From the NCBI RefSeq assembly GCF_000469585.1, contig NZ_AWNK01000007.1, positions 280,110 to 341,325 of the forward strand: a stretch of 61,216 bases of DNA. Direction: 5' to 3'. Position 1 is the first letter of the stretch; every line of letters begins with the position of its first letter. Made by a program: the position numbers and the translations under genes. This document shows, in pieces, positions 1 through 61,216 of the stretch. The notes under the pieces are model-generated. The model was not told where the DNA came from. It saw nothing but the letters and a program-made list of their open reading frames with translations, and made no database searches. Origin of the DNA: Chrysiogenes arsenatis DSM 11915. Its GTDB lineage: Bacteria > Chrysiogenota > Chrysiogenetes > Chrysiogenales > Chrysiogenaceae.

Positions 1-2
1 CC

Positions 3-557
3 TGCCATACCCTGAAAGCATGGGAAAGCGATCCGCGACTTTCGCGGCTGCAACTCGCGGTGAACATTGGCAAACGTCATTTTCTGCAATCGGGATTTGT
101 GCAGCAAATCTACGACCTTGTCCGCCTCGCTCAAATTCAACCACACAAATTAAAACTTGAAGTGACAGAATCAATCCTGGCGGAAAATATGCAACGTTCT
201 ATCCAGGTGTTAAAGGATCTCAGTGAAATAGGCGTTGGTGTTGCGCTTGACGATTTTGGCACCGGCTATTCGTCACTCAAGCACCTGAACGAACTTCCGC
301 TGGAACAATTGAAAATTGATATCTCTTTTATTGCCAACTTGGATGATACCTTGAACAATAGTGGCGATATTGTCCAATCTATCATGGCAATCGCCGAGCA
401 TATGAACTTTCGGGTCGTTGCCGAAGGTGTTGAAACCGAAAGGCAATTTGAACAGTTGATTGAGTATGGGTGCCATGCCTTCCAAGGGTTTCTCTTCGAT
501 GAACCTGTACCGCTAAACCAACTGGAGAAACTGGCACACGATTTATCTGGAGAATAA
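3..557 (+). CDS. EAL-domain c-di-GMP phosphodiesterase, C-terminal part (5' end outside window)
   Basis: The frame is open from the first complete codon of the window, so the gene starts upstream; the GTG at 60 lies inside the conserved domain and is not the start. The remaining 184 residues cover the second half of an EAL domain. Visible motifs are LAVNIG, the glutamate of [15 protein letters not shown] with the metal-binding Asp pair, KIDISFI with the catalytic Lys, and VAEGVET. These are the residues needed to hydrolyse cyclic-di-GMP to pGpG, so an active enzyme is likely. Nothing can be said about its N-terminal sensor or GGDEF part. It stops 100 bases before the catalase gene. Confidence 0.93.
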   Translation, partial: CHTLKAWESDPRLSRLQLAVNIGKRHFLQSGFVQQIYDLVRLAQIQPHKLKLEVTESILAENMQRSIQVLKDLSEIGVGVALDDFGTGYSSLKHLNELPLEQLKIDISFIANLDDTLNNSGDIVQSIMAIAEHMNFRVVAEGVETERQFEQLIEYGCHAFQGFLFDEPVPLNQLEKLAHDLSGE

Positions 558-657
558 TGCATCTTAACTAGGGATTACTCTTGACTGTGAGCGGTAATGC
601 TGGCAATTTATGTGCGGGTAAAATGTTTAGATAACCTTAACAAACAAGGAGTAGCTC

Positions 658-2112
658 ATGAGTGAAAAGAAATTAACGACTACCGGTGGGGCTCCCGTTC
701 CTGACAATCAAAATGTTCTGACTGCGGGAAAACGTGGGCCGATGTTGCTGCAAGATGTTTGGTTTTTAGAAAAACTGGCACATTTCGATCGCGAAGTGAT
801 ACCCGAAAGACGGATGCACGCCAAAGGTTCCGGCGCTTTTGGGACGTTTACGGTCACACATGACATAACCCAGTATACAAAAGCGAAAATCTTTTCGGAA
901 ATCAACAAAAAAACCGAACTCTTTATTCGCTTTAGCACGGTTGCTGGTGAACGGGGAGCGGCAGACGCTGAACGCGATATTCGTGGCTTTGCAGTCAAAT
1001 TCTATACCGAAGAAGGCAATTGGGATCTCGTCGGCAACAACACGCCGGTATTTTTCCTGCGCGATCCACTGAAGTTTCCTGATCTCAATCATGCCGTCAA
1101 ACGCGACCCGCGCACCAACTTACGCAGTGCGCAGAATAACTGGGATTTTTGGACGTCGCTTCCAGAAGCGCTTCATCAGGTTACCATCACCATGAGCGAA
1201 CGCGGTATTCCAGCAACGTATCGCCATATGCATGGATTTGGCAGCCATACCTTCAGTATGATCAATGCCAACAACGAGCGTGTGTGGGTCAAATTCCATC
1301 TCCGTTCGCAGCAAGGGATTAAAAACCTGACCGATGCCGAAGCAGAAGCTGTTATTGGTAAATGCCGTGAAAGCCACCAACGCGACCTGTACGACAGTAT
1401 TGAAAATGGAGATTTTCCACGTTGGACCCTGTTGATTCAGGTTATGCCGGAAAAAGATGCGGCAACCTATCCCCATAACCCTTTTGATCTTACGAAGGTT
1501 TGGTATCATAAAGACTATCCATTGATCGAAGTGGGCGTGCTGGAGCTTAACCGCAATCCGGAAAACTACTTTGCAGATGTTGAACAAGCGGCGTTTAATC
1601 CTGGCAATGTGGTGCCGGGTATTAGCTTCTCGCCCGATAAAATGTTACAAGGGCGACTCTTCTCCTACGGTGATGCGCAACGTTATCGGTTAGGCGTCAA
1701 TCACCACCAAATCCCAGTCAACAAGCCACGCTGTCCGTTCCACAGCTACCACCGAGACGGTGCTATGCGCACGGATGGCAATCATGGTGGCACGTTAGGG
1801 TATGAACCGAATAGCTATGGACAGTGGCAGCAGCAGCCGGAATTTGCCGAGCCACCACTATCGCTTGAAGGTGCGGCTGACCACTGGAACCATCGCGAAG
1901 ATGACGACTATTACACGCAACCAGGGAAGTTGTTCCGCTTGATGTCACCAGCACAGCAGCACGTGTTGTTCGAAAACACCGCACGTGCGATGGGGGATGC
2001 CCCAAAAATGATTAAAGTTCGCCATATCGGTAACTGCTATAAAGCCGATCCGGCCTATGGCGAAGGTGTTGCCAAGGCGCTTGGCATCAGTATGAGTGAC
2101 GTTCCTGTATAA
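658..2112 (+). CDS. katA: Monofunctional heme catalase
   Basis: Encodes a 484-residue small-subunit (clade 3 size) catalase that converts hydrogen peroxide to water and oxygen. The distal His is in [12 protein letters not shown], the distal Asn in GNNTPVFF, and the proximal heme-ligand Tyr in [14 protein letters not shown]. The ATG follows the ribosome site AAGGAG by six bases. No signal peptide is seen, so it is probably cytoplasmic. It is followed after 35 bases by bacterioferritin, so the two are probably co-transcribed and act together against peroxide and free iron. A TTGACT at 581 and TAAAAT at 619 lie upstream, but their spacing does not make a single standard promoter. Confidence 0.97.
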
Positions 2113-2147
2113 GTTTTTTGCAACCAACATATCTTCAGGAGGCCTTT

Positions 2148-2651
2148 ATGCATGAAAAAAGCATTACGTTATTAAATCAGGCAGTAGCCGACGAAATCAC
2201 CGCCTTGCATCAGTATATGTATTTTCACTTTCACTGTGATGATCAGGGGTACGACTTACTGGCAATGCTCTTTAAGCGCACCGCGATTGAAGAAATGATT
2301 CATGTGGAAAAGCTGGCTGATCGCATTCTTTTTCTGGGTGGCGATATTGTGATGCAAGCGAGCGACCCTGTGAAGCCGATCAAAGATGTGGCAAAAATGT
2401 TAGAAATGGCTCGCCAAATGGAAGAGCACAGTGCGCTCGATTACAACCGCATGGCCAACGAATGTGGTGCGAATGCAGATTCCGCGACCAAGAAAATTTT
2501 TGAAGAGCTGGTGTTGGACGAAGAGCGTCATTTCGACCAATATGATAATGAAATTGATAACCTGAAGCGGTTTGGCGAAAATTACCTTGCGCTGCAGTCG
2601 ATGGAACGGAGCAAGAGCCGTAGCGGAATGGGTGCACCCACCGCGCAATAA
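2148..2651 (+). CDS. bfr: Bacterioferritin
   Basis: Encodes 167 residues of the ferritin-like four-helix family, which oxidises and stores iron in a 24-subunit shell. Ferroxidase ligands are visible in ADEITALHQY, EEMIHVEKLADRIL, the EEH near residue 93 and DEERHFD. The Met in EEMIH is at the position that ligates heme in true bacterioferritins. The start at 2148 is chosen because CAGGAGG lies just upstream; an in-frame ATG at 2118 has no such site. It follows katA closely. The C-terminal tail rich in Ser, Arg and Gly is slightly longer than usual. Confidence 0.95.
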   Translation: MHEKSITLLNQAVADEITALHQYMYFHFHCDDQGYDLLAMLFKRTAIEEMIHVEKLADRILFLGGDIVMQASDPVKPIKDVAKMLEMARQMEEHSALDYNRMANECGANADSATKKIFEELVLDEERHFDQYDNEIDNLKRFGENYLALQSMERSKSRSGMGAPTAQ

Positions 2652-2674
2652 TCCACGTTGTGACCAAGTACACT

Positions 2675-2715
2675 CGCAGAGCCAAAGCATGTTCGTCATG
2701 CTTTGGCTTACTGCG
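2675..2715 (+). terminator. Hairpin after bacterioferritin
   Basis: AGCCAAAGCATG (2680-2691) pairs perfectly with CATGCTTTGGCT (2697-2708) around a five-base loop. The stem is extended by CGCAG/CTGCG with a two-base bulge. There is no strong T tract after it, so it may be a weak or Rho-assisted terminator or an RNA 3'-end stabiliser. It begins 23 bases after the bfr stop. Confidence 0.7.
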
Positions 2716-2801
2716 TTTATCGCAAAGAAATCACTTTGGTCGTGATATTTCGCTCGAAACCTCTCGTTGTATAGAGTAGTATTGATTCCTCAAAAAAAGG
2801 G

Positions 2802-3033
2802 AACTATTCAGCTTAATAACACCAGAGTATTTTCAAAGATTTTATGTCATTTCGAACGAAGCGAGAAATCTCAAAGGCGAGATTTCTCACATACGTTCGA
2901 GATGACGGGTAAAAGTGCTGAACAGTTACCAGTTTTTTCAAGGTTTTTTATGTCATTTCGAGCGAAGCGAGAAATCTCAAAGGCGAGATCTCTCACATAC
3001 GTTCGAGATGACGGGTAAAAGTGCTGAATAGTT
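2802..3033. repeat. MITE-like element containing two tandem palindromic repeats
   Basis: Fills most of the 436-base gap between bfr and the first kinase. Outer ends are an inverted pair: AACTATTCAGC (2802-2812) and GCTGAATAGTT (3023-3033). Inside are two near-identical copies (2846-2906 and 2952-3012, period 106) of an imperfect palindrome that begins GTCATTTCGARCGAAGCGAG and ends TTCGAGATGAC. Each can fold into a long hairpin. The linker GGGTAAAAGTGCTGAA is also duplicated. No transposase is encoded; an open frame of about 83 codons across it is a by-product of the repeat. A related copy is at 21935-22008 and a half copy at 56980. Seen directly; the mobile origin is inference. Confidence 0.75.
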
Positions 3034-3051
3034 ACAAATAAAGGTTAAAGG

Positions 3052-3063
3052 CCTGATATCAGG
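3052..3063. repeat. 12-bp perfect palindrome before the kinase array
   Basis: CCTGATATCAGG is a perfect dyad 24 bases before the GTG of the first hybrid kinase. It overlaps a weak promoter-like arrangement (TTACAA at 3032, 17 bases, GATATC at 3055). It might be an operator, but a 12-bp palindrome can occur by chance. Confidence 0.3.
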
Positions 3064-3087
3064 GTAGCATGCAGAGGTGGTAGGCGA

Positions 3088-5733
3088 GTGAAACAAGCAA
3101 CGCAACAAGATCTTCTTTTACGCATGGTGTCTGTCCGTCCGTTCCGTTCGCATTTCTTTCTCGTTCTTCTCCTTGCCTCATTTTTCATCGTCAGTGCCGC
3201 GATTTTTTTTAATTTTATTCGCAATGGGCACCAACGAGACACCTTACACACCTACCAAGTGTCTCAAGACGTTGCTTGGGAAGCGGTCAGCCGTATTCAT
3301 CAAAACACCATGCAAAGTTACTTTCGGCAGCATATTCTATCGGAAGATACGCTCAGTATACTGCGTATGGCACAGGATTCACACACACGTGATCGAGCCA
3401 GAGATCTCTTGTATCAGCATATAGCACCAACTTATAAGGAATTGCAGCGCCTTGGCTTAGGGCAATTACAATTTCACCTCCCGTCAAGTGTCAGTTTACT
3501 CCGCATGCATATGCCTGAGCGGTATGGCGATGATTTAAGCTCCATTCGCCCTTCTGTGCGGCGAGCGAACGAAACACGCTCGCCCGTGTATGCCTTTGAG
3601 ACAGGAAGGGTTATTTCCGGCTTTCGTATGGTATTCCCTATTATAACCGCTGCGGACGAGCACCTTGGAACCGTTGAATTCAGTTTGCCTTTTGAAACAC
3701 TCCGGCTCGAAATGCAGCACCTCTATCCTAAACGTGAATTTCAATTAATTCTGAATAGAGAATTCATTGATCCGATACTTTTTGAAGAGCTGCACCACTA
3801 TTATGTAACGTGGACAGGAAATCCCGCCTATTTGGAAGAAGATCCCCTACGCATGTTGCCGTATGCCCCACCGCAGATGAGCAATACCAGCCGACTGAAA
3901 TTGCAAACGCTGCGTACACATCAACCCTTCCAACAGGCTCTTGCCAGTCGCATTGGTGGTACTTTTCCGCTCACACATGATGGCGACAGCTTTGTGGTGA
4001 TTCTCACGCCGATTCGTAACACGCACGATGTGGTTGTAGGGTATCTTATTTCGATTGAGTCTGCTCCAGAGCTGAAGCAGATTCAGGTCACATTTTGGAT
4101 TCAGTACACCGTAGCTATGATCTTGATTTTGATTGCGGCGGCATTGCTCTATTCACTCTTATTGAGTCGTCAGCGGAGCCAGCAAGAAAAAAAATATCTC
4201 GAAGTTATTGCCAATACGATGGCGGAAGGGCTGTATGTCAGCAGTACGGCAGGGATTATTACAGCCATTAACCGTGCAGGCGCCGAAATTCTGGGATATA
4301 CCCCATCCGAAGTCATCGGCCAGGATGGCCACGCACTCTTCCATACCCATTCTTGTAATAACTACCTTCCGCCAGAGCAGTGCCCTGTCATGACGGCCAT
4401 CAAACGACAGGAACCATTTTTTGGCGAAGAGATATTCCGCCGTAAAGATGGTCAACTCATTCCAGTTCGTTTATCGGTGAAACCGTTTGCTGACAAACGT
4501 AGCGGCTCTGTTATTACCTTTAGCGATATTAGTGCGCTGAAAGATACCGAAGCGGCTTTGCGCCGCAGCATGGAAGAAGCTGAAGCAGCCAATCGCGCAA
4601 AGTCAGATTTTCTGGCCAATATGAGTCACGAAATCCGGACGCCAATGAACGCCATTATTGGTTTGGGTGAACTGGCCATTCAGGACAAAGATGGTTGCGG
4701 AAGCTGTAAAGATAGTGATGCCATTTTCCAAATTCACAGCTCGTCGCAGATGTTATTGGGTATTCTGAATAACATACTGGACTATTCTAAAATCGAAGCC
4801 GGAAAACTGGAACTCGACAACCATGTGTTTTCTCTGATCACTCCGTGCCAGCAAGCCATATCACTTTTTGAACGGGCAATTAGCGACAAAGGGATCCGCC
4901 TAGAACTGATATTCCCCCCAGAAGCGCATACCATGGTGGTCGGAGATTCCATCCGTTTCGGGCAAATTATAACCAACCTCATCAGCAACGCACTGAAATT
5001 TACCGAACACGGAAAAATCCGTTTTGAAATCACCGTTGTCGAACGTACGGCACAAAGTATCGCCTTTCACTTTTCTCTTTCCGATACCGGTATTGGGATG
5101 GATCAACAACAAGTCGCGCGCGTATTTCAACCATTTACACAAGCAGACACCTCCATTACGCGCCGTTTTGGTGGTACGGGATTGGGGTTAGCCATTGCGC
5201 ACCACATGACGGACGCAATGGGTGGCACACTTGGCGTTACTTCGCAGCCGAACTTTGGCACGACGTTCTTTTTTACCCTGCGATTTGAATATGCCAAAGA
5301 GTTGGCGCAAGCACCACTCCATCTCCCTGTGGCAGCTCAGTCGCTGAGCGGCTGTGAAATACTCGTGGCTGAAGATAATGAAATTAACCAGCAGGTTGTC
5401 TGCCGCATGTTACAACGGGAAGGGATAGTCGTAACGGTGGCTCACAACGGAGCTGAAGCGGTACAGTATGCGCAAAACAAGGCATTTGCTTTGATCTTAA
5501 TGGATCTACAAATGCCTATAATGGATGGGTACGAAGCGACACGCCGTATCCGAGAATTTGCCCCGTTCATCCCGATTATCGCACTCACGGCCGCAGCATT
5601 GGTCGAAGAGCGGGAAAAAGTATTGGCGTCTGGGATGAATGATCACCTGAGTAAACCAATTCGTTCTGAACACCTCATCCGTACGATTAGCTATTGGCTG
5701 GATATTGAACACACTGCTGGGAAAGGGCGATAG
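3088..5733 (+). CDS. Cache-PAS hybrid sensor histidine kinase (HK-REC)
   Basis: Encodes 881 residues. A membrane helix at about 21-43 is followed by a large periplasmic region to about 335 that looks like a double-Cache ligand sensor (segment GFRMVFPIITAADEHLGTVE), and a second helix at about 340-360. A PAS domain spans about 370-485 and carries Cys residues (HSCNNYLPPEQCP). The kinase has the phospho-acceptor His514 in SHEIRTPMN, then an ATPase domain with N, G1 and G2 boxes. A C-terminal receiver has phospho-acceptor Asp806 in LILMDLQMPIMDG. The start is a GTG with a modest AGAGGTGG site. No HPt domain is present, so it needs one elsewhere to pass its phosphate on. The ligand is unknown. 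Confidence 0.93.
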   Translation: MKQATQQDLLLRMVSVRPFRSHFFLVLLLASFFIVSAAIFFNFIRNGHQRDTLHTYQVSQDVAWEAVSRIHQNTMQSYFRQHILSEDTLSILRMAQDSHTRDRARDLLYQHIAPTYKELQRLGLGQLQFHLPSSVSLLRMHMPERYGDDLSSIRPSVRRANETRSPVYAFETGRVISGFRMVFPIITAADEHLGTVEFSLPFETLRLEMQHLYPKREFQLILNREFIDPILFEELHHYYVTWTGNPAYLEEDPLRMLPYAPPQMSNTSRLKLQTLRTHQPFQQALASRIGGTFPLTHDGDSFVVILTPIRNTHDVVVGYLISIESAPELKQIQVTFWIQYTVAMILILIAAALLYSLLLSRQRSQQEKKYLEVIANTMAEGLYVSSTAGIITAINRAGAEILGYTPSEVIGQDGHALFHTHSCNNYLPPEQCPVMTAIKRQEPFFGEEIFRRKDGQLIPVRLSVKPFADKRSGSVITFSDISALKDTEAALRRSMEEAEAANRAKSDFLANMSHEIRTPMNAIIGLGELAIQDKDGCGSCKDSDAIFQIHSSSQMLLGILNNILDYSKIEAGKLELDNHVFSLITPCQQAISLFERAISDKGIRLELIFPPEAHTMVVGDSIRFGQIITNLISNALKFTEHGKIRFEITVVERTAQSIAFHFSLSDTGIGMDQQQVARVFQPFTQADTSITRRFGGTGLGLAIAHHMTDAMGGTLGVTSQPNFGTTFFFTLRFEYAKELAQAPLHLPVAAQSLSGCEILVAEDNEINQQVVCRMLQREGIVVTVAHNGAEAVQYAQNKAFALILMDLQMPIMDGYEATRRIREFAPFIPIIALTAAALVEEREKVLASGMNDHLSKPIRSEHLIRTISYWLDIEHTAGKGR

Positions 5734-5910
5734 ATGCCATACCCATTACCGTGCTCTCGATCACTTTGTGGTGAATCGGCAAGATGCACTCTACCGCAAG
5801 CCGCCGTGACGGTCGCTCGTAACATGTACGAAAAGCATATTATCCCTGCTGAAGATACACTTCGTGATTTGTATGATAACCGCTTCCTGCCACAAGATAA
5901 AGGGAGATAG
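5734..5910 (+). pseudogene. Possible gene remnant or 58-residue small protein between two kinases
   Basis: The ATG touches the stop of the preceding kinase and the frame stays open for 58 codons, ending just before the next kinase. Its second half (TVARNMYEKHIIPAEDTLR and onward) looks like ordinary soluble protein, while its first half looks random. The neighbouring frame is protein-like where the first is not (HYRALDHFVVNRQDALYRK, then a stop near 5806). Joining the two by a one- or two-base shift near 5800 gives a continuous protein-like stretch of about 55 residues. This suggests the frameshifted tail of a lost gene. I do not recognise the family. Confidence 0.35.
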
Positions 5911-5912
5911 CT

Positions 5913-8207
5913 ATGCGACTGGTATGCAAAACATTCTGTAGTGTATTCATCGGTTTCGTGCTTCTGCCTGCATACGTGCAGGCGCACGATACATTGCGCT
6001 TAGGTGTCTTCGCGTATCGTTCCAAACCCTATCTTGAAAAACAACTGCTCACGTTTATCAACCACCTCAACGCGCAACTCAGCACGCTACAGGTAGAACT
6101 CTTGATTCTGACAAAGCCAGAAATGGAAGAAAAGCTGGCGCGCAATGAGTTAGATCTTATTTTTACCAACCCAAGCCACTACCTTGACTTGAGAAGCAGG
6201 AATTCATTTACCGGTGTGCTGGCCACGTTGCTGAGTTATGAAAAAGGGATCCTAACAAGCAGTCTCGGGGGAGTAATACTGACCCGCAATGACTCTGATG
6301 TTTTCACCCTGCAAGATATAAAGCAAAAACGGATTGCGACCCCTGGACGCACGTTCCTTGGAGGGTACCAGACGCAAGTCTTTGAACTCCAACAAGCCGG
6401 TATACATGTTCCAAGTGATGTCACGCTCGTACTTGCTGAGAATCAGGATGCAGTGGTCAATGCCGTTCTTAGCGGCCAAGCAGACGTTGGTTTTGTGCGC
6501 ACCGGCATTCTAGAAAGTCTCATAAACGAGGGGCGAATAACGGAAGATCAGATTCGCGTCATCAATCAACAGAACTTTCCGGGATTTCCCTATGTAACCT
6601 CGACGCGGTTGTATCCCGAGTGGCCTTTTTTGGCGCTGCCGCATGTGGACGATCGTCATGTACGGCAAATTGCTTCCGTCTTGCTGGCAATGGATGAAAA
6701 CGTGCTCTCCGCGCGTGAATCAAATATTGGTGGATTCAGTCCACCCGCCGACTATTTTCCGGTCGAACAATTAGCGCGTGCGCTACAAATTCCCCCGTAT
6801 GATATCAAGCACGACATCACCCTGCATGATTTATGGGAACAATATCGCGTCACCAGTAGTACGGCATTTTTCTTCCTCGCTATTATTATCGTGTTGCTTT
6901 TCGCGCTTATCCGGCGCAATCACGCATTACAGACAACGTTATGCGAACTTGACGCAGAACGCCAAGCGCTGCGCGATGCCGATGACGTCTTACAAAAGAC
7001 CAATCTGGAACTTTCCCAAGCCCTTGACTATGCACGCGATATGGCGCACCAAGCTGAAGCGGCCAATACGGCCAAATCGGAATTTCTTGCTAATATGAGT
7101 CACGAAATCCGCACTCCCTTAAACGCCATTATTGGCATCACCGAAATTTCGCAAGAACAGTGTCGCGACGAAAATACCAAGAAATTTTGTGCGAAAATAG
7201 GGCACGCGTCACACCTGTTGCTGGGAATTATTAACGACATTCTCGATTTTTCTAAGATCGAAGCGAGTAAAATTGAAATCGAACGCCAGCCATTTTCTTT
7301 ACCGGAAATACCTCGCCTGATGCGCGATCTGTTTGCGCACACGGCATCGACCAAAAGGATCGAATTGATAAGCCATTTCGATCCACAGCTCCCTGCTGCC
7401 GTCATCGGAGATTCTGGACGTTTGGCACAGGTGTTGACGAATGTTATCGGCAATGCCGTTAAATTTACAAAAACTGGGTCAGTGACGTTTGATGTCACGC
7501 TGGCGGAACAGATCAATGAGACGGTGCTCGTCCGATTTACCGTACGCGATACCGGGATCGGGATGAAGCAAGAGCAACTCGCGCGACTTTTTTCGGCCTA
7601 TACACAAGCCGACTCCTCTACCACGCGCCGCTATGGTGGAACAGGCCTTGGGCTAACGATAGCCAAACGGTTGACGGAGCTAATGGGTGGTACGATATCA
7701 CTGACAAGTACATTCGGCGTCGGGACAGAAGTGGTGATAGCAATAGCGTTTCCCGTTGCTGACACGCAACCAATGCGCACGCCAGCCCTTGCCAAAATTG
7801 ACCTGAGGGGAAAGAAAATTTTAGTTGTGGAAGATAATCCCCTGAATGTCGACGTAATCACGTATATTCTCCAACGGATGAACGCCGAGGTAATGCACGC
7901 CGAAAATGGCGCCATCGCCGTGAAAATGGTCGCCGAACAACCGGTTGACCTTATACTAATGGATTTGCAAATGCCTGTAATGGATGGGTTTGAAGCAACT
8001 CGGCACATTCGCTCGACCCATCAGACGTTACCGATTATAGCATTGACGGCTGCGGCGTTGGCTCACGACAGGGAGCGGGTGCTGGCAGCGGGAATGAACG
8101 ACCACTTAGGCAAACCAATCGACCGCAATGCGTTATCTGCTGCGCTCCATCGTTGGTTGCTCAAAAATGATTATACTGGCGATACTACAACGGAGGCACG
8201 TACGTGA
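5913..8207 (+). CDS. PhnD-like periplasmic-sensor hybrid histidine kinase (HK-REC)
   Basis: Encodes 764 residues. A signal peptide of about 24 residues ending VQA precedes a periplasmic domain (about 27-280) of the phosphonate-binding-protein-like (PhnD, PF12974) type also used by the tetrathionate sensor TtrS; DLIFTNPSHYLDL and SGQADVGFVRTG are typical. One membrane helix is at about 317-335, followed by a coiled coil. The kinase His397 is in SHEIRTPLN, where the Met of its paralogues is Leu. The receiver Asp684 is in LILMDLQMPVMDG. There is no HPt. It overlaps the next gene by four bases, so translation is coupled. The ligand may be a small oxyanion, but this is inference from the fold. Confidence 0.92.
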   Translation: MRLVCKTFCSVFIGFVLLPAYVQAHDTLRLGVFAYRSKPYLEKQLLTFINHLNAQLSTLQVELLILTKPEMEEKLARNELDLIFTNPSHYLDLRSRNSFTGVLATLLSYEKGILTSSLGGVILTRNDSDVFTLQDIKQKRIATPGRTFLGGYQTQVFELQQAGIHVPSDVTLVLAENQDAVVNAVLSGQADVGFVRTGILESLINEGRITEDQIRVINQQNFPGFPYVTSTRLYPEWPFLALPHVDDRHVRQIASVLLAMDENVLSARESNIGGFSPPADYFPVEQLARALQIPPYDIKHDITLHDLWEQYRVTSSTAFFFLAIIIVLLFALIRRNHALQTTLCELDAERQALRDADDVLQKTNLELSQALDYARDMAHQAEAANTAKSEFLANMSHEIRTPLNAIIGITEISQEQCRDENTKKFCAKIGHASHLLLGIINDILDFSKIEASKIEIERQPFSLPEIPRLMRDLFAHTASTKRIELISHFDPQLPAAVIGDSGRLAQVLTNVIGNAVKFTKTGSVTFDVTLAEQINETVLVRFTVRDTGIGMKQEQLARLFSAYTQADSSTTRRYGGTGLGLTIAKRLTELMGGTISLTSTFGVGTEVVIAIAFPVADTQPMRTPALAKIDLRGKKILVVEDNPLNVDVITYILQRMNAEVMHAENGAIAVKMVAEQPVDLILMDLQMPVMDGFEATRHIRSTHQTLPIIALTAAALAHDRERVLAAGMNDHLGKPIDRNALSAALHRWLLKNDYTGDTTTEART

Positions 8208-10012
8208 CCTATTTAACGCTTTTTTTCCTGATTAGTGCGGCCATACTGCTTTTGGTGATCTTTGGTTTAGTGCGACATAACCAAAAAATCCGTGCCGTTC
8301 AGCAGCAGTTGGAAGCATCCTACGAAGAGATTCGCAAACTCAGCCTTGCCGTTGAACAAAGCCCTAATAGCGTTATTATTACCGATGTTGATCGCAATAT
8401 CGTCTTTGTGAATAACACGTTTCTGAAAACCACTGGCTATACTACCGCCGAAGTCATAGGGAAAAATCCACGCATATTCCGCTCGGGGAAAACTGATATC
8501 GCCATGTACCGTGATATGTGGGCAACGCTCCAAAAAGGGAATACCTGGCGCGGGGAATTTGTGAACGTGCGCAAAGATGGCAGCGAATATACCGAGTTGG
8601 TGGCACTCTCGCCAATTTTTGACGAGCGCCGCAAACTCATCGGCTACCTCGCCATAAAACAGGACATTACGGAACGAAAAGAGTCAGAACAGCGGATTCA
8701 TCAGCTCGCCTTTTACGATTCACTGACCGGAATACCGAATCGGGCACAATTTATGCTCCGCCTGTGGGACTTAAAGGAGAATGACCGCTTGGGAGCGATC
8801 ATTCTGATTAATATTGACCGATTTAAGGTTGTGAACGCGGTGCGTGGCGAATATATCGGCGATATGCTTCTGTGCGCTTTGGCAAAGCGTGTCAATGCCG
8901 CTATTGAACATATTGAAAACGCGCACCTCTCGCGCATCGCAGCCGACGAATTTGCTTCGTTAATCACGTTCAATAGCTCAATAAGCCCACAACAAGCTCA
9001 GCAAAATATCGAACACTACACCAAAGTGATGTACGAAACGTGTACCGCCCCTTTTGGTTTAGAAATAGAATCGGTTTCGGTTACCGTCAGTATCGGTATT
9101 GCCCTTTTCCCTGACCCGTCAGACCTTACACCAGAAAATATCTTGAGCCGTGCCAATATTGCGTTGCACCATGCCAAGAAATTTGGTGGCAATCAGTGTG
9201 TGTTTTTTGCTTCGGACATGAAAGATAGTTATGCCGAAAATTTTTGGATTGAAAAAGAGCTGCGCAGTGCCATCCGCAATGGTCAGCTTTCCGTCTATTT
9301 ACAGCCCAAAGTTCACGCCGATGGAAAAATGATGAGTGCCGAAGCGCTGGTGCGCTGGCGTCACCCCGAACGTGGCATGATTGCCCCATCGCTGTTTATC
9401 CCGGTGGCCGAACAAACAGACCTGATTGTGACGTTAAGCGAGTGGATTTTTGAAGAAGCCTTGCAAATCATCTCCCATTGTGCCGCTTCTGGATCACCAC
9501 TCCACCTTTCCATTAACCTGAGTCCGCGCCACTTTCGGCAACACTATTTTGTAATGTGGTTTAAAACTCTGGTTGGTCTGAGTGGGGTAAATCCGGCACT
9601 CATCACTCTGGAAGTGACTGAAGGGCTGTTTATCGACAACCTCGAAGAAACTTCAGCGAAAATGAAAGAAATCTCGACCATGGGAGTAGGATTTTCCATC
9701 GATGACTTTGGCACGGGCTATTCGTCATTGGCGTACCTGAAACAACTTCCAGTACGCGAGTTAAAAATTGATAAAATTTTCATACAGGATGCGCCAGTTG
9801 ATTCAGATGATGCTGCGCTGGTGGAAGCGATTCTGGCGGTTGCTGATCGCCTTGGGCTGCAAGTGGTCGCCGAAGGGGTGGAGACGCTGGAACAGGTTGA
9901 ATTTTTAGCGAAACGGTGCGCGTCGCCGATTTTATATCAGGGATACTATTTTGGCAAACCAGAGCCAGCAGAAGTATGGGAGCAGGAATGGCTGATGCAA
10001 CATCGGGTGTAA
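8204..10012 (+). CDS. Membrane PAS-GGDEF-EAL protein with degenerate GGDEF motif
   Basis: Encodes 602 residues, with GTG start overlapping the previous stop (GTGA) and CGGAGG upstream. A single N-terminal membrane helix (about 4-23) precedes a PAS domain (about 47-155), a GGDEF domain (about 165-335) and an EAL domain (about 345-595). The signature is AADEF at about 246-250 rather than GGDEF, so diguanylate cyclase activity is probably lost and the domain may only bind GTP. The EAL domain keeps [33 protein letters not shown] and AEGVET, so it should hydrolyse cyclic-di-GMP. It is the only recognisable output enzyme inside the kinase array. Confidence 0.94.
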
Positions 10013-13000
10013 TGTGCCACATAACATTGAAGAATAAAATTGGCTTGTTTGTCATCTTCGTGTTGTGTGGTCTGGCGGGAAATTGGTTCAAGTTTACCCT
10101 GTTTTTTAATGTCGATCTGATTTTTGGGAGTATTTTCGCATTTTTAGCGTGGAAAGCCCTTGGCGCACGGTATGGTTTGGTTGCAGCATTGGTCATCAGC
10201 ACCATGACTTTTGTGCTTTGGAAACACCCCTACGCCATCGTGATTATGACCGCTGAAGTGGCGTGTACCATGTGGATTATGCAACGGAGTCGACGGCCAT
10301 TAGTCATGGCTAACGTGCTGTATTGGGTTTGCATTGGCATTCCGCTAGTCTATTTTTTCTATCACATCATCATGCAGATTCCGCTGACCACCACCTACTT
10401 GATCATGCTCAAACAGGCGATCAACGGCATTGTCAATGCGTTACTGGCATGGTTTCTCTGTCGTGGAGCCATGCTCCTTACCCGTTGCCCCGAAGGGGTG
10501 GCATTGCGCGAACTTTTTTTTCATATTCTTGTGCTCTTCGTCCTCATCCCATCGTTGGCGTATCTGAGTTTTGAAGCGAAAAATGATTTCCAGACTATAG
10601 ACCAGCATATACAACGTGACCTGACCAATTCTGGCCAACGAATGGCGCTCAGTATTTCCGTTTGGCTTCAAAGTAAACAGAAAATAGTCGAGTTCCTCGC
10701 GAACGCGTCGTTGACGCACACTCCCGAACGGATGCAACGCTATTTCGAACAATTTCGCCAGATAGAACCAGCCTTTATCCGCATGGGATTGTTTGATAGT
10801 CAAGCGACCGCTATCGCCTATTCGCCATTGAATGATCATGACGGTGAGCCATATATCGGGAAAAATTATGCCCATCGCCCCTACTTTGCCACATTGCAAA
10901 AGGATCAAAACTCGATGCTTTCTGGGGCACTCCATTCGCACGCGGGCGGAGCGGGTCATCCACCCGATATCATGCAGCTCGCACCAATCATTAAAGATGG
11001 GGAGTTTGCTGGCTATATTGCCGGCCTGCTCGATACATCAAGTATCCGCCGTTTTTTAGAAACCAATAACGAAACGCAAAGCATTCAATCGCTCTTTACT
11101 CTGGTTGATAAAGCCGGGGTAATTATTGCCACGTGTTGCGTTACCCAAAAAGAAGGGGAACGGTATCGGGAGCGTTCGCCCGATGGGATGACGCAAATCA
11201 GCGAAAATCTGTGGCAGTGGATCCCTGAAGCGAAACGGTTCAGCTCTATTATGGAACGGTGGCGTTCTTCGTACTATGCAACCCAAATTGCGATAGGGAA
11301 CCATCAAGAGTGGATTCTTTGGCTGGAAGCACCCGTCGCACCTCATCAGGAGGCGTTAAATGCGAAATATACCGAACGACTTCTCTTTTTGTTTCTTTTC
11401 TTACTGTTGATCGTGCTTATCGCCGAAGGTATCAGTCGCCGTATTCTTGTTGCGATTGAAGAGCTTGGGGCACTGACCAAGAGTTTACCAGAACGTTTTT
11501 TTCGTGGTGAAACCACTGTCCATTGGCCAGTAACAACGATCCGCGAAGTAGATACACTGATTAAAAATTCCCGCGAAATGGCGGAATCGCTCGCGCGGCA
11601 ACTCTTTCTTTCGCGCCAATCGAATCAGGAACTGGAACAGCACGTTCAGGAGCGGACGATTGCGTTACAACAAGCGAAAGAAGAAGCTGAATTGGCCAAT
11701 AAAGCCAAAAGCGAATTTCTCGCCAATATGTCGCATGAAATCCGCACTCCGATGAATGCCATTTTAGGGTTGAGCGAACTCGCATTGGCCGAATCGCCCC
11801 CTGGCAAAGGGCGTGAACGGTTAGAAAGAATTCTGAGTTCTGGCCGTTTACTGCTTGGGATTTTGAACGATATCCTCGATTTTTCGAAAGTGGAAGCGGG
11901 AAAGCTTGAGCTTGATCCACGCCCTTTTTATCTGGACGGTGTGCTGAGTCAAATGCGGAATCTCTTTACACAATCCGCCTACGAAAAATCGCTCCATTTA
12001 GCCTTTGAAACCTCTATTCCACTGGATACGGCATATATTGGCGATGATTTGCGGCTGCAGCAGATTTTAATGAATCTTATCGGCAACGCGATAAAATTTA
12101 CCGATCAGGGTGAAGTGCGCACAAAAATTACCCGCATTCGTCAAGAAGGCCATGTCTGCTGGCTTGCTTTTGCGATTCGTGACACCGGTATCGGTATTTC
12201 CGAGGAGCAACAGAGTCGTCTCTTTCAGGCCTTCAGCCAAGCCGACACCTCTACTATGCGCGATTACGGTGGCACTGGGTTGGGGTTAGTTATCTGTCAA
12301 CGGCTTGTGTTGGCGATGGGTGGCGATGGGATAACGGTCGAAAGTACGCTGGGGATGGGATCGACGTTCCGTTTTGCACTCCCCTTTCAGGCCTGCCGCC
12401 CTGAACAAGAACGACAATTGCTGATGAGTAAAACGGTAGTCGATTCGGCACCGTTCTTTCCGCTTTGTGGACACGTTTTGCTGGTAGAGGATAACCCCAT
12501 TAATCAAGAGGTTGCTTTGGAGCAATTACACAGTATCGGCGTGAGCGTTCGTGTGGCAAATAATGGAGTAGAAGCTCTTGATATGGTCAATGAAAACCAC
12601 TTTGACGCCATCTTAATGGATATTCAGATGCCGGAAATGGACGGGTATGAAGCCACGAGACACATTCGCCGAACACACCCCGATGTGCCGATTATCGCCC
12701 TGACCGCTGCCGCCATGATCGAAGACAAACAAAAAGTTTTACAGGTCGGAATGAATGATCATTTAGGGAAACCTATCAATGCGCAGACGTTGCGCGCCAC
12801 TCTGGCGCGCTGGTTGCCTCAAGAGACGCAGCCAAATGACGGAAAGTCTGCCGCAATCCAAAAGGCACACGTCACGAACGATGATGACGTTGTCGGTATG
12901 AATGTGGCGCTGGGTGTCGAGCGGTTGGGGGGAAATAGAGCCCTGTATCAGCGCCTCATTGGCGCCTTTGGCGAGCAGCTGCGCGAAACATTTCTGCCAC

Positions 13001-13530
13001 AATTAGAGCCATTATTTCAATCACGAAATGCTTTAACGATGGAACAATGCAAGACGCTGGAAGCTTTTGCCCACACCCTGAAGGGGATTGCCGGTAACTT
13101 AGCACTGGAGGAGCTGGCGCGCGCCTCTTTTGAAGCAAATACCATACTCAAGCGTGGCGAATCACCTGAACCTCACATAGTAGAAACGCTCTACTCCAGC
13201 GTCAGGCAGGCGCAAGACGCCATCGTACAGTGGCTGGAAGCTCAACAGCAACCAACTGTGGAAGACGACGAAAGCAGTGTTGATCTTGAACGTGCTATCC
13301 CTTTACTGGAGACGATCCGCGATCAAGTGGCACGTGGCGAATGGGTTGAGTCGACCTTTTGGGAACCAGTTGGGAAGCTACTTCCCCATGCTATTCGTCA
13401 ACAGTATTGGAGTGATATCGAACGGGCGCTGCGCAATGTTGCCTATCAAGAAGCGCATACACTGATAGATACGCTTTTGCTGGCGATACAAACCTCGGCC
13501 AGTGGGGCAGCGCAAGGGGGAACTCTATGA
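10012..13530 (+). CDS. Multi-helix membrane and Cache sensor hybrid kinase (HK-REC-HPt)
   Basis: Start taken at 10012, where ATG overlaps the preceding stop (TAATG), giving 1172 residues; in-frame starts at 9988, 9976 and 9916 would add up to 32. The N-terminal ~190 residues hold several membrane helices of a MASE-like kind I cannot name. A periplasmic Cache-like domain follows (about 215-430, with [11 protein letters not shown] and [16 protein letters not shown]). The kinase His575 is in SHEIRTPMN, receiver Asp870 in [13 protein letters not shown], and HPt His1021 in [12 protein letters not shown] further tail (about 1085-1160) resembles the tail of the kinase at 14366. This protein holds a complete phosphorelay in one chain. 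Confidence 0.92.
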
Positions 13531-14369
13531 GCGCATTTCCGTACGGCACCATCGACTCGCCTGCGATGTTGCAACAAAAAATAGAAGAATTGCTCGCGAC
13601 CAATGCCGAATTGGTGCTGAAGAATGAAGAACTAGAAAATATCATTGCCATTGCTTCGCACGATTTACGTTCTCCGCTGGTCAATATTCATAGGTTTAGC
13701 CAGCGACAGGAGAAATTGATGGGGTTTCTGCTGAATCGCCTTGCGTGTTCCGATGTGCCGGATGCGGTACGTGCCGACCTTGCATCGATGTTGCATGAAG
13801 AGATCCCGACAGCGCATACGTTTATACAATCAAGCACGCGAAAAATGGATTCATTGATCAATGGATTGCTGCGTATATCGCGCGCTGGTCGTACGCAACT
13901 TCAAAAACAGACGATAGATGTGAACGAGATGGTTCAACAAATTATCAATGCCATGACCATTCAACTGGAAGCAGCGGCGGCTCGCATCACGGTTGATCCG
14001 TTACCAACGTGTTATGGCGATATCGGTCAAATCAATCAGGTATTTACGAACTTACTCGATAACGCCATGAAGTATCGTTCGCCAGAACGTCCACTGGTGA
14101 TTACGCTCTCGGGATCGGTGACCGAAAATGGTGCACTGTATGTCGTTGCTGACAATGGGATAGGTATTGCCAAGGAACATCACGCGAAAATTTGGCTCCC
14201 TTTTCACCAACTCAACCCTCGCCATGCTCAAGGGGGGGATGGAATCGGTTTGTCGCTCGTGCGTCGCATCCTCGACCGTCATCGCAGCCGTATCTGGGTC
14301 GAATCTAGGGAAAATGCCGGGAGCCGCTTTTTTGTCGAAATTCAACAAACACCGCAGGGGGGGATATGA
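13527..14369 (+). CDS. Stand-alone cytoplasmic histidine kinase
   Basis: Encodes 280 residues with no membrane helix and no sensor domain. A short coiled coil leads to His45 in [12 protein letters not shown], a dimerisation segment and an ATPase domain with [15 protein letters not shown] and [10 protein letters not shown]. The SHDLRSPL type and the layout resemble kinases of the phytochrome/Cph1 class rather than its SHEIRTPMN neighbours. It overlaps both neighbours by four bases (ATGA), so it is translated in a chain with them and may take its signal from the receiver domain encoded next door. The partner assignment is inference. Confidence 0.9.
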
Positions 14370-16990
14370 GCGGCACTATTCTGGTTATTGAAGACGACTT
14401 GGGGATGGCCACGCTTGAAGCGGAGGCTATGATGTCCATAGGGCTCACCCCATGTATATTGACTGATGGTCGTAGCGCTTTGGAATGGTTACAGCGTCAC
14501 GGCGTCGAGAGCGCATTGCTCATGCTGCTCGACCATTCATTACCAGATATGACGGGTATTCATTTTATCGATTCCCTGAAGGAACAGCATATAGCCTTCC
14601 CTCCATTTATTGTCATCACGGGCGCTGGCGATGAACAGGTAGCAGTGGATATGATGAAGCGTGGTGCGTATGATTATCTTGTTAAAAATACCGATTTCTT
14701 GCATCGTTTGCCGCATGTCGTCAACCATGTTTTGCATGAAGTTGGAATGAGTCGGCGTCTTTCCGTTACCGAACAGGAATTGGCCGATCAACTCCGCTGT
14801 TACCATTCTATCCTCAGCACGACACTGGATGGTTTCGCTATTTTGGATCAAAATGGAATCTTTCTCGATGTCAACCAAGCCTACTGCGATATGACGGGAT
14901 ATACTCGCGAGGAACTTCTTGGAGAGTCGCTGGCTATTGTAAAGCACCCATCTTTAAAGCCTGAACAGATACGAGAGCGGATGCAAAGTATTATAGATGC
15001 CGGACGAATGCGCTTTGAAGCGGTTGATGTCACGAAAGACGGGCGTACTATTACTGTCGAAATTAGTGCCACATATGAACCTCAACTGGGAGTTATTGCC
15101 TTTGTGCGTGATGTTACGGATCGCATGAGGGTTGAAGCAGCCCTGATTGCTGCCCGTGAAAATGCCGAAGCGGCGAATAAGGCGAAGAGCGATTTTCTGG
15201 CGAATATGTCTCACGAGATTCGTACTCCGATGAATGCCATTCTGGGGATGAGTGAATTAGCCTTGCGTGAAGCCCCCCAAGGGGTGTATCGCGAAAAACT
15301 TGGAAAAATCTACCGATCCGGCCTGCTTTTGTTGGGAATTCTGAACGATATTCTCGACTTTTCTAAAATTGAGGCGGGGATGCTGAAAATTGATCCGTAT
15401 GCGTTTCATTTTTGTGCCTTGATTGACAACCTGAAAAGCCTCTACGAACATACTATTAAGGAAAAAGGGCTTCATTTTACCATAGACATTGGTGAGTCGC
15501 TTGACCAAGCGTTTATCGGTGATGAGCAGCGCTTGCGCCAAGTGTTGACGAATCTTATTGGCAATGCGTTAAAGTTCACGCATTACGGTGAAGTCCGTGT
15601 GTCCGTCCACGAGGTGCGACGCGATCAAACGACGGTATGGTTACAAATTGCTATCAGCGATACCGGAATTGGGATATCAGAAGAACAACGTGCTCGATTA
15701 TTTACGGCCTTCAGTCAAGCAGATACATCGACCACGCGCGACTATGGCGGTACGGGGTTAGGGCTCATTATCAGCCAGCGTCTGGTTTGGGCGATGGAGG
15801 GGACAGATATTACTATTGTCAGTACCCCGAATGTTGGCTCGACATTTTCGTTTGTACTGCCGCTTCGCGTATGTGCGGAAACCTTTTCCCCATTGCCACC
15901 AGTGAGTAGTCCCGTCGTCATCGACTTCCCCACGTCGAAATTGAGCGGTCATGTGCTTCTGGTTGAAGATAACCAGATTAACCAAGAGGTGGCCAGTGAA
16001 CAATTGCGTTTACTGGGTGTCACGTTCTCCATAGCAAATAATGGATTAGAAGCGGTTGCGATGGTTGAACGGGAACATTTTGACGCGATTTTGATGGATA
16101 TTCAAATGCCAGTTATGGATGGGTACGAAGCGACACGGAACATCCGGTTGGGTCATCCCAAAATTCCGATCATTGCCCTGACGGCGGCCGCGATGATCGA
16201 GGATCGTCGAAAAGCGTTGCGCGTTGGGATGAGTGCTCATCTGAGTAAGCCAATCCATTTTGGTGAACTCTACGCATTGCTGGCGCAGTGGTTGCCACAG
16301 TCGGAAGCCAAGAAAGCTATCAACAGCACCACTCCGCCACTCTCTTTCACCTGCCAGAACACTGAATTTGCAAAGCTGAATGTTGATCGTGCCATTGCGA
16401 GGCTGGGGGGGAATACGCAGCTCCACCGCAACTTGCTTGCTGATTTTAACCGGATGTTACAGGGTACTTTTGTTCCTCAAATGCACCAGTTTCTCGTATA
16501 CGGCGCTGAATTGACTGGCGCCCAACGCAATGACTTGCACACTTTTGCGCATACACTAAAAGGGGCAGCGGCGAATCTTTCCCTTGATACGCTCGCTGAG
16601 CTTGCGGCTCGTGTCGACGCTATGGCAAACAGCCAGCAAGCCATTGACGCGTGTTTGCTTGATGCGCTTTACCAAGGCATGAAGCAAATCCACCAAGACA
16701 TAGATCTCTGGCTCATCTCAGGCGATCAGCGCGTCAAAAATGAAATTGACGAACGTGCTGTTGATGTGGAATATGTGACATGCGTGCTCCAAAAAATCTG
16801 TGCGCAGGCGCTTCAGGGTGAATGGATTTCGGCCGAAGAATGGGAGCCGCTTGCAAGTGCTCTACCCAACCATCTACGGCTGCAAAACTGGCCCGCGATT
16901 GAGTGTGCACTGCGTAATTTCCGGTATCAGGATGCGGCCACCTTGATCGATAAACTACTCGGGGATCTTTCGTCAGGTGGTGATACGTAG
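14366..16990 (+). CDS. REC-PAS-HK-REC-HPt hybrid kinase
   Basis: Encodes 874 residues without membrane helices. It has an N-terminal receiver (Asp56 in MLLDHSLPDMTG), a PAS domain (about 148-260, GFAILDQNGIFLDVNQAYC), a kinase with His283 in SHEIRTPMN, a second receiver (Asp578 in [13 protein letters not shown]), and an HPt domain with His729 in AHTLKGAAANL. A last segment of about 90 residues (QALQGEWISAEEWEPL, ECALRNFRYQDAATLIDKLL) matches the tail of the kinase at 10012. The N-terminal receiver could accept phosphate from the kinase at 13527, whose gene overlaps this one. It is an integrator rather than a membrane sensor. Confidence 0.93.
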   Translation: MSGTILVIEDDLGMATLEAEAMMSIGLTPCILTDGRSALEWLQRHGVESALLMLLDHSLPDMTGIHFIDSLKEQHIAFPPFIVITGAGDEQVAVDMMKRGAYDYLVKNTDFLHRLPHVVNHVLHEVGMSRRLSVTEQELADQLRCYHSILSTTLDGFAILDQNGIFLDVNQAYCDMTGYTREELLGESLAIVKHPSLKPEQIRERMQSIIDAGRMRFEAVDVTKDGRTITVEISATYEPQLGVIAFVRDVTDRMRVEAALIAARENAEAANKAKSDFLANMSHEIRTPMNAILGMSELALREAPQGVYREKLGKIYRSGLLLLGILNDILDFSKIEAGMLKIDPYAFHFCALIDNLKSLYEHTIKEKGLHFTIDIGESLDQAFIGDEQRLRQVLTNLIGNALKFTHYGEVRVSVHEVRRDQTTVWLQIAISDTGIGISEEQRARLFTAFSQADTSTTRDYGGTGLGLIISQRLVWAMEGTDITIVSTPNVGSTFSFVLPLRVCAETFSPLPPVSSPVVIDFPTSKLSGHVLLVEDNQINQEVASEQLRLLGVTFSIANNGLEAVAMVEREHFDAILMDIQMPVMDGYEATRNIRLGHPKIPIIALTAAAMIEDRRKALRVGMSAHLSKPIHFGELYALLAQWLPQSEAKKAINSTTPPLSFTCQNTEFAKLNVDRAIARLGGNTQLHRNLLADFNRMLQGTFVPQMHQFLVYGAELTGAQRNDLHTFAHTLKGAAANLSLDTLAELAARVDAMANSQQAIDACLLDALYQGMKQIHQDIDLWLISGDQRVKNEIDERAVDVEYVTCVLQKICAQALQGEWISAEEWEPLASALPNHLRLQNWPAIECALRNFRYQDAATLIDKLLGDLSSGGDT

Positions 16991-17021
16991 AGGAGAGCAG
17001 GGGAGTGAAAGGGGAAGAGGG

Positions 17022-18194
17022 ATGAACAAAGAAAAACCCAAAATTCTCATTGTCGATGATATGCCGACCAATGTGGAAATTCTGGCAACGGCACTCAAAG
17101 ACGAATATCATATCTTAGTCGCCACCGATGGCAATACGGCGCTATCCATGGCGCAGATGCATATTCCAGATTGTATTTTGCTGGATATAATTATGCCGGT
17201 GATGAATGGGTATGAAGTTTTACGGCGTCTAAAGGGGAATCCGCAAACAAATGGTATTCCGGTAATTTTTGTAACAGGAAAAAACGATGACAACGACGAA
17301 GAGATGGGACTGTCTATGGGGGCGGTCGACTACATTGTCAAGCCGTTTCGCGCCTCGTTAGTTCGTGCCCGTATCAAAACGCAAGTTCGTCTGCATTTTC
17401 AAGAACTCCGCTTATCGCAATTTAACGAAGAATTGCAGAACCGTGTGGCTGAAGAAATGGCGGCGCGTTCGGCTCTCGTTCATGAACGGGAAATCGAACA
17501 GCAAGTATTGATTCAGCAATCAAAAATGGCTGATTTAGGGAATATGATGGGGGCGATTGCGCATCAGTGGAAACAACCGCTGAATATTATAGGCATCGCA
17601 GCGGATGAGCTTTTAGAGAGTTTTGAGCTGCAAGAGCTTGACGAAGATCGGGTGCGCGAACTACACGATATGCTTGTCCGTCAGGTGCAGTTTATGGCGC
17701 AAACGGTGCAAGACTTTCAGGAGTTTTTTAAACCTTCAACCGAATGTGTGGCGTTCGATCTTACCAAAGCGGTGTGCGAGGTGATGGAGTTGCTTAAAGG
17801 GCAAATGATGCGATCGTACATAGAAGTAAACTTTTTACAGGAGATGCCTGTTATCATTCAAGGGTTTCCCAGTGAGTTTAAGCAGGTCATCCTAAATATA
17901 CTCAATAATGCACGCGATGCCTTGCTTGAAAATACTCCTGCGCAACGCACGATTACAATAGCGGTACAGACAACAGATACAGAATATCGGCTGCTTATTT
18001 GCGATAATGCCGGAGGCATTCCGAATCACTTGCTGCCAAACGGGATATTTGAGCCGTTTGTGTCGACCAAAGGAAAAAAGGGAACTGGTATCGGTCTTTC
18101 CTTGGCGCGCAAAATCATTGAAAAGATGAACGGTACGATTACAGCAGCCAATATTGATGGAGGCGCGGAATTTACACTTACCCTGCCGCGCTAA
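17022..18194 (+). CDS. Response-regulator/histidine kinase fusion (REC-HK)
   Basis: Encodes 390 residues. The start at 17022 follows GGGGAAGAGGG; a possible upstream GTG at 16977 adds only 15 low-complexity residues. A receiver domain comes first (Asp55 in CILLDIIMPVMNG, Lys in YIVKPFRA). A coiled coil leads to a kinase of a different subfamily from its neighbours, with His181 in AIAHQWKQPLN, followed by NILNNARDAL, DNAGGI and GTGIGLSLA. The HQWRQPL-type kinase is frequent in Campylobacterota and anaerobic delta-like bacteria. With no output domain, it probably passes phosphate to one of the receivers encoded nearby. Confidence 0.92.
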   Translation: MNKEKPKILIVDDMPTNVEILATALKDEYHILVATDGNTALSMAQMHIPDCILLDIIMPVMNGYEVLRRLKGNPQTNGIPVIFVTGKNDDNDEEMGLSMGAVDYIVKPFRASLVRARIKTQVRLHFQELRLSQFNEELQNRVAEEMAARSALVHEREIEQQVLIQQSKMADLGNMMGAIAHQWKQPLNIIGIAADELLESFELQELDEDRVRELHDMLVRQVQFMAQTVQDFQEFFKPSTECVAFDLTKAVCEVMELLKGQMMRSYIEVNFLQEMPVIIQGFPSEFKQVILNILNNARDALLENTPAQRTITIAVQTTDTEYRLLICDNAGGIPNHLLPNGIFEPFVSTKGKKGTGIGLSLARKIIEKMNGTITAANIDGGAEFTLTLPR

Positions 18195-18211
18195 GCCTTC
18201 AGTAAGGAAAT

Positions 18212-19864
18212 ATGATGGATATTTTTGACGACGAAATGACCAGCGATGAGCTGTACCGCCTTGCTATTACCGCTACCGGCTTAGGGGTGTGGGAATGGAA
18301 TGTGCAAGACGATGCCATAACGTGGGATCGTAATTGCTGGGACATGCTTGGCTATTCGTGTTTCAGTCACGTGATGCATTATAGTGACTGGAAAACGATG
18401 ATCCATCCAGATGACGTACCTCATGTTGAAGCTGAAGTTCAGCGGCAGCTCTTGTGTGGTGCCGACTTTACCGTTGAATTTCGGTACCAGACGTCGGAAG
18501 CGCGTTGGTTGTGGGTGCAAGGACAAGGAAAAGTTGTGTCGCGTGATGCCGCCGGCCAACCATTGCGCGTGGTTGGTACCCATGCCAATATCCAAAAACG
18601 TAAAGAAGCGGAGCTGGCTCTTCACGAAACGAATGATCAATTACAAGCAGCACTGCAACGGGCAAATGAACTGGCGATCGCTGCTGAGGCGGCGAATACA
18701 GCGAAAAGTGAATTTTTATCCAATATGAGTCACGAAATCCGTACGCCGATGAACGCTATTCTTGGTTTAAGTGAACTGGCATTGCGCGAGGCTCCCGCCG
18801 GAAAATGTCGCGAACAATTGGGAAAAATCTACCACTCTGGCCTCGCCCTACTGGGTATCCTGAATGATATTCTTGATTTGTCAAAAATTGAAGCGGGAGA
18901 ACTCACGCTTGATCCACGCCCCTTTTCTTTACGTGCGCTACTGGAGCAGTTGCAAGGGCTTTTTGCGCCAATGGCACATGAGAAAGCACTCCATTTGGCG
19001 TTCGAGGTTGATACACATCTTGACTCCTCATATATCGGCGACGATATGCGGTTGCGCCAAGTGCTCAGTAACCTGATAAGCAACGCCATTAAATTCACTT
19101 CCCATGGAGAGGTGCGCGTTCACGTTCATTGTTTGCGGATTGATCAAAATATACGCTGGATTTCTTTTGCGATTCACGACAGCGGTATTGGTATTTCGGC
19201 AACGCAACAAACGCGCCTTTTTAAAGCATTCAGTCAAGCTGACACTTCAACCACTCGCGAATATGGCGGAACAGGGCTGGGGTTGATTATCAGTCAGCGC
19301 TTGGTCTGGGCGATGGGTGGAAGCGATATCCGCATCCGAAGTGAGTTAAATAAGGGATCGACGTTTTATTTTGATGTGCCACTGCTATTTTGTACCAAGG
19401 AGACGTTGCGGCAAGGCATGGCTCACACGAAGGTAACTCTCGAAAAACACCAACGGTTATCCGGTCATGTATTATTGGCTGAAGATAATCCCATCAACCA
19501 AGAGGTTTCGCGCGAACAACTGCGCCGGATGGGGATTCGTGTTACAATCGTGAACAATGGTGCGGAGGCGGTGGCTGCCCATTCTTTGGGGAGTTTTGAT
19601 GCCATTTTGATGGATATTCAAATGCCAGTTATGGATGGTTACGAGGCAACACGGCGCATTCGCGAGGTAGATACTGCAATCCCGATTCTTGCGCTTACTG
19701 CCGCAGCTCTGGTTGAAGATCGTCAAAAAACAGTAGAAGCTGGTATGAATGCTCATCTTGGTAAACCGGTTCATGCGGCGGAGTTATACGCTACACTGGC
19801 TCAGTGGTTACCGTTAGCATCGCTTGCCGCTGATAATGAAAAGAAAGTTGATGAGTCACATTAA
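18212..19864 (+). CDS. PAS hybrid histidine kinase (HK-REC), cytoplasmic
   Basis: Encodes 550 residues and no membrane helix. A PAS_3-type domain spans about 12-130 (GLGVWEWNVQDD, WLWVQGQGKVV). The kinase has His174 in SHEIRTPMN, and the receiver has Asp468 in [13 protein letters not shown]. The ATG at 18212 follows AAGGAAAT; a second ATG two codons on (18215 is out of frame) is not used. The kinase and receiver cores are very like those encoded at 10012, 14366 and 19961, which suggests duplication with exchange of sensor domains. There is no HPt domain. Confidence 0.92.
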   Translation: MMDIFDDEMTSDELYRLAITATGLGVWEWNVQDDAITWDRNCWDMLGYSCFSHVMHYSDWKTMIHPDDVPHVEAEVQRQLLCGADFTVEFRYQTSEARWLWVQGQGKVVSRDAAGQPLRVVGTHANIQKRKEAELALHETNDQLQAALQRANELAIAAEAANTAKSEFLSNMSHEIRTPMNAILGLSELALREAPAGKCREQLGKIYHSGLALLGILNDILDLSKIEAGELTLDPRPFSLRALLEQLQGLFAPMAHEKALHLAFEVDTHLDSSYIGDDMRLRQVLSNLISNAIKFTSHGEVRVHVHCLRIDQNIRWISFAIHDSGIGISATQQTRLFKAFSQADTSTTREYGGTGLGLIISQRLVWAMGGSDIRIRSELNKGSTFYFDVPLLFCTKETLRQGMAHTKVTLEKHQRLSGHVLLAEDNPINQEVSREQLRRMGIRVTIVNNGAEAVAAHSLGSFDAILMDIQMPVMDGYEATRRIREVDTAIPILALTAAALVEDRQKTVEAGMNAHLGKPVHAAELYATLAQWLPLASLAADNEKKVDESH

Positions 19865-19902
19865 GATGTGCTACAAGTGCATTTGTTCACTAATTACTTG
19901 TT

Positions 19903-19920
19903 GGCAATGATTGCATTGCC
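19903..19920. promoter_or_regulatory. Small inverted repeat before the heme-type kinase gene
   Basis: GGCAATG (19903-19909) and CATTGCC (19914-19920) form a 7-bp inverted repeat with a four-base loop, in the only sizeable gap (96 bases) in the second half of the array. TATAAC at 19932 could be part of a promoter for the next gene, but I see no good -35 box at the right spacing. It could be an operator or a weak terminator. Confidence 0.35.
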
Positions 19921-19960
19921 GAATAACCCTCTATAACCGCAAGGCACAGTAAGGTGTTGC

Positions 19961-21883
19961 ATGGAAAAGGGTAACGAAATAACTTTCGCAATAAAAGATG
20001 AAGAAACGGTACGCCGGAGATTCATTGTAATTGTTGTGCTGTGGTGCTTCCTTATTGGTGGTTCATACGTATGGAATCTCCATAATCAACGGGTTACAAC
20101 ACATAAAATTGCCGAAATGGTTGCTGAGGCCAATTTTAATAAAGATTTAGCCTTCCGGTATTGGGCTACAGCCCATGGCGGCGTGTATGTTCCTGCCACA
20201 GAAAAAACACCACCAAACCCGTACCTTACTCATATCGAAAACCGTGATATTACCACTCCATGGGGTGTGGAGCTAACCCTAATGAATCCGGCGTATATGC
20301 TCCGTCAGATGTTACAAGACATGAGCTCCGCCGATACTATTATGGGGAGTATCACCAGTCTCAAACCATTGAATCCAATCAATACTCCTGATGAGTGGCA
20401 ACGGAGTGCGTTACTCCAGTTTGATGCTGGTGTTGCTGAAGTAGCGGAGATTTCCCATATAAATCAACTCCCATATATGCGCTATATGCGACCAATGGTA
20501 ACCGAAGTTGGGTGTCTCAAGTGTCACCTTCATCAGGGGTATGAGGTTGGCCAGATACGTGGTGGAATCAGTGTCAGTGTTCCGCTGGAACCATACTATG
20601 CTATGGAAAAAGAGGCCTCTTCGTTCTTGATTGTTTCGCACAGTGCTATTTTCTTTGTCGGCCTGATTTTCTTATCGTTCACCTACCGCACCATCCAGAA
20701 ACGGATTCGCGAAAATGCTTCATATCAGCAACATTTGCAGTATGCCAAACAGGTTGCAGATAATGCAAGCCGAGCAAAAAGCGAGTTTTTAGCGAACATG
20801 TCGCATGAAATTCGCACCCCAATGAATGCGATTTTGGGATTGAGCGAATTGGCGTTGCAAGAATTACCGCCTGGTAAAGGGCGCGATAAAACCGAAAAAA
20901 TTTACAGCTCTGGTCGTTTGCTCTTAGGGATTCTGAATAATATTCTTGATTTTTCAAAAATTGAAGCAGGTGAATTGCACATTGATACGCACCCCTTTTC
21001 GCTGTGTGTGCTGATCGATCAGCTGCAAAGCCTGTTTTACCAGCTTGCAGAGCAGAAAGGGATTACCCTTTCGCTTGAGGCCGAAGCGGGGTTAGCCAAT
21101 ACCTATCTGGGTGATGATCTTCGGTTGCGTCAGGTGCTCACGAATTTACTTGGGAATGCGCTGAAATTTACGGAAAGTGGCTCTGTCGCGCTCCACGTTG
21201 CGCTGCTCAGTCATGAAAATAACAGAGAGTTGCTCCGTTTTTCCATTAACGACACGGGAGTTGGCATATCCGAAGCGCAGCAACAACGACTCTTCCGAGC
21301 GTTCAGTCAGGCAGATACGTCAACATCACGCGAATATGGCGGAACTGGACTGGGTTTAATTATCAGCCAAAAACTGGTTTCGGCGATGGGGGGAAGCCAG
21401 ATACGGATCAATAGCACGTTGGGAGTGGGTTCGACCTTCAGCTTCGATCTTCCGCTGCAAATGTGCTCGGCACAACAGGCTCAACTGCTGAGTGACACGA
21501 AACACAAACCGCATACAACCCCACTGGCGGGGCATGTTCTTTTGGCGGAAGACAATGCTATCAACCAAGAAGTAGCGCGTGAACAGCTGCGGCGCATTGG
21601 AATACGGACAACGTTGGCGAGTAATGGTGCGGAGGCGGTGGAGTTAGCCAAGCACGGGAATTTCGATATTATTTTAATGGACATTCAAATGCCAATTATG
21701 GATGGCTACGAAGCTGCGCGACTCATTCGATCACAGAATCCGCATGTTCCTATTATTGCCTTAACGGCTGCGGCGATGATTGAAGATAAGCAAAAAGCAC
21801 TTCAGGCTGGGATGAATGCCCATATTGGCAAGCCGATCAACATTGATGAACTTCATACTGTGCTGAGCCAGTGGTTGTCGTAG
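19961..21883 (+). CDS. Tll0287-like heme-c sensor hybrid histidine kinase (HK-REC)
   Basis: Encodes 640 residues. Membrane helices at about 16-36 and 222-243 enclose a periplasmic domain like the DUF3365/Tll0287 family, a PAS-like fold that can carry covalent heme c. The heme attachment motif CLKCH is at residues 185-189, followed by [13 protein letters not shown], typical of that family. The kinase His282 is in SHEIRTPMN and receiver Asp574 is in [14 protein letters not shown] redox or gas ligand (oxygen, NO) is a reasonable inference, since heme would face the periplasm. It is the last gene of the array; a palindromic repeat follows. Confidence 0.92.
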
Positions 21884-21934
21884 ATCATCGGCGGATGCGT
21901 GCTGCTTATTCGCCCTACAGATAAACACAGATCG

Positions 21935-22008
21935 GTCATTTCGAACGAGCGGCAGCGAAGAGAAATCCCAAGTGAGAAGGCAAGATCTCTCACTTCGTTC
22001 GAGATGAC
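21935..22008. repeat. Palindromic repeat, third copy, after the kinase array
   Basis: Starts GTCATTTCGAACGAGCGGCA and ends CACTTCGTTCGAGATGAC, matching the two copies at 2846 and 2952 at both ends but with a different middle. It can form a long imperfect hairpin. It lies between two convergent genes (the kinase ending at 21883 and phoH ending at 22041), so it may also act as a two-way transcription stop. The TIR sequence of the first element was not found beside it. Confidence 0.7.
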
Positions 22009-22040
22009 AGGTTTACTTCATGGTTACTTTTTCAGCTCAC

Positions 22041-22961
22041 TCAACTATCCCGCTCGGCGATTTCATAACTTTGCACAATTTTTTCTACCAATGGGTGACG
22101 CACAACGTCACGCGCGGTGAAATAGGTAAATGATATTTCCGCGACATTAGCCAGAACTTGTGCCGCGTGAATCAGGCCGCTGGGAACACGTGGTGGCAGG
22201 TCGATTTGTGATATGTCGCCATTGATTGACATGCGCGACGCGAGGCCAAAGCGGGTCAAGAACATTTTCATCTGCTCACGGGTGCAGTTCTGCGCTTCAT
22301 CCAGTACTATAAAAGCACCTGAAAGGGTTCTGCCGCGCATAAAGGCAATGGGAGCAATTTCGATAGTTTTGCGCAAAAGGAGCTTTTCAACTTTTTCCAC
22401 ACCCAACATTTCGTGCAAAGCATCATAGACAGGGCGCATGTAGGGATCGACTTTTTCGGTAAGGTCACCGGGGAGGTAGCCGAGTTTTTCGCCAGCCTCT
22501 ACGGCGGGGCGGGTTAAAATAATCCGTTCCACGGTTCCGGCGAGCAGTGCTTCAACCGCGCAGGCAATCGCCAAGTAGGTTTTCCCCGTACCCGCTGGCC
22601 CAATGCCGAACGATATTTCGCGGGTGCGCAGAGCGTGTAAATACTTTTTTTGTGATGGATTACGCGGGATAATTGATTTGCGGCCTGCCCGCACAACTTC
22701 CGGCGTACAGTGTTGAAGTGACCCGATGTGTTCAGCGTTGATTGATTCGCCGCGTAAGAGCCGTTCGCCAATTTGTTGAAAAAGGGCAGCGGCTTCTTGA
22801 ACGTCAGTTTCACGGTTCCCGTTAATTTGGAGTGAGCTACCGTTGCCAACAATTCGTACGTTGCAGTTGCGCTCAACGGCGCGGAGGTAACTGTCTTGTG
22901 GGCCAAGGATAGAGGTGGATAATTGCGGGTCAAAGTGGAGTTCTTGTTGTGTCACGTGCAT
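22041..22961 (-). CDS. phoH: PhoH-like ATPase
   Basis: Encodes 306 residues of the PhoH/YbeZ family, cytoplasmic P-loop proteins linked to RNA metabolism and ribosome maturation, often paired with the endonuclease YbeY. Walker A is GPAGTGKT and Walker B is FIVLDEAQN; MKMFLTRFG and NGDISQIDLP are also typical. The N-terminal ~100 residues (VRIVGNGSSLQINGN) form the usual KH-like domain. No ybeY follows here; the gene is alone on the minus strand between the kinase array and gatC. The nucleic-acid role is known only from the family. Confidence 0.94.
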   Translation of the reverse strand: MHVTQQELHFDPQLSTSILGPQDSYLRAVERNCNVRIVGNGSSLQINGNRETDVQEAAALFQQIGERLLRGESINAEHIGSLQHCTPEVVRAGRKSIIPRNPSQKKYLHALRTREISFGIGPAGTGKTYLAIACAVEALLAGTVERIILTRPAVEAGEKLGYLPGDLTEKVDPYMRPVYDALHEMLGVEKVEKLLLRKTIEIAPIAFMRGRTLSGAFIVLDEAQNCTREQMKMFLTRFGLASRMSINGDISQIDLPPRVPSGLIHAAQVLANVAEISFTYFTARDVVRHPLVEKIVQSYEIAERDS

Positions 22962-22995
22962 CCTACTGTTGATCGGTTTTGTTCGCTGTTAGACC

Positions 22996-23024
22996 TTTAC
23001 ATCATAGCATACCTTTGCGATACT
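22996..23024 (+). promoter_or_regulatory. Candidate sigma-70 promoter for gatC-gatA-uppS
   Basis: TTTACA (22996-23001), a 17-base spacer and GATACT (23019-23024), ending 26 bases before the gatC start in the gap shared with the divergent phoH gene. Confidence 0.5.
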
Positions 23025-23050
23025 GAAAAAAATTTTATGGAGTCCGTGTC

Positions 23051-23338
23051 ATGCGTATCACGAACAAAGAAGTTTGCCATATTGCAACACTGTCGCGCCT
23101 CTCACTGTCTGAGACAGAAATAGAAAAATATCGTCAGGATTTGAACGCCATTCTTGACTATGTGGAGACTTTGCAAGGGTTGGATACCGAAGGGATTGAA
23201 CCGACGATACAAGCGCTGAGCTGTGGTAATGTGATGCGCGACGATGTTGTCACCCCTTCATTGGCGATGGCGGCGGTGGTTTGCAATGCCCCTGCGCACG
23301 CTTTAGATCACTTCCGCGTTCCTCCGGTTATCGAATAA
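23051..23338 (+). CDS. gatC: Aspartyl/glutamyl-tRNA amidotransferase subunit C
   Basis: Encodes 95 residues with the family pattern ITNKEVCHIATLSRLSLSE, DLNAILDYVETL and MRDDVV. GatC is the small clamp subunit of GatCAB, which converts misacylated Glu-tRNA(Gln) or Asp-tRNA(Asn) to the correct amide form. It is followed 39 bases later by gatA; gatB is not in the window. ATGGAG lies upstream of the ATG. Confidence 0.93.
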   Translation: MRITNKEVCHIATLSRLSLSETEIEKYRQDLNAILDYVETLQGLDTEGIEPTIQALSCGNVMRDDVVTPSLAMAAVVCNAPAHALDHFRVPPVIE

Positions 23339-23377
23339 TACTGAATTTTTCCCCATTTTATCCTGCAAGGAGTTTTC

Positions 23378-24838
23378 ATGACTGAGTATTCGCTTACTGC
23401 GTTGCGTCAGGCTCTTGATGCTGGTCAGCTCACCAGCGTTTCACTTACGAACCAGTACCTGCAACGTGCTACATCAATGAACGATACCCTCGAAATGTAT
23501 AATTGTTTTAACCCTGCGGCGCTGGAAGAGGCGGCTGAGGCTGATAAAAGAATCGCGGGTGGCGAACGTTCACCACTACTGGGCATACCGGTTGCGATTA
23601 AGGATAACATCAATGTCCGTGGTTTGCCGACGACGTGTTCGTCTAAGATGCTCGAAAATCATCAGAGTGTCTACGATGCAACCGTGATTGAGCAGCTCAA
23701 GGCTGCGGGTGCGGTTATGCTGGGCAAAACAACGATGGATGAATTTGCAATGGGGTCGTCGAATGAAACGGCGCTCCGAATGAAAGCCAAAAACCCTTGG
23801 GATAGTACGCGCGTAGCGGGTGGTTCTTCCGGAGGTTCTGCGGCAGCGGTCGCGGCGGGATGCGCTCCAATTGCGCTTGGCAGTGACACGGGCGGTTCGA
23901 TCCGCCAACCCGCGTCGTTTTGTGGCGTGGTCGGATTGAAGCCAACGTACGGTATTGTTTCTCGGTATGGATTAGTGGCGTTTGCGTCCAGCTTAGATCA
24001 GATTGGCCCGCTGGCAAATTCTACGGAAGATGCGGCGATTCTGCTCGATGCGATTGCCGGGAGTGATGTGCGCGATTCAACCAGCATTACGTTTGCAAAA
24101 CCGAGTTATCGCGCGGCAATTGGTCGTGATGTGGCGGGAATGACGGTTGGTTTGCCGCGTGAGTATTTTATCGACGGCATTCAGCCTGATGTCCGCGCGG
24201 CGGTGATGCAGAGCGTGGAACTTTTGCGCCAGCAAGGGGTAAAGGTAGAGGAAATATCGCTGCCGCATACGCAATATGCGATTGCAACGTACTATGTTAT
24301 TGCTACTGCGGAGGCGAGTTCGAATCTGGCACGATTTGATGGGGTGCGCTACACGCACCGTTCTGATCTGCCGGGTGGCTTGAAAGAGATGTATTTCAAT
24401 AGCCGTTCCGAAGGGTTTGGCGATGAAGTGAAGCGGCGGATTATGCTGGGAACGTATGTGCTTTCGAGTGGCTACTATGATGCGTACTACCGCAAAGCGC
24501 AGAGGGTTCGCACACTGATTGCGCGGGATTTCCAGGAAGCTTTCAAGCAGGTTGATGCCATTCTCACGCCGACAGTACCTGGAACGGCCTTTGCGAGTGG
24601 CGCGCGCAGTGCCAATCCATTAGAGATGTATCTTGAGGATATTTTTACGATTTCTTGCAACTTGGCGGGTATTCCGGGAATAAGTCTGCCGTGTGGGTGT
24701 GATAGTCAGGGGTTGCCAATCGGTGTTCAGCTGTATGCTGATTTACTCCAGGAAGAGAAACTTTTGTCGCTGGCCTCCGCGATTGAGCGCCACGTGAAAT
24801 TTGAGATCACACCCGCAAAAAACTCTTTGGAGTGGTAA
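23378..24838 (+). CDS. gatA: Aspartyl/glutamyl-tRNA amidotransferase subunit A
   Basis: Encodes 486 residues, normal for the family. This amidase-signature subunit releases ammonia from glutamine for the amidation done by GatB. The Ser-cisSer-Lys triad is visible: Lys in VAIKDNINV, and the two Ser in GGSSGGSAAAVAAG and GSDTGGSIRQPASF. The start follows AAGGAG. The stop codon is directly followed by the ATG of the receiver-UppS gene (TAAATG), so the two are translationally linked. Confidence 0.97.
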   Translation: MTEYSLTALRQALDAGQLTSVSLTNQYLQRATSMNDTLEMYNCFNPAALEEAAEADKRIAGGERSPLLGIPVAIKDNINVRGLPTTCSSKMLENHQSVYDATVIEQLKAAGAVMLGKTTMDEFAMGSSNETALRMKAKNPWDSTRVAGGSSGGSAAAVAAGCAPIALGSDTGGSIRQPASFCGVVGLKPTYGIVSRYGLVAFASSLDQIGPLANSTEDAAILLDAIAGSDVRDSTSITFAKPSYRAAIGRDVAGMTVGLPREYFIDGIQPDVRAAVMQSVELLRQQGVKVEEISLPHTQYAIATYYVIATAEASSNLARFDGVRYTHRSDLPGGLKEMYFNSRSEGFGDEVKRRIMLGTYVLSSGYYDAYYRKAQRVRTLIARDFQEAFKQVDAILTPTVPGTAFASGARSANPLEMYLEDIFTISCNLAGIPGISLPCGCDSQGLPIGVQLYADLLQEEKLLSLASAIERHVKFEITPAKNSLEW

Positions 24839-25948
24839 ATGGTCATTGTACTGGACGATGACTTCTATTTTATCAACCATGTCCAATTTCTGTGTAGGGG
24901 GAAATCGATCCCCTGCACACCGTATTCGTCGCCGCAAGAACTGTTTCATGCGGCGCGCAGACCTGAGTTTGCCAAAGCGAAAGTGCTGATTATTAACTAT
25001 GCCATGTCGGAAATGAATGGTTTTAAGATCTTCCGCCAGATCGAAGAGTACTGTCCCAGCTCGCTCGTGGTGTATGTGCTGAAATCTTCGCAAAATAGCA
25101 CGCCAGAAATCAGCGAAGTGGTGGTTTCTGAGAGGAGCGTGAAGGTTGCGTCGAAAAATCATATCAATTCACTGATGCGGGAAATAGAGCTGTTGTATCA
25201 GAATGAAGTGCCAAAACTGGAAGCATCAAAGCCGGTGCTTCCTCGTCATATCGGGATCATCATGGATGGTAACGGCAGGTGGGCGCAGCAAAAAGGGGTT
25301 GAACGGACGGAAGGGCATCGGCAGGGACTTGAAGTAGCGAAAACACTTATTCAGCATGCCGCACGGAAAGGAATACGATACCTGACGCTCTATGCGTTCA
25401 GTACCGAAAATTGGCAGCGCGACCCGAAGGAGGTGGCTTTCCTCAATCTCGCGCTCAAGCAATATCTATTGAGTGAGCGCACAACAATGATGGAAAATAA
25501 TATCCGTTTTTACCCGATTGGCCGTATTGACGATTTCAATGAAGATGTCCAAGAGCTTTTACGCGTAACTATCGAAGCAACACGTGGGAATACAGGAATG
25601 ACATTGGTCTTGGCGGTTTCATACGGCGGCCAAACCGAAATTATTGATGCTATGCAGTTAATCGGGAAAAAGATCCAAAATAATCAACTGTTACCCGAAG
25701 AGATAACCCATCAGACCTTACTTGATCATCTCTATTTCCCTGAATTAAAAGAGTGTGATTTTGTCATTCGCACCAGTGGTGAATGTCGCTTGAGTAACTT
25801 TCTTACCTACCAGTCGGCGTACAGCGAGTTGTATTTTACGCCCATCCTTTGGCCGGATTTTACCCCGCAACATTTTGACGAAGCTCTTGACGTCTATCGT
25901 TCGCGTGAGCGCAGATTTGGCCGTGAAACAGCCATTCGATTCGGATAA
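24839..25948 (+). CDS. uppS: Undecaprenyl diphosphate synthase with N-terminal pseudo-receiver domain
   Basis: Encodes 369 residues where stand-alone UppS has about 240-250. The C-terminal ~235 residues are a complete cis-prenyltransferase: PRHIGIIMDGNGRWA with the catalytic Asp, GHRQG, LYAFSTENW, RTSGECRLSNF and YSELYF, so it should make the C55 lipid carrier for cell-wall synthesis. The first ~120 residues resemble a CheY-like receiver: acidic VLDDD at 4-8, then VLIINYAMSEMNGFKIFRQ where the phospho-acceptor Asp is replaced by Asn, and a late Lys in VASKNH. It is therefore a pseudo-receiver that cannot be phosphorylated in the usual way. An internal ATG about residue 112 could give a short form. 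It directly follows gatA. Confidence 0.93.
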   Translation: MVIVLDDDFYFINHVQFLCRGKSIPCTPYSSPQELFHAARRPEFAKAKVLIINYAMSEMNGFKIFRQIEEYCPSSLVVYVLKSSQNSTPEISEVVVSERSVKVASKNHINSLMREIELLYQNEVPKLEASKPVLPRHIGIIMDGNGRWAQQKGVERTEGHRQGLEVAKTLIQHAARKGIRYLTLYAFSTENWQRDPKEVAFLNLALKQYLLSERTTMMENNIRFYPIGRIDDFNEDVQELLRVTIEATRGNTGMTLVLAVSYGGQTEIIDAMQLIGKKIQNNQLLPEEITHQTLLDHLYFPELKECDFVIRTSGECRLSNFLTYQSAYSELYFTPILWPDFTPQHFDEALDVYRSRERRFGRETAIRFG

Positions 25949-26028
25949 GGACGCAAGAAACGGTCAAGTTTTTCCATGAATACGCCGAAACTATAAGACA
26001 GTAAAAATTGTCGAATGGGAGTGGCTGC

Positions 26029-26217
26029 ATGATTCCAGCATGGAAAGAACAGCTTGTAAGTTTGGTCAATCAATTACCCGAAAACACCCCGCCAGAAGAT
26101 GCACTGCAGGCGATTAGTATTTTTTTTCAAAACAAAAAACCGGTTTCTCATGATGACGCCTTTGTTCTTTTAGAGCAGTGGTTGGAGTTGAACGCGAAAC
26201 AGAGCCGATCCGCTTGA
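26029..26217 (+). CDS. Small protein of unknown function
   Basis: Encodes 62 residues: MIPAWKEQLVSLVNQLPENT onward. The start at 26029 follows GGGAGTGG; an in-frame ATG at 26008 is less well placed. The sequence is ordinary, soluble, predicted helical, with an acidic end (ALLEQWLEL type pattern: FVLLEQWLELNAK). No family is recognised. It lies alone between uppS and pheA, with 80 bases before and 108 after. Codon use looks normal, so it is probably real. Confidence 0.55.
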   Translation: MIPAWKEQLVSLVNQLPENTPPEDALQAISIFFQNKKPVSHDDAFVLLEQWLELNAKQSRSA

Positions 26218-26264
26218 CCCCATCGGTGATATGCTGCTTGTTGCGAAAATGAGACACTTTTTGA

Positions 26265-26293
26265 TTGCAATTCGCTTGTTCTGAAACTATTAT
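26265..26293 (+). promoter_or_regulatory. Candidate promoter of the aromatic/rpsA operon
   Basis: TTGCAA (26265-26270), a 17-base spacer and TATTAT (26288-26293), 32 bases before the pheA GTG. The short leader leaves no room for a classical peptide attenuator. Confidence 0.55.
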
Positions 26294-26325
26294 CCGTCAT
26301 TAAACTTTGTCGGTCGGGTACTTTT

Positions 26326-27423
26326 GTGAAAACAGAACATGCGAAATTAGATGAGTTGCGCAGCAATATTGACAAGATAGATGATCAAGTCTTGCAGCTG
26401 CTGAACCTTCGGGCACAGCAAGCGGTCGAGGTTGGTAAGTATAAGTCTGGTCCGGCTGCCGAGTTTTATGTCCCATCTCGGGAGAAGCAGATTTACACGC
26501 GCCTCCTGAAAGCGAATGAAGGGCCGATGCCTGATGATGCCATACGGGCGGTGTTTCGCGAGATTATATCTGCCTGCCTGAATTTAGAACAACCCCTCAC
26601 CATTGCCTTTCTTGGCCCTGAAGCAACATTTACCCATGTTGCGAGTATGGAGCATTTCGGGCAAAGTGCGCGTTATTCCCCTTCACCGACCATTCGCGAT
26701 GTATTTGGTCAAGTTGAACGTGGCCATGCCCATTATGGTGTTGTGCCAATTGAGAACTCTACTGAGGGGGTTGTCAACTACACGCTTGATTCGCTGGTCG
26801 ATACCAATCTCGCTATTTGCGCTGAAATTGAGATGGGCATAACACATCATCTGATGAGCACAAGTGGAAAAATCGAGCTCGTGCGCCGTGTTTATTCTCA
26901 TCCTCACGCTATTGCGCAATGCCGCCAATGGCTCGAAATGAATCTTCCCAAGGTTGAGCTTATTGATATCACGAGCACCTCGCGAGCAGCACAACTTGCT
27001 AGTGAACACGAGGATGCTGCGGCAATTTGCTCCGAGCTTGCGGGCAAGCATTACCAAATGACACCTATTGTCAAAAAAATTGAGGATAATCCGAATAACT
27101 TCACCCGCTTTATTATCGTTGGTAATAATAAAGCCCGAAAGTCGGGGAATGATAAGACGAGCATCGTGTTTGCGCTCAATCATGCGGTTGGTCAACTTCA
27201 TGGTGCACTACGCATTTTAAGCGATAACAGCATTAACCTGACGAAAATTGAATCGCGCCCGTCAAAAATTAAGACGTGGGAATATTTGTTCCACGTTGAT
27301 TTTGAAGGGCATTTGGAAGACGAAAACGTCCACACGGCGTTACGTGAGCTTGAAATGAAAAGTATTTTCCTGAAAGTTCTTGGGTCATATCCCAAAAGCA
27401 TCCGTACGAGAGAAAGAGGTTAG
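26326..27423 (+). CDS. pheA: Bifunctional chorismate mutase/prephenate dehydratase (P-protein)
   Basis: Encodes 365 residues. Chorismate mutase (about 1-88, LRSNIDKIDDQVLQLLNLRA) makes prephenate from chorismate. The dehydratase (about 92-275) makes phenylpyruvate, with FLGPEATFTH, PIENSTEGVV and the catalytic NFTRF. An ACT domain (about 283-360) has the phenylalanine-binding signature LTKIESRPSK, so feedback inhibition by Phe is expected. GTG start. It leads a tightly packed operon and is followed after two bases by hisC. Confidence 0.97.
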   Translation: MKTEHAKLDELRSNIDKIDDQVLQLLNLRAQQAVEVGKYKSGPAAEFYVPSREKQIYTRLLKANEGPMPDDAIRAVFREIISACLNLEQPLTIAFLGPEATFTHVASMEHFGQSARYSPSPTIRDVFGQVERGHAHYGVVPIENSTEGVVNYTLDSLVDTNLAICAEIEMGITHHLMSTSGKIELVRRVYSHPHAIAQCRQWLEMNLPKVELIDITSTSRAAQLASEHEDAAAICSELAGKHYQMTPIVKKIEDNPNNFTRFIIVGNNKARKSGNDKTSIVFALNHAVGQLHGALRILSDNSINLTKIESRPSKIKTWEYLFHVDFEGHLEDENVHTALRELEMKSIFLKVLGSYPKSIRTRERG

Positions 27424-27425
27424 TT

Positions 27426-28529
27426 GTGCGCGTCAGCAAAAACATTGAAGAGCTTATTCCGTATCAACCTGGAAAACCCATTAAAGAAGTGGAACGTGAA
27501 CTTGGCGTCAAAGAGTGCATCAAGCTTGCATCGAATGAAAACCCATTTGGCACATCACCAAAAGCGTTGCAAGCCGTTACCGCTTTATTGAGCAATGCGA
27601 ATCGCTATCCTGAAGGCGGTTGTTTTTATCTCAAACAAAAGTTAGCGAAATACCTTGGTGTTGCCGAAAACTCACTTGTTTTCGGTAATGGTTCCAATGA
27701 AATTATTGAATTGTTGATTCGCACGTTTGTCCAACCTGGCGAAGAGGTGCTCTACTTTGACCCATCGTTTGCGGTGTACCCGATTATCGCCAAAGCGGCA
27801 GATCGTGACTTTCGTGGCGTCCCGCTGCGCAAAGATACTTTTGAAATGAATCCAGATGATTTACTGGCCGCCATTCAACCGCAGACGAAAGTGATTTTTT
27901 TGACGACACCCAATAACCCAGTTGGGAATTATATTCCACGGGCAGATTTGGAAAAAATTATTCTTGGCACCCCGCAACATATCATCATAGCTGTCGATGA
28001 GGCGTATATTGAATATGCGACGGAGCCTGAGTGTCAATCGGTTATTGATCTTGTCGCCACGCATGAAAATGTGATTGTGCTGCGTACATTTTCTAAAGCG
28101 TATGGCCTGAGTGGTTACCGCATTGGGTACAGTGTCAGCTCGCCACAAGTGGCTGATTACCTAAATCGGGTACGTCAACCGTTTAACGTAAACTTACTGG
28201 CGCAAACAGCGGCAGAAGCAGCGCTGGATGATGATGAGTTCCTTGCGGTGACGCTCAACGGCAATAGCGCTGGGATGAATTGCATTACCAACCATTTGCG
28301 AGAACTTGGTATTAGTTGGGTTCCATCGCAAGCCAATTTTATCCTGATTGATGCGCGGGGCAACGGGGCCGATGTTTTCCAGGGATTATTGCGTGAAGGG
28401 GTGATTGTGCGCCATATTCCGCATCCAATGATTCGTGACTATATCCGCGTGACAATCGGAACGGCGGCGGAGAATAAAACTTTTCTGACGAAATTCGAGC
28501 AGGTGTTACGCACACTTGGGCGGTTGTAA
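27426..28529 (+). CDS. hisC: Histidinol-phosphate aminotransferase (likely also aromatic aminotransferase)
   Basis: Encodes 367 residues of the class I/II PLP-dependent aminotransferases. The PLP Lys is in RTFSKAYGLSGYRIG; LASNENPFG, GNGSNEII and TTPNNPVGN are typical of HisC. Starts with GTG two bases after pheA. Set between pheA and tyrA, with no other his gene nearby, it is likely to transaminate phenylpyruvate and hydroxyphenylpyruvate as well as, or instead of, imidazole acetol phosphate. That second role is inferred from context. Confidence 0.93.
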   Translation: MRVSKNIEELIPYQPGKPIKEVERELGVKECIKLASNENPFGTSPKALQAVTALLSNANRYPEGGCFYLKQKLAKYLGVAENSLVFGNGSNEIIELLIRTFVQPGEEVLYFDPSFAVYPIIAKAADRDFRGVPLRKDTFEMNPDDLLAAIQPQTKVIFLTTPNNPVGNYIPRADLEKIILGTPQHIIIAVDEAYIEYATEPECQSVIDLVATHENVIVLRTFSKAYGLSGYRIGYSVSSPQVADYLNRVRQPFNVNLLAQTAAEAALDDDEFLAVTLNGNSAGMNCITNHLRELGISWVPSQANFILIDARGNGADVFQGLLREGVIVRHIPHPMIRDYIRVTIGTAAENKTFLTKFEQVLRTLGRL

Positions 28530-28566
28530 TGGTTCTGTCATTTTTTGTGGTAGCTAGCGTGCAATA

Positions 28567-29463
28567 ATGGTTCAATTACAACGGTGCGCAGTAATCGGAC
28601 TTGGGTTAATTGGCGGTTCCTTTGCGGCTGCCCTAAAAAGTCATGGTTTAGCGGCGTGCGTTGTTGGTGTTGACAGCAATGCCGAAGCGCTCCGAGAAGC
28701 GTTAATGTATGGGTATATCGACGAAGCGGTGGAAATGGGCAGTGGTTCCGTACTGGCGAGTTGCGAAGTTGTCTTTGTCGCTACGCCGGTGCGTTCTATG
28801 TCGAAAATTTTCGCTCAATTGAATGTCATATTGCCACCGACGGCTTTGGTAGTCGATTTTGGCAGTGTCAAAGGCGAACTGGCTTGGGCATTGAATCAAG
28901 GAATATCTTTCCGGTACCTCCCTGCTCATCCGATTGCTGGGGGGGAACGGAGCGGGATACATGCGGCACAAAGCACCCTTTTCCAGGGAAAAAAGTTCAT
29001 TATCTGCCCGTTTGATCGCGAGGCATACGCGTCTGATATTGCGTTGATGGAACAGCTTATTCTGGTCATTGGCGGTCAGAGTGAAGTCATGGATACGGCG
29101 GAGCATGATACGATTTTCGCGGCCGTCAGTCACCTGCCCCATGTGGTGGCATATGCGCTCGTCAATGCATTGCGGACGATGGAAAGCTGTTCGGGCATTA
29201 AGCTTGGGCACTATCCCGGTGCTGGCTTTCGCGATTTTACCCGCATCGCTTCGAGTGATGAAGTGATGTGGAGCGATATTGCGCTAACGAACCGTACGGA
29301 AATTCTTCACGCTCTTGACGCTTTTGAAGAGACTTTAGGCGGCATTCGTCAAGCAATTGAACAGCACGATGAGGCGTATTTGCTCGCAACCTTTCGCCAT
29401 GCGCGGGAATATCGCGATCAAATCGTCAAGAATATGGCTGAGAGACAAAAAACTACTGTGTGA
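28567..29463 (+). CDS. tyrA: Prephenate dehydrogenase
   Basis: Encodes 298 residues. A nucleotide-binding motif (VIGLGLIGGSFAAALK) is at the N-terminus; HPIAGGERSG, the catalytic-region His of AVSHLPHVVAYAL and GAGFRDFTRIASS are typical. It oxidises prephenate to 4-hydroxyphenylpyruvate for tyrosine synthesis. No ACT or chorismate mutase domain is fused. It ends 19 bases before the aroA start. Confidence 0.95.
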   Translation: MVQLQRCAVIGLGLIGGSFAAALKSHGLAACVVGVDSNAEALREALMYGYIDEAVEMGSGSVLASCEVVFVATPVRSMSKIFAQLNVILPPTALVVDFGSVKGELAWALNQGISFRYLPAHPIAGGERSGIHAAQSTLFQGKKFIICPFDREAYASDIALMEQLILVIGGQSEVMDTAEHDTIFAAVSHLPHVVAYALVNALRTMESCSGIKLGHYPGAGFRDFTRIASSDEVMWSDIALTNRTEILHALDAFEETLGGIRQAIEQHDEAYLLATFRHAREYRDQIVKNMAERQKTTV

Positions 29464-29482
29464 ACGAAGCGAGGTCAGCGTT

Positions 29483-30757
29483 ATGCTCCAAGGCTCTATT
29501 TCTGTGGCATCGGATAAATCCATCACGCATCGTGCGATTATGTTTTCGTCTTTGGCAAAAGGGACTTCTGTCATCGAAAACCCGTTGATGGGCGATGATA
29601 ACCTTTCCACGGTAGCCGCGTTTGAAGCGATGGGTGTAACGGTGGAGAAATTTGAAAAAAAACTCGTTATTCATTCACCCGGTTCGCATGCCTTACATGA
29701 GCCGAAGGATTTTCTTGATTTTGGCAATAGCGGCACGACGACACGTTTGATGCTGGGGATTCTTTCAGGTCTGCCGTTTTTCTGTGCCATTACTGGTGAT
29801 CAATACTTGCGTAAACGTCCGATGATGCGTGTGGTTGCGCCACTGCGTCAAATGGGGGCTCATATTGATGGAAGAGAGGGAGGAAAGTTGCTGCCGCTTT
29901 CTATCCGTGGCGGAGCATTGGTTGGACAAACTTTTACGACGCAAGTGGCGTCTGCGCAGGTAAAAAGTGCGCTCCTTCTCGCTGGGGCTTTTGCGAAAGG
30001 GACAACGGTGATTACTGAACCGGAAAAGTCACGCGATCACACGGAGCGGATGTTACCTTTCTACGGCGTTCCGGTCGAGGTCGTGGGCAACACGTGTTCC
30101 ATCACCGGTGGCGCGGAGTTTCGTCCGGCCAACATCACGGTTCCGGGCGATATCAGCTCGGCGGCGTTCTTTCTGGTTGCGGCGACGGTCACTCCAGGGA
30201 GTTCTATCACCATCGAAAATGTCGGAGTTAATCCCAGCCGTACGGGCGTTATCGAAGCGCTCCATGCCATGAATGCGGCGGTGGTTTTGCGTAATACGCG
30301 CGATGTGTGCGGTGAACCAGTGGCCGACCTTGAAGTTCGCTATACTGATCAGTTACAAGCTGTCGAAATTGGCGGTTCATTGATTCCTCGTTTAATCGAC
30401 GAAATACCTGCGTTAGCGGTAGCCATGAGTTTTGCACGTGGAACGTCAGTCGTGCGCGATGCACAGGAGCTGCGGGTCAAGGAAACGGATCGTATCAAAA
30501 CCACGTTGTCGAATTTGCAAGCACTGGGTGTACAGTGCGAGGAACGCGAGGATGGTTTTGCTATTCATGGGAATCCAGATTGGAAGCCTTCGGGCACTAT
30601 CCAGTTAGATGCCTATGGCGACCATCGCATTGGGATGAGTGCGCTCCTCTTTAAGTTGCTTCATCCGCATGCTATTCGGGTGCGTGATACTGAGTGTATT
30701 TCGGTTTCGTTTCCCAATTTTGAAACTCTCATGCAATCACTTCAGAGCAAGGGGTAA
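29483..30757 (+). CDS. aroA: 3-phosphoshikimate 1-carboxyvinyltransferase (EPSP synthase)
   Basis: Encodes 424 residues. Start at 29483 is chosen because the protein then begins just before the conserved DKSITHRA substrate-binding loop, with GAGGT upstream; a longer in-frame start at 29357 overlaps tyrA and adds no conserved sequence. Other motifs are NSGTTTRLM, SAQVKSALLLAGAFA, PGDISSAAFF and KETDRI. The enzyme joins shikimate-3-phosphate and PEP. The usual PGDKS of the loop is VASDKS here, a feature of the class II-like sequences I know from other lineages. Followed by cmk after three bases. Confidence 0.96.
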   Translation: MLQGSISVASDKSITHRAIMFSSLAKGTSVIENPLMGDDNLSTVAAFEAMGVTVEKFEKKLVIHSPGSHALHEPKDFLDFGNSGTTTRLMLGILSGLPFFCAITGDQYLRKRPMMRVVAPLRQMGAHIDGREGGKLLPLSIRGGALVGQTFTTQVASAQVKSALLLAGAFAKGTTVITEPEKSRDHTERMLPFYGVPVEVVGNTCSITGGAEFRPANITVPGDISSAAFFLVAATVTPGSSITIENVGVNPSRTGVIEALHAMNAAVVLRNTRDVCGEPVADLEVRYTDQLQAVEIGGSLIPRLIDEIPALAVAMSFARGTSVVRDAQELRVKETDRIKTTLSNLQALGVQCEEREDGFAIHGNPDWKPSGTIQLDAYGDHRIGMSALLFKLLHPHAIRVRDTECISVSFPNFETLMQSLQSKG

Positions 30758-30760
30758 TAC

Positions 30761-31447
30761 GTGCAAGAGAAACCTGTTCGCATAGCACTTGACGGGCCTG
30801 GTGGATCTGGGAAAAGTACCGTCGGCAAACGGATCGCAAAGCAGTATGGCTTTACGTATATCGATACGGGTGCCATGTATCGTTGTGTTGCGTTGCGCGT
30901 GCGACAAATGGGTATCGAGATGCAGACTATCGAATATACGGCGGCTATGGAAAATCTTTCGATTGAATTTCGCTGGGAAGAAAATCAACAACGGGTGCTT
31001 TTGAACGGCGTCGACGTAACGCAAGAAATTCGGATGCCTGACAATGCCAGAGTGACCTCTTTGGTCGCACAAGTTCCAGAAATCCGTAGCGCGCTCGTCG
31101 AAATGCAACGTCAGTTGGCGCAAGCAAAAAGTGTGGTGATGGATGGGCGTGATATTGGGTCAGTCGTCATTCCTGATGCTGAATTAAAATTTTTCATGGA
31201 TGCTTCGCCGGAAACACGCGCCCAAAGGCGTTTTGAGGAGCTTCAGCAACAAGGGGTATCGGTTACTTTTGACGATGTTTTACGCGATATTCAACAGCGT
31301 GACTACGATGATTGCCATCGTGAATTTTCACCCTTGATTCAGGTGGCCGACGCGATTGTCATTGATACGACCAACTATGATATTGATGGCGTAACCAAGC
31401 TTATCGCGGAACATATCGACAGCATTCTGTGCCGTCAGGAGCACTAA
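30761..31447 (+). CDS. cmk: Cytidylate kinase
   Basis: Encodes 228 residues. P-loop ALDGPGGSGKSTVGKRIA, then YIDTGAMYRCVALR and VVMDGRDIGSVV with the family's CMP-binding residues. It phosphorylates CMP and dCMP. GTG start. The aroA-cmk-ispH-rpsA order is a known conserved arrangement. It ends directly before the ispH ATG (TAAATG). Confidence 0.96.
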   Translation: MQEKPVRIALDGPGGSGKSTVGKRIAKQYGFTYIDTGAMYRCVALRVRQMGIEMQTIEYTAAMENLSIEFRWEENQQRVLLNGVDVTQEIRMPDNARVTSLVAQVPEIRSALVEMQRQLAQAKSVVMDGRDIGSVVIPDAELKFFMDASPETRAQRRFEELQQQGVSVTFDDVLRDIQQRDYDDCHREFSPLIQVADAIVIDTTNYDIDGVTKLIAEHIDSILCRQEH

Positions 31448-32299
31448 ATGAAACTTGAAGTCGGCAAACATGCTGGTTTTTGTTTTGGGGTAAAGCGCGC
31501 TATTCAGGTAGCGTTTGACTCAGGAGAAAAGTACAGTGGAGTGGTGCGAACTCTCGGGCCAATTATTCATAATCCACAGGTGGTACAGGAGCTTGAAGCT
31601 GCGGGTATTGCGGTCGCGCAAAATCTGGAGGAGATCCCTACCGATACGGGTATGGTGATTATCCGTTCTCACGGTGTTGGTCCACAGATCTATGAGTCAG
31701 CAAACGCACGAAATTTAGCGTTGGTTGACGCAACATGCCCTTTTGTGAAAAAAATTCATTCAATTGTCGCACAAATGGATGATGAAGGTTATGATATTGT
31801 TGTGCTTGGCGAAGCAGATCACCCCGAAGTTATAGGTATTTGTGCCTATGTTACGAATGGTCGGGTTTTTGTTATCGATGAACCGGAGAAAATTCGCGAT
31901 ATACGGTTAGGACGTAAGGTTGCGCTATTGGCACAAACAACCCAAGAAACGCGACAGTTCTCCGCACTGTTAGCGATTCTTGGTGAAAAAAATAATTGTG
32001 AGATTCGGAGCTTTAATACGATTTGCGATGCAACGGGAGTTCGTCAGCAGGAAGCTATCAGGCTCGCGCAACAGAGCGATATTGTAATTATTGTTGGTGG
32101 GAAAAAATCTGCCAACACGACGCGTTTAGCGGCTATCTGCCAAGAGATTCAACCATCTACTTATCATGTAGAAACGGTGCACGAGTTAGATGCTGCTTGG
32201 TTCACAGGAAAAACACGTGCTGGAATTACCGCCGGCGCAAGTACTCCTGAGAGCGAAATTAACAAAGTTGTTGCGTGGGTTCAGGCTATTGGTCAATAG
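31448..32299 (+). CDS. ispH: 4-hydroxy-3-methylbut-2-enyl diphosphate reductase
   Basis: Encodes 283 residues. Cluster-ligand cysteines are in HAGFCFGVKRAI, DATCPFVKKIH and NTICDATGVRQ. It performs the last step of the MEP pathway, making IPP and DMAPP, and so supplies the substrates used by the UppS encoded 6 kb upstream. The usual SSNS-type segment reads KKSANTTRL here. Its stop is 70 bases before rpsA. Confidence 0.96.
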   Translation: MKLEVGKHAGFCFGVKRAIQVAFDSGEKYSGVVRTLGPIIHNPQVVQELEAAGIAVAQNLEEIPTDTGMVIIRSHGVGPQIYESANARNLALVDATCPFVKKIHSIVAQMDDEGYDIVVLGEADHPEVIGICAYVTNGRVFVIDEPEKIRDIRLGRKVALLAQTTQETRQFSALLAILGEKNNCEIRSFNTICDATGVRQQEAIRLAQQSDIVIIVGGKKSANTTRLAAICQEIQPSTYHVETVHELDAAWFTGKTRAGITAGASTPESEINKVVAWVQAIGQ

Positions 32300-32309
32300 G
32301 TTTACTTTC

Positions 32310-32331
32310 AAACAGTAAAGCGTTACTGTTT
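32310..32331 (+). promoter_or_regulatory. 9-bp inverted repeat in the rpsA leader
   Basis: AAACAGTAA (32310-32318) and TTACTGTTT (32323-32331) are perfectly complementary around AGCG, 38 bases before the rpsA start. In RNA this is a hairpin ahead of the ribosome site, which is reminiscent of S1 autoregulation by leader structure; in DNA it could be an operator. Only the repeat itself is seen. Confidence 0.45.
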
Positions 32332-32369
32332 AAAGATAGAGACAATGCAATTTTGTGAGGAGGACGTCA

Positions 32370-34004
32370 ATGATGGACAACGATTACAAACCACATGAAG
32401 AAGCGGGTGAAGATTTTGCTGCCATGCTGGAGCAGGATTTCCGTCAACGCGAAGAGTCTGGGCGAATTGTAGAAGCGACGGTTGTGCAGAAAAATGACAA
32501 TGAAGTTCTGCTCGACATTGGAGAAAAAGTAGAAGGCATCCTCAGCCGTGAAGAGATGGATGGTGCTGAGTTTGATGCATTGCAAGCAGGTAGTAAGCTC
32601 GATGTTTTTAATACAGGTCGAACCGAGGGAAATAACGGGTTTATCCGAGTCAGCAAGCAAAAGGCTGACCAGCGCAAAGGATGGGATACGCTCGTCGCTG
32701 GTTTTGAACAGGGTGAGCCATTTGAAGGGACTATTTCTGGTGTTGTCAACCGTGGGTTTAATGTAGACATTAAGGGAGTTAAGGCATTTTTGCCTATTTC
32801 GCAAGCGGATATCCGTCAAATTCGTGAAACACCAGAAGAAATGGCGAAGTATGTCGGCCTGACGGATATGTTCAAAATTATTAACCTTTCTCCGAAGCGT
32901 CACAATGTTGTGGTATCGCGCCGAGCTTTTCTGGAAGAGACCAAAGAGAAGCTAAAATCACAAATTATCGACAAAATAAAAGTCGGTGAATTGATCACTG
33001 GTAAGGTGAAAAACATTACTGAATATGGTGTTTTTGTTGACCTCGGCGGCATTGACGGCTTGCTACACATTACAGATATATCGTGGGGACGCGTGTCGCA
33101 TCCTTCCGCTATGTTTAAAGAAGGTGATTCGGTTGAAGTTGTTGTGCTCGACTTCAATCGTTCTGCCGAGCGGGTTTCGCTTGGATATAAGCAAAAAACT
33201 GAAGATCCTTGGTTAAAGGTAAGCGAGCGCTACCAACCTGGAAGTATAGTAAAAGGCAAGGTCGTCAGTTTTGTCGATTATGGCGCCTTTGTTGAAATTG
33301 AGTGTGGCATTGAAGGGTTGATCCATATCAGTGAAATGAGCTGGACGAGCCGTGTCCGTTCGCCGTCACAGGTATTGGCAATAGGCGATTCGGTTGAAGT
33401 GCGACTCCTCGCCATTGACCCAGAGAATCGTCGTTTATCACTCAGTTTGCGTGGTGTAACACCGAACCCTTGGGATGTTGTCGGTGAGAAGTATCCGATT
33501 GGAACTACCGTTTCTGGCAAAATTAAGAATATTACAGATTTCGGTGCTTTCCTTGGCCTTGAAGAGGGAATTGATGGGTTGATTCATATTTCCGACATGT
33601 CATGGACGCGCAACAACCACCCTTCTGAAGTGGTAAAAGTTGGCGACCATGTAGAGGCAAAAGTGCTGGCCTTTGACAGAGTCAAAGAGCGTTTAAGCCT
33701 TGGGTTGAAACAATTGCAATCAAATCCTTGGGAGCTGGTGGAAAATCGCTACCCGATTGGCGCGATGGTCAGCGGTGAAGTTGTTAACCTCACTGATTTT
33801 GGTGCCTTTGTAAAGCTAGAGGATGGGGTTGAGGGCTTGTTGCATGTTTCAGAAATTTCTATGAACCGCATTGAGCGTCCAAGTGACGTGCTTTCTATTG
33901 GTCAGCAGGTCGAAGCACAAGTGATCAAGTTAAGTAAAGAAGATCGCCGCATCGGTCTCAGCATGAAGCAAAATGAGAATTTTGTGGACGAAAGTACTGA
34001 CTAA
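32370..34004 (+). CDS. rpsA: 30S ribosomal protein S1
   Basis: Encodes 544 residues with six S1 RNA-binding repeats: two N-terminal divergent ones that bind the ribosome (about 30-95 and 115-185), then four canonical ones beginning near GKVKNITEYGVFVDL, GKVVSFVDYGAFVEI, GKIKNITDFGAFLGL and GEVVNLTDFGAFVKL. S1 brings mRNAs to the 30S subunit. Start at 32370 has GAGGAGGA five bases upstream; the next ATG (32373) is an alternative. Last gene of the aromatic operon, followed by a strong terminator. Confidence 0.97.
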   Translation: MMDNDYKPHEEAGEDFAAMLEQDFRQREESGRIVEATVVQKNDNEVLLDIGEKVEGILSREEMDGAEFDALQAGSKLDVFNTGRTEGNNGFIRVSKQKADQRKGWDTLVAGFEQGEPFEGTISGVVNRGFNVDIKGVKAFLPISQADIRQIRETPEEMAKYVGLTDMFKIINLSPKRHNVVVSRRAFLEETKEKLKSQIIDKIKVGELITGKVKNITEYGVFVDLGGIDGLLHITDISWGRVSHPSAMFKEGDSVEVVVLDFNRSAERVSLGYKQKTEDPWLKVSERYQPGSIVKGKVVSFVDYGAFVEIECGIEGLIHISEMSWTSRVRSPSQVLAIGDSVEVRLLAIDPENRRLSLSLRGVTPNPWDVVGEKYPIGTTVSGKIKNITDFGAFLGLEEGIDGLIHISDMSWTRNNHPSEVVKVGDHVEAKVLAFDRVKERLSLGLKQLQSNPWELVENRYPIGAMVSGEVVNLTDFGAFVKLEDGVEGLLHVSEISMNRIERPSDVLSIGQQVEAQVIKLSKEDRRIGLSMKQNENFVDESTD

Positions 34005-34019
34005 CAGCATGTTTCTTCA

Positions 34020-34050
34020 AAAAAGCAGGAGTTTTGCTCCTGCTTTTTTA
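34020..34050 (+). terminator. Intrinsic terminator after rpsA
   Basis: AAAAAGCAGGAG and CTCCTGCTTTTT form a perfect 12-bp stem with loop TTTTG, ending in a T run, 16 bases after the rpsA stop. Confidence 0.92.
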
Positions 34051-34074
34051 TTATCTGTTTTTGCAAAAAAACGC

Positions 34075-34102
34075 TTAAGTCTTGAAATGAAATATCCGAG
34101 AC
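34075..34102 (+). promoter_or_regulatory. Possible flagellar (sigma-28-like) promoter before fliD
   Basis: TTAAGTCT (34075-34082), 12 bases, TCCGAGAC (34095-34102). This matches the sigma-28 consensus TAAAGTTT-N11-GCCGATAA in six and five of eight positions. It sits between the rpsA terminator and fliD. Confidence 0.35.
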
Positions 34103-34148
34103 GTATAAAGAAGAGTCAGCTACTGTGCGAGCGGAAGGAGAAGAAATC

Positions 34149-36848
34149 ATGTCAAGTATAAATTTCACTGGGTTATCCAGCGGTCTGGATACTTCCAGCA
34201 TGATTAAAATTCAAGTAGAAGCTCGCGGCAAGCGGCTCAATAGAATGCTGGATCAAAAAGAATTGCTCGACTTGCAACGGCAGGCGTTTCAAACGGTGAG
34301 TAATGATCTTATGACGCTCCGCTCACAATTGCTCGACCTTCGCTTGCAGTCCACGTTTTATAATCGTGACGTTACTCTAAGCAATAATAGCATGGCTTCG
34401 GCAAAAGCCGCACCTGATGCGCCGAAAATATCGCACACGCTCGAAGTGAACCAACTAGCGAAAGGCGCAACCGCGTCGAGTTTTTATACCCGTGCGTCAA
34501 TATCCGCTGCTGTAGTGCCAAATACTTCCAACATTACCGGTGTTTCTACGAGTTATCCCGGTATGCTGGAAGGGAAACACGATATTGCCATTCAAACAAT
34601 CTCTGCCGGAGGCACTTCGTTCGCTACCGCAAAAAATACCCTTTCCCTTGATAATAAACCAGTCATGAAGGCGGTATCGGGTGCTGATGTAGAAGGTGCC
34701 GAAGGGATGTTTGGTGGATCGATCACTATAGGTGAAACCCTGAATGTAACCGTGAACGGTACTCAGGTTGCGGTTACATTTGATCAGGCCTTCAGTGCTT
34801 CCAGTACATTGACTTCAGTTGCCAATTATCTTGATAAGTCAATCAATGCTGCGGTAAATGCACAACGTGGCACGCAAGATATCCGGTATATTGCTGTCGG
34901 TAACTCTGCTAACGACTGGACAAGTAGCGACGATTACTTAACGATTTACAATACTGAAGTCGCTATAGGCGAAACGCTTACTGTAGATGGTGGCAGTGCA
35001 GCGAATGCCCTTGGTTTTGGACTCGGCGGAACTGCAAAAACGGTTACTGCTATCGAGAAAAACACCTTTGTGGAAGTAGTTTCCGCCTCTGCCACCGCCT
35101 ACACTGCACTGCGAACAACGATGGGATCAAGTGCAGAGGGGTTGATGGGAGGGGACTTCACCTTTGCAGTTGCATCTGGAAGTACTATCCAAGACGGAAG
35201 TTTACGCATTATAACCAATAGTGGCATGCGTTTTGGCGAAACGACCAGTACGACGGTAAAGGGTGCTACAAATATTGGAACCATTGATACCACTAAGTCG
35301 CTTTCAACAGCGGGGTTTACGAACTACGATAGTAATAAAATCAAAGGATTTTTCACTGTCAACGGAGTGAAGATTGAATTACTGAAAGATCCTGACCCGA
35401 ATGATCCCAGTGATGATCCGAATCCCACCGTCCAGGAGCTACTGGCAGCGATTAATGGCTCTGGCGCTGGAGTAACGGCTTCGTATGACGCGACGAATGG
35501 CAGGTTCCTGCTCACTTCCAACACACCTGGTGCTTCATCCGTGACAGTAGGTGATTCGACAGATACGTCTAATTTTCTCACAATGGCCGGTCTAACAGCA
35601 GTTTCCGGTGCCCAAACAACGGCGGGAAGTAGCCCTAGTGCGGTTGATCCAACGGTTACTGGGCTAGGATTCGGCAAAGGTATTTTTACTATAAACGGAG
35701 TAAGTATCTATGTCGACAATAAATACGATTCAATAAATGATGTCATTCGGAAAATAAATAATTCTGGTGCTGGTGTAACAGCAAGTTTTGATGTTAACTC
35801 GAATAAGCTACATCTCTCGAGCGAATTGGGAAAAAACACAACCAATGCCAGTAAGATTCAGATCGGTTCTGCCAATGATACGAGTAACTTTCTTGGGTTT
35901 GCCAATTTAGCAGCTAATTTTAGCAATCCAACTACGACGGTACAGGAAATTGGTACGAAAGGTCAGGATGCTGTTTTTCAGTATGATGGTGTTGTATATG
36001 TGAAAAACACCAACGAAATCGAAAAACTACCGGGTGGTATTGATTTGACCCTAAAAGGGGTGACCGCGTCGACCGAATCTATTACGGTTGCAGGCAACAC
36101 CGACAATACCGTTGACAGAATCGCAAAATTTATTGCGCTCTACAATAAAGCTATGGAGTACATAAACCCGTTCCGTTTAAGTGATGACGATAGAAAATAT
36201 CTGAAGCCACTTGATGCTGAATCGGTTCAAAGCATGACCTTCAGTCAGCAAGATCAGTATGAAGAGAAATACCGTTCGTTTAACATGCAGGAGACACTCC
36301 GCAAAAGCTCTGAGATGAAGGGTCTTTCGGCCAATATGAAGCGGCTTGTGACAGGGTATTATGGCGATGCCGGTTCAACGGTAAAAAGCCTTGGAGATAT
36401 TGGCATTACGCTGGCTGGCCGTAATGATTATAAAGTGCTTATGAAGGGGATGTTATTACTTGATTCGACGGATGAAGAGGAAATTAAAGCTGCTTTGCAA
36501 AATAATGGTGTCTTTATGGCAGCCATTGCTGAAAACGAAGAGGAAGTATTTAATCTTTTCAGCCGTGTAGATGACAATGGAGATTCCTACGGTATTGCAC
36601 GTAAAATGCAGGATATGATCGAAGGTTATGTATTCACCGATGGTGTTTTGAATAATAAACTCCGCGTTGGTGGGCTTATGAGTCGCGATGCTGACTCGTT
36701 AACAAAAAATATCACTCGTGAAAAAAAACGTCTTGATGCCTATGAAGCATCACTGAAGCGTCAGTATGCAGCGCTGGAGAAACGGATGTCTGAACTGCAG
36801 TCACAATCATCTGCACTGTTAAGCTTTGCGGGACTACCAAGTGGGTAA
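34149..36848 (+). CDS. fliD: Flagellar filament cap protein FliD
   Basis: Encodes 899 residues, long for FliD (usually about 450-700). The N-terminal cap domain (INFTGLSSGLDTSSMIKIQ and the following coiled coil) and C-terminal cap domain (FIALYNKAMEYINP, KSLGDIGIT, KKRLDAYEASLKRQYAALEK) are clear. The extra length is in the middle: two related flagellin-IN-type units near 35343-35600 and 35676-35918 (KGFFTVNGVKIE / KGIFTINGVSIY, GSGAGVTASYD / NSGAGVTASFD). Start at 34149 follows GGAGAAG; an upstream GTG at 34125 is less likely. It caps the growing filament and folds flagellin; the middle units would be surface-exposed. Confidence 0.95.
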   Translation: MSSINFTGLSSGLDTSSMIKIQVEARGKRLNRMLDQKELLDLQRQAFQTVSNDLMTLRSQLLDLRLQSTFYNRDVTLSNNSMASAKAAPDAPKISHTLEVNQLAKGATASSFYTRASISAAVVPNTSNITGVSTSYPGMLEGKHDIAIQTISAGGTSFATAKNTLSLDNKPVMKAVSGADVEGAEGMFGGSITIGETLNVTVNGTQVAVTFDQAFSASSTLTSVANYLDKSINAAVNAQRGTQDIRYIAVGNSANDWTSSDDYLTIYNTEVAIGETLTVDGGSAANALGFGLGGTAKTVTAIEKNTFVEVVSASATAYTALRTTMGSSAEGLMGGDFTFAVASGSTIQDGSLRIITNSGMRFGETTSTTVKGATNIGTIDTTKSLSTAGFTNYDSNKIKGFFTVNGVKIELLKDPDPNDPSDDPNPTVQELLAAINGSGAGVTASYDATNGRFLLTSNTPGASSVTVGDSTDTSNFLTMAGLTAVSGAQTTAGSSPSAVDPTVTGLGFGKGIFTINGVSIYVDNKYDSINDVIRKINNSGAGVTASFDVNSNKLHLSSELGKNTTNASKIQIGSANDTSNFLGFANLAANFSNPTTTVQEIGTKGQDAVFQYDGVVYVKNTNEIEKLPGGIDLTLKGVTASTESITVAGNTDNTVDRIAKFIALYNKAMEYINPFRLSDDDRKYLKPLDAESVQSMTFSQQDQYEEKYRSFNMQETLRKSSEMKGLSANMKRLVTGYYGDAGSTVKSLGDIGITLAGRNDYKVLMKGMLLLDSTDEEEIKAALQNNGVFMAAIAENEEEVFNLFSRVDDNGDSYGIARKMQDMIEGYVFTDGVLNNKLRVGGLMSRDADSLTKNITREKKRLDAYEASLKRQYAALEKRMSELQSQSSALLSFAGLPSG

Positions 36849-36904
36849 ACGCTTGATAAAGTCAGAAATTCTTGTATGATGATAAACTCTAAATCGAGGT
36901 TGCT

Positions 36905-37351
36905 ATGTCTGTAAAAGATCCCTATGGTGCATATAAGCGCAATGAAATTCAAGGCGCTTCACAAGGAAGATTGATCATACTTTTATACGATGGAGCAATA
37001 CGCTTTCTGAATCAGTCTATTGTGGCTATTGAGAAAAAAGATATTGGTGCGGCGCACGAAAACATCATGCGAGCCGAGAATATCATCGCAGAGTTGATGA
37101 ACTCGTTAAATATGGATGCGGGCGAAGTCGCCCAAAATCTCCTTCGATTGTATGAATTTATGATCTGGCATTTGATTCAGGGGAACAAGGACAAGGATAA
37201 GGATAAAATTACTGAGGTAATTGGTATGCTTGGCGATCTTCGAGTCGCATGGCAGCAGATTGTTGGTGGTAAGGTTGACGGGGAAAATGCCGTGCCTCCG
37301 GTTCAAAACGGTGGCGAGACAGCTCCGAAAAAACTTAACATATCGCTTTAA
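36905..37351 (+). CDS. fliS: Flagellin export chaperone FliS
   Basis: Encodes 148 residues. YGAYKRNEIQGASQGRLIIL and LYDGAIRFLNQSI are FliS signatures. The chaperone binds the flagellin C-terminal D0 segment and keeps it from polymerising in the cytoplasm. It has an extra Lys/Asp-rich stretch (NKDKDKDKI) and a longer polar C-tail than usual. It lies 56 bases after fliD and 15 before the D0-like small protein gene. Confidence 0.95.
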   Translation: MSVKDPYGAYKRNEIQGASQGRLIILLYDGAIRFLNQSIVAIEKKDIGAAHENIMRAENIIAELMNSLNMDAGEVAQNLLRLYEFMIWHLIQGNKDKDKDKITEVIGMLGDLRVAWQQIVGGKVDGENAVPPVQNGGETAPKKLNISL

Positions 37352-37366
37352 TCAAGGAGGAAGACA

Positions 37367-37660
37367 ATGAATGTCGATGCACTTGGCGGTGGGTATGTCA
37401 AGCGCTCTCCAGTGAAGCTCCCGGAGGATTCCAGGGGGGCGGCTCGGGAAAGTGGCAAGAGTGACGCCGCAGAAAAAAGTAAGCAGCTCAGGGATGAAGT
37501 AACCATTGAAAACCGACTTTCCGGAATGAGCTCGATTCGTGATGTAGAAATTGCGAAAACGCTCCTGAAAGATACTATTCGGGATATGGTTGGAAATTCA
37601 CAAAAGGCACTCGATGCCTACAAGGATGCAAACGGGTCATCACTCGGTAAGCTCTTGTAA
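37367..37660 (+). CDS. Small protein resembling the flagellin C-terminal D0 domain
   Basis: Encodes 97 residues, preceded by AAGGAGG. The first half is polar and probably disordered. The last 43 residues, from SSIRDVEIAKTLLKDT to SSLGKLL, align without gaps to the C-terminal 43 or so residues of bacterial flagellins (pattern S-x-IRDVD-x-A-K ... T ... A-x-x-A ... LL at the end). Since FliS binds exactly that part of flagellin, and fliS is the neighbouring gene, this protein may compete for FliS, regulate it or be exported. The likeness is seen in the sequence using the flagellin pattern I know; the role is inference. It is not flagellin: there is no N-terminal D0/D1. Confidence 0.75.
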   Translation: MNVDALGGGYVKRSPVKLPEDSRGAARESGKSDAAEKSKQLRDEVTIENRLSGMSSIRDVEIAKTLLKDTIRDMVGNSQKALDAYKDANGSSLGKLL

Positions 37661-37820
37661 AAAAATGAATTCAGGCTGCAGGGAAGCAGAAAGCTGAATA
37701 AGACTGTTCAAGGTCTTGGTGTGCATGGATGCCACTTGTCTTTCCTTTTCTCCAGCCAAGTCAGCATTTTATCTTCTGACGAGGTGATTATGGAGTCCAT
37801 TTTTGTGCTCATGTTTCTGT

Positions 37821-37857
37821 AAATGGAGTAAGATCATCATCTTACTCCATTTTTTTA
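37821..37857 (+). terminator. Intrinsic terminator in the gap after the D0-like gene
   Basis: AAATGGAGTAAGAT (37821-37834) pairs with ATCTTACTCCATTT (37839-37852) around CATC, followed by a T run. The gap from 37661 to 37965 holds this terminator and the promoter that follows; the first 150 bases show nothing else I can name. Confidence 0.9.
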
Positions 37858-37867
37858 TTCAATTCTT

Positions 37868-37896
37868 TTGCATCATCACCGTAAGAGTAGTATATT
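37868..37896 (+). promoter_or_regulatory. Candidate promoter for the phosphatase/STAS operon
   Basis: TTGCAT (37868-37873), a 17-base spacer and TATATT (37891-37896), just after the terminator and 69 bases before the likely start at 37966. Confidence 0.6.
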
Positions 37897-37965
37897 CACA
37901 CACTCTATGAGTATGATAAGTGCGCTTGCATGCTCTTACTGCCTGGATTATCTGGAGTCGCATTG

Positions 37966-39561
37966 ATGCAGAGTACCGAGAACACCTGGCTAGACCTCTT
38001 TCGATCAGCGTTTGATACCATAGAAGAAGGTATATTCATTATACGTCGTTCCGGTTTTAAAATAGTATATGCGAACAAAAAAGCTTCGCGTATTTTCAAC
38101 ATGAAACCGCGTGAACTCGCTCAAAAAACCTGCCACTATATACTTTTCAATAAACTTACTAAATGTGATGATTGCCCGATTGAAGCTATGTATGCGGCTG
38201 ATATGGCGCAAGTGCGTGATGTTAAATATGTCGATTATCGCTCATTTCAGCGTAATCTTGTTTGTCGCTACAGCGCCTTGAATGAGGAGTATTTCCTCAT
38301 GAGCAATAGTGACCAAACAAAAGAAAAAAGTCTTATCAACACGATTACGTCACAAGCCAAAGAGATGAAGGCAAAGAACGTCGTCCTGAATTTGCGCAAA
38401 AAAGAAGTAGAAAAAAAACAGGAATTTCTCACGAATGTTATTAACGGTATCCGTGAAGGAATCATGGTTGTCGACAAAAGTTATCGCGTGGAATTGGCCA
38501 ATCAAATGCTTATTACTGTTCTAGGAAGCTCTATAGAAGGGGAATCATATCCTCCATGCTATACACTGGCGTATCAACGCTCAACCCCTTGCCCTGATTG
38601 CCCTATGTTGCCTGAACATATCTCCAAGAACGTTTCGGCGCGGCAAATTGTTGATCCACATACCAAAGAAGAAAAAAATATTACGGTGCAATTTACACGC
38701 ACTGCTACAGGATTGATCGAATCACTACGTGATACTACAAAAGAAAAAAATCTTTTAACAATGATCAAGAATCAACAGGCTCAATTGACTGCTACGAATG
38801 AACAGCTTGAGATAGCCCAACAACATATTGACGAAGAACTGCGTCAAGTAGGCGAACTGCAACACAGCTTACTGCCAACCGTATTGCCAGATGATGATCG
38901 TTTTGATATGGCGACGTTTTATACCCCAGCAACGCAAGCGGGGGGGGATTACTACGACTTCCTAGAGATGTCAAATGGCGATATAGGCATTCTTGTTGCC
39001 GATGTTAGTGGTCATGGGCTACCGGCAGCCGTTATTATGGCCATGACGCGCGTAATTCAACGTTCATTGGCGATGGACGAACCAAGCCCAGCGGAAGCCT
39101 TAGATAAAGTCAACTCTATGCTTTGTGAGAATATTTACACAAATGACTTTGTCACAATGTTCTATATTATTCTGGAAAAAGAGTCACTGAGTGCCCGTTA
39201 TTCATCAGCCGGACATAATCCACTCATACATTATCGTCTTGCTTCGAATAGTTTTGAAAAATATACAAGTAAAGGGTTCTTTCTTGGGGCTTTTGATATC
39301 GGTGGATACGAGGAAGGATCCTTTCATTTTGAGCCTGGCGATATATTGCTTTTATATACTGATGGACTGGTAGAAGCGATGAATCGAGATCGGGAACAAT
39401 TTGGGTATGATCGTGTAGAAGCGATTTTGCGCGAAGATGCATCAAAGGGGGCTCAAGAAATCATGGATAAAATGGTGAGTGAAGTAAAACGCTTTGCGGA
39501 TGGAGTCCCTTTTGATGACGATATGACAATGGTTGTGGTGAAGGTTAACGTTAACGTGTGA
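37966..39561 (+). CDS. Tandem-PAS PP2C-type protein phosphatase (RsbU/SpoIIE-like)
   Basis: Encodes 531 residues from the ATG at 37966, which follows CTGGAG; an upstream ATG at 37930 would add 12. Two PAS domains (about 5-110 and 150-260) each carry a cysteine set with the same spacing, C-x10-C-x2-C-P (CHYILFNKLTKCDDCP and CYTLAYQRSTPCPDCP). A coiled coil leads to a PP2C/SpoIIE domain with GELQHSLLP, AGGDYYDF, ADVSGHGLPA, SSAGHNPLI and DDDMTMVVV, which keep the metal-binding Asp residues. It should dephosphorylate a STAS anti-anti-sigma protein; two are encoded next. The Cys sets suggest a redox or metal signal. Confidence 0.93.
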   Translation: MQSTENTWLDLFRSAFDTIEEGIFIIRRSGFKIVYANKKASRIFNMKPRELAQKTCHYILFNKLTKCDDCPIEAMYAADMAQVRDVKYVDYRSFQRNLVCRYSALNEEYFLMSNSDQTKEKSLINTITSQAKEMKAKNVVLNLRKKEVEKKQEFLTNVINGIREGIMVVDKSYRVELANQMLITVLGSSIEGESYPPCYTLAYQRSTPCPDCPMLPEHISKNVSARQIVDPHTKEEKNITVQFTRTATGLIESLRDTTKEKNLLTMIKNQQAQLTATNEQLEIAQQHIDEELRQVGELQHSLLPTVLPDDDRFDMATFYTPATQAGGDYYDFLEMSNGDIGILVADVSGHGLPAAVIMAMTRVIQRSLAMDEPSPAEALDKVNSMLCENIYTNDFVTMFYIILEKESLSARYSSAGHNPLIHYRLASNSFEKYTSKGFFLGAFDIGGYEEGSFHFEPGDILLLYTDGLVEAMNRDREQFGYDRVEAILREDASKGAQEIMDKMVSEVKRFADGVPFDDDMTMVVVKVNVNV

Positions 39562-39602
39562 GTCGCGGAGTTCTCGAATACGAAATAAAGAAGGAGTGAT
39601 GT

Positions 39603-39929
39603 ATGAACAAGAGTGTAAAAAATGGTGTTATCATTTTCAGTCTGAGCGGTGATATCGAAGCAACTGCGGGTAAAAAATTAAACAGCGCTATTCGCAGTGC
39701 ACTCGGCAATGATGGGAAAAATGTACTCTTGAATTTTCAAGATGTCAGCTATATGAACAGTGCTGGACTGAGAGAACTGATCGATATTGTAAAGTATTGC
39801 AATAAAAGCAACTTTAAATTGAAGATATCGAATCTTCCAGAAGATATTTGCGAGATGTTTGAATTTACCAACCTTACGCGCGTTTTTTCGATACACACAA
39901 CAGAGTCACAAGCTCTTACCTCTTTTTAG
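39603..39929 (+). CDS. STAS-domain anti-sigma factor antagonist
   Basis: Encodes 108 residues of the SpoIIAA/RsbV type. The phospho-acceptor Ser is in YMNSAGLREL. In its unphosphorylated form such a protein binds an anti-sigma kinase or another partner. GGAGTG lies just upstream. It stands between its probable phosphatase and a second, larger STAS protein. Confidence 0.92.
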   Translation: MNKSVKNGVIIFSLSGDIEATAGKKLNSAIRSALGNDGKNVLLNFQDVSYMNSAGLRELIDIVKYCNKSNFKLKISNLPEDICEMFEFTNLTRVFSIHTTESQALTSF

Positions 39930-39940
39930 GATAATCAGGT

Positions 39941-41377
39941 ATGTCTATTTCGGTGAAAAAAGAAGAAAATCAGTCTGTTTTTACGCTTTCAGGAGATTTT
40001 ACCGCTGAATTAGGTCGCGAACTGAACAGTGCTGTTTTTCAAATTGACGCCGAACTTGAAAGCATTGTTTTAGATTTTACTGAAGTGCACTACATTAACA
40101 GTTCTGGCATCTCAATGCTGATTGAACTCTACAAAAAAACACGACCGCATTCGTTGAAGATAGTGGTTCGTTCACTCCCTGTTGAAGTAAGAGAATTCTT
40201 TATGCATGCTCGTCTTAATGAGCTCTTTACGATTGAAGGGGCGAGCAATAGTAATACCGTTGAACAATACATCGATCTCTTTCAAAGCGCTGATAATCGG
40301 GATGAAGCAATTGAAGCGCTGGTCAAAATGGAAAATTCTGTTTTGCCACAACTCCACCAAGCTCTGCTTTCTGAGAATGAGCTTATTCGTGCCGGTGCCA
40401 TTGTTACCCTTGGTCACCTAGACGATACTGCTTCGGTAAGTACTATCAGTCATTTGCTTTTGCATGATGAATCTTCTGACGTACGGCAGAGTGCGGCTTT
40501 TTCGCTCGGACTACTTATGGATGAGCAAGCCGTTCCAGCTCTGGCGCAATCGTTAAAAGATAGTGTCAGTGAAGTTGCCGAAACGGCTGGTCGCTCTCTT
40601 GGAATCATTGGATCCGAACCCGCTATTCACGCACTTTGCCAGTCGCTGCGTGATGATTCGCCGCGGGTTCGTGGTGTTGCCGCTCATTCATTGGGGATGA
40701 TTTCGCATCACGCAGCATTAGGTGACATTGAACGCTTAACCCAAGATAGCGACTCATGGGTACGGATGTGTAGCGTACAGGCACTCGGATGGATGCGCGC
40801 ACAACATTCTGCACCCGTGATCATTGAAGCATTGCGTGATCAAAATATGATGGTGCGTGAAGCTGCTGCCGCCAGCCTTGGACGGATTAAAGCACCAAAC
40901 TCTGTCGAGCCTCTCAGTCAAGGGTTATCGGATGAAAATATGTGGGTCGCATTTTTCGCCGCCAAAGCTCTTGGGCAGATTGGCAATCCTGCCGCAATTC
41001 CATTTTTAATCAATGCATTTACCTCGACAGAATATGAAAATGTCCGAATTGCCTCACTGTGGGCGCTTCGTGAACTTAAAGCGACAGAGGCAGAGACATA
41101 TTTTATTGAGGCGTTTGAAGAACCGAACGAAGATATTCGTAAAGAAGCACTGTGGGGGATTGCAAGCATAAATCACCCGAAAACTATCGAGTTCGTTTTG
41201 CGAGCTCTTTCGGACGTACGCTGGATTGTTCGCTATGCCGCATTACAAATCATCGCCCAACTAAAGCTGTATATTCTTGAGTCAGATTTGCGTCTTTTGC
41301 TTGCGGAAGAAAAAGAAGACATTGTTCGTTGTGAGATCAGTCGTGTATTAGTTGAAATTGCACGGAGTGAGCCATGA
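39941..41377 (+). CDS. STAS domain fused to HEAT repeats
   Basis: Encodes 478 residues. The first ~110 are a STAS domain with the phospho-acceptor position in HYINSSGISMLIEL. The rest (about 125-478) is a run of about ten HEAT/PBS-lyase-like repeats of 30-32 residues (IRAGAIVTLGHLDD, VRQSAAFSLGLLMD, VRGVAAHSLGMI, VREAAAASLGRI). HEAT arrays are protein-binding scaffolds. A likely reading is a phosphorylation-switched adaptor that docks onto a motility or chemotaxis protein. Four-base overlap with cheR (ATGA) links the two. Confidence 0.92.
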   Translation: MSISVKKEENQSVFTLSGDFTAELGRELNSAVFQIDAELESIVLDFTEVHYINSSGISMLIELYKKTRPHSLKIVVRSLPVEVREFFMHARLNELFTIEGASNSNTVEQYIDLFQSADNRDEAIEALVKMENSVLPQLHQALLSENELIRAGAIVTLGHLDDTASVSTISHLLLHDESSDVRQSAAFSLGLLMDEQAVPALAQSLKDSVSEVAETAGRSLGIIGSEPAIHALCQSLRDDSPRVRGVAAHSLGMISHHAALGDIERLTQDSDSWVRMCSVQALGWMRAQHSAPVIIEALRDQNMMVREAAAASLGRIKAPNSVEPLSQGLSDENMWVAFFAAKALGQIGNPAAIPFLINAFTSTEYENVRIASLWALRELKATEAETYFIEAFEEPNEDIRKEALWGIASINHPKTIEFVLRALSDVRWIVRYAALQIIAQLKLYILESDLRLLLAEEKEDIVRCEISRVLVEIARSEP

Positions 41378-42216
41378 ATTTACTTGGTGCACAAGTTATA
41401 AAACTCTCGGATGAAGAATTTAAGCTTTTTCGCGATATGGTGTATGAATACAGCGGAATACTTTTTCAAGACCACAAGCGATATATTATAGAAAATAGAC
41501 TTTCCAAAAGGCTGAAGCAGCTTAACTTTTCGACATTTAAAGACTACTATTACTTCCTTAAGTATGACCGTAAAAGAGACGATGAGCTCGTAGAGGTCAT
41601 GAACCTTCTCACTATCAATGAAACCTATTTTTTTCGTGAGCCAGGCCAGCTTCGTCATATGATTCAGGTTGGCATACCAGAAGTGCTAAAAACGAAAACT
41701 GACCGCACTCTACGGATCTGGTCAGCGGCCTGCTCAACTGGAGAAGAGCCCTATAGTATGAGTATTTTGATCAAGGAGAGTGGCGTTCTCCCTGCCGGAT
41801 ATAAGTTGGAAATTGTCGGGACTGACTTAAGTGCCAATGCGGTTGAAAAAGCGCGTGAAGCAAAATATCGCAAAATTTCATTCCGTAGTACAGATGCCAA
41901 ATATATGCGCCATTTTGTCTCGCAAGGTTTAGAGTATCAAGTGAATAGTGATATCCGTCTGCCGGTGCGCATTGAACGGGCAAACTTATTAAATCCTTTG
42001 GATATGTCGCGTTATAAAAATATTGACATTATATTTTGTCGTAACGTACTTATTTATTTCGATAAAGAGTCTAAACAAAAAGTTATAGACAGTTTTCAGA
42101 AGGCGTTACAGCCTAAAGGATACTTGTACATTGGGCATTCTGAAACACTCTATGGTATCAGCGAAGCGTTTCGGATGAGCAATTTCGGAGAAGGTGTTGT
42201 CTATACGAAAAAGTAA
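41374..42216 (+). CDS. cheR: CheR-type protein-glutamate methyltransferase
   Basis: Encodes 280 residues: the N-terminal helical CheR domain (LSDEEFKLFRDMVYEYSGI) and the SAM-dependent domain (IWSAACSTGEEPYSMSIL, FCRNVLIYFD, LYIGHSE). It methylates glutamates of chemoreceptors; the receptor encoded at 57089 is a possible target. No cheB, cheA or cheW is in the window. Here it is joined to the STAS-HEAT gene rather than to a che operon, so its activity could be under the phosphatase/STAS switch; that is inference. Confidence 0.95.
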   Translation: MNLLGAQVIKLSDEEFKLFRDMVYEYSGILFQDHKRYIIENRLSKRLKQLNFSTFKDYYYFLKYDRKRDDELVEVMNLLTINETYFFREPGQLRHMIQVGIPEVLKTKTDRTLRIWSAACSTGEEPYSMSILIKESGVLPAGYKLEIVGTDLSANAVEKAREAKYRKISFRSTDAKYMRHFVSQGLEYQVNSDIRLPVRIERANLLNPLDMSRYKNIDIIFCRNVLIYFDKESKQKVIDSFQKALQPKGYLYIGHSETLYGISEAFRMSNFGEGVVYTKK

Positions 42217-42241
42217 TGGTTTTGTTTTGTGAGGTGCCCCG

Positions 42242-42556
42242 ATGAACCCACTTGGCCCTATTGCACACATCAATATTATTGGTAAAATCAACATGGTGGA
42301 AAAGTTGCAGGACGCGATGGATAATCGCCAGCAGCAAACTGCCGAGAAGATTGTGGCTGATGCCGTGCAGCAAAAACAAAAAGAAATGATGGAAACAGTC
42401 AAATCTATCGAAGAAACAGGTGATAAAGAAGTTGACGATCGTGAGGGGCGCGAAAAGCAAGAATCATCAAATCGTAATAAAAAGAAACAACATGATAAAG
42501 ACGAAGATACTAAAGGAAATCGTGCCCCAACGGGTCATATCGATTTCCTTGCTTAG
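42242..42556 (+). CDS. Charged small protein of unknown function in the flagellar cluster
   Basis: Encodes 104 residues starting MNPLGPIAHINIIGKINMVE. The middle is helical and rich in Gln, Glu and Lys; the second half is highly charged and low in complexity (NRNKKKQHDKDEDTKGN). It ends in a hydrophobic IDFLA. No family is recognised. Position and spacing (25 bases after cheR, 33 before the next start) mark it as part of the operon. Confidence 0.75.
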   Translation: MNPLGPIAHINIIGKINMVEKLQDAMDNRQQQTAEKIVADAVQQKQKEMMETVKSIEETGDKEVDDREGREKQESSNRNKKKQHDKDEDTKGNRAPTGHIDFLA

Positions 42557-42589
42557 CCTTTTCCTTACTAATCAAATATGAAGGTTGTT

Positions 42590-43375
42590 ATGTTAAAAAT
42601 AGGACAAGTCCTCGAAATCAAGTTGCGTGATCGTCAAGGGTTTGATGTGTGGACAAGTGCGGTTGTAACAAAGTATTCTGACTCTATTGCTATCGTTACG
42701 CTTGATTCATATCCTCATGTTGATTTTAGCGCTCTTTCTTCCCGTGATGACTATGTTGTATCGGTAAACTGGTTTTCTCACAGCCTCTTTCACGTCACAA
42801 ATGGCCATATTGCCGGTAAATTAAAAGAGCAAGTATTTGGGATTAAAATTGACGAAGCATCGTTGGTTCGGCATGAATATGCCTCTATCGAAGATCGACT
42901 CGAAATACCATATCGTACTTTGGAGAAAGCTGAGTATTTTGCTATACGTAAAACCTTTGCCAAGCATGCTCCTGTGCAGACGCTTGTTCCAAAATACCTT
43001 GAGAACAATGATGATATCCCTGCGGCACTCCTTAAATTTCTTGGCGACATCAACTATAAGCTCGATCGCATTCTGCGTATTATCGAATCAAAAGATACGA
43101 CCCCAATGGAGTTAAATAAAAATACGGTAACGTCGATAGTTGGAGGTGGTTATTTAGTAACTTCTGATGCGGTAGAAGGTGAATTCTATCTCGTTAAATG
43201 CAGCCTTCCTGTTTACCCTTACCGTGAATTTTATGCACTAGGAAAAGGCGAAATGATGCCTGCAGGAAAGATAGGGATCATCTTCAGTTTTATGCAGGAA
43301 GAAGACCGTGAAGAGTTGATTAAGTTTATATTTGAGCGGCAACGTACCATATTAAAAGCGCAAAGGAATCGTTAA
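42590..43375 (+). CDS. PilZ-like protein, possible c-di-GMP reader
   Basis: Encodes 261 residues from the ATG at 42590, which has GAAGG upstream; an ATG at 42578 would add four. The C-terminal ~110 residues resemble PilZ-domain proteins of flagellar clusters, including the ending EDREELIKFIFERQRTIL. The c-di-GMP signature is poor: no clear RxxxR, and GGGYLVTSD stands where D/NxSxxG is expected. It may therefore bind another ligand or none. The N-terminal part is unassigned. A YcgR-like link between second messenger and motor would fit, given the EAL proteins at the start of the window. Confidence 0.65.
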   Translation: MLKIGQVLEIKLRDRQGFDVWTSAVVTKYSDSIAIVTLDSYPHVDFSALSSRDDYVVSVNWFSHSLFHVTNGHIAGKLKEQVFGIKIDEASLVRHEYASIEDRLEIPYRTLEKAEYFAIRKTFAKHAPVQTLVPKYLENNDDIPAALLKFLGDINYKLDRILRIIESKDTTPMELNKNTVTSIVGGGYLVTSDAVEGEFYLVKCSLPVYPYREFYALGKGEMMPAGKIGIIFSFMQEEDREELIKFIFERQRTILKAQRNR

Positions 43376-43376
43376 C

Positions 43377-43835
43377 GTGTACGAGCTGCTTTTATTGTTT
43401 TTAGCCTTAACATGTATTTTTTTGATTGGTATAACTCTGTATCTCCTTGTGGTCGTGCGCCGCATTCGGAATAGCCTTGGCGGTCATTCAGTGTACGAGC
43501 TGGAGATGCTGAATAATTCATTAGAAACATTGGTACAACGTGCAGACGACTCTTCACTAACACTGACAGAAGAAATTAAACGTGAAGAGTTTATTCTCAA
43601 AGAATTGCTAAATCTTATTGATAAACGGAAACGTGAGCTTGAAGATTTAATTGCCAACTATGACCAGCATAAGCAGACAGGTAGTAAAGAGCAGGAAAAA
43701 GACATCAGATCAGATGTTCTGTTCTATCTCGAAAAAGGATTTACCTCGAAAGAGATTGCCGAAAAACTTGGCAAACCAGTCAGTGAAATATCATTACTTT
43801 GCAAAATACTTTCACAAAATAAAATAACGGTATAA
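43377..43835 (+). CDS. Membrane-anchored coiled-coil/helix-turn-helix protein (SwrB-like, DUF6115-like)
   Basis: Encodes 152 residues, GTG start one base after the PilZ-like gene. A single N-terminal membrane helix (about 3-27) is followed by a coiled coil (about 42-98) and a C-terminal segment DVLFYLEKGFTSKEIAEKLG with the look of a helix-turn-helix. The layout and place in a flagellar operon recall SwrB/YlxL-like proteins, which help start type III export in Bacillus. The likeness is by architecture and I cannot confirm homology. Confidence 0.65.
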   Translation: MYELLLLFLALTCIFLIGITLYLLVVVRRIRNSLGGHSVYELEMLNNSLETLVQRADDSSLTLTEEIKREEFILKELLNLIDKRKRELEDLIANYDQHKQTGSKEQEKDIRSDVLFYLEKGFTSKEIAEKLGKPVSEISLLCKILSQNKITV

Positions 43836-43845
43836 CCGAGCTATT

Positions 43846-45396
43846 GTGGATATTTCCCCACTCATCAAGCAAGTAGAGCTTGTATCCAGTGATCTCAAGG
43901 TTGGTGAACTTCGAGCTGGGTCGCGGTTTGAAATCCAGGTAAGGGCACACCAGGGTGGCAATCAGCTTGCTGTAATTTTGGGCGGAAAAGAGATGGTAGC
44001 GAGCAGCGAAACCACCCTTGCTCCTGGCCGGTATATGGTTGAAGTGCAAAGCACCACACCGCAACTGGTACTTAAATTACTTCCTCAAACGACGACAGTA
44101 CCTCAAAATCTTATGCATAAACCGCACATGACGGCGTTACCCCCTTTTTTTGACACAAATGCTTCTGTGATTCGTCAACCACTTCCGCTGCCAACAACAC
44201 TTACTCTGCCACTGTTTCAAACATCTGTATCTCAAGCACCAACTATTCAGGTTCCAACGCCTCAAGCTCCAATTGCTCAAACTCCTACCGTTCAAGCACC
44301 TACAGTTTCTGCACCAGCTGCTCAGACTCCTACGGCTCAACCACCTACAGTTCCTGCACCAGCTGTTCAAGCGCCAACGCTTCAAACTCCTACAGTTCCT
44401 GCACCAGCTGTTCAAACGCCAACGGCTCAAGCTCCTACAATTCAAACACCAGCTGCTCAAACGCCAACGCCTCAAGCACCTACAGTTCAAGCACCCGCAA
44501 CTCAAGCGCCAACGGTTCAAGCACCTACAGTTCAAACACCAGCAACTCAAGTGCCAACGGCTCAAGCACCTATATCACCAATTGTTCCAGCGTCTCCACC
44601 GCTGATTATAAATTCGCTACATACACCTACTCAAGTGACCATGCCAATGCTTCCACTTGCTACGGAGATATTAACGATTATTGGACGCCCTTTAGAGCAG
44701 GCCATTCTCGATCTCAGTGCTTTAGCACGTGAGGCAACTGCCACTCAACGCGCGGCTTCTCCAGAGAGCGCTATTATTTCAAGTAAGTTAGACTGGAAAA
44801 ATCTTCAGCACGTTATTGCTAATAGTGGTCTTTTCATGGAGCGGCGGCTGTTTACTGGTGAAAAGGGGATTGAAGATGATCTCAAAATTAAGTTGATGAA
44901 GTTGGTGAGGAAATTTTCTGAAAGTGAACAAATCATGGGGGCGCTAACGCGCAAAATTAACTTTCTTACGAAAGAGCAAGTGGCAAATCTTGTTCTTAAA
45001 GAAAATGGAATTTTTTTGATCGACATACCACTTCCAACTGATAAAGAAATTCGACAAATAAAAATTCGTTATCGAAAACGTGGGAAAAATTCACCCGAAT
45101 TGGACAGTGACATCCTTTCTATATATGTAAATATGACGCAACTTGGTGAGGTAAAAGCCAATATATTTTTGGCGCGGGATGCTATGCAAATTGCCCTTTT
45201 TTCACAGCAACCGAATACGCATAAACTACTCGAAAAAACAGCCCCTCTCTTAGCGCTAACCATCAAGCAAGAAACAGGCAAAGAAGTGCAAATGCGTTGC
45301 GTGCTTGCTGATGGCCATTTGTATGCTGAATTTGATGAAAATTTAGTGCTTCTCGAAGCAATGCGGGGATTGCGCAATACTACATCTGACGAGTAA
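43846..45396 (+). CDS. FliK-like flagellar hook-length control protein
   Basis: Encodes 516 residues, GTG start. The N-terminal ~110 residues precede a Pro/Thr/Gln/Ala linker (about 130-244). The C-terminal part, with IDIPLPTDKEIRQIKIRYRK and YVNMTQLGEVKANIFL, fits the FliK C-terminal hook-domain fold that switches export specificity. Hook-length rulers need a long extended linker, which the repeats supply. It is the last gene of the flagellar cluster and converges on hemW. Confidence 0.75.
   Translation: MDISPLIKQVELVSSDLKVGELRAGSRFEIQVRAHQGGNQLAVILGGKEMVASSETTLAPGRYMVEVQSTTPQLVLKLLPQTTTVPQNLMHKPHMTALPPFFDTNASVIRQPLPLPTTLTLPLFQTSVSQAPTIQVPTPQAPIAQTPTVQAPTVSAPAAQTPTAQPPTVPAPAVQAPTLQTPTVPAPAVQTPTAQAPTIQTPAAQTPTPQAPTVQAPATQAPTVQAPTVQTPATQVPTAQAPISPIVPASPPLIINSLHTPTQVTMPMLPLATEILTIIGRPLEQAILDLSALAREATATQRAASPESAIISSKLDWKNLQHVIANSGLFMERRLFTGEKGIEDDLKIKLMKLVRKFSESEQIMGALTRKINFLTKEQVANLVLKENGIFLIDIPLPTDKEIRQIKIRYRKRGKNSPELDSDILSIYVNMTQLGEVKANIFLARDAMQIALFSQQPNTHKLLEKTAPLLALTIKQETGKEVQMRCVLADGHLYAEFDENLVLLEAMRGLRNTTSDE
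44233..44577 (+). repeat. 15-bp tandem repeat, 23 units (pentapeptide Q-x-P-x-x)
   Basis: Within the FliK-like gene, 345 bases encode 23 consecutive five-residue units such as QAPTV, QTPTA, PAPAV. Units vary at the third codon positions and by Ala/Thr swaps. The regular period keeps all neighbouring frames open on both strands, which creates false long frames here. Confidence 0.9.
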
Positions 45397-45412
45397 GTGC
45401 TGCGCACGAAAT

Positions 45413-46564
45413 TTATCTATTATCAGTTAGGCGGTAGATAATCTCGTTATACAGGAGCCAATACTGTGGCGCGATGATGACGGAGTCATCTGACTGGCGC
45501 AAGAGAACACCTTGCGTGAGCAATGCGGCGATTTGGTTCTGTGTTGCCACTGGCTGTTGTGCGATCTCAACGGGCGTTATTCCGGTAGAGGTGCGGAGTG
45601 GCAATATGAGCGCTTCGTACCGTATATCCACTGGCGAAAGAAATTCGTCGATATCGAGTGGCAAAAGCCCATTTGCAGCAATGTACCCTGATAGGTTGGC
45701 TTGGTTGCGATAACGCGTTTTTGCCCCTTTACCGCACGCACCTGGACCAAAAGCATAGATAGTGGCAGCACGCCAATAGAGTGAATTATGGAAGCTTTCT
45801 TTGCCAGCTTTGGCGAAATTAGAAATTTCGTACCACGTAAAACCGTTTTGTTGGAGATACTCTGCGGCTCGGTTGAAACATTCAACTTGAAAATCTTCAT
45901 CTATTGAAAGGCTTAGTTGATGCGTTTCGCTCAGCGTCAGCACATAGAGCGAAATATGGTCAACAAACGTGTAGTATGAAATATCACGAATCGTTTGGTC
46001 TGTATTTGCCCCTGGTATTCCAGTGATAAAATCTACAGAAACATTCATGCCACGGCCTTGTGCCGTGAGCAGTACCTCGTCAATATTTTTACTCTCGCAA
46101 CACCTATCAATCCGCCTTAAAAGGTCAACGTTCGTTGTCTGTATGCCGACGCTGATGCGGTTGATTCCAGCATCCTGCAATCGCACCATTTGATCGTGTG
46201 TCAGGTTTGGATTGCATTCTAAAGTTACTTCAATGGGGGGAAATCCAATCTTCGCCGTCACGAGCCCAACTAACTGTTGTATTTGCTGAGTAGACAGGAG
46301 AGATGGCGTACCTCCACCAAAATAAAGTGAATACGGCGCATTTGGGGGAGGAACAAATTCAGTCGCGGAGATTTGTTGTATGAGTGCTTGCACAAAAGGG
46401 ACGATGGTCTGATCAGAGGGTACTTCAGAATAAAAACTACAATACCCACATTTGGATTGGCAAAAGGGGATATGTATGTATATCCCCCACGATGCGGTTA
46501 CTTTACTGGGCAGCAAGTTCTTCGAGCTTTTTTCGTGCCAAAGTCGCTGAAGGTGTACCAGCAA
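45413..46564 (-). CDS. hemW: HemW-like radical SAM protein
   Basis: Encodes up to 383 residues. The cluster motif is IPFCQSKCGYCSF; the CxxxCxxC ending in CSF, and the absence of the HemN-type extra Cys, point to HemW, a heme chaperone, rather than coproporphyrinogen dehydrogenase. YFGGGTPSLL, ECNPN, GINRISVGIQT and DFITGIPG are also typical. The true start is unclear: a TTG at 46564 overlaps the preceding gene by 62 bases, and the conserved domain begins only near residue 26, so a nearer TTG is possible. Last gene of the minus-strand operon. Confidence 0.88.
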   Translation of the reverse strand: MLVHLQRLWHEKSSKNLLPSKVTASWGIYIHIPFCQSKCGYCSFYSEVPSDQTIVPFVQALIQQISATEFVPPPNAPYSLYFGGGTPSLLSTQQIQQLVGLVTAKIGFPPIEVTLECNPNLTHDQMVRLQDAGINRISVGIQTTNVDLLRRIDRCCESKNIDEVLLTAQGRGMNVSVDFITGIPGANTDQTIRDISYYTFVDHISLYVLTLSETHQLSLSIDEDFQVECFNRAAEYLQQNGFTWYEISNFAKAGKESFHNSLYWRAATIYAFGPGACGKGAKTRYRNQANLSGYIAANGLLPLDIDEFLSPVDIRYEALILPLRTSTGITPVEIAQQPVATQNQIAALLTQGVLLRQSDDSVIIAPQYWLLYNEIIYRLTDNR

Positions 46565-47498
46565 AGGAATCGACGGTATACATCAAAATATCGATAGCTT
46601 CGCTGCGTTTACCCATCATCTCTAACGAGTATCCTTTTTTAAGATAACTATCAGACACTTTATTCCCTGTCGGATAATTGCGGGTTACTTTGTCAAAATA
46701 GTCATACGCTGTCGTATAATCTTTCTGAGCATAGTAAATTTCACCAGCCCAATAAAGTGAATTATCGGCGAGCGAAGATTGAGGGAAATTGCGATATACC
46801 TGATCAAAAGCGATTAAGGCGCGCTGTGGATCGTTAGCACGGTAGTACGTTAATGCTTGGTTATATAATGCAGTCGGTTCACCACTCATATCAGAAAATG
46901 TATCCCGTGAAGGCGTGGTAATCGGTGCTTCATTCGGTAGCATAGCTTTGTCAGCGGTAGTACCTTCTGGGCTAAGTGCAGAGGGCAATCCAGTGTCAGT
47001 AGCAGAGGTCGGAGAAGAAGGAGAAAGAGGAGTTGATGACGGCGACGTAATTGCCGGGGGACGAACACCCGCAGATGGCAGAGGTGCCGCTGGCTTTACT
47101 GCTGCCGTTGCTGGAGGAACGGACTTTGATGGTGCAGCAGACGGTGCTGGACGGGATGTTTGTGTGGAAGTGGAACGAGATGAAGCGGACGGCGCGCCTT
47201 GCATCTCAGATTGCATGGTGCCGAGTACATTGCGTAGATAATCTAAATTTACGGTATTGTTATTGACTTGCTGACGTAGCGCCATTAAGTCACGCGCAAG
47301 CGCTTGATTCAGTGCATGTAAGTTTGCATTATCCATGCGAAGGTGTTCAAGTTGAACTCCCACAGGTGCTGTCTCATTCAGGACTTGCTGCCGTTGCTGA
47401 TCGACCGTTTGACCCTCTCCAAATGGCACCATGCAACCTTGCAATGTTGCAGCGAGTAAAAGAACCATGGTAAGGCGGGTCATCGCATGTAGTGTCAT
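46503..47498 (-). CDS. YbgF/CpoB-like lipoprotein with TPR repeats
   Basis: Encodes 331 residues from the ATG at 47498, which follows GGAGG. The signal peptide ends in lipobox LQGC, so it is a lipoprotein. A short coiled coil (about 25-95) is followed by a Pro/Ser/Thr/Ala-rich linker (about 96-200) and three TPR-like repeats (ALYNQALTYYRAND, YWAGEIYYAQKDY, YLKKGYSLEMMGK). This is the layout of CpoB/YbgF, which links the Tol system with peptidoglycan synthesis. No tol-pal genes are nearby; it lies instead after the regulator pair and before hemW. Confidence 0.85.
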   Translation of the reverse strand: MTLHAMTRLTMVLLLAATLQGCMVPFGEGQTVDQQRQQVLNETAPVGVQLEHLRMDNANLHALNQALARDLMALRQQVNNNTVNLDYLRNVLGTMQSEMQGAPSASSRSTSTQTSRPAPSAAPSKSVPPATAAVKPAAPLPSAGVRPPAITSPSSTPLSPSSPTSATDTGLPSALSPEGTTADKAMLPNEAPITTPSRDTFSDMSGEPTALYNQALTYYRANDPQRALIAFDQVYRNFPQSSLADNSLYWAGEIYYAQKDYTTAYDYFDKVTRNYPTGNKVSDSYLKKGYSLEMMGKRSEAIDILMYTVDSFAGTPSATLARKKLEELAAQ

Positions 47499-47597
47499 GC
47501 AAACCTCCATAAAGTGTATTTTTCATTATCATAAGTAAAACTCTGTTACAAATGCTCTTTGGACTATATAATAAAATTGCACAATATGCAGGGAAAA

Positions 47598-48911
47598 TTA
47601 CTCTAAACCATATTCGCGGATTTTATAGTGCAAGGTTCGACGTGCAATACCGAGTAATTCAGCTGCTTTTGATTTATTCCCATCGGTTTTTCGCAAGGCC
47701 TCAATAATAAGGTTTTTTTCGTTATCTTTTATCGAAACAGTTTTTTGACCGCTTTGCATGGCGTGAGAAGCCAGCTCAGGGAGGTGTGTGACATCAAGCA
47801 TTTGTGTGCGGCACAGAATGATGGCACGTTCCACTATGTTTTCTAATTCTCTGATGTTTCCCGGGAAAGAGTACGACTTTAGTTTTGTCAGAAAGCTATC
47901 TGAGTATCCTTGAATCAGCTTGCCAAACCGCGCCGCATATTTTTCTATGAAGAACGAAATAAGCAGAGGCAACTCTTCGCGACGTTCGCGAAGTGGTGGA
48001 ATCTCAACGGGAAAAACATTCAGGCGAAAAAAAAGATCTTCTCGAAATGATCCGTCTTCGACCATTTTTTTGAGGTCTCTATTGGTTGCGGCAATTATGC
48101 GCACATCGACGTGAACACTTTGAGTGCCACCCACTCTTTCAATAACTCTTTCCTGAATCGCTCGTAACAACTTTGCTTGTGCAGCAGGCGGAAGCTCACC
48201 CACTTCATCAAGGAGCAGAGTCCCTCCACTGGCTTGTTCGAATTTTCCTTGTTTGCGGGCGGCAGCACCGGTAAAAGCACCTTTTTCATGGCCAAATAAT
48301 TCGGATTCGATAAGGTTTTCGTTTAGGGCGGCGCAGTTAACCGCAAGAAAATTCCCTTTCGCCCGCGGCGAATTTTCGTGGATAGACTGAGCAATAATCT
48401 CTTTACCAGTTCCCGATTCTCCAAGGACTAAGACAGAAGCATCAGTAGGGGCAACCATTTCTAGCAAAGAAAGCACTTTGCCTAATCCTGAAGGGGACCA
48501 TACACCGTGAAAGGTATATGAAGAAACTACAGAGACTTCTGCCTTAGTGAAACCCTTTTTTAGAATACGCTGCAGTACTTTTAAAAGCTCATCAGAGTCG
48601 ACTGGTTTGCCTAAAAAATCTGTTGCACCAAGTTTCATGGCTGAAACAGCTGTTTTGACAGTTGAGTACGCCGTAATGATAATAACTGGCGTAATATCGC
48701 CTGTTTTGCGTAGCGCGCCAAGGAACGTCAACCCATCCATCACGTCCATTTGAACATCAAGTAAGATGGCATCAAACGGTTGCTGTGCAATGATTGAGAG
48801 AGCGTCTTCACCATGTATAGCCTCTTCTACGGTATAGCCAGCATCTTCAAGGTGAATCCGCAACATATAACGGTGCGTTTTTTCATCATCAACTATAAGT
48901 ATTCGTTTCAT
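47598..48911 (-). CDS. Sigma-54-dependent response regulator (NtrC family)
   Basis: Encodes 437 residues. Receiver (about 1-120, phospho-acceptor in AILLDVQMDVMDG), AAA+ domain (about 145-370) with GESGTGKEI, ELFGHEKGAFTGA (the sigma-54 contact loop), GGTLLLDEVGELP, and a Fis-type helix-turn-helix (KSKAAELLGIARRTLHYKI). It activates RNA polymerase with sigma-54. It overlaps the upstream kinase gene by four bases, so it is paired with it. Targets are unknown; the neighbouring secretion genes are possible. Confidence 0.95.
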   Translation of the reverse strand: MKRILIVDDEKTHRYMLRIHLEDAGYTVEEAIHGEDALSIIAQQPFDAILLDVQMDVMDGLTFLGALRKTGDITPVIIITAYSTVKTAVSAMKLGATDFLGKPVDSDELLKVLQRILKKGFTKAEVSVVSSYTFHGVWSPSGLGKVLSLLEMVAPTDASVLVLGESGTGKEIIAQSIHENSPRAKGNFLAVNCAALNENLIESELFGHEKGAFTGAAARKQGKFEQASGGTLLLDEVGELPPAAQAKLLRAIQERVIERVGGTQSVHVDVRIIAATNRDLKKMVEDGSFREDLFFRLNVFPVEIPPLRERREELPLLISFFIEKYAARFGKLIQGYSDSFLTKLKSYSFPGNIRELENIVERAIILCRTQMLDVTHLPELASHAMQSGQKTVSIKDNEKNLIIEALRKTDGNKSKAAELLGIARRTLHYKIREYGLE

Positions 48912-50212
48912 GAGCGCTCCTGAGGTTCAAAACATATTGCAATAGAAAAAGGATTTACTGAGTGTACCCCAAGCGTAAATCCGTGCTGTTCAATGATTTT
49001 CTTACTAATTGCGAGACCTAACCCTGATCCTTGCGACTTGGTCGTGTAAAAAGGTTCAAAAATTTTATTTTTGTCGATTTGTGTACCCTCAGGGATCTGA
49101 TTTATAATAAGAATTTCCCGTTCGGTAACGCGCAACTCAATAGGAGCCCCTTCAGGCGAACCTTGAATGCTATTAAGTAACAAATTTACAAGAACTTGAA
49201 GGAGTTTTTCAGGGTCTATTTGACGGTCAGATACCACATTGGCAAAGTGAGTTTGCAGAGTGATGTTTTTGCTTTGCATATCGTAATAGACAATCTGAGC
49301 GGCTCTTTGAGCTAATTCTGCTGGATTGACCGATTTGGTTTCAAGTGGGATATCTTTTCCATATGCCATGAAGTCTTCAACGATTTTATTCAGTCGGCCG
49401 GTCTCATTCAGGGCATTTTCTAAGACCTCTTGCACCTGACCATCGGGTGTTTTTTTAATGGCAAAACGGATCAAGCCTGACATCGCACTTAAAGGGTTAC
49501 GGATTTCATGAGCCAGAATATTTGAAAAACTTCCCAATTCGGCGTCTTTTTCAGCACGACGAAGTCTTTCCTGACTAATTTGGTACAATTTAATAAGCTT
49601 AATACTGTAGTAAAAGGTGATAAGTAAAATAATTTGCACAGCAATCATTTGAAACATATTAAAAAGTTGCTTGTGCTTGAGGACGTTTAGGTTGCTTTTA
49701 TCAAGTACCAGTAAAATAGTGAGTTCCTGCACTGGTACGTCGCCTTCAAAGTGAAAACGGGGATGCATGCGCCAGATGTTGTCTGACTCGCGAGAAGGAG
49801 AAACAAGTGGCACAATCGGATTGAATGGCTTGTAAAAATAGAACAAGTCTTCTGTTTCAACCACAAGCTCTTCGCGATTTTGATTTACCATCAAATAGGC
49901 TTGATCAATGGTTCCAAGTGACAAGAGCACTTTTCCGTTGCGGTCAAAAATGATAAAATTACGAATGCTTTCCTGCCTCGAAAGGTCTTGCAGGAAAATC
50001 CGCATACTCTCCATAGAGTGTTGCGAGTACACACGAAAAACTCGATTGCCACTTTCAAACGAATGGATAATCGTCCTGCCAAGACCTATCATGCTACTTC
50101 TAAAAGCGTCCACGCTCCGGTATGCCGACACACCATGAATTACTACCGCTGAAGCATTCAATATAATAGCTAAGAGAAGAATAATTTTTATTTTTCGAAG
50201 AAAAAGGTTCAT
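48908..50212 (-). CDS. Membrane sensor histidine kinase (NtrB-like partner)
   Basis: Encodes 434 residues. Membrane helices at about 8-28 and 186-206 enclose a periplasmic sensor of about 155 residues I cannot assign, though NFIIFDRNGKVLLSLG is PAS/Cache-like. The kinase His is in ILAHEIRNPLSAM, with NLLLNSIQGS and GSGLGLAISKKI in the ATPase domain. The HEIRNPL type is the one that usually pairs with sigma-54 activators, which agrees with the overlapping regulator gene. It follows gspF by 39 bases, so it is likely co-transcribed with the secretion genes. Confidence 0.93.
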   Translation of the reverse strand: MNLFLRKIKIILLLAIILNASAVVIHGVSAYRSVDAFRSSMIGLGRTIIHSFESGNRVFRVYSQHSMESMRIFLQDLSRQESIRNFIIFDRNGKVLLSLGTIDQAYLMVNQNREELVVETEDLFYFYKPFNPIVPLVSPSRESDNIWRMHPRFHFEGDVPVQELTILLVLDKSNLNVLKHKQLFNMFQMIAVQIILLITFYYSIKLIKLYQISQERLRRAEKDAELGSFSNILAHEIRNPLSAMSGLIRFAIKKTPDGQVQEVLENALNETGRLNKIVEDFMAYGKDIPLETKSVNPAELAQRAAQIVYYDMQSKNITLQTHFANVVSDRQIDPEKLLQVLVNLLLNSIQGSPEGAPIELRVTEREILIINQIPEGTQIDKNKIFEPFYTTKSQGSGLGLAISKKIIEQHGFTLGVHSVNPFSIAICFEPQERS

Positions 50213-50251
50213 CGGCTCGCTCGCATAGCTATAATCAGCTAATAGTTATTA

Positions 50252-51463
50252 TTAACGTATGAGTGTATTCAGTTCAAAAATTGGCAAGAGAGTAGCGGCC
50301 ATAATAACGGCAACGAGAGTCCCAATTAAGAGAATCATAAGTGGCTCGATAATAGCCAGAAAAGCATCTATGACGCGCATAGCTTCCATTTGATAAATAA
50401 TTGCAACCCTATGGATCATATCTGGTAAATTTCCGGCTTTTCGACCAGTTCCCACCATATTGACAAAAAGATCAGGGAAAACCGCAGCATTTTTGAGTGC
50501 GGCATCGACATTCATCCCCTGAACAACTCGTTGTGCTACTTCAATGATTTTTTCTTGCACATAAATATTTCCCGACACTGCGGCAGATTGTTCCAAAGCG
50601 CGCACAAGAGGAACTCCTCCACTGAGCATAGAAGAAAGCGTATTGCCAAACCGGGCAAGAATGGTTTTAACAAGTAAATTACCGATGATCGGAAGACGGA
50701 GCAAGATTTTAGCAACCCAGCGCTGCCAGCTAAGATTTTTCTTGTAAAGAAACACAAAAAGAGTCGTTCCGGCAACGATGACAAAGAAGAGCAATATCCC
50801 ATACGCGGCCAAGAAATCACTTGCAGCAAGGACAATTTGCGTGATCATCGGCAACGTGGCTTTCGCCCCTTCAAATACTTGAGTAACCATCGGCACTACA
50901 GACGTTAACATGAACACGACAACGGCAATTCCAACCATAAACACAGCTGAAGGATAGGCGAGCGCGGAAAGGAGCTTGGCATTTACTTCACGACGACGGT
51001 TCATTGTTTCGGCTAATGAGTTGAGTACCGATTCAAGGTTACCTGAGCTTTCCGCAGCACGGATTAACGATACAATGGTGTCGTCAAAAATATGAGGATA
51101 GTGCCCAAGCGTATCAGAAAAGGTTGAACCGCCACGAATACCCGACGATATATTGGCAAATACACCAGAAAGCGTTTGATTTGGTTCAGAAGCAGCCAGT
51201 GCGTCAAGGGCATCGACTAAAGGCATATTACTCGCAACCAATGAAGCCAACTGTGTAAAGCTCAATGGGAGTGCTTTTTTTAATCCGCGATGGGAACCAA
51301 ACTGCTTGCGTAATAACGAAGAACCACGCGCTTCTGCAATCGTTTCGAGAAATAATCCGCTCGATTTAAGCTTTCGTATCGCGTGCGTTTCGCTTTCCGC
51401 TTCAATACGTCCTTTAGTTGCTTTGCCGTTGGTATCAAATGCGGTATACCGATATAAAGACAT
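50252..51463 (-). CDS. gspF: Type II secretion inner-membrane platform protein GspF
   Basis: Encodes 403 residues. Two T2SSF domains and three membrane helices (near 168-190, 218-240 and 375-397). LYRYTAFDTNGKATKGRIEA, SGNLESVLNSLAE, GGVPLVRALEQS and GRKAGNLPDMI are characteristic. It forms the platform on which the ATPase acts. It starts two bases after gspE. PilC of type IV pili is the alternative, but the GspC and secretin neighbours favour secretion. Confidence 0.93.
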   Translation of the reverse strand: MSLYRYTAFDTNGKATKGRIEAESETHAIRKLKSSGLFLETIAEARGSSLLRKQFGSHRGLKKALPLSFTQLASLVASNMPLVDALDALAASEPNQTLSGVFANISSGIRGGSTFSDTLGHYPHIFDDTIVSLIRAAESSGNLESVLNSLAETMNRRREVNAKLLSALAYPSAVFMVGIAVVVFMLTSVVPMVTQVFEGAKATLPMITQIVLAASDFLAAYGILLFFVIVAGTTLFVFLYKKNLSWQRWVAKILLRLPIIGNLLVKTILARFGNTLSSMLSGGVPLVRALEQSAAVSGNIYVQEKIIEVAQRVVQGMNVDAALKNAAVFPDLFVNMVGTGRKAGNLPDMIHRVAIIYQMEAMRVIDAFLAIIEPLMILLIGTLVAVIMAATLLPIFELNTLIR

Positions 51464-51465
51464 GT

Positions 51466-52914
51466 TTACTCCGATGTAACCCGTAAAATCTCTTTAACCG
51501 ATGTAATACCCTGAGCCGCTTTTTGCAAACCGTCAACCATTAACGTGACTAACCCATTGGCTACCGCATGTTGCAGCAAAGTTGCTTCGTCATCTGTACG
51601 ACTCATAATGCTTTTATCTTCGGTACCCGGCACAAACAATTCATAAATGCCTATTCGGCCGCGATACCCTGTCTGCATGCACTCTTCACAGCCAGAAGAT
51701 TCTTTAAATAGCTCAGGATCTAACCCATAACTCATGACCAACTCGCGCTCTTTGCCAAAAAGCTGTGCTGGAACTTGACAATGCGGACAGAGTCGGCGAA
51801 CCAGACGTTGTGCTAATGACGCTACGAGGGTTGAAGCAATTAAATATTTTTCGACACCCATATCGGCTAAACGTGTGACAACACCAACTGATGAATTTGT
51901 ATGCAGTGTTGCCATGACAAGGTGACCGGTAAGCGACGCTTGGATGGCAACGGTTGCCGTTTCCAAGTCGCGGATTTCACCGACCATAATGACATCAGGA
52001 TCTTGACGCAAGAAAGAGCGCAAACCATTCGCGAATGTAAGGCCAATTTTTGGGTTCACCTGAACCTGTGAAATGCCTTCAATTCGATATTCAACCGGAT
52101 CTTCAATCGTCAAAATGTTGCGTTCTGGACTTTTTAGTTCACGCAGCGCAGCATACAGAGTGGTGGTTTTTCCTGAACCGGTCGGACCTGTGACGAGAAT
52201 AATACCATTCGGCTGGAAAATGGCTCGTTGAAAGCGTTCTTTTTGCGAACCAGTAAAACCGACATGCTCAAGTGTCAGATCAGTTCCAGCTCCTTCGAGT
52301 AAGCGTAAAACAACACGTTCACCAAATGATGACGGGATGGTTGAAATTCGAAGATCCGTATGGTTATTCCCCATTTTTACACGCATGCGGCCATCTTGTG
52401 GTAGGCGGCTTTCCGCAACATTTAGCGCTGCCAAAACCTTTATGCGAGTAATAACTGGTTGGTGCGCTTTTTTGGGAAGCGTTGCCACGTCATGTAAAAC
52501 ACCGTCTATACGAAAGCGCAACTTTGAAAACTTTTCATATGGTTCGATATGAATATCACTTGAACCACGTGATAACGCCCGGGAAATAGCCGAAGCAACC
52601 CAATGAATGACTGGAGCATCATCTTGAGACGATTCCAGAAGATTTTCTGCTTCTTCAAAGTCATCAATTTCCTCAATCGCTGAAAGTACGTTTTCCTGCC
52701 CGACGCCAGCTTCATTAAGAATACGCGACTCAAAGGTAGAGAGCTTTTCATAGCCGACCACTTGAACATCTACGGCCTCGCGTAAAGCAAACGCTGCAAA
52801 CTCGCCTTTATGGCGATCTTCTTCTGTTGCCACAAAAATAATAGGTTGCCCTTTTGCATTGCGTCCAGCGCAGATAGCGGTATTTGGAATGTGAAAGTGT
52901 GCTTCCTGAGACAT
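51466..52914 (-). CDS. gspE: Type II secretion ATPase GspE
   Basis: Encodes 482 residues. Walker A is GPTGSGKTTTLYA; LTIEDPVEYRIEGISQVQVN, FLRQDPDVIMVGEIRD and TLHTNSSVGVV cover the Asp and His boxes. The zinc finger cysteines are in CPHC and CEEC near the C-terminus. It powers pseudopilus assembly. The ATG directly follows the secretin stop codon (TAAATG). Confidence 0.95.
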   Translation of the reverse strand: MSQEAHFHIPNTAICAGRNAKGQPIIFVATEEDRHKGEFAAFALREAVDVQVVGYEKLSTFESRILNEAGVGQENVLSAIEEIDDFEEAENLLESSQDDAPVIHWVASAISRALSRGSSDIHIEPYEKFSKLRFRIDGVLHDVATLPKKAHQPVITRIKVLAALNVAESRLPQDGRMRVKMGNNHTDLRISTIPSSFGERVVLRLLEGAGTDLTLEHVGFTGSQKERFQRAIFQPNGIILVTGPTGSGKTTTLYAALRELKSPERNILTIEDPVEYRIEGISQVQVNPKIGLTFANGLRSFLRQDPDVIMVGEIRDLETATVAIQASLTGHLVMATLHTNSSVGVVTRLADMGVEKYLIASTLVASLAQRLVRRLCPHCQVPAQLFGKERELVMSYGLDPELFKESSGCEECMQTGYRGRIGIYELFVPGTEDKSIMSRTDDEATLLQHAVANGLVTLMVDGLQKAAQGITSVKEILRVTSE

Positions 52915-54819
52915 TTAGCGCGACTCGTTATTCAGGAACTCAGTCGCAGGGTTGACAATGTTACGTTCTTTATAGATCTCCGGAGTGATTTCAAAAACAT
53001 CCTGATAAATTTTTTGATAGAAGTCGTCATAGCGATCGAGCATCGTTTTGGTAACAATATCTGAATCATATGCCGTATTAACAATATAGGGCGTAACAAA
53101 TACGAGAAGATTTTTCTTGTCCGTCGATCCGCTCGTGTTACGAAACGCATATCCGAGCACTGGTAGATCTACGAGGCAGGGGACTTCCTGTTTGACAGTA
53201 TTTGTATCGTTATCAATCAAGCCGCTGATCACAATTGTGTTAGCATCAGGTACCATAACGTTGGTGTTGGTCGAACGTTTCAGCGTAATTGGTTGCGTTG
53301 ATGAGGCTGACTGAGCCGCAACTTTGATAATTTCCTGATAAATATTGTGCTTTACCATGCCATCTTGGCTGATTTGTGGTTTTACACGAAGACGAATACC
53401 GACATCTTTATATTCATACGTTTGAATAGGATTATTGTTGCTGTCAAATTTTTCACTGGTTACATATGGACGGTTTTCCCCGACAAATATTTCTGCTTCC
53501 TGATTATTGATGGTCAATATTTTTGGATTTGAAAGGATGTTAATATAGCTCTTCGTTTTTAAGGCATTCACTAAGGCTGTAATGGTTGGGAAAGTAAACC
53601 CCTGATAGGTTATAGAGTTACCAATAAAGCCGAGGCTGAGTCCAGCAGGCACAGAAGGTATTTTGCCAGACATAAGCTCGGTAGCAAAAGCGGATGACGA
53701 TACGCCAGCCCCTGACATGTTCGAGCTTCCCAGCGCAACATTATTGTTATCCCCACCACCAGCGGTCCATGAAACACCAAAGGCATCAGAGTGCGTAACG
53801 CTGGTTTCGATAACAAGGGCTTCAATATAAACTTGCTTTTGCGGTTGATCGAGTTTTTCAATTACTTGGCGGATATTGTCATAATCTGTTTGTTCGCAAT
53901 TGACTACCACAGCGTTAATGGCAAGGTCGGCAGTGAAATTTACTGGTTTCCCTGCACTCGTAAGTTCTTTGAAAACAGCCGTTAAAACTTTTACCACCTC
54001 TTCAGAATTGGCAAATTTTAACGGCGTTACATACACCCCATTCGAACGCTGAATAAATGCTTGATCCATTTGTGCGCTCAACCGCTTTAAGGTGGCAACT
54101 TCCTGAGCAGAACCGTATATGTAGAGGCGATTTTCTTCACGCAATGGCATAATAACAGCGTCTTTAATGCCGGCTTTGGGGAAAAGCAATTTCAGGCGTT
54201 CTGCCATATCAAAGGATGAATAGTGCTGGGGGGAAAGTGTTTCAAATCGGTTATCATCGGCAAAATTGTCGAGCTTAGCGAGCAACGATTTCACGCGCAT
54301 GACATTGGTGGTGTTATCCACGATCATCATCATGTTCCGGTTGGGGATAGGGGCAATATAAGCACGTGCCGATACAATTGGCTTGATAAGATTCACCACA
54401 TCTGCAATCGCGAGGTACGTCGTGCGTAAGAACATTACTTGTGTACCGCTTGCCTCTTCAATAGCGCCAACGGCAGCACCGGCATAGCGCGGGGCTTCTG
54501 TATTTGCAGTAAGAATCAGCATATTCCCATCGCGTGCGGCGGCATACCCATATATTTCAAGGATAGTATCGAGGATTTGTAAGACATCTTCACGGCTGGC
54601 ATCACCAGGAGAGTAGACGGTTATTTTTCCTTTAACATTATCAACATTATAAACAAGGTTTAACCCTGCATAGTCGGCAGCGAATTTAATAAACTCTTTA
54701 ATGTCAACCTGATTGAAGTTTAACTTTGTATTCGCTGATGCGGTCTGCCATGCAATTCCAAAAACAATCAAAGAAACAACAACACACTTAGCCAAATTTC
54801 TTAAAACAAAACACTTCAT
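52915..54819 (-). CDS. gspD: Type II secretion secretin GspD
   Basis: Encodes 634 residues. A signal peptide of about 29 residues (ending QTASA) precedes N0-N3 periplasmic domains (VDIKEFIKFAADYAGLNLVY, AYIAPIPNRNMMMIVD, VVVNCEQTDYDNIRQVIEKL) and the outer-membrane secretin domain (INILSNPKILTINNQEAEI, VPCLVDLPVLGYAFRN). It forms the outer-membrane channel. It overlaps gspC by four bases. The order C-D-E-F matches type II secretion operons. Confidence 0.95.
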   Translation of the reverse strand: MKCFVLRNLAKCVVVSLIVFGIAWQTASANTKLNFNQVDIKEFIKFAADYAGLNLVYNVDNVKGKITVYSPGDASREDVLQILDTILEIYGYAAARDGNMLILTANTEAPRYAGAAVGAIEEASGTQVMFLRTTYLAIADVVNLIKPIVSARAYIAPIPNRNMMMIVDNTTNVMRVKSLLAKLDNFADDNRFETLSPQHYSSFDMAERLKLLFPKAGIKDAVIMPLREENRLYIYGSAQEVATLKRLSAQMDQAFIQRSNGVYVTPLKFANSEEVVKVLTAVFKELTSAGKPVNFTADLAINAVVVNCEQTDYDNIRQVIEKLDQPQKQVYIEALVIETSVTHSDAFGVSWTAGGGDNNNVALGSSNMSGAGVSSSAFATELMSGKIPSVPAGLSLGFIGNSITYQGFTFPTITALVNALKTKSYINILSNPKILTINNQEAEIFVGENRPYVTSEKFDSNNNPIQTYEYKDVGIRLRVKPQISQDGMVKHNIYQEIIKVAAQSASSTQPITLKRSTNTNVMVPDANTIVISGLIDNDTNTVKQEVPCLVDLPVLGYAFRNTSGSTDKKNLLVFVTPYIVNTAYDSDIVTKTMLDRYDDFYQKIYQDVFEITPEIYKERNIVNPATEFLNNESR

Positions 54820-55661
54820 CGTTTCACCTCTATTACGACCGTCTGTCGTTGTTTTTCGCGCTCTATGTCAATGGAAAAGAAATTCCGTTTGTCGAGTGAT
54901 TCAAGAATCAAGAAAAGATCGCGTGGCGTTGTCACCTCTACTCCATTCACACGTTTAATAATGTCACCTTTCTGTAGCACAGCCCCAAAGACGGATCTGC
55001 GGTCAACCCAATTTACAAAATATCCACCTGCGTTACTCGGGTGTATAGCAACTTTGCTCATCAATAAATTAGGATTGCTGATCATGGCTCGGGCTTCTGC
55101 CAGCTCGATCTGAGCGCGTCCACGATTAAAGGTGACTTCCTGGTCTGTTGCAGCGCCTTGTGATACCGATTGCTCGACCTTGCTTTCGAAAGGTTCAAGA
55201 ATTAAACCGCCAGTAAAATGGACGTTTTCAGGGGTGATAAGGTCAACTGTTTGGCCATCAATCGAGTCGCCGTGTTTGTAATAGCCAACGTGGCCACCCC
55301 GTTCAGCAAAGAAAAACGATTCTTTCGGTGGTGCTTGCCAAATAATTCCCAACAAGGTGATTGGAACTTTCGGCGCAACAGGTGTTGCTATGGCAGCTTC
55401 CTGAGCAGCAACTTCTTCTGCATTGGGTGTTATTGCAGTTACTAGTGGAGCAGAGGCAAGCGACATTGGGTTGATGCGAAGAAAACCATCTGGCATTAAA
55501 AATGGTTGAGTAGACGAAAATGAATGCTGACTTGAGGCGGAAGTGAATTGGGTATTTTGAAGGAAATAAATATTGGTACCTTCGGCGATAACCAAGGAAA
55601 TTGAATAGGGGATAGCGAGATAAAAAATAAGGATATGAATAAGTTTCTTTGATCGGTTCAC
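54816..55661 (-). CDS. gspC: Type II secretion protein GspC-like with PDZ domain
   Basis: Encodes 281 residues, GTG start with AAAGGAAAA upstream. One N-terminal membrane helix (about 9-29), an HR domain (about 95-150, ITLLGIIWQAPPKES) and a C-terminal PDZ domain (about 190-280, QKGDIIKRVNGVEVTTPRDL) match GspC, which connects the inner platform with the secretin. First gene of the minus-strand operon. Pseudopilin genes gspG-K are not found in this window. Confidence 0.88.
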   Translation of the reverse strand: MNRSKKLIHILIFYLAIPYSISLVIAEGTNIYFLQNTQFTSASSQHSFSSTQPFLMPDGFLRINPMSLASAPLVTAITPNAEEVAAQEAAIATPVAPKVPITLLGIIWQAPPKESFFFAERGGHVGYYKHGDSIDGQTVDLITPENVHFTGGLILEPFESKVEQSVSQGAATDQEVTFNRGRAQIELAEARAMISNPNLLMSKVAIHPSNAGGYFVNWVDRRSVFGAVLQKGDIIKRVNGVEVTTPRDLFLILESLDKRNFFSIDIEREKQRQTVVIEVKR

Positions 55662-55698
55662 ACGCGTTTTCCTTTTCTTTCAGTACTCATAGGGAGAA

Positions 55699-55727
55699 AC
55701 AATACACAAATACAGTTTTTTTCGCAA
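55699..55727 (-). promoter_or_regulatory. Candidate promoter for the gspC operon
   Basis: On the minus strand: TTGCGA (55727-55722), a 17-base spacer and TATTGT (55704-55699), 37 bases before the gspC GTG. Confidence 0.5.
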
Positions 55728-55763
55728 TTACATTCATGGCCTATGGGCAGCCAGTTTATCTCC

Positions 55764-55792
55764 TTGGATTCGTTTTTGAAACCATGTATTAT
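55764..55792 (+). promoter_or_regulatory. Candidate promoter for the AI-2E family permease gene
   Basis: TTGGAT (55764-55769), a 17-base spacer and TATTAT (55787-55792). A small hairpin (CAAGGA/TCCTTG, 55808-55825) follows in the leader. Confidence 0.5.
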
Positions 55793-55851
55793 TCGTGCGC
55801 ACAACGACAAGGATGAACGTCCTTGCAGAGAAGTTTTGCAGAAGGAACGCC

Positions 55852-56937
55852 ATGTTAAAAGTAGTGCGAAGTTGGTACGAAGATCATTTTTCAAATCCCC
55901 AAGTTGCGATCTTGACCATTTCTCTAGTCATAGGATTTAGTATCGTTATTTTTTTGGGAAATCTGTTAATGCCATTCTTTGCCGCATTAGTGTTAGCGTA
56001 TCTACTCGACGGTATAATTACTTTCCTGCAGAGATTTAAGGTGCCTCGGAATTTCGGTGTGGTGACCGTATTTATTTTCTTTATGGGTTTTATTGGGTTG
56101 TTTGTTTTTACTGTTGTTCCTGTCGCGACACGCCAACTTACACAACTGGCGCGTGAGTTACCTACTATGGTGCTTTCTTTACAAAGCGTCTTACTTAGTC
56201 TTCCTGAAAAGTACCCAGAATTTATCAGTCCGCAACAAGTTCGTTCCTTGATCGAAACTACCATTGCTGAATTTGGAAATATTAGCCAACATATTGTATC
56301 TTTATCACTTGCATCGGTTACAGGAGCAATTGCTTTCCTTGTTTACCTTGTATTGGTGCCCTTAATGATTTTCTTTATGTTGAAAGATAAAAACAATCTT
56401 ATCGTTTGGTTTACCCGCTTCTTACCTTACGAAAGATCGCTCTTGAATGGGGTATGGGAAGATGTCAATAGTAAAATTGCCAGCTATATCCGTGGAAAAG
56501 CAACAGAAATTTTTATTGTGTGGGTAGTTACATTTGTGACGTTTAAGTTTCTTGGCTTAAACTTCACCATGCTTCTTTCCTTGCTGGTAGGATTTTCCGT
56601 GCTTGTGCCATATGTTGGCGCCACGGTAGTAACGTTTCCAATTGCGTTTATCGCATATTTCCAATGGGGGATTGGGGATCAGTTTTTCTACATCATGATT
56701 GCTTACGCCATCATTCAGTTCCTTGATGGTAACATCCTCGTTCCATTACTTTTTTCGGAAATGGTCAACATTCATCCTATAGCAATTATTGTGGCCATAT
56801 TAGTGTTTGGAGGGGTATGGGGATTCTGGGGAATTTTCTTTTCTATTCCCTTGGCAACACTAGTCCAAGCAATTATACGGGCTTGGCCTGATAGGAAAGT
56901 GCTTCTGCGGGAGTCTTCTCATATTATTCATAATTGA
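55852..56937 (+). CDS. AI-2E family transporter (PerM/YdiK-like permease)
   Basis: Encodes 361 residues with about eight membrane helices. GNLLMPFFAALVLAYLLDG, LVYLVLVPLMIFFMLKD and the C-terminal VFGGVWGFWGIFFSIPLATL are typical of the family, whose members export diverse small molecules or ions; autoinducer-2 export is only one reported role. Start at 55852 has GAAGGAACG upstream; an ATG at 55795 lies on the promoter and is unlikely. It is a single-gene unit. Confidence 0.9.
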   Translation: MLKVVRSWYEDHFSNPQVAILTISLVIGFSIVIFLGNLLMPFFAALVLAYLLDGIITFLQRFKVPRNFGVVTVFIFFMGFIGLFVFTVVPVATRQLTQLARELPTMVLSLQSVLLSLPEKYPEFISPQQVRSLIETTIAEFGNISQHIVSLSLASVTGAIAFLVYLVLVPLMIFFMLKDKNNLIVWFTRFLPYERSLLNGVWEDVNSKIASYIRGKATEIFIVWVVTFVTFKFLGLNFTMLLSLLVGFSVLVPYVGATVVTFPIAFIAYFQWGIGDQFFYIMIAYAIIQFLDGNILVPLLFSEMVNIHPIAIIVAILVFGGVWGFWGIFFSIPLATLVQAIIRAWPDRKVLLRESSHIIHN

Positions 56938-56979
56938 TATCATTATCAATCCTGCGTTATGTCACTATAAGAACCTATT

Positions 56980-56995
56980 GTCATTTCGAATGCTG
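56980..56995. repeat. Half copy of the palindromic repeat
   Basis: TGTCATTTCGAATGCTG matches the first arm of the repeats at 2846, 2952 and 21935, but the second arm is missing. It lies in the gap between the permease and the chemoreceptor. Short, so a chance match is possible. Confidence 0.4.
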
Positions 56996-57088
56996 TTTGG
57001 AAATGTAAAATAATAGTTTTATCTCTATGGATAATGGACTAGAATGGTGGTCAGATTGAGCCGAAAAAAGATTGTAGCGAGGTAGAGT

Positions 57089-58903
57089 ATGAAAAAATTA
57101 GCCATTTTGTTTGGTAAGGATGCAGGCGACACCCGTTCCCTTGGGCAAATTCTTCCCTTTGCGCTCTCAATTCTCTGCGGAGTTATTTTTTACCCGCTTT
57201 CAGGATATTTCTATCACGACAATTTTTTCCTAGCTCTCGTCTGTTTTGGAATTGCCTGCGCTGGGATGCTTGGCGGGATTATGGTTCTGTGGATATCAAG
57301 AGTTGATTACCCAATGGCGTGCCTTAACCAGCAAGTTAGACCAATTGTAGATAATGGTGATTTATGCAAACCATGGGCTCCTGCTCCCTCCTCTTACTGG
57401 GCTCTTCCATGGCGTTCACTCGAATTGATGTATGGTAAGTTGCGCGAAGTTATCGGGCAAATCAATGATCATAGTGTTATTACGGCCATTGCTTCAGCCC
57501 GTTTATCAAAGAGTGCGGAAGAATCGGTCAGCGCGAACGAAGATACCGCTCAAGAAAGTCTCGCGGTTGCCCGCGCTGCAGAAGAGTTAAGTCAGACAGT
57601 ACAGGATATCACTCGTAGTATAGCCAATCTTCAGCGCAATACCGAAGAAGCTGATAATTATTCAAAAAATGCTGTTGGTCATTCGAAAACAGTGGTAGGT
57701 GCAATGGCTGGAATTGCGAAGTCGGTCGATGAATCGGTGAAAACTCTTAACGAACTGAGTCAATCTGCTGCGAAGATTGGCGATGTTATCGTCACTATCA
57801 ATGAAATTGCAGAGCAAACCAACTTACTGGCGCTCAATGCTGCTATTGAAGCCGCACGTGCAGGAGAACATGGACGTGGATTTGCTGTCGTTGCCGATGA
57901 AGTTCGCAAACTAGCCGAAAAAACCACGCAAGCAACATCAGGTATCTCTGAAAATCTCCGACTTATCCGTGAAGGATCGCTTCAGGCTGCAAAATCGACA
58001 GCAAACTCGCAACATGCCGTGGTAAGCTCACAAGAGTCGGTGAACGAAATCAATTCAATTATCCAGAATATGGGCAATTTAAATAGTTCGATTTCAGAAA
58101 GTACCCTCTCAATATCTTCTGCGGTAGAAGAGCAGTCTGCTACCGTGCGGGATATTTACAAGAGACTCGATGTTATCTCGCATAAATCGGAATCGCTGCG
58201 CGATTTAAGTATGGATTTTGCTGAACAAACAAGAATGTTAACCATTTCCAATGAAGAACTTTTAGCAATGACCTCAAGCTTTGACACCCCAGATTTCTCC
58301 AGTGGAGTCAGGAGAAAAGTGCGTGAAGTATCACATGATGCGACCGCTTTAATGGAGGAGTATCTCAATTCAGGCAAGCTATCACAAAGCCAATTGTTTT
58401 CGACAGAATACCGCAAAATGCCCAATGTTAATCCCGCAAAACATATCGCCCCTTTCACGGAACTTTTAGAGCAGGGGTTTGCGTCTATCCAGCGCGAATT
58501 ATTTGATGAGGCAACCATGGCATACTTGATTATCATCAACCGTGATGGCCTCAATATTGTGCACAATGACAAGTACAATAAGCCGCTGACTGGTAATCCA
58601 GATGTTGATATCGTGAATAACCGCTCACGGAGAATTTTCTTCACGACCGATATGGAAAAGCAAAGTGCACGGAACGATAAAGGGATTTTACAACAAACCT
58701 ATATTCGAGATACCGGCGAAGTGTTAACGGACGTTTCGTTCCCGATTTTCGTGAACGGAAAACATTGGGGGGTCGCACGTGGAGGTTTTGGCGTTAACGC
58801 GCTGAAGCAAATGCGCCCTGATCTCGATCAGAAATTACTCGATAAATTGGGCGGCACCACCGGCCGTACAAAGCCTAAAGGATTACAGCTCATTTCTAAA
58901 TAA
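57089..58903 (+). CDS. Methyl-accepting chemotaxis protein with C-terminal Cache-like sensor
   Basis: Encodes 604 residues. Two N-terminal membrane helices (about 20-42 and 47-70) are joined by a loop of only a few residues, so there is no periplasmic sensor. The signalling domain spans about 115-400 with the hairpin tip [22 protein letters not shown]. The last ~150 residues form a cytoplasmic PAS/Cache-like domain ([64 protein letters not shown]). Known receptors of this type sense signals inside the cell. It is followed by a terminator and stands alone. Confidence 0.93.
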
Positions 58904-58911
58904 ATTTGATT

Positions 58912-58940
58912 ACGGGTAGCTTTTTGCTACCCGTTTCTTT
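58912..58940 (+). terminator. Intrinsic terminator after the chemoreceptor
   Basis: ACGGGTAGC (58912-58920), loop TTTTT, GCTACCCGT (58926-58934), then TTCTTT. Confidence 0.9.
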
Positions 58941-58950
58941 AGCTTTTATG

Positions 58951-58987
58951 ATATTTGTAATGAAATAGATTATTTCATTACAAATAT
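58951..58987. promoter_or_regulatory. Perfect 17-bp inverted repeat with 3-bp spacer upstream of the recombinase gene
   Basis: ATATTTGTAATGAAATA (58951-58967), GAT, TATTTCATTACAAATAT (58971-58987). The right arm ends one base before the ribosome site GGAG and 9 bases before the recombinase ATG. It is too AT-rich and lacks a T run, so it is not a usual terminator. It could be an operator for autoregulation, a recombinase core site or an RNA hairpin that hides the ribosome site. The dyad is seen directly; the role is open. Confidence 0.85.
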
Positions 58988-58996
58988 GGAGTAACC

Positions 58997-59884
58997 ATGT
59001 CGCACGTCACGATCGTAAAAAATTTCACCAATTATTTACGTTTTGAAAAAGGGTGCTCGTCACCAACAATCGAAAAATACCAGTTCGAATTGCGGAAGTA
59101 CTTCACGTATCTGGATTCAGAAAAACTGGCATATAGTTCCGTTTCACATATTGATTTAAGATCGTATATGTACGCTCGAGCAGGGAACTTAAAAAAGCCG
59201 ACTTATGCGACTATTTTGGCAATTTTGAAATCATTCTATTCTTTTTTGCATACAGAACAAATAATGGAGAAAAACCCGACCGAAAAGTTATTATTTCCCA
59301 AGCAGTCAAGAAGAGATCACTTGCCACACTGTCTTGATGTATCGGAACAAAGTACCTTGCGCGAAATGCTGGTGCAGACCAAAAGAAACTTCACCAATGA
59401 CCGGAATCGAGCGATAATCGCCATGTTCATATATACAGGGATACGAACGTCTGAGCTTTGTACGTTGACGAGAATGCACTATTCGCAAACAACTTCTTCC
59501 ATTACGATTACTCGTAAAGGAGGCAAGCAACAGGTAATTCCGCTGCCCAAAACCCTTGTTACAATACTTGAGCAGTTTTGGCTGCCCTGGATGGCAAAAA
59601 TATCATCAGAATGGTTTTTTTCGCAAAAAGGTGGCAAGCCGATGAACCCTCGTATTATTTGGCATCTCGTTTCAAAAGAACTGAAAGCGCTACAATGCAA
59701 TGAACAACGCAAGTGCGGGGCGCACGTATTGCGCCATACGTTCGCAACAAATCTTGTTCGAAAAAGAGCGCAATTGATTGAAATTCAGCACCTACTTGGA
59801 CATTCAGATGTAAAGATGACACAAATCTATACGCATGTTTCTCCGGAATCTTTGCGTGATACAATTCAATTGCTTGACGAATAG
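58997..59884 (+). CDS. Tyrosine recombinase (XerC/XerD-like integrase)
   Basis: Encodes 295 residues. N-terminal SAM-like DNA-binding domain (FTNYLRFEKGCSSPTIEKY) and a catalytic domain with Arg in YTGIRTSEL, Lys in RKGGKQQ, His/Arg in HVLRHTFAT, His in LLGHSDVKM and nucleophile Tyr in QIYTHVSP. Size and layout fit Xer proteins, which resolve chromosome dimers, or small integrases. No phage or cassette genes are beside it. It follows a perfect inverted repeat and precedes the glutathione synthetase by only seven bases. Confidence 0.93.
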   Translation: MSHVTIVKNFTNYLRFEKGCSSPTIEKYQFELRKYFTYLDSEKLAYSSVSHIDLRSYMYARAGNLKKPTYATILAILKSFYSFLHTEQIMEKNPTEKLLFPKQSRRDHLPHCLDVSEQSTLREMLVQTKRNFTNDRNRAIIAMFIYTGIRTSELCTLTRMHYSQTTSSITITRKGGKQQVIPLPKTLVTILEQFWLPWMAKISSEWFFSQKGGKPMNPRIIWHLVSKELKALQCNEQRKCGAHVLRHTFATNLVRKRAQLIEIQHLLGHSDVKMTQIYTHVSPESLRDTIQLLDE

Positions 59885-59891
59885 GAGTACT

Positions 59892-61211
59892 ATGATGACT
59901 CACTCAGACCATGCACCATTGGTTGATATGGCAATAACCTACGGATTACTCAAGTATGATACGCACGACCAACTTTCCCACATGCCAATCGTGCTTGATC
60001 CATATTTAGTTTCTCAATTGAACATAGATACAATGAAAAACAGCTCGCAAATTTACGCCGATTTGCTTATGACATTGCCTCAGGCATTCCTTGAGAAATA
60101 TCTTGAGCCACTTTTACTGAACGATCCTTTCATTAATGTGCTGTTGCGTATCTTGCGCAGCTCCCCCGAGAATGCACAGCCTTATCGACAAGCAATTGGG
60201 AGAAATGATTTTTTTATTGCATCATCTGGCACTCCGAAGCAGGTAGAATTCAATACGGTCTCGGTAAGCTTTCCCATGATGTCTGAATGCATGGTAAATT
60301 TTCATACATTTCTCGAGTCAACGAAAGCGATATCGCGTCTTCCTCTTGAAAATCCTATTGCAAAAGAAATTACACAGTGCTTTCTCGATATGTTTCAGTA
60401 TTATGCTTTTCCGAATAGCGTCTTGCTTATGGTTGTTCAGCCCAATGAGAGAAATATTTTTGATCAGCTTGCTATCGAAAAATTACTTTTTAGGCAAGCG
60501 GGAATACGTGCGGTGCGGGCGACCCTTGAAGATATCGGCAGGTATGGCATTCTTCGTCATGGACATATGTATTATAATAACTTCCATGTAGGCGTAGCAT
60601 ATTTTCGTGCTGGATATGCGCCGGAAGATTATCAGAGTGAAGAGGCTATTCAGGGGAGAATTCTTCTAGAGAATTCTGATGCTATTAAAATTCCTGACAT
60701 GCAATATCAACTCGCTGGCATGAAAGTGATTCAGGCCGTATTGACCGACGAGTCCATATTGCAATCACACTTGAGCTGTAATCAAAGTCGAGAATATCTT
60801 GCCGCCACTTCAGTGTACACTCGCCCCCTTGACAACAAGGATGCCTATGAAAAAGTTTTTCGGCACCCTGATAATTTTGTTGTAAAACCACAGCGTGAAG
60901 GTGGGGGAAATAATTTTTTTGGTACTGCTATTTCGTCTTTACTGAATGATCCATCAATAGATTTTTCAACGTACGTGGCAATGGAGCGAATACATCCTGA
61001 GTTGCATAATGCACAATTAGTTATAAACAATAAAGTACAGCCTCCCGTGCCTTGCGCCAGTGAAATTGGTTGGTATACACTGACGCATGCCATGCATGGA
61101 GCAATCAACACAGATATCGCTGGTTACTTAGTTCGCACAAAACCAGCAACAGAAAATGAGGGTGGCGTTTGTGCAGGATATGCAGCACTGAACTCATTGA
61201 CGTTGAAATAA
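59892..61211 (+). CDS. Eukaryotic-type glutathione synthetase
   Basis: Encodes 439 residues (438 if the second ATG at 59895, better spaced from AGGAG, is used). It matches the eukaryotic GSS fold, not bacterial GshB: VEFNTVSVSF, YFRAGYAPEDY, IKIPDMQYQLAGMKV, the ATP-binding Gly-rich loop VVKPQREGGGNN, and the closing GYLVRTKPATENEGGVCAGY all stand in the order seen in the animal and plant enzymes. It joins glycine to gamma-glutamylcysteine. No gshA is in the window. It is probably co-transcribed with the recombinase gene. Confidence 0.9.
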   Translation: MMTHSDHAPLVDMAITYGLLKYDTHDQLSHMPIVLDPYLVSQLNIDTMKNSSQIYADLLMTLPQAFLEKYLEPLLLNDPFINVLLRILRSSPENAQPYRQAIGRNDFFIASSGTPKQVEFNTVSVSFPMMSECMVNFHTFLESTKAISRLPLENPIAKEITQCFLDMFQYYAFPNSVLLMVVQPNERNIFDQLAIEKLLFRQAGIRAVRATLEDIGRYGILRHGHMYYNNFHVGVAYFRAGYAPEDYQSEEAIQGRILLENSDAIKIPDMQYQLAGMKVIQAVLTDESILQSHLSCNQSREYLAATSVYTRPLDNKDAYEKVFRHPDNFVVKPQREGGGNNFFGTAISSLLNDPSIDFSTYVAMERIHPELHNAQLVINNKVQPPVPCASEIGWYTLTHAMHGAINTDIAGYLVRTKPATENEGGVCAGYAALNSLTLK

Positions 61212-61216
61212 AAAAA

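Follow-up and report, generated by a model that had tools for sequence, protein, structure and literature searches.

The window, a 61,216-nt stretch of the Chrysiogenes arsenatis DSM 11915 genome, carries the genes for the filament cap protein FliD and for FliS, the chaperone that brings flagellin to the export gate, followed by a small gene that we refer to as X (Table 1). As a previous, sequence-only reading of this DNA had noted, fliS ends 15 nt upstream of the X start. The two genes share a reading frame. X has the strongest ribosome-binding site of the three genes, with a duplex value of -11.4 compared with -8.8 for fliD and -6.6 for fliS, and the terminator-like hairpin downstream, a pattern match only, would end a fliD-fliS-X unit.

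Table 1. Features of the fliD-fliS-X locus (window coordinates)
Feature	Position	Strand	Basis
fliD, filament cap, about 898 aa	34152..36848	+	Pfam, NCBIfam
fliS, flagellin export chaperone, 148 aa	36905..37351	+	Pfam FliS E=2.3e-39, NCBIfam
Shine-Dalgarno AAGGAGGA of X, full	37354..37361	+	duplex -11.4
X, orphan flagellin-tail protein, 97 aa	37367..37660	+	ORF and homologues
X N-terminal part, residues 1-47, mostly disordered by prediction	37367..37507	+	pLDDT mostly <60
Flagellin-like segment, X residues 48-97 (EN-x5-SSIRDV ... LL)	37508..37657	+	profiles, alignments, conservation
Terminator-like hairpin with T run, 3' of X	37821..37852	+	pattern match only

Several other features were recorded in and around this locus. 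FliD of the window exceeds the length of the FliD models it matched (465-672 positions), and a 516-aa proline-rich repeat ORF (APTVQTP...) at 43846-45396 is perhaps FliK-like. Across the phylum, FliS ends in a conserved motif with the variants KLNISL, SINFAG and KLNVAG (37331-37348 in the window; L009, L017-L038, L079-L084 and L089-L091 elsewhere), which is also present in X-less genomes. A YjfB_motility gene lies 3' of X at L009:1823-2008, with a similar ORF at L010:1861-2076; no such ORF was seen 3' of X in the window.

Homology of X to the flagellin C-terminus

Pfam and NCBIfam scans with the single X sequence returned no family, even at E<=1, and a first single-sequence scan of genome contigs did not find relatives either. 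The kinship to flagellin is therefore visible only by profiles. Residues 48-97 match the end of flagellin in an ungapped alignment and share, on average, 13 identical positions with four flagellins of the same genome (from residue 48 on), compared with a shuffle mean of 3.3; none of 20,000 shuffles attained 13. The match proposed previously, from S-S-IRDV at residue 55 to the terminal LL at residue 97, holds, and begins seven residues earlier, at E48-N49.

Profiles gave a consistent picture. Searching the whole C. arsenatis genome with a profile of seven X proteins matched X and four flagellins, and nothing else. A 24-row profile, made exclusively of X proteins and run against all PDB sequences, returned only flagellins (29/29 matches at E<=10, best 4.6e-7), confirming the relation suggested earlier and including 1ory_B, a fragment crystallised on FliS; with a broader 13-row profile, flagellins again came first (best 2e-8). 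When aligned to a flagellin C-terminal profile by hhalign, three Chrysiogenes-type rows (a mere label for family f1) scored 40.7 against a shuffle maximum of 19.1 and the other X rows alone 30.8 against 26.1, with 0/400 column shuffles attaining the real score for either row set. Twelve members from other lineages scored 47.7 over 60 ungapped columns (P 1.8e-8, shuffle maximum 16.7); as they were found by X-built profiles, their likeness to X reflects selection, their likeness to flagellin not directly so. The shuffles and the PDB-wide background rule out a chance resemblance.

Homology of the X tail to the flagellin D0 tail is thus firmly supported at the level of sequence comparison, and the computation shows the flagellin-like half to correspond to the last stretch of D1-C, the spoke and D0-C. 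X resembles the flagellin C-terminal D1/D0 family (PF00700) over 50 ungapped residues, which include the EN pair, the S-x-IRD motif, an A and a hydrophobic terminus, but differs from flagellin in lacking the N-terminal D0/D1 and the D1 core, in its altered AQAN motif, in forming a clade of its own and in falling below Pfam detection. That X has no flagellin N-terminus had been stated before and agrees with the Pfam search, in which Flagellin_N was not detected at E<=1 in a protein of 97 aa in total.

Conserved residues and a possible FliW connection

The most conserved residues of the family are E48 and N49, invariant in 24 X proteins and encoded by the first codons of the flagellin-like segment (position 37508). 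They precede the segment bound by FliS and have no place in the portion that is ordered on the chaperone in the H. pylori crystal; by our count from the alignment, they correspond to E254-N255 of B. subtilis Hag. Further along, X A84, Y85, L96 and L97 match A500, Q501, L512 and L513 of H. pylori FlaB (our matching, counted back from the end), all of which are named FliS contacts; Q501 touches FliS L64, and its neighbours touch I67 and D69 (PMC7248283). Among the phylum relatives, alanine is kept at position 84, whereas position 85 is mostly H. The flagellin AQAN motif is replaced by AYKD in this X and by AHKK in most relatives. The LL end is FYPFE in most relatives. The phylum relatives carry V-M or V-L where Hag has V299-L300, a pair whose substitution almost abolishes filaments (PMC6070490).

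As the portion ordered on FliS does not reach the invariant EN pair, we kept in consideration that X might mainly be a ligand of FliW (or FlhA), presenting the D1-C end of flagellin and thereby shifting the FliW-CsrA switch over flagellin translation. In B. subtilis, FliW protects residues 240-260 of Hag (PMC6070490), a stretch that includes E254-N255, and FliW is found in most genomes carrying X. We consider this reading rather improbable, however: FliW can be bound by the N-terminal 72 residues of Hag alone (PMC6070490), to which nothing in X corresponds; no FliW match was obtained in the X-carrying genome G010; and many genomes with FliW have no X.

Distribution of the X family

The gene next to fliS recurs in related genomes, as the sequence-only reading had proposed to check: X is present in 25 of the 51 genomes of the phylum as well as in other lineages, and fliS lies directly upstream of it at all 25 loci of the phylum. 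Overall, 45/51 genomes have fliS, 20 of them without X. In families f7 and f9, no X-like gene was seen 3' of fliS, most members having a different gene there. A second lineage shows the order fliD-fliS-X (G356, G389 and G390), and a third carries fliS, a flgN-like gene of ~150 codons and X (G196, G393 and G391), the middle gene of G391 matching FlgN. In G319, G182, G278 and G396, there are family members beside which no fliS is visible.

In other genomes, small proteins ending in such a flagellin-like tail were observed at L097:1026-1322, L109:50-343, L108:1501-1785, L110:1417-1731, L142:1717-2025 and L173:1804-2106, some genomes having several; the DNA seen around them shows no adjacent fliS, and one of them reads VENTAAAESRVED.

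Phylogenetic analysis placed all 33 tested X copies in one clade apart from the flagellins (support 0.985), in a tree that is weak, being built on only 50-70 residues. There is no support for X having arisen recently from the flagellins of the same genome or having been converted by them, as the Chrysiogenes-type copies sit inside the X clade. X represents a conserved, unannotated family of ~100-residue proteins in several lineages, in which an N-terminal half predicted to be disordered is joined to a C-terminal half that shares ancestry with the flagellin end. The sequence-only reading had recognised neither this family nor the position of the EN pair ahead of the segment bound by FliS, and the literature searched yielded no description of an X protein.

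We also considered X to be a functionless, decayed flagellin fragment or a chance helical resemblance, for which its shortness and the negative single-sequence family scans could be cited. This is very improbable given the retention of X beside fliS in 25 genomes, its ribosome site, the single clade across lineages and the profile statistics. In the same line, silent changes exceed replacement changes, with dN 0.43 and dS 2.4 between X and its L009 orthologue and dN 0.22 and dS 2.0 between the L009 and L010 copies (NG86; dS near saturation in both).

Structure models of X and FliS

Predicted alone, X forms one weak helix at residues 60-96, with pLDDT falling from 80 to 51 and a pTM of 0.26. 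We then modelled a fusion in which fliS is read through to X in the natural frame, with the stop taken as Q. Here, the X tail was split into helices at 60-76 (pLDDT about 89), 78-83 and 90-96; flagellin D0-C forms three to four helices on FliS and one in the filament (PMC7248283). Foldseek identified the Salmonella FliS-FliC structure 6ch3_B as the best PDB match of the fusion (TMt 0.91, TMq 0.60), with B. subtilis FliS-only chains at TMq 0.41-0.43. In the model, the X tail occupies the groove of FliS in the manner of flagellin, and bridge residues assigned to Y85 of X and L68 of FliS suggest that these two may pair. The docked tail was predicted with moderate confidence (block pLDDT 89, 89, 76, 52 and 47), and AlphaFold may have learned how flagellin sits on FliS from older entries, 1ory and 4iwb among them. 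The link to FliS drawn in the earlier reading is favoured by gene order and the fusion model, at the level that this model allows.

X might also be exported cargo, passed from FliS to FlhA and then either released from the cell or incorporated at low copy number into the filament as a cap, tip or junction accessory. X does lie in the fliD operon, its disordered N-terminus is of a kind seen in export signals, and FlhA recognises FliS loaded with flagellin (PMC6070490), which FliS loaded with X would resemble. What makes this reading unlikely is that E48/N49 are better kept in the family than the core-packing tail, and that most relatives have exchanged the LL end for FYPFE. Moreover, flagellin polymerisation needs the N-terminal helix, and X has no N-terminal D0 helix, the partner of D0-C in the filament core. 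The filament-cap accessory role put forward earlier found no support.

Comparison with known FliS partners and regulators

H. pylori HP1076, reported in some lineages only, competes with flagellin for FliS (PMC7248283) and is the nearest functional precedent. X is best read as its tail-end counterpart: like HP1076, it would be a non-flagellin protein sitting on FliS in competition with flagellin. The two differ in that HP1076 is longer, with at least 171 residues, and mimics D1, leaving the D0-C groove free, as seen in the solved ternary complex (PMC7248283; 3k1i, 6lea), whereas X, judged by sequence homology, contains the D0-C tail and has its gene beside fliS. When X profiles were searched against PDB sequences, the HP1076 chains in 3k1i and 6lea were not among the matches; 6lea_E, which was, represents flagellin.

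In Salmonella, FliS also binds the small protein FlgM (PMC8527033), which has regulatory consequences, as FliS binding by X would. That X itself is an FlgM-like anti-sigma factor, as its similar size, its disordered N-terminus and the binding of FlgM by Salmonella FliS (PMC8527033) might suggest, is barely credible: X has no match to FlgM (PF04316), and FlgM is encoded by a separate gene in this genome (G000:C4:198327, E=1.3e-13) and found in 46/51 genomes of the phylum at E<=0.1. FliW belongs to the flagellin homeostasis network, of which X would also be part; X resembles the ligand of FliW rather than FliW itself, does not match PF02623, and FliW is encoded separately at G000:C15:14086. As both are separate genes in this genome, X is neither FlgM nor FliW. 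In another genome, a FliW match (G017:C1:2195000-2195344) lies within a 2726-codon open frame, which may represent a fused gene or merely a long frame overlapping FliW.

X as a probable FliS client mimic

We propose that X is a FliS client mimic, that is, a placeholder for or competitor of flagellin, and assign this reading a probability of roughly 0.58; homology, conservation and linkage are computed, docking on FliS is modelled and the role is inferred. As the end of X copies the flagellin tail gripped by FliS, X probably stands in for flagellin on the chaperone or competes with it. Among the roles suggested by the sequence-only reading, a decoy or placeholder for FliS appears to be the best. 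X lacks the parts for filament building and would be made together with FliS, which is why we expect it to occupy FliS. When flagellin is scarce or absent, X would fill FliS as a placeholder and keep it client-bound; it would also compete with flagellin for FliS. The flagellin:X ratio would then set FliS-assisted flagellin export. Counted against this role are the replaced AQAN motif, the position of E48/N49 off the FliS segment, the 20 X-less genomes with fliS and the family members without a fliS neighbour.

More tentatively, such miniature flagellin tails, as a widespread family, might act as a stand-in that sets the amount of free FliS and thereby controls the export of flagellin by a route separate from FlgM and FliW. 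It is conceivable, at less than even odds, that X offers both the FliS-binding end and the EN region touched by FliW or FlhA, with the rest of flagellin absent.

The means by which cells balance the supply of flagellin against its export are under active study, and none of the Pfam and NCBIfam models searched recognises the X family. If the proposed role is true, a genetically encoded flagellin-tail stand-in, retained beside fliS in several lineages, would add protein-level control of chaperone occupancy.

Follow-up and report, generated by a model that had tools for sequence, protein, structure and literature searches.

A perfectly symmetric site beside a single tyrosine recombinase gene as a probable dif equivalent in Chrysiogenes arsenatis and its relatives

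In well-studied bacteria, it is the FtsK pump that unites the dif sites at the septum and activates the recombinases. XerC and XerD belong to the same superfamily as recombinase A, the enzyme described here, and are of similar length, with E. coli XerD (1a0p) being its closest solved structure in a single-sequence search; however, recombinase A scores well below their cut-offs, falls into a clade of its own, and comes from a family in which the canonical dif and the FtsK motor and gamma domains are missing. Four other known systems work with a single recombinase. In XerS/difSL of streptococci and lactococci, the site lies beside the gene as a module at the terminus (PMC5357621, PMC2731167), but XerS has 356 amino acids and is reported to require FtsK, and the difSL arms are unequal around an 11-bp centre (PMC5357621), whereas here a 295-aa enzyme is found next to a site of perfect symmetry in a family without the FtsK motor. 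In XerH/difH of Helicobacter, Campylobacter and relatives, the site is mostly near the gene and carries an inner TGAAA...TTTCA motif (PMC2731167); XerH is, however, longer than recombinase A (353-363 aa, PMC2731167) and reported to be FtsK-dependent (PMC5357621), and the difH consensus core gave no match in 400 kb of the Desulfurispirillum indicum genome, contig C5 of C. arsenatis and contig C1 of the third family genome. Linkage of site and gene is a published trait of both the XerS and the XerH modules (PMC5357621, PMC2731167). XerL/dif of the Legionellales, which we compared by its description, has a site that is intergenic, low in G+C and close to the skew peak, its 10-bp arms being perfectly symmetric, but the gene neighbourhood of the Legionella dif varies (PMC9765430), whereas the site here is tied to the recombinase gene. 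Archaeal XerA/dif is reported to be FtsK-free (PMC5357621), but the host here is a bacterium. As judged from sequence, the best reading of our locus would be an Xer/dif module that resolves chromosome dimers with a single recombinase and resembles XerS/difSL in its build but lacks the FtsK translocase, and we give a probability of about 0.82 to its symmetric site, dyad A, being the dif-equivalent chromosome-dimer-resolution site of the adjoining recombinase A.

The window is a stretch of 61,216 nucleotides (C5:280110-341325) of the C. arsenatis genome (G000), a draft assembly of 2,825,161 bases in 22 contigs. We have compared it with the complete genome of D. indicum (G002, 2,928,377 bp) and with a draft genome from a third genus of the same family (G001); these three form the family sample and, together with 47 others, the phylum sample. 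The features of the locus are collected in Table 1. Dyad A is preceded by a chemotaxis-receptor gene, and in each of the three genomes recombinase A is immediately followed by a eukaryotic-type glutathione synthase gene (Pfam PF03917/PF03199); the window copy reaches 272.8 bits, below the NCBIfam glut_syn_euk cut-off of 329.8.

Table 1. Features of the recombinase A locus and related genes (window positions unless a locus is named).
Feature	Position	Strand	Remarks
Terminator-like hairpin of the upstream chemotaxis-receptor gene	58912..58934	+	Separate from dyad A
Promoter-like match TTGCTA-17-TATGAT	58924..58952	+	Consensus scan; weak; +1 would fall inside dyad A
Dyad A	58951..58987	.	Proposed dif-equivalent recombination site; perfect 17-3-17 dyad
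Conserved 35-bp form of dyad A	58952-58986		In 3/3 family genomes; pairwise identity 33-34/35
Inner core AATGAAAT-N5-ATTTCATT	58959..58979	.	Common to paralogous site B
Central triplet GAT	58968..58970	.	Sole variable part of site A (GAT/CAC/TAT)
Recombinase A	58997..59884	+	295-aa XerC/D-like tyrosine recombinase; Pfam PF00589 (Phage_integrase) and PF02899 (SAM-like N-domain)
Glutathione synthase genes	window 59892-61211; L066:6119-7468; L068:9021-10397		
Reduced ftsK	L285:2198-3010 (G000:C3); L280:1282-2052 (G001); L281:1291-2037 (G002)		FtsK_4TM only

The first-pass annotation had described an AT-rich 17-bp inverted repeat with a 3-bp centre, and this is exact: two arms of 17 nt (58951-58967 and 58971-58987) are perfectly complementary around GAT, and the G+C content of the dyad is 13.5%. 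It was also right that 9 nt separate the dyad from the ATG at 58997 and that, in the window genome, the dyad touches the ribosome site. At gaps of up to 12 nt, no other perfect dyad of the window is as long as dyad A. The largest arm reached 13 in 150 shuffles of the whole window and 12 in 2,000 shuffles of the surrounding 1 kb, 17 never being attained in either set; dyad A is far beyond chance. The runner-up, with 14-bp arms, is at 37821-37852 between two genes; it is followed by a T run and is probably a terminator.

A search for the half-site, as proposed in the first pass, returned besides the two copies in dyad A one match with 3 mismatches in the window, and across the C. arsenatis genome only one other place stays below 3 mismatches, a lone half-site at C6:78109 that has 2. 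Just before this lone match (L009:1290-1500, G000:C6), a short motif around TCATCTCGAAC is repeated several times, and by eye it looks like a dispersed intergenic repeat.

Site A precedes the orthologous recombinase gene in all three family genomes; absence of the dyad from close relatives, which the first pass had raised as a point against the site, was looked for, and the dyad is present in both. It reads TATTTGTAATGAAATA-NNN-TATTTCATTACAAATA in each genome, with the centres GAT, CAC and TAT, and is identical between genera at 33-34 of 35 positions, each flank being identical at 13-21 of 60. Identical arms around a species-variable centre, which must match between sisters, are as a recombination site predicts, and a published analysis has described such a pattern at the centre of dif (PMC2731167). 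The central triplet would be placed within the crossover region. The distance between dyad and start codon is widely variable, being 9, 52 and 124 bp for A. These observations also bear on the suggestion of an RNA switch, in which the leader of the recombinase mRNA would fold the dyad into a hairpin that controls translation. Such a hairpin would fold at -18 kcal/mol (z -3.9), none of 200 shuffles being as stable, and the contact with the ribosome site in the window genome would suit it; however, the letters of the arms are kept across three genera with no compensatory change, the start codon is anywhere from 9 to 124 bp away, and Rfam gave no match over its gathering score, making this reading extremely improbable.

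Across the three family genomes, the exact core AATGAAAT-N5-ATTTCATT is present five times, each time just upstream of an A/B recombinase gene, and gene and site are linked in one module for five of five such genes. At 2 or 3 mismatches, the core is found throughout the genomes near the expected level (control counts 10, 10 and 3 against 26, 16 and 18). Site A itself is single in each genome, but C. arsenatis and D. indicum also have a further site that shares its inner core. It belongs to module B, a paralogous recombinase with its own dyad, 10-12 kb from A in these two genomes, while G001 has recombinase A and site A and no B. The B dyads differ from A in outer arms and centres, that of C. 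arsenatis having a one-base irregularity in an outer arm, and lie 46 and 28 bp from the start codon, counted from the end of the perfect arm; we have set the B start in D. indicum at an internal ATG because the longest reading frame would run through the dyad. Module B is probably a second, separately specific Xer/dif pair. The genes between A and B are quite different in the two genomes (ftsZ by Pfam, with ftsA, ftsQ, ddl and others by eye, in C. arsenatis; an ABC-transporter gene by Pfam, ftsE by eye, and others in D. indicum), so that the modules remain close to each other despite the different genes in between. It had also been suggested that the recombinase gene controls itself by recombination. 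We have rejected inversion or excision as a means of such control, there being no second compatible site near the promoter: the exact core is present only twice in C. arsenatis, and the second copy, B, is 10 kb off and differs in its outer arms and centre.

Searching 59 genomes with recombinase A gave as best matches its own paralog B (46% identity, 10 kb away), a single ortholog in G001 (55%), and an ortholog (55%) and the B paralog (43%) in D. indicum; the remaining full-length relatives among the matches listed were at 26-33%. In a search of genome contigs, one distant relative was found, in Tenacibaculum (30%). A profile made from four of the five A/B proteins gave E values below 1e-100 for these five only in the 50 phylum genomes, with four further genomes at 1e-46 to 1e-48; the proteins of three of these four were placed on a tree and fell outside the A/B clade. 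In this tree, which kept 29 of 31 relative loci (L034 and L149 were dropped by the ORF filter, and the rows include two identical pairs), A and B group together in a single clade on a long branch with support of 100/100, split into A (98/95) and B (98/90), and the position of the clade within XerC/D is unsupported (85/72).

The five A/B proteins also stay below the NCBIfam cut-offs for XerC (163-204 bits against 335), XerD (153-190 against 330), XerS (82-97 against 267; recombinase A 87) and archaeal XerA (142-166 against 220; recombinase A 158). By these curated cut-offs, they would class as none of the four. PF00589 has 15 matches in the three genomes, five of which are the A/B proteins; two with an internal stop (G000:C8 and G002:1583156) were left out of the scan, and none of the 13 recombinases scanned, the five A/B and eight others, exceeded the XerC or XerD cut-off. 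The eight others were all below the XerC, XerD, XerS and XerA cut-offs, with two integron integrases and one IS91-type transposase fusion over the cut-off among them. Recombinase A, a tyrosine recombinase of XerC/D size, very likely represents a separate lineage.

Another reading takes the module for the integrase of an old mobile element, together with its attachment site, after the element had settled at the terminus. Some mobile elements do use dif-like sites near the terminus (PMC9765430), and module B is missing from one of the three genomes; however, module A is present in all three, and its neighbours have core functions instead of being phage genes (glutathione synthase, and ftsZ in C. 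arsenatis; hyp genes in D. indicum and G001). Plasmid and phage records held only relatives below 60% identity, the best among the matches listed being at about 30-32%. The 24-base arm pattern was found in no viral contig, and the 16-base core pattern in at least 120 stretches of viral contigs, which we have taken as the chance level for so short a palindrome. We therefore regard a mobile origin as very improbable.

Dyad A has the general traits of dif in being intergenic, low in G+C and palindromic, and a check for a dif-like site at the GC-skew switch, as advised by the first pass, was positive. In D. indicum, with dnaA at 86-1468, site A is at 1,438,519, which is 49.1% of the circle, and the cumulative GC-skew peak of the 1.25-1.65 Mb segment is at 1,439,266, 747 bp away. 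The distance to the peak is 5,480 bp on the G001 contig and 2,856 bp in C. arsenatis, where the peak is 20 kb from the contig end. With uniform placement in the segment, the chances of such small distances in the three genomes are 0.4%, 1.6% and 2.9%. For comparison, the median distance between dif and the skew peak was 7,277 bp in 161 proteobacterial chromosomes (PMC2731167). The skew of D. indicum was derived from a 400-kb segment and 19 sampled stretches, which were mostly positive before and negative after the site; those at 0.90 and 2.45 Mb run against the trend, and the origin stretch is slightly negative. Just left of site A in D. indicum, the G-rich strand is the plus strand but the genes are on the minus strand, so that the skew switch is not explained by gene direction. 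Site B is farther from the peak, at 11.6 kb in D. indicum and about 7 kb in C. arsenatis.

The canonical dif of the phylum was found in 41 of the 47 other phylum genomes (the exceptions being G021, G035, G040, G043, G045 and G049) and, allowing up to 2 mismatches, in none of the three family genomes. The same is seen with the FtsK gamma domain (PF09397), which is present in 42 of the 47 and in none of the three; the five others, G037, G039, G043, G045 and G048, are all at most 92% complete. The FtsK motor (PF01580) was likewise found in 0/3 family genomes, with 10 of 14 control genomes positive. The full FtsK of G018 matches that of G014 end to end, but in the three family genomes its match extends over no more than residues 17-182 and falls in open frames of 262-272 aa; the family ftsK product is FtsK_4TM alone (256 aa in G001, 248 in D. 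indicum and 270 in C. arsenatis). In the family, this reduced gene follows the RNase J gene (identified by eye in C. arsenatis), with a BacA/UppP gene between them in C. arsenatis, and the order in G018 is RNase J, BacA/UppP and full-length ftsK. From this shared order, the family ftsK looks to have been cut down in place.

A further first-pass idea was an operator, by which recombinase A or another regulator would repress the gene at dyad A, recombination taking place elsewhere or not at all. All five dyads are upstream of a recombinase gene, and in the window genome transcription from the promoter-like match would begin within the dyad; however, one such match in the stretch upstream of recombinase A compares with 0.8 expected by chance. 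Furthermore, the spacing to the start codon varies widely across A and B, the site coincides with the skew switch in each of the three genomes, whose gene orders differ, and the canonical-dif and difH core searches produced no other dif candidate. A role as operator only is decidedly improbable. What stands of the idea is a secondary effect: autorepression via binding at the transcription start is possible in the window genome, and less likely to be general since the placement is variable.

Taken together, the symmetry and conservation of the dyad, the linkage of core and gene, the position at the terminus and the absence of the canonical dif and of the FtsK motor and gamma domains lead to the reading as a single-recombinase Xer/dif module. 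That the dyad might be the enzyme's own recombination site, also put forward in the first pass, appears strongly supported by position, linkage and conservation. In this reading, a homodimer of recombinase A would occupy the two symmetric arms, the two copies of the site on a dimeric chromosome would come together in synapsis, and strands exchanged across the short variable centre would convert the dimer to monomers at the replication terminus. Binding and cleavage, the resolution of dimers and independence from FtsK translocation are all what we infer for the module. The site would serve this one recombinase, the family having very probably lost the two-enzyme system, its usual site and the FtsK pump. 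Without an FtsK motor or gamma domain, something else must time and direct the reaction, as is reported for archaeal XerA, which acts without FtsK (PMC5357621).

The presence of two paralogs raises the alternative that A and B stand in jointly for XerC and XerD, working as a mixed pair at one of the sites or at both. The inner half-site AATGAAAT is common to both sites and the paralogs have been kept close at the terminus although the intervening genes differ; but each dyad is nearly symmetric in itself, the outer arms differ between A and B, and A should suffice in G001, which has it without B. A mixed pair is therefore improbable. For the single-recombinase module, either A or B may act as dif in C. 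arsenatis and D. indicum, both being at the same terminus. We lean towards the wider view that the XerC/XerD-dif-FtsK machine has been wholly replaced by a self-contained, symmetric gene-and-site module without the FtsK translocase, ftsK having been cut to its membrane domain, with a second, separately specific module at the terminus in two genera.

A terminus Xer site without the FtsK motor and gamma domain would make the timing and directionality of dimer resolution without a pump testable. No built-in first-strand order is expected of a symmetric site, and the enzymes may therefore be regulated differently. The module, of 295 aa and 35 bp, could serve as a simple, self-sufficient recombination tool, and in the reduced ftsK the membrane role would have been separated in nature from the DNA-pumping role.

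In the literature, Chrysiogen- is absent from the main text of Kono 2011 and of the 2017 review, and the genome papers of C. arsenatis DSM 11915 (PMC3828317) and D. indicum S5 (PMC3368425) mention neither recombinases nor FtsK. In open-access full text, Chrysiogen- is nowhere found together with 'dif site', nor Desulfurispirillum with FtsK; Chrysiogen- occurs with FtsK only in PMC6668835, an article on type IV filaments, and with xerC only in PMC10500605 and PMC6054849, which deal with integrons. Among the matches listed in a broader open-access search, Chrysiogen- and Desulfurispirillum were absent.

FtsK-guiding polar octamers were also tried and rejected: GGGNAGGG, which we take to be such an octamer, has leading/lagging counts of 38/21 in D. 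indicum, 24/9 in G001 and 8/10 in C. arsenatis, which is inconsistent, and the other most polar k-mers among the matches listed are G/T-rich, as the general skew would give. Some of the other recombinases of the family have features of their own. In L003:703-2070 (G000:C11), a tyrosine recombinase and an IS91-type transposase (126.8 bits, cut-off 125) share a single open frame, and in L004 the two are separate neighbouring frames. In D. indicum, an integron integrase near the origin (L069:10673-12623) reaches 797.5 bits against a cut-off of 435 and adjoins an AadA-type adenylyltransferase gene (Pfam AadA_C).
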